Of a stretch of 15,812 nucleotides of DNA, positions 1-15,812 are shown piece by piece. This DNA is from a bacterium (GTDB lineage Bacteria > AUK180). The position numbers and the translations under genes are program-made. The stretch is taken from NCBI GenBank assembly GCA_030622125.1, contig JAUXGM010000041.1:1-15812 (forward strand), read 5' to 3'. The notes under the pieces were generated by a model. It had not been told where the DNA came from. It saw only the letters and a program-made list of their open reading frames with translations, and did not search any database. Within the stretch, counting starts at the first letter, position 1; each line of letters opens with the position of its first letter.

Positions 1-9
1 AATTTTAAT

Positions 10-50
10 CTGTCAAATCTGTCTAATCTGTGGTTAATATTATTATTTAA
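10..50 (+). repeat. Dispersed repeat, CTGTGGTTAAT family, copy 1
   Basis: The 41 bp are repeated at 11463-11503 with a single visible substitution. Two AATCTGT units precede TGGTTAATATT. A shorter relative lies near 5976-5999 and a diverged reverse-strand one at 11190-11219. Its function is unknown. Confidence 0.75.
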
Positions 51-110
51 GTACTGGATTCTTCTTGTGGACAGTCATCGTCATTTCAGGTGTAAATACC
101 GAAAACAATA

Positions 111-142
111 GGGACATCCCTTTCCGAAGGGAAGAGTGTCCC
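111..142. repeat. GGGACA/TGTCCC hairpin repeat
   Basis: The outer arms are GGGACA (111-116) and TGTCCC (137-142). The inner stem TCCCTT (117-122) pairs with AAGGGA (127-132) around a TCCG loop. The same GGGACA...TGTCCC frame occurs in the larger elements at 11293-11338 and 15747-15792, suggesting related palindromic elements. Confidence 0.6.
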
Positions 143-214
143 GTCTAATGAAAGAAAATTCCCGTCATCCTAAATCCTGTATTATTAGTGGTTTAAAATT
201 TCGCAAATGCCTCT

Positions 215-736
215 TTAATAAGAAAGAACTTTTTTTATAGTTGAAATAGCATAAATAGGAATATTTATTAATTTCCCATCTTCTTTCAAATTATTCAATG
301 AAATTCTTATCATTTTTTCTGGATGTAATTTTGATTCATAAACTTTGAGACTTTTTTTAACCTTGCTTTTACTCGTTTTTACCTCTACTGGAAAAATCTC
401 ACTATCAAATTCAATTAGAAAATCCAATTCAGCAGTGTTCCCACTTGTCCAATAACATAAATCTTTAAATTCATTTGCAATAAGTTCTTGAGCAATAAGA
501 TTTTCTATAAATATTCCTTTAAATTGATTAAATAATAATTCATCTGTCAGAAAATATTTCCCTGATAAATTAAGTTTTGCACCTAACAATCCAATGTCTA
601 AAAAGAACAATTTAAATTGATTTTCAATTTTATATGCTTTTAATGGTATTTCTATTTTTCTTATTTTATAAGATGGATAAATTAATCCACAATTTTTTAG
701 CCATTGCAAAGCAGAAAAATGTTCATTTTTAGTCAT
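215..736 (-). pseudogene. C-terminal remnant of a DUF4143 (AAA_14-type) ATPase
   Basis: The 173 codons match only the C-terminal DUF4143 half of a large family of about 400-residue P-loop ATPases of unknown cellular role. Family-like landmarks run in order: ALQWLKNCGLIYP (9-21), PLKAY (31-35), FKLFFLDIGLLG (41-52), KGIFIENLIAQEL (73-85) and YWTSG (95-99). The C-terminal restriction-endonuclease-like core keeps D105, E118 and K120 of a PD-(D/E)XK arrangement. The N-terminal ATPase with its Walker motifs is absent, and upstream DNA (737-1074) has no coding potential for it. Homology begins around residue 8, next to two imperfect 33-bp repeats, so a 5' deletion probably removed the rest. A short product could still be translated, but I infer a dead gene. 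Confidence 0.75.
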
Positions 737-787
737 TTCTCCTATGGAAAATGTGCAATTTTTAGTAAAAACTCCTATGGTTTTTGT
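721..787 (-). repeat. Two imperfect 33-34 bp tandem units upstream of the DUF4143 remnant
   Basis: Bases 721-754 and 755-787 align with shared blocks ATTTTTAGT and CTCCTATGG (plus-strand reading) and differ between them. A third partial unit may follow. They overlap the apparent start of the truncated gene and mark the point where family homology ends. Confidence 0.5.
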
Positions 788-1074
788 TCATTTTTTACTT
801 TTTCATCCAATATTATTATGATTATAAATATATGAATATTGCAAAAATTTTCCACCTTGTTTTATCTTTTTCATTAACAATAAAATAGCATTTAAGTAAA
901 TTCACCCATATCACGATTTCTCAATTGAGAAATCGTGCTTTATATAAAATAATGGATCAAACTCGATTCGTGTAGGTAAATCATATTATATTTATAGTTT
1001 GGGGTTTGAAGTTTTTCCGTCTTTTAGGGCGTAGGAATCTCATTTTTTAATTGTTTTATGCTACCGTCCCCATT
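737..1074. other. Intergenic region between histidine kinase and DUF4143 remnant
   Basis: I see no gene. The region holds the imperfect tandem units at its left edge and a perfect 26-bp palindrome at 912-937. No T-tract follows the palindrome on either strand, so it does not look like an intrinsic terminator. Confidence 0.6.
912..937. repeat. Perfect 26-bp palindrome
   Basis: The half-site CACGATTTCTCAA is followed immediately by its exact reverse complement, with no spacer. It lies downstream of the histidine kinase and upstream of the DUF4143 remnant. It could be a protein-binding or recombination site or a dispersed palindromic element. No second copy is seen in this window. Confidence 0.8.
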
Positions 1075-2790
1075 TTACAAAGCAGGCAAAAAAATACTAA
1101 ATGTCGTGCCCTTTCCCAAGTTACTTTCTATCTCAATAAAACCGTTATGTCTTTGAACAATGCTGTTTATAATAGAAAGTCCAAGCCCGGTGCCCTTCCC
1201 CTTTTCCTTTGTAGTAAAAAACGGTTCAAAGATTTTTTTCTGTGTTCCCTTACTTATTCCTGAACCGGTATCCGAAATTGAAGTAACAACATAATCCAAA
1301 TTATTTCTTTTGGCATTTTTTGTTGCAATAATTATTTTTCCTTGTCCGTTTATTGCATCACGCGCATTAACAACAATATTTACGATTATTTGCTCAATAT
1401 TACCTTCTGTGCCTTTAATTTGTTTAAGATCCCCTGAAAGTTCCAATTTAACATCGATTAGTTTCCCTACTATATGTCTAAGCATACCAAAATTTCTTTT
1501 TATAATTTCATTAATGTTTAAGTCATTCTCTGTAATATGTTCTTTTCTACTGAACATTAGTAATTGCTGAATTAAACCTATACCACTTTCGGATGCCTTA
1601 TAAATATCACTTATCGATTCGTAGTAACGATCATCTTTTTTGATCTTTAAAAGTAAGTATTCGGAATGTCCTTTGATGATCGTTAAAATGTTATTAAAAT
1701 CATGTGTAATTCCACCTGTTAATTCGCCAATTGTTGCTAATTTTTTTGTCCAGAAAACCTGGTCCTCAATTCTTCTTATCGTTTCTTCTGCTGTTTTCAG
1801 TCTGGATATGTCTGTTATAACTGCAAGTATAAGATCTTGATTATAAATTGCTATTTTTTTCAGCCTTACAATACCGGGAAATTCTTCTTGATTCTTTCTC
1901 TTAAGCATACATTCATAAGATATTGTTTTTTCTTTTACCGACTGGATTTTTTCTAATGATATCTTATTTTTACATTCTTTTGCACAAAGAATGTCTATTG
2001 AAATGTTTAAAAAATTAGGTTCATTGTATCCGAAAATTTTTGAAGCCGTCCTATTTGCTTCTATGATCTTACCATTATAATTAAATACAAACATAGCATC
2101 AGGGGTAGAATCCTTAATGATCTGGAGACGATTTCTACTTTCAATTAGTATTTTATCCTTTATAGAAATCTCCTTTGCCATAAAATTTACCTTCTTCGCA
2201 ATCGTATCAATATCACTTTGCTTAAACAAAGGAAGTTCTAAATTATAATTTCCAAGGGCGATCTCCTCTATCCCGCCGATTAAAATATTAATTTGTTTTT
2301 TTAAAAAAAACTGCAGCAAAAAGTGAATACAAATAATAAGTAGAAAAATAATGGTTAAAATTGTTAAAATGATTGAAGAAATAATTTTATTCTGTTTTTG
2401 AATTATACCTTGTTTGGTAAAATAGATTGTAATTGTACCGATTTTTATCCCATTATAGTAAATTTCTTTTTTTCGTGTAAATATATTTTTTCCATCTTCG
2501 TAATTTTTTTCAAAGGAGATTCGTGTTGCATTTGATATATCTATCCTTACAATTTCCTCAATATGAAGATACGACTGCACTATTTTTTCAATGGTCTCAT
2601 TTTCCATATTCCAGAGAGGTAATGTTAATACGGAAGTGATATTATCAATATCTTTTTCTGCCTTTATATAGAGTTGTTTTTTTGCTTTATTTGTAGAAAC
2701 AATATACTGCAAAGAACCAAATATCAACTCTGCAACTACGATTATTATTATCAAATAAATTGTAAGGTCACCGGAAATAGTTCTTTTCAT
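1075..2790 (-). CDS. Membrane sensor histidine kinase (HAMP-PAS-HisKA-HATPase)
   Basis: This predicted inner-membrane kinase autophosphorylates on histidine in response to an extracytoplasmic signal. A reading frame opens at 2829, but I place the start at 2790 (571 aa). That ATG follows the upstream stop by one base and has GGAG four bases before it. Numbered from there: TM1 about 11-31; a short external domain about 32-136 with an LWNMENETI motif; TM2 about 137-163; a HAMP-like linker; a PAS domain about 224-335; HisKA with the phospho-acceptor H363 in GGITHDFNN; and an ATPase domain with N-box (N475), DTGSG (D507), FEPFF and GTGLGL boxes. The catalytic motifs look intact. It is translationally coupled to the solute-binding lipoprotein upstream, which probably presents the ligand. 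No response regulator lies in the window, so the output is unknown. Confidence 0.93.
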   Translation of the reverse strand: MKRTISGDLTIYLIIIIVVAELIFGSLQYIVSTNKAKKQLYIKAEKDIDNITSVLTLPLWNMENETIEKIVQSYLHIEEIVRIDISNATRISFEKNYEDGKNIFTRKKEIYYNGIKIGTITIYFTKQGIIQKQNKIISSIILTILTIIFLLIICIHFLLQFFLKKQINILIGGIEEIALGNYNLELPLFKQSDIDTIAKKVNFMAKEISIKDKILIESRNRLQIIKDSTPDAMFVFNYNGKIIEANRTASKIFGYNEPNFLNISIDILCAKECKNKISLEKIQSVKEKTISYECMLKRKNQEEFPGIVRLKKIAIYNQDLILAVITDISRLKTAEETIRRIEDQVFWTKKLATIGELTGGITHDFNNILTIIKGHSEYLLLKIKKDDRYYESISDIYKASESGIGLIQQLLMFSRKEHITENDLNINEIIKRNFGMLRHIVGKLIDVKLELSGDLKQIKGTEGNIEQIIVNIVVNARDAINGQGKIIIATKNAKRNNLDYVVTSISDTGSGISKGTQKKIFEPFFTTKEKGKGTGLGLSIINSIVQRHNGFIEIESNLGKGTTFSIFLPAL

Positions 2791-2791
2791 T

Positions 2792-3577
2792 TTACTCCAT
2801 CTTATTATAATCAGAGAATATTTTATCAATTATACCGTTTTCTTTTAATTTCCTTAATTCCGTGCTGATCTTTGGTAATAATTTTACAAAAATTGATTTT
2901 TTTGAAACAGTGATATAAACGGGCTTACCTCTTATTCTATATGCTGCTTTTTTCAAATTGTAATTATACTTATTTACAAGATAGTTACCTTCTCTTTCAG
3001 GTATGATAACCATATCATTTCTTTTATTGACGACCTTTTCAAAAGCACTTTTATAATTAGTTACATACTCTTTGCGAAGTGTGATATCCTTATCAAATCT
3101 ATCAAAATAAACTTTTCCATAATGAACAGCAATGGTCTTTCCCTTTAAATCTTCATATTTTTCAATATCATTTGTTTCCTGTTTAATATAAAAAACCTTA
3201 CATTCACAAGGAAGTGTTTCAGTTGAGTATATCATATATTCCTGACGCTCCTTTGAATATGTTGGACCGATCATAATATCAGCCGCTCCTGATTCCAGCA
3301 ACTGTAAGGCTCGTTTAAATGGACATTCAATGAATTTTATTTCTAAATCAAGATTTTTTCCAATGATCTTTATTATGTCAAAATAGATACCGGAAAAGTT
3401 ATTATCTTTTATAATTCTATATGGCGGATCGTTACTTCCAACAACTTTTATTAAATATTCAGATGATTTTTCATTGGAGACGGTAATTTCTTTTTGTTCA
3501 CTCTGTTTTTGTCGGCAGTTCATTATATAAACAATACAAATAAACAATAAAATAACGATTAATTTTCCTTTCTTCAT
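2792..3577 (-). CDS. Lipoprotein solute-binding protein, family 3 (SBP_bac_3)
   Basis: This is a predicted envelope-anchored binding protein of the amino-acid/polar-solute family, 261 aa. A lysine-bearing n-region and hydrophobic stretch (6-19) lead to C21, the likely lipidated cysteine; the preceding IMN is a loose lipobox. The mature domain runs from about 42 to 258. It begins with the family-typical V-G-S-N-D-P-P-Y pattern (46-53), followed by SGIYFDIIKIIGK (62-74) and ADIMIGPTYSKERQEYMIYS (99-118). It has extra cysteines C85, C124 and C126. No permease or ATPase genes follow; the next gene is a histidine kinase, which points to sensing rather than transport. A strong promoter ends only five bases before the ATG and no ribosome-binding site is present, so the mRNA is probably leaderless. 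Ligand unknown. Confidence 0.9.
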   Translation of the reverse strand: MKKGKLIVILLFICIVYIMNCRQKQSEQKEITVSNEKSSEYLIKVVGSNDPPYRIIKDNNFSGIYFDIIKIIGKNLDLEIKFIECPFKRALQLLESGAADIMIGPTYSKERQEYMIYSTETLPCECKVFYIKQETNDIEKYEDLKGKTIAVHYGKVYFDRFDKDITLRKEYVTNYKSAFEKVVNKRNDMVIIPEREGNYLVNKYNYNLKKAAYRIRGKPVYITVSKKSIFVKLLPKISTELRKLKENGIIDKIFSDYNKME

Positions 3578-3582
3578 ATTTT

Positions 3583-3611
3583 AGTATATCAAAAATAACA
3601 AATAAAGTCAA
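3583..3611 (-). promoter_or_regulatory. Sigma70-type promoter, probably leaderless, for the solute-binding protein
   Basis: Read on the minus strand: TTGACT (3611-3606), a 17-bp spacer, then TATACT (3588-3583) preceded by TG in the extended -10 position. Only five bases separate the -10 box from the ATG at 3577, so transcription should begin at or next to the start codon. Confidence 0.75.
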
Positions 3612-3648
3612 GAATTTTCGCAAAATAAGATTTTTTTTCAGAAAATGG

Positions 3649-3768
3649 AATAATCACAGAGCACCAGTGCACCAGCCAGTCTGTCATTGTGAGCCTTCAA
3701 TGCAATTGAAGGCATAACAATCTCATATTTGGAATTCCTTAGTAGTATAATAATCACAGAGCACACAG
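3649..3768. repeat. Paired AATAATCACAGAGCAC repeats
   Basis: The motif AATAATCACAGAGCAC occurs at 3649-3664 and 3749-3764. Related sequence lies at 11105-11134 and, inverted, at 11521-11556. The two copies bracket the GTCATT element at 3683-3725. This is a dispersed non-coding repeat of unknown role. Confidence 0.6.
3683..3725 (+). repeat. GTCATT...AATCTC palindromic element, copy 1
   Basis: It opens with GTCATTGTGAG and ends with AACAATCTCAT. Between them is a perfect 9-bp stem, GCCTTCAAT (3693-3701) with ATTGAAGGC (3705-3713), around a GCA loop. The same plan recurs at 12503-12544 (reverse), 15497-15530, 15539-15580 and 15625-15677. Confidence 0.65.
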
Positions 3769-3837
3769 AACAAAATGAGGCGTAAAAATCCGTAGCAATT
3801 TCAATGAAGAACACCATAAAAAAAATCAAAAAAATTT

Positions 3838-3865
3838 TTGACTTTTAAATTTAAAGTGATATAAT
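3838..3865 (+). promoter_or_regulatory. Sigma70-type promoter for the peptidase-like lipoprotein
   Basis: TTGACT (3838-3843), a 16-bp spacer and TATAAT (3860-3865) lie about 100 bp before the ATG at 3965. This predicts an untranslated leader of roughly 90 bases. An AGGAGG ribosome-binding site (3953-3958) precedes the start. Confidence 0.65.
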
Positions 3866-3964
3866 AACATAAAATGTTAAAAATAAAAAAGAAAAAATTC
3901 TTATTAGATTGCAATAAATGGTCTGAAATTGCTATCTATCCCTTTTTAAAATAGGAGGAACAAT

Positions 3965-5131
3965 ATGAGAATAAGAATATTTCTTCTTGCCTTTTTAGCT
4001 ATTATTTTGGTTGTTTTTCTATGCTGTGCCAAATCCCAAAAAATAGAAAATCAAGATGATGATTTATTTCATTTAAATGAATTGGATAAAGCGATTCCGA
4101 AAGCACTTAAATTTGCAGGATTAGCGCCTAAAAAGTATCCTTTAAAATTTACATTTACCGATAAAAAAACAAATAAATCCGTTACAGATATTGAATTAGT
4201 AATTACGATTCAGAAAGGAAACATGATATTGCACCCTAATAACAAAGGGACTATTAATTTTGCAGTAGATAGAAATTTTATGAAGCTTGATCCTATTTGT
4301 AATATAAAAAGAAATGGTAAGGAAGCAAAAGGCGTTAAAATGACTATCGATTTCTCCGGGCAAATATCAAGTTTAAACCCTGAAAAACCAATAGAATATA
4401 TCACCTTAGCTGATAAAGAAACTAAAAAAGATGGTGAAATTACCATATATTATAATAAAAAATATGAAAAAGAGGCAGAGAAGATTCTTGAAAAAGCAAA
4501 GGAATATGTAGGAATTTTAAATAGGATTCTTAATGTGAAGATTACACCGTGGTCCATAGTAATTAATGAAGGAACACTTTCCTCTGCTTTTGTATCTGAA
4601 AAAGAAGAGCATTCGGTTTTGATTTATAGTATAAACTATGAAAAGGATTTTTCGCATGTTTATATTCATGAAGTAACCGAACAAAATTTAGATCAGATAT
4701 TTTTAAAAGACCCACCTCGTTGGATTGCCGATGGATTAGCAGAATATATACCTTCTTTTATTATATTACATAAACTTCATTATTTGAAAAAACTTTATAC
4801 TGATTATTTCAAAGACAATTATTTATCAAAAGGCGAAAAAACATTTGATATTTGGAAGTGGGAAAGATTGTCTTTTCCTGATAATAAGGTAACTACGATA
4901 GCATTTGATAAACAAGCCTTTTATTATCCTATGGCTTGTTATTTTTGGTATAAAATATGTCAAAAACAAGGAAACGAAATCATCACAAATTTTTTGAACA
5001 AAATTGATAAAAATAAAGAATATTCAGAAGAGGAACTGATAGATATTTTAACAGAACTTTCGGGAATGGATATAAAAAAGGAACTGAATATTGATATAAA
5101 AAAAATAATTGAGTTCATTAACAATAATTAG
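3965..5131 (+). CDS. Lipoprotein with a degenerate peptidase-MA-like (gluzincin) domain
   Basis: This 388-aa predicted lipoprotein starts six bases after AGGAGG. A hydrophobic signal (5-19) ends in C20/C21, one of which should be lipidated. The N-terminal half (about 30-150) is unassigned and lysine-rich. From about 160 the layout resembles peptidase-MA-like metalloproteases: a helical stretch, then HEVTEQN at 235-241, then PRWIADGLAEYI at 251-262, matching the family's HExxH and P-x-W-x-x-E-G-x-A-x-Y. Two of three expected zinc ligands differ: the second histidine is E239 and the distal glutamate is D256. H235 and E236 remain. It may be a non-catalytic relative or bind metal through carboxylates. 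Assignment rests on motif pattern alone. Downstream on the same strand lie a broken peptide ORF and a membrane protein. It acts at the cell envelope. Confidence 0.7.
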   Translation: MRIRIFLLAFLAIILVVFLCCAKSQKIENQDDDLFHLNELDKAIPKALKFAGLAPKKYPLKFTFTDKKTNKSVTDIELVITIQKGNMILHPNNKGTINFAVDRNFMKLDPICNIKRNGKEAKGVKMTIDFSGQISSLNPEKPIEYITLADKETKKDGEITIYYNKKYEKEAEKILEKAKEYVGILNRILNVKITPWSIVINEGTLSSAFVSEKEEHSVLIYSINYEKDFSHVYIHEVTEQNLDQIFLKDPPRWIADGLAEYIPSFIILHKLHYLKKLYTDYFKDNYLSKGEKTFDIWKWERLSFPDNKVTTIAFDKQAFYYPMACYFWYKICQKQGNEIITNFLNKIDKNKEYSEEELIDILTELSGMDIKKELNIDIKKIIEFINNN

Positions 5132-5138
5132 TATAAAT

Positions 5139-5406
5139 ATGCTTGAAACAACATATTTTATTGTACAAAATGATGCAACGGATGTTTTTGTAATGCTTTC
5201 AAAAAAAGATTGGTGAATTAAATGAGTTAATTGATGAGATGCAAGGAAATTCATCTACTAAAGGATTGTTTGATTGGTGGGTTCATTCAAGATGGTAGGT
5301 AGCATTAGATATAATGGGAACTGGAGCAACCAGCATTGCATTTGGCGTTTTTGCCGGCGTAGCATATGGAGTAACTTCCTATCTGGCTTGTGAAATCGGA
5401 AAATAG
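5139..5406 (+). pseudogene. Broken small ORF for a GxxxG-rich hydrophobic peptide
   Basis: A reading frame starts at ATG 5139 (MLETTYFIVQND...) and stops at 5214-5216, just after a run of seven A (5201-5207). Removing one A joins it to a second frame reading KIGELNELIDEMQGN... up to TAG at 5296-5298. Past that stop the same frame continues to TAG 5404-5406 and encodes a Gly/Ala-rich hydrophobic tail (5314-5403, 30 aa) with overlapping GxxxG motifs in FGVFAGVAYGV. Repaired, the product would be about 88 residues. The continuous amphipathic-then-hydrophobic character argues that this was a real gene. I cannot assign a family; small bacteriocin-like or membrane-active peptides have such tails, but that is conjecture. 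No ribosome-binding site precedes 5139. An intrinsic terminator follows. Confidence 0.5.
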
Positions 5407-5425
5407 ATACATAGCTAATAATATA

Positions 5426-5461
5426 ATGGGGAGGTATAATACCTTTCCATTGTTCTTTTTT
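5426..5461 (+). terminator. Intrinsic terminator after the broken peptide ORF
   Basis: An 11-bp stem with two G-T wobbles, ATGGGGAGGTA (5426-5436) with TACCTTTCCAT (5440-5450), closes a TAA loop. It is followed by TGTTCTTTTTT. This would end transcription from the lipoprotein promoter before the small membrane-protein gene. Confidence 0.6.
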
Positions 5462-5490
5462 AATGTAATATCATGTATAAAGGAGGTTTT

Positions 5491-5757
5491 ATGCAAAATT
5501 TGTATTTTCAAATTATATTGATTTTTATTCTTATTTTATTTTTTATTTACAGAATACTTGTCAGGACTAATAATAAAGTAAAAAAGTTTAATGTAAAAAA
5601 TAATTTTATTAATTGTATATTTGTAACATTAATTGGAATATTCTTTTATCTACTTACAGAAAAAGGGTTTATTCCCATATTAATTGCAGTAATAATATGT
5701 AACATTATATTTCCTAAAAGAAATAAATCGAAAAAAGAAGGTAATAAAAAAAAGTAA
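5491..5757 (+). CDS. Small basic membrane protein of unknown function
   Basis: I chose ATG 5491 rather than the in-frame ATG 5473, because AGGAGG (5481-5486) lies between them and is correctly spaced only for 5491. The 88-aa product has a hydrophobic helix at about 5-23 and a second hydrophobic stretch (about 43-75) that could form two more helices. It ends in a lysine-rich cytoplasmic-type tail (KRNKSKKEGNKKK). I do not recognise a family. Its position directly behind a broken membrane-active-looking peptide gene is compatible with an immunity or accessory role, but nothing in the sequence proves that. It is separated from the peptide ORF by a terminator, so it probably has its own promoter or depends on read-through. 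Confidence 0.65.
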   Translation: MQNLYFQIILIFILILFFIYRILVRTNNKVKKFNVKNNFINCIFVTLIGIFFYLLTEKGFIPILIAVIICNIIFPKRNKSKKEGNKKK

Positions 5758-6155
5758 AGAAATATTATTATAATAAATTATAAAGCAGATTTTAAACCCG
5801 GTTTGGGGTATTATAGCCCTGTTTGTTTCAAAAATTCATTTGCAAGGTTTCAAAAACATGTTGATTTTTGCTTGTGCGGTGTTATTAAAGTTTCAATTGT
5901 AAAACCCAATATATATTGAAACACCGATACTGTAGAGTATTTTTTTTATACTTTCAACAAATTTCTTTATTCCTTTTAATCTATATAATCTGTGGTTATT
6001 CCATTAGAAAGCAGTATGGCGTACTAAGTATTTGGTATAGCGTAAAACGGAAATAAAACTACTATATTCTTCAATCGCTAATGCTCAATCAGAATGACAC
6101 GGAAAATGGTTTTCTTTTGTTTGAATCACAGATATTTTTCATTTTTCTATTTTTA

Positions 6156-6164
6156 TGGTATAAT
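6156..6164 (+). promoter_or_regulatory. Extended -10 promoter for tldD
   Basis: TGGTATAAT fits an extended -10 element (TG, one base, TATAAT). The -35 region 17 bp upstream is a weak TTTTCA. It would give a leader of about 90 bases containing the short 6188-6238 reading frame. Confidence 0.5.
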
Positions 6165-6187
6165 TAAAAGCAAAAAGGATTTTTGAA

Positions 6188-6238
6188 ATGAAAAAATTGG
6201 AATATTTTTTTTTATGTTCATTATTAAAAAACTCGTAA
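6188..6238 (+). CDS. Possible 16-residue leader peptide before tldD
   Basis: ATG 6188 follows AAAGGA (6174-6179) by eight bases and opens a frame that ends at TAA 6236-6238. The product would be MKKLEYFFLCSLLKNS. It sits inside the predicted tldD leader and stops 21 bases before the tldD ATG. It may be chance; no conserved regulatory residues are obvious. Confidence 0.25.
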   Translation: MKKLEYFFLCSLLKNS

Positions 6239-6259
6239 TTATAAAACAAGAGGTGTAAT

Positions 6260-7588
6260 ATGTATAAATTCTCAAAAAAAATGTATGGTGATGTGCGGAT
6301 CGAGGAGCATTTTGCTACTTTGATCTCCTATACGAACGGGATGCTTGATCAGTTCAAGGTCAAAGATTATGAAGGAGCATTTATTCGTGTATTTAACGGG
6401 AAAAGATGGTATTACAGTTCAATTACAAATATTAAAAATATACAAAAAAAGATTGATGAACTTTCCAAATTAGCATTAAAAGACATTGGGAATATAAAGT
6501 CCTTGATAGATAAGTTTGAAGTTAATAAAGGCAAATTTTATAAATTCAAAGATGACGATATAAGCAAAATTTCCGAAAATAAAAAGCATAAACTTTTAAT
6601 ATCTGCTTTTCCAATATTGGAAAGGAAAGAAACAATAAAGATGTGGCAGGCATTTTATATTGACGAACATATAGTAAAACATTTTTATTCAAGCTTAGGC
6701 AGTGATCTTTCCTATGATTTTCAAAAAGCCGGGATCTCGCTCAATATGAGTTTTTCGGAAAAAGGGAAAAATCTGTCGGAAAAATTTACAACAGGGTCCA
6801 ATTATTTTAGTAAGTTAAAATTATCCGGTTTAAAAAAACATATTGAAAAATGTAAGTACTTTATGCGAAATGCAAAGCCCGTAAAACCGGGGAATTATCA
6901 AATTATCCTTTCACCGCTTGCTGCCGGTGTTTTTGCACATGAAAGTTTCGGACATAAAAGCGAAGCGGATTTTATGATCGGCGATGAAAAAATGAAGAAA
7001 GAATGGAAACTTGGAAAAAAAGTGGGTTCAACATGCCTATCAATCGTTGATTCAGGAAATTTGTTGGGCATTGGATATGTTCCCTTTGATGATGAGGGCA
7101 CAAAGGCAAGAAAGACATATCTTATTAAAGATGGTATCTTAAAGGGACGGCTACATAATGTTGTTACAGCAGCATATTTAGAAGAGCCCTTAACGGGAAA
7201 TGGTAGAGCCGTAAATTTTCAATTTGAGCCCATTGTCAGAATGACAAATACCTATATTGAACCGGGAAAAACGACAAAAGATGAACTTTTCGCAAAGGTC
7301 AAAAACGGTATCTATGTTGATACAATAAAACATGGTTCCGGGCTTTCCACCTTTACACTTGCACCATCACTTGCATATTCCATTAAAAACGGGAAGATTG
7401 ATTGTCCTTTAAATATTTCTGTTATTACAGGAAATGTCTTTAAAGCACTTTCATTGATTGAGGATGTTTCAAATAAAAAGGAACTCCTATCTTTTATTTT
7501 AGGCGGGTGTGGAAAAATGGAACAGTATCCGCTTCCGGTTGGACTTGGCGGTCCTTATGTGCTTGTTAAAGAATTGAATGTTCAATAG
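6260..7588 (+). CDS. tldD: TldD, catalytic subunit of the TldD/TldE metalloprotease
   Basis: TldD is the zinc-bearing partner of a cytoplasmic heterodimeric protease. In Escherichia coli the complex trims the leader of microcin B17 and degrades unfolded peptides. This 442-aa copy has the diagnostic HExxxH motif as HESFGH at 227-232. Its C-terminal GGCGK (C417 is the likely third metal ligand) is followed by the family's PVGLGGP. The N-terminal domain (about 1-200) is diverged. It is somewhat shorter than the roughly 480-residue E. coli protein, but all active-site features are present. The start is preceded by AAGAGGTG (6248-6255). tldE/pmbA follows after nine bases, so the two subunits are co-expressed. 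The natural substrate is unknown; a broken small peptide gene lies about 850 bp upstream on the same strand. Confidence 0.95.
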   Translation: MYKFSKKMYGDVRIEEHFATLISYTNGMLDQFKVKDYEGAFIRVFNGKRWYYSSITNIKNIQKKIDELSKLALKDIGNIKSLIDKFEVNKGKFYKFKDDDISKISENKKHKLLISAFPILERKETIKMWQAFYIDEHIVKHFYSSLGSDLSYDFQKAGISLNMSFSEKGKNLSEKFTTGSNYFSKLKLSGLKKHIEKCKYFMRNAKPVKPGNYQIILSPLAAGVFAHESFGHKSEADFMIGDEKMKKEWKLGKKVGSTCLSIVDSGNLLGIGYVPFDDEGTKARKTYLIKDGILKGRLHNVVTAAYLEEPLTGNGRAVNFQFEPIVRMTNTYIEPGKTTKDELFAKVKNGIYVDTIKHGSGLSTFTLAPSLAYSIKNGKIDCPLNISVITGNVFKALSLIEDVSNKKELLSFILGGCGKMEQYPLPVGLGGPYVLVKELNVQ

Positions 7589-7597
7589 GAGAAAAAA

Positions 7598-8827
7598 ATG
7601 ACAAAAGAAATATATATTGAAAATAATAAAGAATTTTCCGTAAAGGTGGTGAATACTGCAATCGATTCAATTAGGGAAAAGGAAATTAAAAAAACAGGAT
7701 TAAGGATTTACAAGGACGGACTTATCGGTATTTCGGGAACATTGGGTGAAGGAAAGATCAAAGAACTTGAAAAAAGATCAAGGGAAAACTTAAAATACAA
7801 ACTTTCCTATCCTTATGAAATAAGTAAAAATAACAAAACTGAAATTGACAAAACCAATATATTGAAAATGGATAATGAAAGACTTTTGGAAGAAATGGAA
7901 ATAATTTTAGAGTATTTAAGAGAAGATCATTCAGATTTTATTTTTTCAGGGGGAGGGAGATTGATCTCTTATGAAAATTCTTTAAAAAATGATAACGGTT
8001 TGAATTTAATTTACAGGGACAAATTACTTGCATTATCATTTCTTATAAAAGATAAAAATTCTGCAAATCTCATTGATGGCTATACCGGATATGGTGGAAG
8101 AAAATACAATAGAAAAAAGACCTTTAATCTTATAGATGGATTTTGCAGTGCTTTTAAAAATAAGGTTGAAATAAAAAAAGATAAATACTATCCCATTATT
8201 TTTTATCAAGCAGATGACATGATCTTTCAAAAACTTGCAGCAGAGCTTCATGGAATGAAATATGGAACCAAAAGTTCACTTTTATACGGTAAGTTGGGAC
8301 AAAAGATATTTTCAGATGATTTCACATTGTATCAAACATTAAATCCTAATGAAAGCTATGGTGGATTTTTCGATATGGAGGGAATTGTAAATAAAAATTA
8401 CCGTTATACCTTTATAGAAAATGGAGTTTTCAGATCACCGTATACGGATAAAAAGACAGCAAAACTTTTCAATTTATCTTTAACCGGTAGTTCCGGTGGT
8501 GGATATGACAGCGTTCCGCAGCTTTCCTATTTAGGCTTTCAATCAAAACCGTCAAAAAAGACCTTAAAGGAACTTTTAGGTGGCAAAAAGGCAATATTTA
8601 TTATTATGGCATCCGGTGGAGATTTTACTCCGGAAGGTAATTTCTCCTATCCTGTGCAGCTTTCCTTTTTATACGATGGCGGGAAATTTATCGGCAGATT
8701 ACCAGAACTTTCAATATCATCGAATCTTTTTGAAATGTTCGGAAAAGCATACATAGGCACTGCAAAAGATATTTTTTTCCCACTTTCCATTGAAAAACCG
8801 ATTGTGATTGATATGAAGGTGAAATAA
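7598..8827 (+). CDS. pmbA: TldE/PmbA, non-catalytic subunit of the TldD/TldE protease
   Basis: TldE (PmbA) pairs with TldD to form the closed peptide-processing chamber; it has the same fold but no metal site. The 409-aa product has no HExxxH, as expected. It shows C-terminal family features: FDMEGIVNKNYRYTFIENG (258-276), then GVFRSPYTDKKTAKLF (276-291), and a GGDFTPEGNFSYPV-type segment close to the C-terminus. It is slightly shorter than the roughly 450-residue E. coli protein. AGGAG (7587-7591) overlaps the tldD stop and is six bases before the ATG, so translation is coupled. I see no truncation or frameshift. Confidence 0.92.
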   Translation: MTKEIYIENNKEFSVKVVNTAIDSIREKEIKKTGLRIYKDGLIGISGTLGEGKIKELEKRSRENLKYKLSYPYEISKNNKTEIDKTNILKMDNERLLEEMEIILEYLREDHSDFIFSGGGRLISYENSLKNDNGLNLIYRDKLLALSFLIKDKNSANLIDGYTGYGGRKYNRKKTFNLIDGFCSAFKNKVEIKKDKYYPIIFYQADDMIFQKLAAELHGMKYGTKSSLLYGKLGQKIFSDDFTLYQTLNPNESYGGFFDMEGIVNKNYRYTFIENGVFRSPYTDKKTAKLFNLSLTGSSGGGYDSVPQLSYLGFQSKPSKKTLKELLGGKKAIFIIMASGGDFTPEGNFSYPVQLSFLYDGGKFIGRLPELSISSNLFEMFGKAYIGTAKDIFFPLSIEKPIVIDMKVK

Positions 8828-8900
8828 AGAAAGGGTACCTGAGCACCAGAAAAGAAGGTAATAAGTAAATAGGACAAAAAAAACCTTTCTTATTTTTTTT
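8827..8900 (+). terminator. Weak candidate terminator downstream of tldE
   Basis: AAGAAAGG (8827-8834) can pair with CCTTTCTT (8884-8891), and ATTTTTTTT follows. The loop would be nearly 50 bases and contains a dispersed repeat (8841-8875), so this is less convincing than a compact hairpin. Confidence 0.3.
8841..8875 (+). repeat. AGAAGGTAATAAG dispersed repeat, copy 1
   Basis: The segment matches 11124-11158 at most positions, sharing GAGCA, AAGAAGGTAATAAG, AAATA and GACAA blocks. The second copy is fused to the ACCACAGAG repeat, showing that these short units travel together. Non-coding. Confidence 0.55.
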
Positions 8901-8967
8901 ATATTTCATTTCTTTATTTTTTCTTGTTCTCCCCATTTTCTTTTATCCCTTTATTTTAATACCTCAA

Positions 8968-9018
8968 TTGCTATCTTCGTATCTTCGTATATACGAAGAT
9001 ACGACCGAAACATTATTT
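8968..9018. repeat. 51-bp palindromic repeat, left copy flanking arsR
   Basis: It matches 9327-9377 with one difference (A at 9010, G at 9369). The core 8977-9004 is a perfect 28-bp palindrome with half-site TCGTATCTTCGTAT. The right edge overlaps the stop codon region of the ArsR gene. It could be an operator or a mobile palindromic element. Confidence 0.85.
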
Positions 9019-9306
9019 TTTATTCCTTTCCATACATTTCATTGCATCTGTTATTAATTCTAATACTTCTTTCTTTTTTAAACTATATATAACCTGATTT
9101 TGCTTAGTCCTAAATGAAACAATGTCAAGATCACTTAATAATCGTAAGTGTTTTGAAATAGTGCTTCCTTCCTTATTGGTAAGTTCTGCTAATGTAGTAA
9201 CATTTCGATCTTGTTTTTTTAATATTTTTATTATCATAAATCTTGTAGAATTACTTAGCAATTTGAATAACTTTAATGTTCTTTTTTCCGATTCGGTAAT
9301 TTTCAT
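9013..9306 (-). CDS. ArsR-family winged-helix transcription regulator
   Basis: This 97-aa protein is a typical small dimeric ArsR/SmtB-type repressor. It opens with FKLLSNSTRFMIIKILKK (14-31), followed by TTLAELTNKEG (37-47), a recognition helix STISKHLRLLSDLDIV (48-63) and a wing (64-75). The metal-sensing ELCVCDL motif of helix 3 is absent and the only cysteine is C91. It is therefore unlikely to be a classic arsenic or cadmium sensor and may respond to another signal. AGGAG lies about nine bases before the ATG. The gene sits 65 bp downstream of the glycosidase on the same strand and could be co-transcribed. Near-identical palindromic repeats lie immediately on both sides; the upstream copy occupies the promoter position and may be its operator, which is inference. 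Confidence 0.9.
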   Translation of the reverse strand: MKITESEKRTLKLFKLLSNSTRFMIIKILKKQDRNVTTLAELTNKEGSTISKHLRLLSDLDIVSFRTKQNQVIYSLKKKEVLELITDAMKCMERNKK

Positions 9307-9326
9307 TTTTATCTCCTATTTTTTTT

Positions 9327-9377
9327 TTGCTATCTTCGTATCTTCGTATATACGAAGATACGACCGAAGCATTATTT
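9327..9377. repeat. 51-bp palindromic repeat, right copy, between glycosidase and arsR
   Basis: It is the second copy of the 8968-9018 repeat. The perfect palindrome spans 9336-9363. It lies 21-71 bp upstream of the arsR start and overlaps the end of the GH18 gene. This is the natural place for an autoregulatory operator. Confidence 0.85.
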
Positions 9378-11045
9378 AATAATAGCAATTTTTCCAATTT
9401 TTCTCTCACCGTTATCATTTGAAATGTAATAAATATAGATACCTAAAGCAACATCTCTTCCGTCTTTATTTTTGAGGTTCCAGAAATAATCAATACTATC
9501 CACTTTTTCTTTGATGACAAGTTTACCTGTAATAGTGTATATTCTTATTTTACTGTCTTTTGTTAGATTTGAAAATGTAACTTTATTTACTTCCATATTC
9601 GGTTTAAATGGATTTGGATATACTACAATATTTTCCAGATTTTCTGCAAAATTCTTTGTTCCGGTAAAATTTGCATCAGTAATATCACTACTTAAATTTG
9701 TATAAGGTATATTAGTTGGATTGAATGTATAATTAGCTTTGCTTGGTGTTATAATGTATGTTCCGCCTTCTCCTAAATTATTAAATGAGTAATAACCAGT
9801 GGTAGATGTAGTAAGGGTTGCTGTTGAATCACCGGACAAGGTAACGGTAACGCCTGATATTGAAGTTGAAGCTGTATTTGCTATTGTACCACTTATTGAC
9901 CATTGACTACAACAGAATTTTTCCCGGATTTTATTCCAGAGTTCTGTATTTGTACCGTCATAACCGATAGCCCACATCCCGATTCCCTGAAATCCCGTGG
10001 AAATAACCATATCATACTTCATTCCCAGAGAATCCTGATCATCGAACCATGTTTGATAGGTTGTACTTCCGTTTATATAGTAATACCAGGGGGTATCCGA
10101 GTCAAGATCCCATCTTATTCCATAACTTGCCGCTTCACTTTTACATATTGAATATGTCTTTGCAGAACCGTTTTCTTGAGCAGCGGCAGGAACGGAATCA
10201 TCCGCCGTAGCCCAATTGTAGCCATAGTAGGGGACGCCCAGGATAAATTTATCCTTATAAATTCCGTAGTTTATATAATCGTTTATGGTCCAACGGACAC
10301 AGTATTGTCCCCAGGTGGAACTTGGATTTAATGGTGCGACGGGTCCTGCCTCCGAGCTTCCGCTCCAATGATAATCATAAGCCATTATAAAGATACCGTC
10401 GGAGTTCAAGGCAAGTTGATCGTAATCATAAGCACCGTTCCAATCAACAGCAGGTCCGCAGATCGTTAATTCATAATCGGCATTGGCTGATTTTAAGGCA
10501 TTGTTCAAATCCGTTATGAACTGAACAAAATTTGCCTTTTGAGATACGGGTACGCTTTCAAAATCAATATTTACACCGTCGGCACCGGTTGTTTGCACCT
10601 CATTTACAAGATTATTTATTAATGTTGTTCGTGCCGTAATGCTTCCTAAAAAGGTATCATTGTTCGACGAACCGAAATTCGTAGCAACCAAAATTACCTT
10701 TACACTCTTATTATGTGCCGTTGTCAAAAGTGTGTCATCGGGCCAGCCGTGCTTATCAGTAAAATTACCCGTTGCAGGATCAAATTCCAATGAGAAAAAA
10801 GCAATATGTGTAAGTAGATCCCATTGAACATTTGAATAACTTCCCCAATATGGATAAAAACCGAAAACTGTGCGATCTACACAAGGGGTTGAACGGGTCG
10901 CTTTAAATAATACCGTTTGATCCTCAATATGCTTTACATTTCTATATTTTTCCAATTCCCTTTGATGAATGGAGACACGATCGTCTGAATAAACTATTAT
11001 TGAAAATAAACAAAAAACTATTGTAATTGTTTTTCTCATATCCAT
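9372..11045 (-). CDS. Secreted GH18 glycosidase with Ig-like and C-terminal sorting domains
   Basis: This 557-aa protein is predicted to be exported and to hydrolyse beta-1,4-linked N-acetylglucosamine polymers such as chitin or peptidoglycan. A signal peptide covers about 1-20. The GH18 barrel runs from about 57 to 378. The catalytic motif is DGVNIDFE (156-163) with E163 as acid/base; the N159 variant is usual in SleL/YaaH-like members. MAYDYH follows at 221-226 and GIGMWAIGYD at 354-363. A carboxypeptidase-regulatory-like beta domain follows (about 384-463). The end (about 470-557) begins VVYPNPFKP and closes GKIAIIK, typical of FlgD/type IX sorting domains. Its promoter ends five bases before the first ATG, so the mRNA is probably leaderless; a second ATG two codons on is possible. 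The substrate is not determinable from sequence. Confidence 0.92.
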   Translation of the reverse strand: MDMRKTITIVFCLFSIIVYSDDRVSIHQRELEKYRNVKHIEDQTVLFKATRSTPCVDRTVFGFYPYWGSYSNVQWDLLTHIAFFSLEFDPATGNFTDKHGWPDDTLLTTAHNKSVKVILVATNFGSSNNDTFLGSITARTTLINNLVNEVQTTGADGVNIDFESVPVSQKANFVQFITDLNNALKSANADYELTICGPAVDWNGAYDYDQLALNSDGIFIMAYDYHWSGSSEAGPVAPLNPSSTWGQYCVRWTINDYINYGIYKDKFILGVPYYGYNWATADDSVPAAAQENGSAKTYSICKSEAASYGIRWDLDSDTPWYYYINGSTTYQTWFDDQDSLGMKYDMVISTGFQGIGMWAIGYDGTNTELWNKIREKFCCSQWSISGTIANTASTSISGVTVTLSGDSTATLTTSTTGYYSFNNLGEGGTYIITPSKANYTFNPTNIPYTNLSSDITDANFTGTKNFAENLENIVVYPNPFKPNMEVNKVTFSNLTKDSKIRIYTITGKLVIKEKVDSIDYFWNLKNKDGRDVALGIYIYYISNDNGERKIGKIAIIK

Positions 11046-11050
11046 ATTAT

Positions 11051-11079
11051 ATTATAATGTATTTTTTCCCAAAAATCAA
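11051..11079 (-). promoter_or_regulatory. Sigma70-type promoter, probably leaderless, for the GH18 gene
   Basis: On the minus strand: TTGATT (11079-11074), a 17-bp spacer and TATAAT (11056-11051). Five bases then separate the -10 box from the ATG at 11045, exactly as for the gene starting at 3577. No ribosome-binding site is seen. Confidence 0.75.
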
Positions 11080-11104
11080 AATTTTTATCATTCTTCATAA
11101 ATAT

Positions 11105-11158
11105 AATAACCACAGAGCACGCAGAGCAACAGAGAAGAAGGTAATAAGAAAATAAGAC
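11105..11158 (+). repeat. ACCACAGAG / AGAAGGTAATAAG composite repeat
   Basis: The left part AATAACCACAGAGCACGCAG resembles 3649-3664 and 3749-3764 and is the inverse of 11521-11556. The right part matches 8841-8875. It is a non-coding dispersed unit. Confidence 0.6.
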
Positions 11159-11229
11159 AATAAGGGAATAAGTAAAACAATCTAATTTATTTAACCACGG
11201 ATTTAACGGATTATACGGATTGAAAAAGA

Positions 11230-11255
11230 GGTTGGAGGTTGGAGGTTAGAGGTTA
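11230..11255 (+). repeat. GGTTGGA tandem heptamer repeat
   Basis: Three complete 7-bp units (GGTTGGA, GGTTGGA, GGTTAGA) are followed by GGTTA. It is too short and isolated to be an iteron array. Confidence 0.6.
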
Positions 11256-11286
11256 TTGAAAAACAATATTAAATTCCGTACCCCAT

Positions 11287-11384
11287 AAAAGAGGGACATA
11301 CCTCAACAAAGAGATTTTTTTTTGTTGAGATGTGTCCCGGACTCTTCCTTAGATAACGATATATCTCTCGAGAACAGTATTGCC
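11287..11384 (+). repeat. 98-bp hairpin element, copy A
   Basis: It is about 90% identical to the reverse complement of 15701-15798. The left half is a near-continuous 18-bp stem: GGGACA (11293-11298) with TGTCCC (11333-11338), and CTCAACAAA (11302-11310) with TTTGTTGAG (11321-11329). The right half, containing CTTCCTTAGATAACGATAT, is conserved but less symmetrical. It is non-coding and resembles a miniature palindromic mobile element. Confidence 0.75.
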
Positions 11385-11431
11385 AAAGGAAATAGATTCA
11401 AAGGTTAAAAGAAAATGCACTGAAAACAGGC

Positions 11432-11458
11432 GGGACATTCATCAAAGATGTGTGCCCC
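11432..11458. repeat. Degenerate GGGACA hairpin
   Basis: GGGACA at 11432 and TGCCCC ending at 11458 flank CATC-AAA-GATG. One arm mismatch is present. It resembles the hairpins at 111-142 and 11293-11338 and directly abuts the repeat at 11463. Confidence 0.4.
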
Positions 11459-11462
11459 AAGA

Positions 11463-11503
11463 CTGTCAAATCTGTCTAATCTGTGGTTAATATTGTTATT
11501 TAA
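11463..11503 (+). repeat. Dispersed repeat, CTGTGGTTAAT family, copy 2
   Basis: It repeats bases 10-50 with one visible substitution (TATTGTTATT for TATTATTATT). Both copies sit beside GGGACA-type hairpins. Confidence 0.75.
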
Positions 11504-11520
11504 ATTCTGGCTTTTTCTTT

Positions 11521-11556
11521 CTCTGCGTTCTCTGCGTCTCTGTGGTTAATATTATT
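11521..11556 (-). repeat. Inverted ACCACAGAG repeat
   Basis: Read on the minus strand it gives AACCACAGAGACGCAGAG, inverse to 11105-11134 about 400 bp away. The unit is part of the ACCACAGAG dispersed family. Confidence 0.55.
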
Positions 11557-11602
11557 ATTTGATATTTGGAATTTCGCAAAAAACTAAATATAAACTTGCA
11601 AT

Positions 11603-11631
11603 TTGAAGTTTTTTTTAATATTTGTTATAAT
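11603..11631 (+). promoter_or_regulatory. Sigma70-type promoter for the 11650 gene
   Basis: TTGAAG (11603-11608), a 17-bp spacer and TATAAT (11626-11631), with TG in the extended -10 position. The leader before ATG 11650 would be only about 12 bases. Confidence 0.7.
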
Positions 11632-11649
11632 CTAATATAGAGAATAAAA

Positions 11650-12324
11650 ATGGATAAAACGAAGAAAAAGAAAATTCTGGAATTATTTTTTTTCAAGATA
11701 ATACCTTTGTGTATATCCATAACTGCTCTTATCTTTTCTTTTTTTGCATTTGGAATAAAACAAAAAGAAGATGTCAAAGTCTCGGTAAAAAGGGAATATT
11801 CAAACTATAAAACCGATATTATTAAAATAGAAAATGATCCGAAAAATCCTGCAATGCTCAAAGTAAAATTCAATGTGCTTTTAATAAATAATTCTGAGAG
11901 AACCGTTTCAATATCCGAATATGAGATAAAAGAAGTAACGGATAATGAAATTGTGGATTATGGGAAAAATATTTGCGGTATCTATTTTAAAAATAGCAAT
12001 GAAAAAGCAGAATTGCCCTTTTCTATTGCTTCCGGACAAAGTAAGAAACTCCAAATTATTCTCGGTTTAAAAATAGCACAAACCCCCTTTGAAATCTTAA
12101 AAAAGAAATTAAAAAATCTTTCAGATAATTCCACTCAAAATATTTACAAAATTCTTCTTGATAATAAAACGGATATTTACGGAAACGAACTTCAATTGAT
12201 GTTTCAGAATGATTCTGCAATTGCTTATAAATTTTATTATGAAAATCTTAAAAAGCAGAATTTTATCCTGTCAATAAAAACCCTTAGAAACAACACTTTC
12301 ACCACTACATTCGGATATTATTAA
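11650..12324 (+). CDS. Membrane-anchored protein of unknown function
   Basis: I do not recognise a family. The 224-aa product begins with a very basic n-region (KTKKKK) and one hydrophobic helix at about 14-35, which should act as a signal anchor. The remainder, about 40-224, would lie outside the cytoplasm. It is rich in alternating hydrophobic/polar segments and asparagine, for example MLKVKFNVLLINNSERTVSI at about 78-97, suggesting a beta-sandwich domain. There is a single cysteine after residue 100 and no catalytic motif is evident. It is a single-gene unit with a clear promoter (11603-11631) and only a weak AGAGA ribosome-binding site. It is surrounded by repeat clusters and faces the leftward MscS operon tail to tail. 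Confidence 0.75.
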   Translation: MDKTKKKKILELFFFKIIPLCISITALIFSFFAFGIKQKEDVKVSVKREYSNYKTDIIKIENDPKNPAMLKVKFNVLLINNSERTVSISEYEIKEVTDNEIVDYGKNICGIYFKNSNEKAELPFSIASGQSKKLQIILGLKIAQTPFEILKKKLKNLSDNSTQNIYKILLDNKTDIYGNELQLMFQNDSAIAYKFYYENLKKQNFILSIKTLRNNTFTTTFGYY

Positions 12325-12583
12325 AAATAAAATTTAGAGATGTTTATTGAGAGTTGAGAATTGAAAGTTAGTAAAACAGTATTCAGTATTTAGTATATCG
12401 TATTCCGTGTTAAATAAATAGGAATGGAATTTCTTAAACTCACTACGAGAAACTTAGTACTTAGTACGATTGCTCTTTGAACCGCTGACACTTTTACACT
12501 TTTGAGATTATCACGCCTTTGATGAATCAAAGCCTCATAATGACAGAGATGCACTGGATTTCTTTGTTAACTGAGAACATTTT
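12325..12583. other. Convergent intergenic region
   Basis: No gene is supported. An AGTAT/AGTACTTAGTAC-type low-complexity stretch lies at about 12383-12470, similar in flavour to 6010-6040. A GTCATT palindromic element lies at 12503-12544. No clear intrinsic terminator for either converging gene was found. Confidence 0.5.
12503..12544 (-). repeat. GTCATT...ATCTC palindromic element, reverse copy
   Basis: On the minus strand it starts GTCATTATGAG and ends GATAATCTCA. The internal stem is CTTTGAT with ATCAAAG around GA. It has the same plan as 3683-3725 and lies just downstream of the CcdA-like gene. Confidence 0.6.
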
Positions 12584-13249
12584 TTAAATGAGAAGATTTA
12601 ACACATAATAGATAAGCTGAAATCCAAAAAGGATAAGAACTACTCCACAAACTACCTGAAAAATCTTGAAAATTTTCTCTCCCCTTAATAATTTTTTTGG
12701 AATAATACCCATTAAACTTCCTAATACTATAGGGGCAATTGCTGTACCGACAGCAAACATTACTGCATAGAATATACCTGCTAAAATGGCATTTTCTGCT
12801 ACACAAGCAATATATGTAAGGATTGCTATATATGGAACACAGGGGACAATACCTATCAAAAAACCAAATAAAAACAGGCTTTCAGTTCCTTTATCCAACA
12901 CCCTCTTTCCAATATCCATCTTAAACCCTTTGCCTAAAATAATAAATATGCCCATTATTATCATAAAAGAAGCCACAATTAAATATAGCCACCCCGACTT
13001 TTGAGGTGGGAAAAATTGATTAATGAAACTAAAAGCTATGGTTGCAAGTCCACCCAAAATGGCAAATGCTAGAAGTCTACCAGCTGAAAACACCAAGCCG
13101 ACCTTTAAACCACCCTGCCAATTTTTTCTTGTGGCTCCAATATAAGGCAAAAGCAACGGAGCGCTATAAACAAGGCATGGACCCCATCCCATAATAAAAC
13201 CAGCTGTTAATAATTTTACTCCGTTAGATAATAGATCCGGCTGATTCAT
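12584..13249 (-). CDS. CcdA/DsbD-like transmembrane thiol-disulfide carrier
   Basis: This 221-aa protein has about six predicted membrane helices and fits the CcdA/DsbD transmembrane family, which passes reducing equivalents from cytoplasmic thioredoxin to envelope thiol proteins. The family signature is the pair of proline-flanked cysteines in helices 1 and 4: GWGPC (C25) and GIVPCVP (C137). C149 and C201 are additional. It is near the usual length for CcdA. It lies 63 bp downstream of the MBL-fold gene on the same strand. The gap contains a 7-bp inverted repeat (CGTTAAA 13270-13276 with TTTAACG 13294-13300). The ribosome-binding site is weak. Its envelope partner is not obvious; the exported MBL protein upstream contains six cysteines and is a candidate. 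A TauE/SafE-type sulfur exporter is less likely. Confidence 0.8.
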   Translation of the reverse strand: MNQPDLLSNGVKLLTAGFIMGWGPCLVYSAPLLLPYIGATRKNWQGGLKVGLVFSAGRLLAFAILGGLATIAFSFINQFFPPQKSGWLYLIVASFMIIMGIFIILGKGFKMDIGKRVLDKGTESLFLFGFLIGIVPCVPYIAILTYIACVAENAILAGIFYAVMFAVGTAIAPIVLGSLMGIIPKKLLRGEKIFKIFQVVCGVVLILFGFQLIYYVLNLLI

Positions 13250-13312
13250 TTTTTAATCTCTTTATTTTTCGTTAAACACAACAACAAAAATTATTTAACG
13301 GAATTTAAACAA

Positions 13313-14224
13313 TTAGAAAGCATTCTTTATTTTTATCCTTTTTCCTACACCTGAGAGAATAAATTTTTCTCCATAGATTTTTTTAAACTGTTTTCTGGCG
13401 AGATTGCCAGAACAATGGCAAGGAGCCACCTTTTTAACTCCTTGCTCTTTCATTCCCTTGACAATGTCTTTTATTTGCCATAAATTCATCCAACATAAAT
13501 GAAAACCACCTAATACTAAATAAACCCCGGCAGGAATGGAATTTTTAATGGAGGAAAGCATCTTTTTTGCTTTTTTAACTATATTTACAACTCCTGGATG
13601 AGCACAACCTGTAATTATTACCAGCCCTTTAGATGTTCTTATTATAAGGGACTGTTCTTTTATCCAACTCCCTAATTCCCCCGTAGAATAGACATTTTTG
13701 CAAATTTCTATTGGTTTATGAACCTCAATCAATTTTGCTCCAGCGTCATTAACTTTATCTTTAATACTCTGAGGCAAAGACCTTGGCATATAAACGGTAA
13801 CATTGGGATTACTCTTTAAAAAATGGGATAATCCACCGATGTGGTCGTAATGAATATGAGAAAGTACTATTACATCCACTGTTTTAGGGTCAATTTTGAG
13901 TTTTTCCATATTTTTAAGAAGCACCAAACCTTCGCCGCCGACATCAAATAATATTGTTTTTTCCGTCCCTTCTATAAAACAAGAAAACCCCCATTTGGTC
14001 TCTAACTTTTTGTCATAAGTGTTATTATCATAAACTATGGTGAGATTTAAATCTTTACTATGTAATGTAGGCATATCATCTATTTCCTGATGCTCTGCAA
14101 TTGCTGAAGGTGTTAATAATGTGATAAATATTGAAAATAAGATTATCCCTTTTACCTTAGAAATGAATTTTTCGGTTGCTTTCAGCCCTTGAGAATATTG
14201 GCTACTACCTTTAAATATATTCAA
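13313..14224 (-). CDS. Exported metallo-beta-lactamase-fold hydrolase
   Basis: This 303-aa protein belongs to the MBL superfamily, in the subgroup often annotated as 7,8-dihydropterin-6-yl-methyl-4-(beta-D-ribofuranosyl)aminobenzene 5'-phosphate synthase-like; the true substrate is unknown. Metal motifs: SHIHYDH (122-128; H123, H125, D127, H128), TGCAHPG (205-211; H209), GGFHL (239-243; H242) and PCHCSG (268-273; H270). All expected metal ligands appear present. The open frame begins with TTG at 14224, four bases after the mscS stop, and includes a hydrophobic segment (26-43) ending SAIA, which suggests export. An internal ATG (M51), with AGGA ten bases upstream, would give a cytoplasmic form, so the start is uncertain. 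It probably shares a transcript with the MscS gene. Most relatives I know lack a signal peptide, so the N-terminus is noteworthy. Confidence 0.85.
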   Translation of the reverse strand: MNIFKGSSQYSQGLKATEKFISKVKGIILFSIFITLLTPSAIAEHQEIDDMPTLHSKDLNLTIVYDNNTYDKKLETKWGFSCFIEGTEKTILFDVGGEGLVLLKNMEKLKIDPKTVDVIVLSHIHYDHIGGLSHFLKSNPNVTVYMPRSLPQSIKDKVNDAGAKLIEVHKPIEICKNVYSTGELGSWIKEQSLIIRTSKGLVIITGCAHPGVVNIVKKAKKMLSSIKNSIPAGVYLVLGGFHLCWMNLWQIKDIVKGMKEQGVKKVAPCHCSGNLARKQFKKIYGEKFILSGVGKRIKIKNAF

Positions 14225-14227
14225 TTT

Positions 14228-15280
14228 TTATATCTTATTTATATATAATGTCTGTGTTGGGTAAGCAAATTCAATTCCATGTTTTTCGAACTCTTCTTTT
14301 ATTTTAAAATTTATCTCCTGCTGAATATTCATATATTTATTGTAGTCACCACCAACAACATAATAGACCACCTCAAAAATAAGACCGAAATCTCCATAAG
14401 AGGAGAAGTGAGCACGATCAAAAACCGTATCGTTAATATTCTTTATAATACTTTTGATCATCACCGGTATCTCTTTTAATTGTTGGAGGTTGGTTTGATA
14501 GGTAACTCCAAGTTTGAAAACCACACGACGTTTATTCATTCTTTTATAGTTACGCACACGCGAATTAGTAAGGTCGGTATTAGAAAATACTAATTGTTCC
14601 CCACTTAAACTGCGAATTCTCGTAGTCTTAATGCCAATATATTCAACCGTTCCCAGATAATCCCCAACGATGATAAAATCGCCAATTTCAAATGGACGGT
14701 CAAAGAATATACTAAAGTAACTGAATAGATCTCCTAAAATCGTCTGGGCAGCCAAAGCGATTGCTATACCGCCAATGCCCAATCCTGCAATTATTGCAGA
14801 AACCTTGATACCAAGATTATCCAGGAAGAGAACAACGGCAAGCCCCCAAACAACTACTTTTATTATTGTAAGTATTCCTTTGAGAGCGTTTTTTTTAGCT
14901 GAATCCTTTTCTTTCTTCATCCAAAAAGCTTCAAGTGTATAGGTTATTATTGACAGCAAACAGCGGACACCAAAAATAGTTAAAAGAACTAAGCCTAAAA
15001 TATTGATGGCTTTATCCAACGCTGAATTTAGGGTTAATCCCTGTATACTCAAATAAAAAGCACCAAAATAAAGTAAAGGAAGTAATTGCCTTTCAACGCT
15101 ATGAAGCAAAAGGTCATCTATGGTAGTAGTGGTTTTTTTTGTCCATACCTTTAATTGCTTTAAGATGATACTTTTAAATATTTGAATAACAATGATAGCA
15201 ATAATAAAAATAGAAAGGCAAATGAGATAGTCTAAAACCCGATTGTTGAAAAATACTTGCTGGAAAATGTTTTGAAACAT
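14228..15280 (-). CDS. MscS-family mechanosensitive ion channel
   Basis: This 350-aa inner-membrane channel releases solutes when membrane tension rises. There are helices at about 17-39, 66-82, 91-115 and 135-155, more than the three of E. coli MscS. A pore helix follows at 158-190, rich in Gly/Ala: AIIAGLGIGGIAIALAAQ. The conserved beta domain follows, with FDRPFEIGDFI (193-203), a GTVEYIGIKTTRIR segment (210-223) and SNTDL (233-237), and then the C-terminal alpha/beta domain to about 343. An excellent AAGGAGGA ribosome-binding site lies five bases before the ATG. It is the first gene of a leftward cluster with the MBL-fold and CcdA-like genes, four bases from the former. No convincing promoter could be singled out. 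Confidence 0.93.
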   Translation of the reverse strand: MFQNIFQQVFFNNRVLDYLICLSIFIIAIIVIQIFKSIILKQLKVWTKKTTTTIDDLLLHSVERQLLPLLYFGAFYLSIQGLTLNSALDKAINILGLVLLTIFGVRCLLSIITYTLEAFWMKKEKDSAKKNALKGILTIIKVVVWGLAVVLFLDNLGIKVSAIIAGLGIGGIAIALAAQTILGDLFSYFSIFFDRPFEIGDFIIVGDYLGTVEYIGIKTTRIRSLSGEQLVFSNTDLTNSRVRNYKRMNKRRVVFKLGVTYQTNLQQLKEIPVMIKSIIKNINDTVFDRAHFSSYGDFGLIFEVVYYVVGGDYNKYMNIQQEINFKIKEEFEKHGIEFAYPTQTLYINKI

Positions 15281-15496
15281 ACAAATCCTCCTTATTTATT
15301 TACGACCAATTGTATTCATAACTTTCAATCCCGTCCATTATTAATTCTGATTTTATATCTTTTCATATATTTGATTTTATCATTTTTCAATATTTTTTTC
15401 AAATATTTCATTTTTCATTGTTCTTTCTTCATTCGCCATTTGTTTTTACTTCTTCACTTCTCAGTTCTCACTTCTCACTTGCACCGAAGGTGCTAT

Positions 15497-15677
15497 GTCA
15501 TTCAGAGCCCCTTGTGGGCGTGGAATCTATCCCTCCGCGTCATTATGAGGATTTTGAAAAAATCCGTAATAATCTCATTTTTTTATTGTGTTATTCCGGC
15601 GAAAGCCGGAATCCGTCCCTGTCTGTCATTCTGAGGACCTTGCCGATTATTCAAATTCCGATTTATCGGAAAGAATC
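15497..15677 (+). repeat. Three successive GTCATT palindromic elements
   Basis: GTCATT occurs at 15497, 15539 and 15625. Each is followed by GAG or GAGG, a small stem and a final AATC. Stems include GGATTTT/AAAATCC in the second and TTCCGAT (15656-15662) with ATCGGAA (15665-15671) in the third. They share the plan of 3683-3725 and 12503-12544. Confidence 0.55.
15593..15612. repeat. GAAA-tetraloop hairpin repeat
   Basis: A perfect 8-bp stem, ATTCCGGC with GCCGGAAT, closes a GAAA loop. Hairpins of this form are widespread dispersed repeats in bacterial genomes. No T-tract follows, so it is probably not a terminator. Confidence 0.7.
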
Positions 15678-15700
15678 CAGGATTTTCTTCCTATCGAACC

Positions 15701-15798
15701 GGTAATATCGTTCTCGGGAGGTATATCGTTATCTAAGGAAGAGTCCGGGACACACCTCAACAAAAAAAATCTCTTTGTTGAGGTAATGTCCCTCTTTT
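15701..15798 (-). repeat. 98-bp hairpin element, copy B (inverted)
   Basis: Its reverse complement aligns with 11287-11384 at about 90% identity, with a one-base change in T-run length and one extra T. The hairpin spans 15747-15792. A compensating change makes the stem more complete here (C-G where copy A has C-A). Weaker similarity may extend to about 15810. Confidence 0.75.
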
Positions 15799-15812
15799 GT
15801 TTGGAACGGAGA

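Follow-up and report, generated by a model that had tools for sequence, protein, structure and literature searches.

The window, the whole 15,812-nucleotide stretch of DNA that was analyzed, contains a small arsR-family gene behind a GH18 gene, with a TldD/PmbA-like gene converging on it from the other side (Table 1). The arsR gene is bracketed by two direct repeats of 51 bp that are 98% identical (1 difference), lie 359 bp apart and include one perfect 28-bp palindrome each (TCGTATCTTCGTATATACGAAGATACGA; arms of 14, no spacer). The upstream repeat ends 20 bp ahead of the arsR ATG and also overlaps the last codons of the GH18 gene, and the downstream repeat overlaps the arsR stop codon. No chance match of the repeats was obtained in 200 dinucleotide shuffles of the window with 3 mismatches allowed. 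These results confirm the description in the first-pass annotation of near-identical palindromic repeats abutting both ends of the gene. Its remark that the downstream copy adjoins no promoter also holds; the nearest gene on that side is the convergent TldD-like gene. At the right end of the window (15500-15700), reading frames with translations such as VIPAKAGI resemble a common intergenic repeat.

Table 1. Features of the arsR locus in the window, and decaying arsR copies in G000 and G001
Feature	Position	Strand	Basis or remark
arsR-family gene, 97 aa (97 codons)	9013..9306	-	Pfam, NCBIfam and profile comparison
Downstream 51-bp repeat	8968..9018	.	Repeat detection; overlaps arsR stop codon
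Upstream 51-bp repeat	9327..9377	.	Repeat detection; overlaps 3′ end of GH18 gene
Perfect 28-bp palindrome, downstream copy	8977..9004	.	26-bp 12-2-12 core at 8978-9003
Perfect 28-bp palindrome, upstream copy	9336..9363	.	26-bp core at 9337-9362
Extent of unit common to G004:C17	8972..9367	-	blastn, 76.8%; homology bounded by both palindromes
GH18 gene	9372..11045	-	Immediately upstream of the unit; context, outside the unit
TldD/PmbA-like gene	7598..8827	+	Converges on the unit; context only
Decaying arsR copy, G000:C52 (L078)	2066-2355		
Decaying arsR copy, G001:C84 (L141)			
Decaying arsR copy, G001:C64 (L081)			
Decaying arsR copy, G001:C47 (L039)			

The arsR product matches Pfam HTH_5 (35.7 bits; cut-off 22) and NCBIfam HTH_metalloreg (64 bits; cut-off 55) and, used as a profile, is homologous to the solved structures of SmtB, CzrA and HlyU. 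The protein belongs to the ArsR/SmtB family and possesses the winged helix-turn-helix domain of the ArsR type. Inspection of the ArsR alignment by eye revealed neither CxC in α3 nor DxH in the last helix. The known metal-sensing motifs (α3N cysteines or α5 D-x-H) are not obligatory for ArsR/SmtB members that do not sense metals. The closest relatives are encoded in bins of uncultured bacteria (JAGLGN010000024.1, JAGGYO010000139.1 and JAGLWT010000158.1). Genome contigs were searched with a profile of a four-sequence ArsR alignment, which reached close relatives only. In the ArsR tree, the outgroup rows G006_C167, G009 and G017 were read on the wrong strand, and the deeper branches are not interpreted.

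The association of arsR with palindromes is real and reaches beyond the window. Among the genomes compared, G000, G001, G002 and G004 are from one family, and G005 and G006 are from the same class. The genes for the ArsR proteins of G004:C17 (74% identical) and G001:C66 (55%) are likewise bracketed by T1 palindromes, the window type, and the T1 pairs bracketing arsR in G000, G001 and G004 are 354-373 bp apart. A second palindrome (T2; CGTATTT-NNNN-AAATACG) lies on both sides of arsR in G001:C118, C71 and C39. T3 palindromes lie on both sides of the gene in G003:C6 and once, after the stop codon, in G002:C171. The stop codon is followed by a T4 palindrome in G004:C26 and G001:C64 and by arrays of the word TTCGCATA (T7) in G002:C327 and in the frameshifted copy of G000:C52; two further palindrome types accompany the genes of G002:C335 and G000:C3. 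The palindromes and words comprise at least seven types, roughly one per ArsR subtype. The flanking copies are direct in the window, G004:C17 and G001:C66, and inverted in G001:C118/C71.

A palindrome or word lies just 3′ of the stop codon in all 15 related arsR genes. With the stricter requirement of arms of 10 or more, no more than 1 mismatch and a distance within 110 bp, a palindrome follows the stop in 13 and precedes the start in 7 of these genes, which include orthologues and duplicates and are not independent. Among 16 other ArsR homologues used as controls, palindromes were found on one side in 2 and on the other in 3 ("left" and "right" not being upstream and downstream in every case), and random windows of the same loci gave 5.7%. 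Homology between the window and G004:C17 is restricted to 8972-9367 (77%), running from palindrome to palindrome; outside this segment, they share nothing but palindromes. Of the 26-bp cores, the upstream pair is identical and the downstream one is altered at a single position in G004, while synonymous sites in the two arsR genes are saturated (pS 0.74, pN 0.16). Purifying selection on arsR is evident from a dN/dS of about 0.2 in the two measurable pairs, both T2. In the leader of a T2 unit (L082 2830-2940), the upstream palindrome lies within a 33-codon open reading frame (MVKKVRKTKC...). A conserved GH18/TldD neighborhood was considered as the reason for the presence of arsR and discarded, given that no arsR follows a TldD relative in G002, where, however, the contig ends. 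That the bracketing is an assembly artefact of a metagenome bin, a repeat collapsed or duplicated, is hardly conceivable: the assembly is fragmented (192 contigs) and has a palindrome at the end of contig C100, but the same bracketing occurs with differing sequence in three separately assembled genomes.

ArsR/SmtB repressors bind 12-2-12 inverted repeats (PMC8790569). The 26-bp core of the palindrome has this geometry on both sides of the window arsR, and an ArsR dimer most likely binds it. Conservation of the palindrome despite saturated synonymous sites has the look of a binding site of a conserved protein. The upstream copy, which the first-pass annotation placed as an operator, is predicted to be one from its 12-2-12 core and its conservation, but a promoter scan gave no promoter-like match at this copy or between the GH18 gene and arsR. 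For this reason, transcription of arsR in the window probably enters from the GH18 side and would be damped by the gene's own product.

The same features could belong to an ordinary operator and regulon, with ArsR acting at its own and other promoters, the downstream copy serving as a second operator (for a loop or roadblock) and nothing being mobile. The conserved palindrome, its 12-2-12 size and the subtype-specific palindromes agree with such an arrangement, as do some single copies in G002, G005 and G006 that lie between a stop codon and the promoter-like sequence of the next gene. We nevertheless regard it as unlikely, because the palindrome is commoner after the stop than before the start, no promoter-like match falls at either window copy, the downstream copy is situated between two convergent genes, and the unit of gene and palindromes is multiplied and missing from sister sites, as described below. 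It is very improbable that the palindromes function as RNA, in terminators or 3′-end stabilizing hairpins for arsR and the GH18 gene. The transcribed strand does fold to a 12-bp stem (-20.8 kcal/mol, z -5.1) and copies sit right after stop codons; however, there is no T tract, symmetric changes in the arms fit binding by a DNA-bound dimer equally well, many copies precede a gene and the copies are few. Intrinsic terminators were dismissed as a candidate after a terminator scan did not pick the palindromes.

The genome-wide count suggested in the first-pass annotation identified six palindromes with the 26-bp core CGTATnTTCGTATATACGAAnATACG in the genome that contains the window (2.08 Mb, 192 contigs): two in the window and one each on contigs C172, C144, C136 and C100. 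In the C144 and C136 copies, the variable base is altered on both arms together (C/G to G/C and T/A), preserving the palindrome; in the C100 copy, at a contig end, it is not symmetric. Among 98 genomes, the core with at most 3 mismatches occurs only in G000-G002 and G004-G006, and is absent from G003 and 91 more distant genomes. T1 with an ATAT centre is commonest in G000, G001 and G004, the genomes with a T1 arsR, and single in G002. The T2 palindrome has 17 copies in G001, which contains at least three T2 arsR genes, versus 0-3 in six other genomes, and the doubled word TTCGCATA is confined to the two genomes that have the matching arsR subtype, G000 and G002. Copy number thus tracks the matching arsR for T2 and T7. 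Since it does so, and since the palindrome is far better conserved than synonymous sites, the copies elsewhere do not reject the operator idea. The fit is poorer for T3, with ten related copies in G005 without a close arsR, and some T1 and T3 copies occur in genomes (G005 and G006) that have no close arsR. Two of the ten G005 copies, 32-bp T3-like palindromes at G005:C155 (1050 and 2229; L145), bracket a gene for a WG-repeat lipoprotein-like protein, with no arsR.

Each main palindrome type has 6-17 copies per genome, and solitary palindromes are dispersed over intergenic sites, in some cases immediately behind a stop codon. The suggestion of a mobile palindrome inserted after genes is to that extent borne out, and is only partly right. 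Larger dispersed repeats enclose some of the T1 and T7 copies and are possible carriers. Arrays of TTCGCATA are found inside such repeats in G000:C67, C76, C91, C145 and C191 (L179, L182, L187, L190 and L191), several of which have flanks in common, for example GGGAATTGTGTAAATTTCCCGTATGCACATA and CCAATCAAATAAAAAATGAGATT. Several sites in G001 and G004 (L034 8500-9250; L035 3200-3750; L042 3350-3900 and 5100-5800; L044 3400-4000) share a fragment in which a T1 palindrome is joined to the 3′ end of a gene whose product has a cysteine-rich C-terminus; the fragment lies between GGGGACGG...GTTGCA and TACGGGATAAATTGC sequences. The gene is possibly Cas4/RecB-like.

The arsR-palindrome unit as a whole is also present in several copies. 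G001:C118 and C71 have in common a 483-bp unit that is 97.5% identical, in unrelated surroundings, and partial copies are found in G001:C84, which is internally deleted, and at C77 and C146, which end inside copies. Three G001 copies have the common right edge TATAGGTTTATTCTG (one base different in C84) and then diverge; the left edge is less sure, since the promoter-like stretch with which it coincides is a dispersed sequence in its own right. At the G001 sites C71, C118 and C39, the flanking DNA is 92-97% identical to that of G004, and the three gene-flanked G004 counterparts contain neither arsR nor palindrome. The corresponding intervals are 156, 22 and 391 bp in G004 versus 0.8, 2.2 and 1.6 kb in G001. 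The G001-only segments at C118 and C39 (2.2 and 1.6 kb) carry other genes too, and simple deletion in G004 is possible at these two sites. The gene preceding the G004:C17 unit occurs in G001:C92 without the unit. Decaying arsR copies (Table 1), which variously contain a frameshift, an internal deletion, an altered 3′ end or a 5′ truncation, are each still followed by their own palindrome or word array. Near-identical units at unrelated G001 sites, decayed copies and empty G004 sites together point to a unit that is moving or turning over fast. Examination of the unit edges revealed neither a transposase nor a target-site duplication or terminal inverted repeat, and there was no plasmid DNA match. 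A viral origin or vehicle was rejected: viral contigs contain neither an exact T1, T2 or T3 core nor a relative of the window ArsR, the only trace being two Listeria phage records with an ArsR match of 34%. The cassette proposed in the first-pass annotation is supported by a layout that recurs without other shared DNA, is duplicated within a genome and is absent from the orthologous sites in a close species. The expectation that precise excision would leave one copy behind has to be rejected, as all three comparable G004 sites lack a palindrome. That annotation had also set the cassette against the operator; the two are not alternatives, and both probably hold.

Palindrome-bounded bacterial genes are known mainly with transposases (RAYTs). 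The part of the REPtron literature represented by PMC2817692 describes a RAYT gene flanked by two REPs, inverted in RAYTs, and usually more than 100 REPs per genome; the layout is also described in PMC8266576. The arsR unit resembles a REPtron in that palindromes of the gene's own type stand on either side of it, single copies lie dispersed in intergenic DNA, protein subtype matches palindrome subtype, and gene copies are few and palindromes more numerous. It differs in the defining property, the gene encoding an ArsR repressor and not a Y1 (HUH) transposase. In addition, its palindromes are near-perfect, are inverted around the gene in only one pair of loci (G001:C118/C71) and are low-copy against the usual REP number, and inspection of the T1 flanks by eye showed no constant GTAG-like head. 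REP-like palindromes could instead have been mobilized by a RAYT/Y1 transposase, with arsR a passenger caught between two copies. All seven genomes contain Y1_Tnp genes (3-13 each), several copies adjoin other dispersed repeats and single copies are intergenic. This route is nonetheless improbable: a Y1 transposase beside the palindromes was sought and rejected, none of the listed Y1_Tnp genes being at a T1, T2 or T7 copy (one in G001:C64 is ~1.7 kb from a T4 arsR), no constant head was visible by eye beside the T1 cores, and a passenger leaves unexplained why each ArsR subtype has its own palindrome.

Other known systems match in part. As in an ArsR/SmtB autorepressor with a 12-2-12 operator, an ArsR family protein is encoded beside a 26-bp palindrome, but in the unit the constant position of the palindrome is after the stop, a perfect copy stands on each side of the gene, the unit occurs in multiple copies, and the window protein has no visible known metal-binding motif. 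Mobile insertion cassettes, in which a passenger lies between IS-type ends without a transposase, likewise have a repeat-bounded, non-transposase gene that has apparently moved; the ends of the arsR unit, in contrast, are palindromes and not IS terminal repeats, and neither a parent IS nor a target-site duplication was seen. Integron gene cassettes (gene plus attC) also place a palindromic element directly after the stop of a small gene, whereas the window contains no array, no attC consensus boxes were seen by eye and the empty sites have no palindrome.

The reading we favor, with a probability of roughly 60%, is that of an autoregulated repressor-operator unit, REPtron-like in layout and dispersal, in which ArsR takes the place of the transposase, and which forms a lineage-restricted family. 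Each unit would combine a repressor gene of the ArsR family with a matching palindrome after its stop codon, often with another before the start. The upstream palindrome, lying in the arsR leader, would give autorepression; an ArsR dimer on it and on the palindrome behind the stop is predicted to repress both transcription of the gene and read-through. The whole unit would turn over and be copied into new positions between genes, with single palindromes dispersed through the genome, and, in the manner of a small mobile element, would be acquired, lost and multiplied. A further, speculative and rather doubtful step is that an ArsR dimer on both palindromes pairs the gene ends and contributes to copying or protection of the unit, and that the repressor-operator pairs diversify (at least seven palindrome types) as pairs of transposase and ends do.

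A search of the full text of open-licence papers found no description of such an arsR-palindrome unit. If the favored reading is true, this would be a family with a plain repressor as its resident gene, in which regulator and operator can spread as a unit. It would also provide a natural set of co-diverging repressor-site pairs for studies of DNA recognition and would offer one explanation for the low-copy intergenic palindromes of poorly known lineages.
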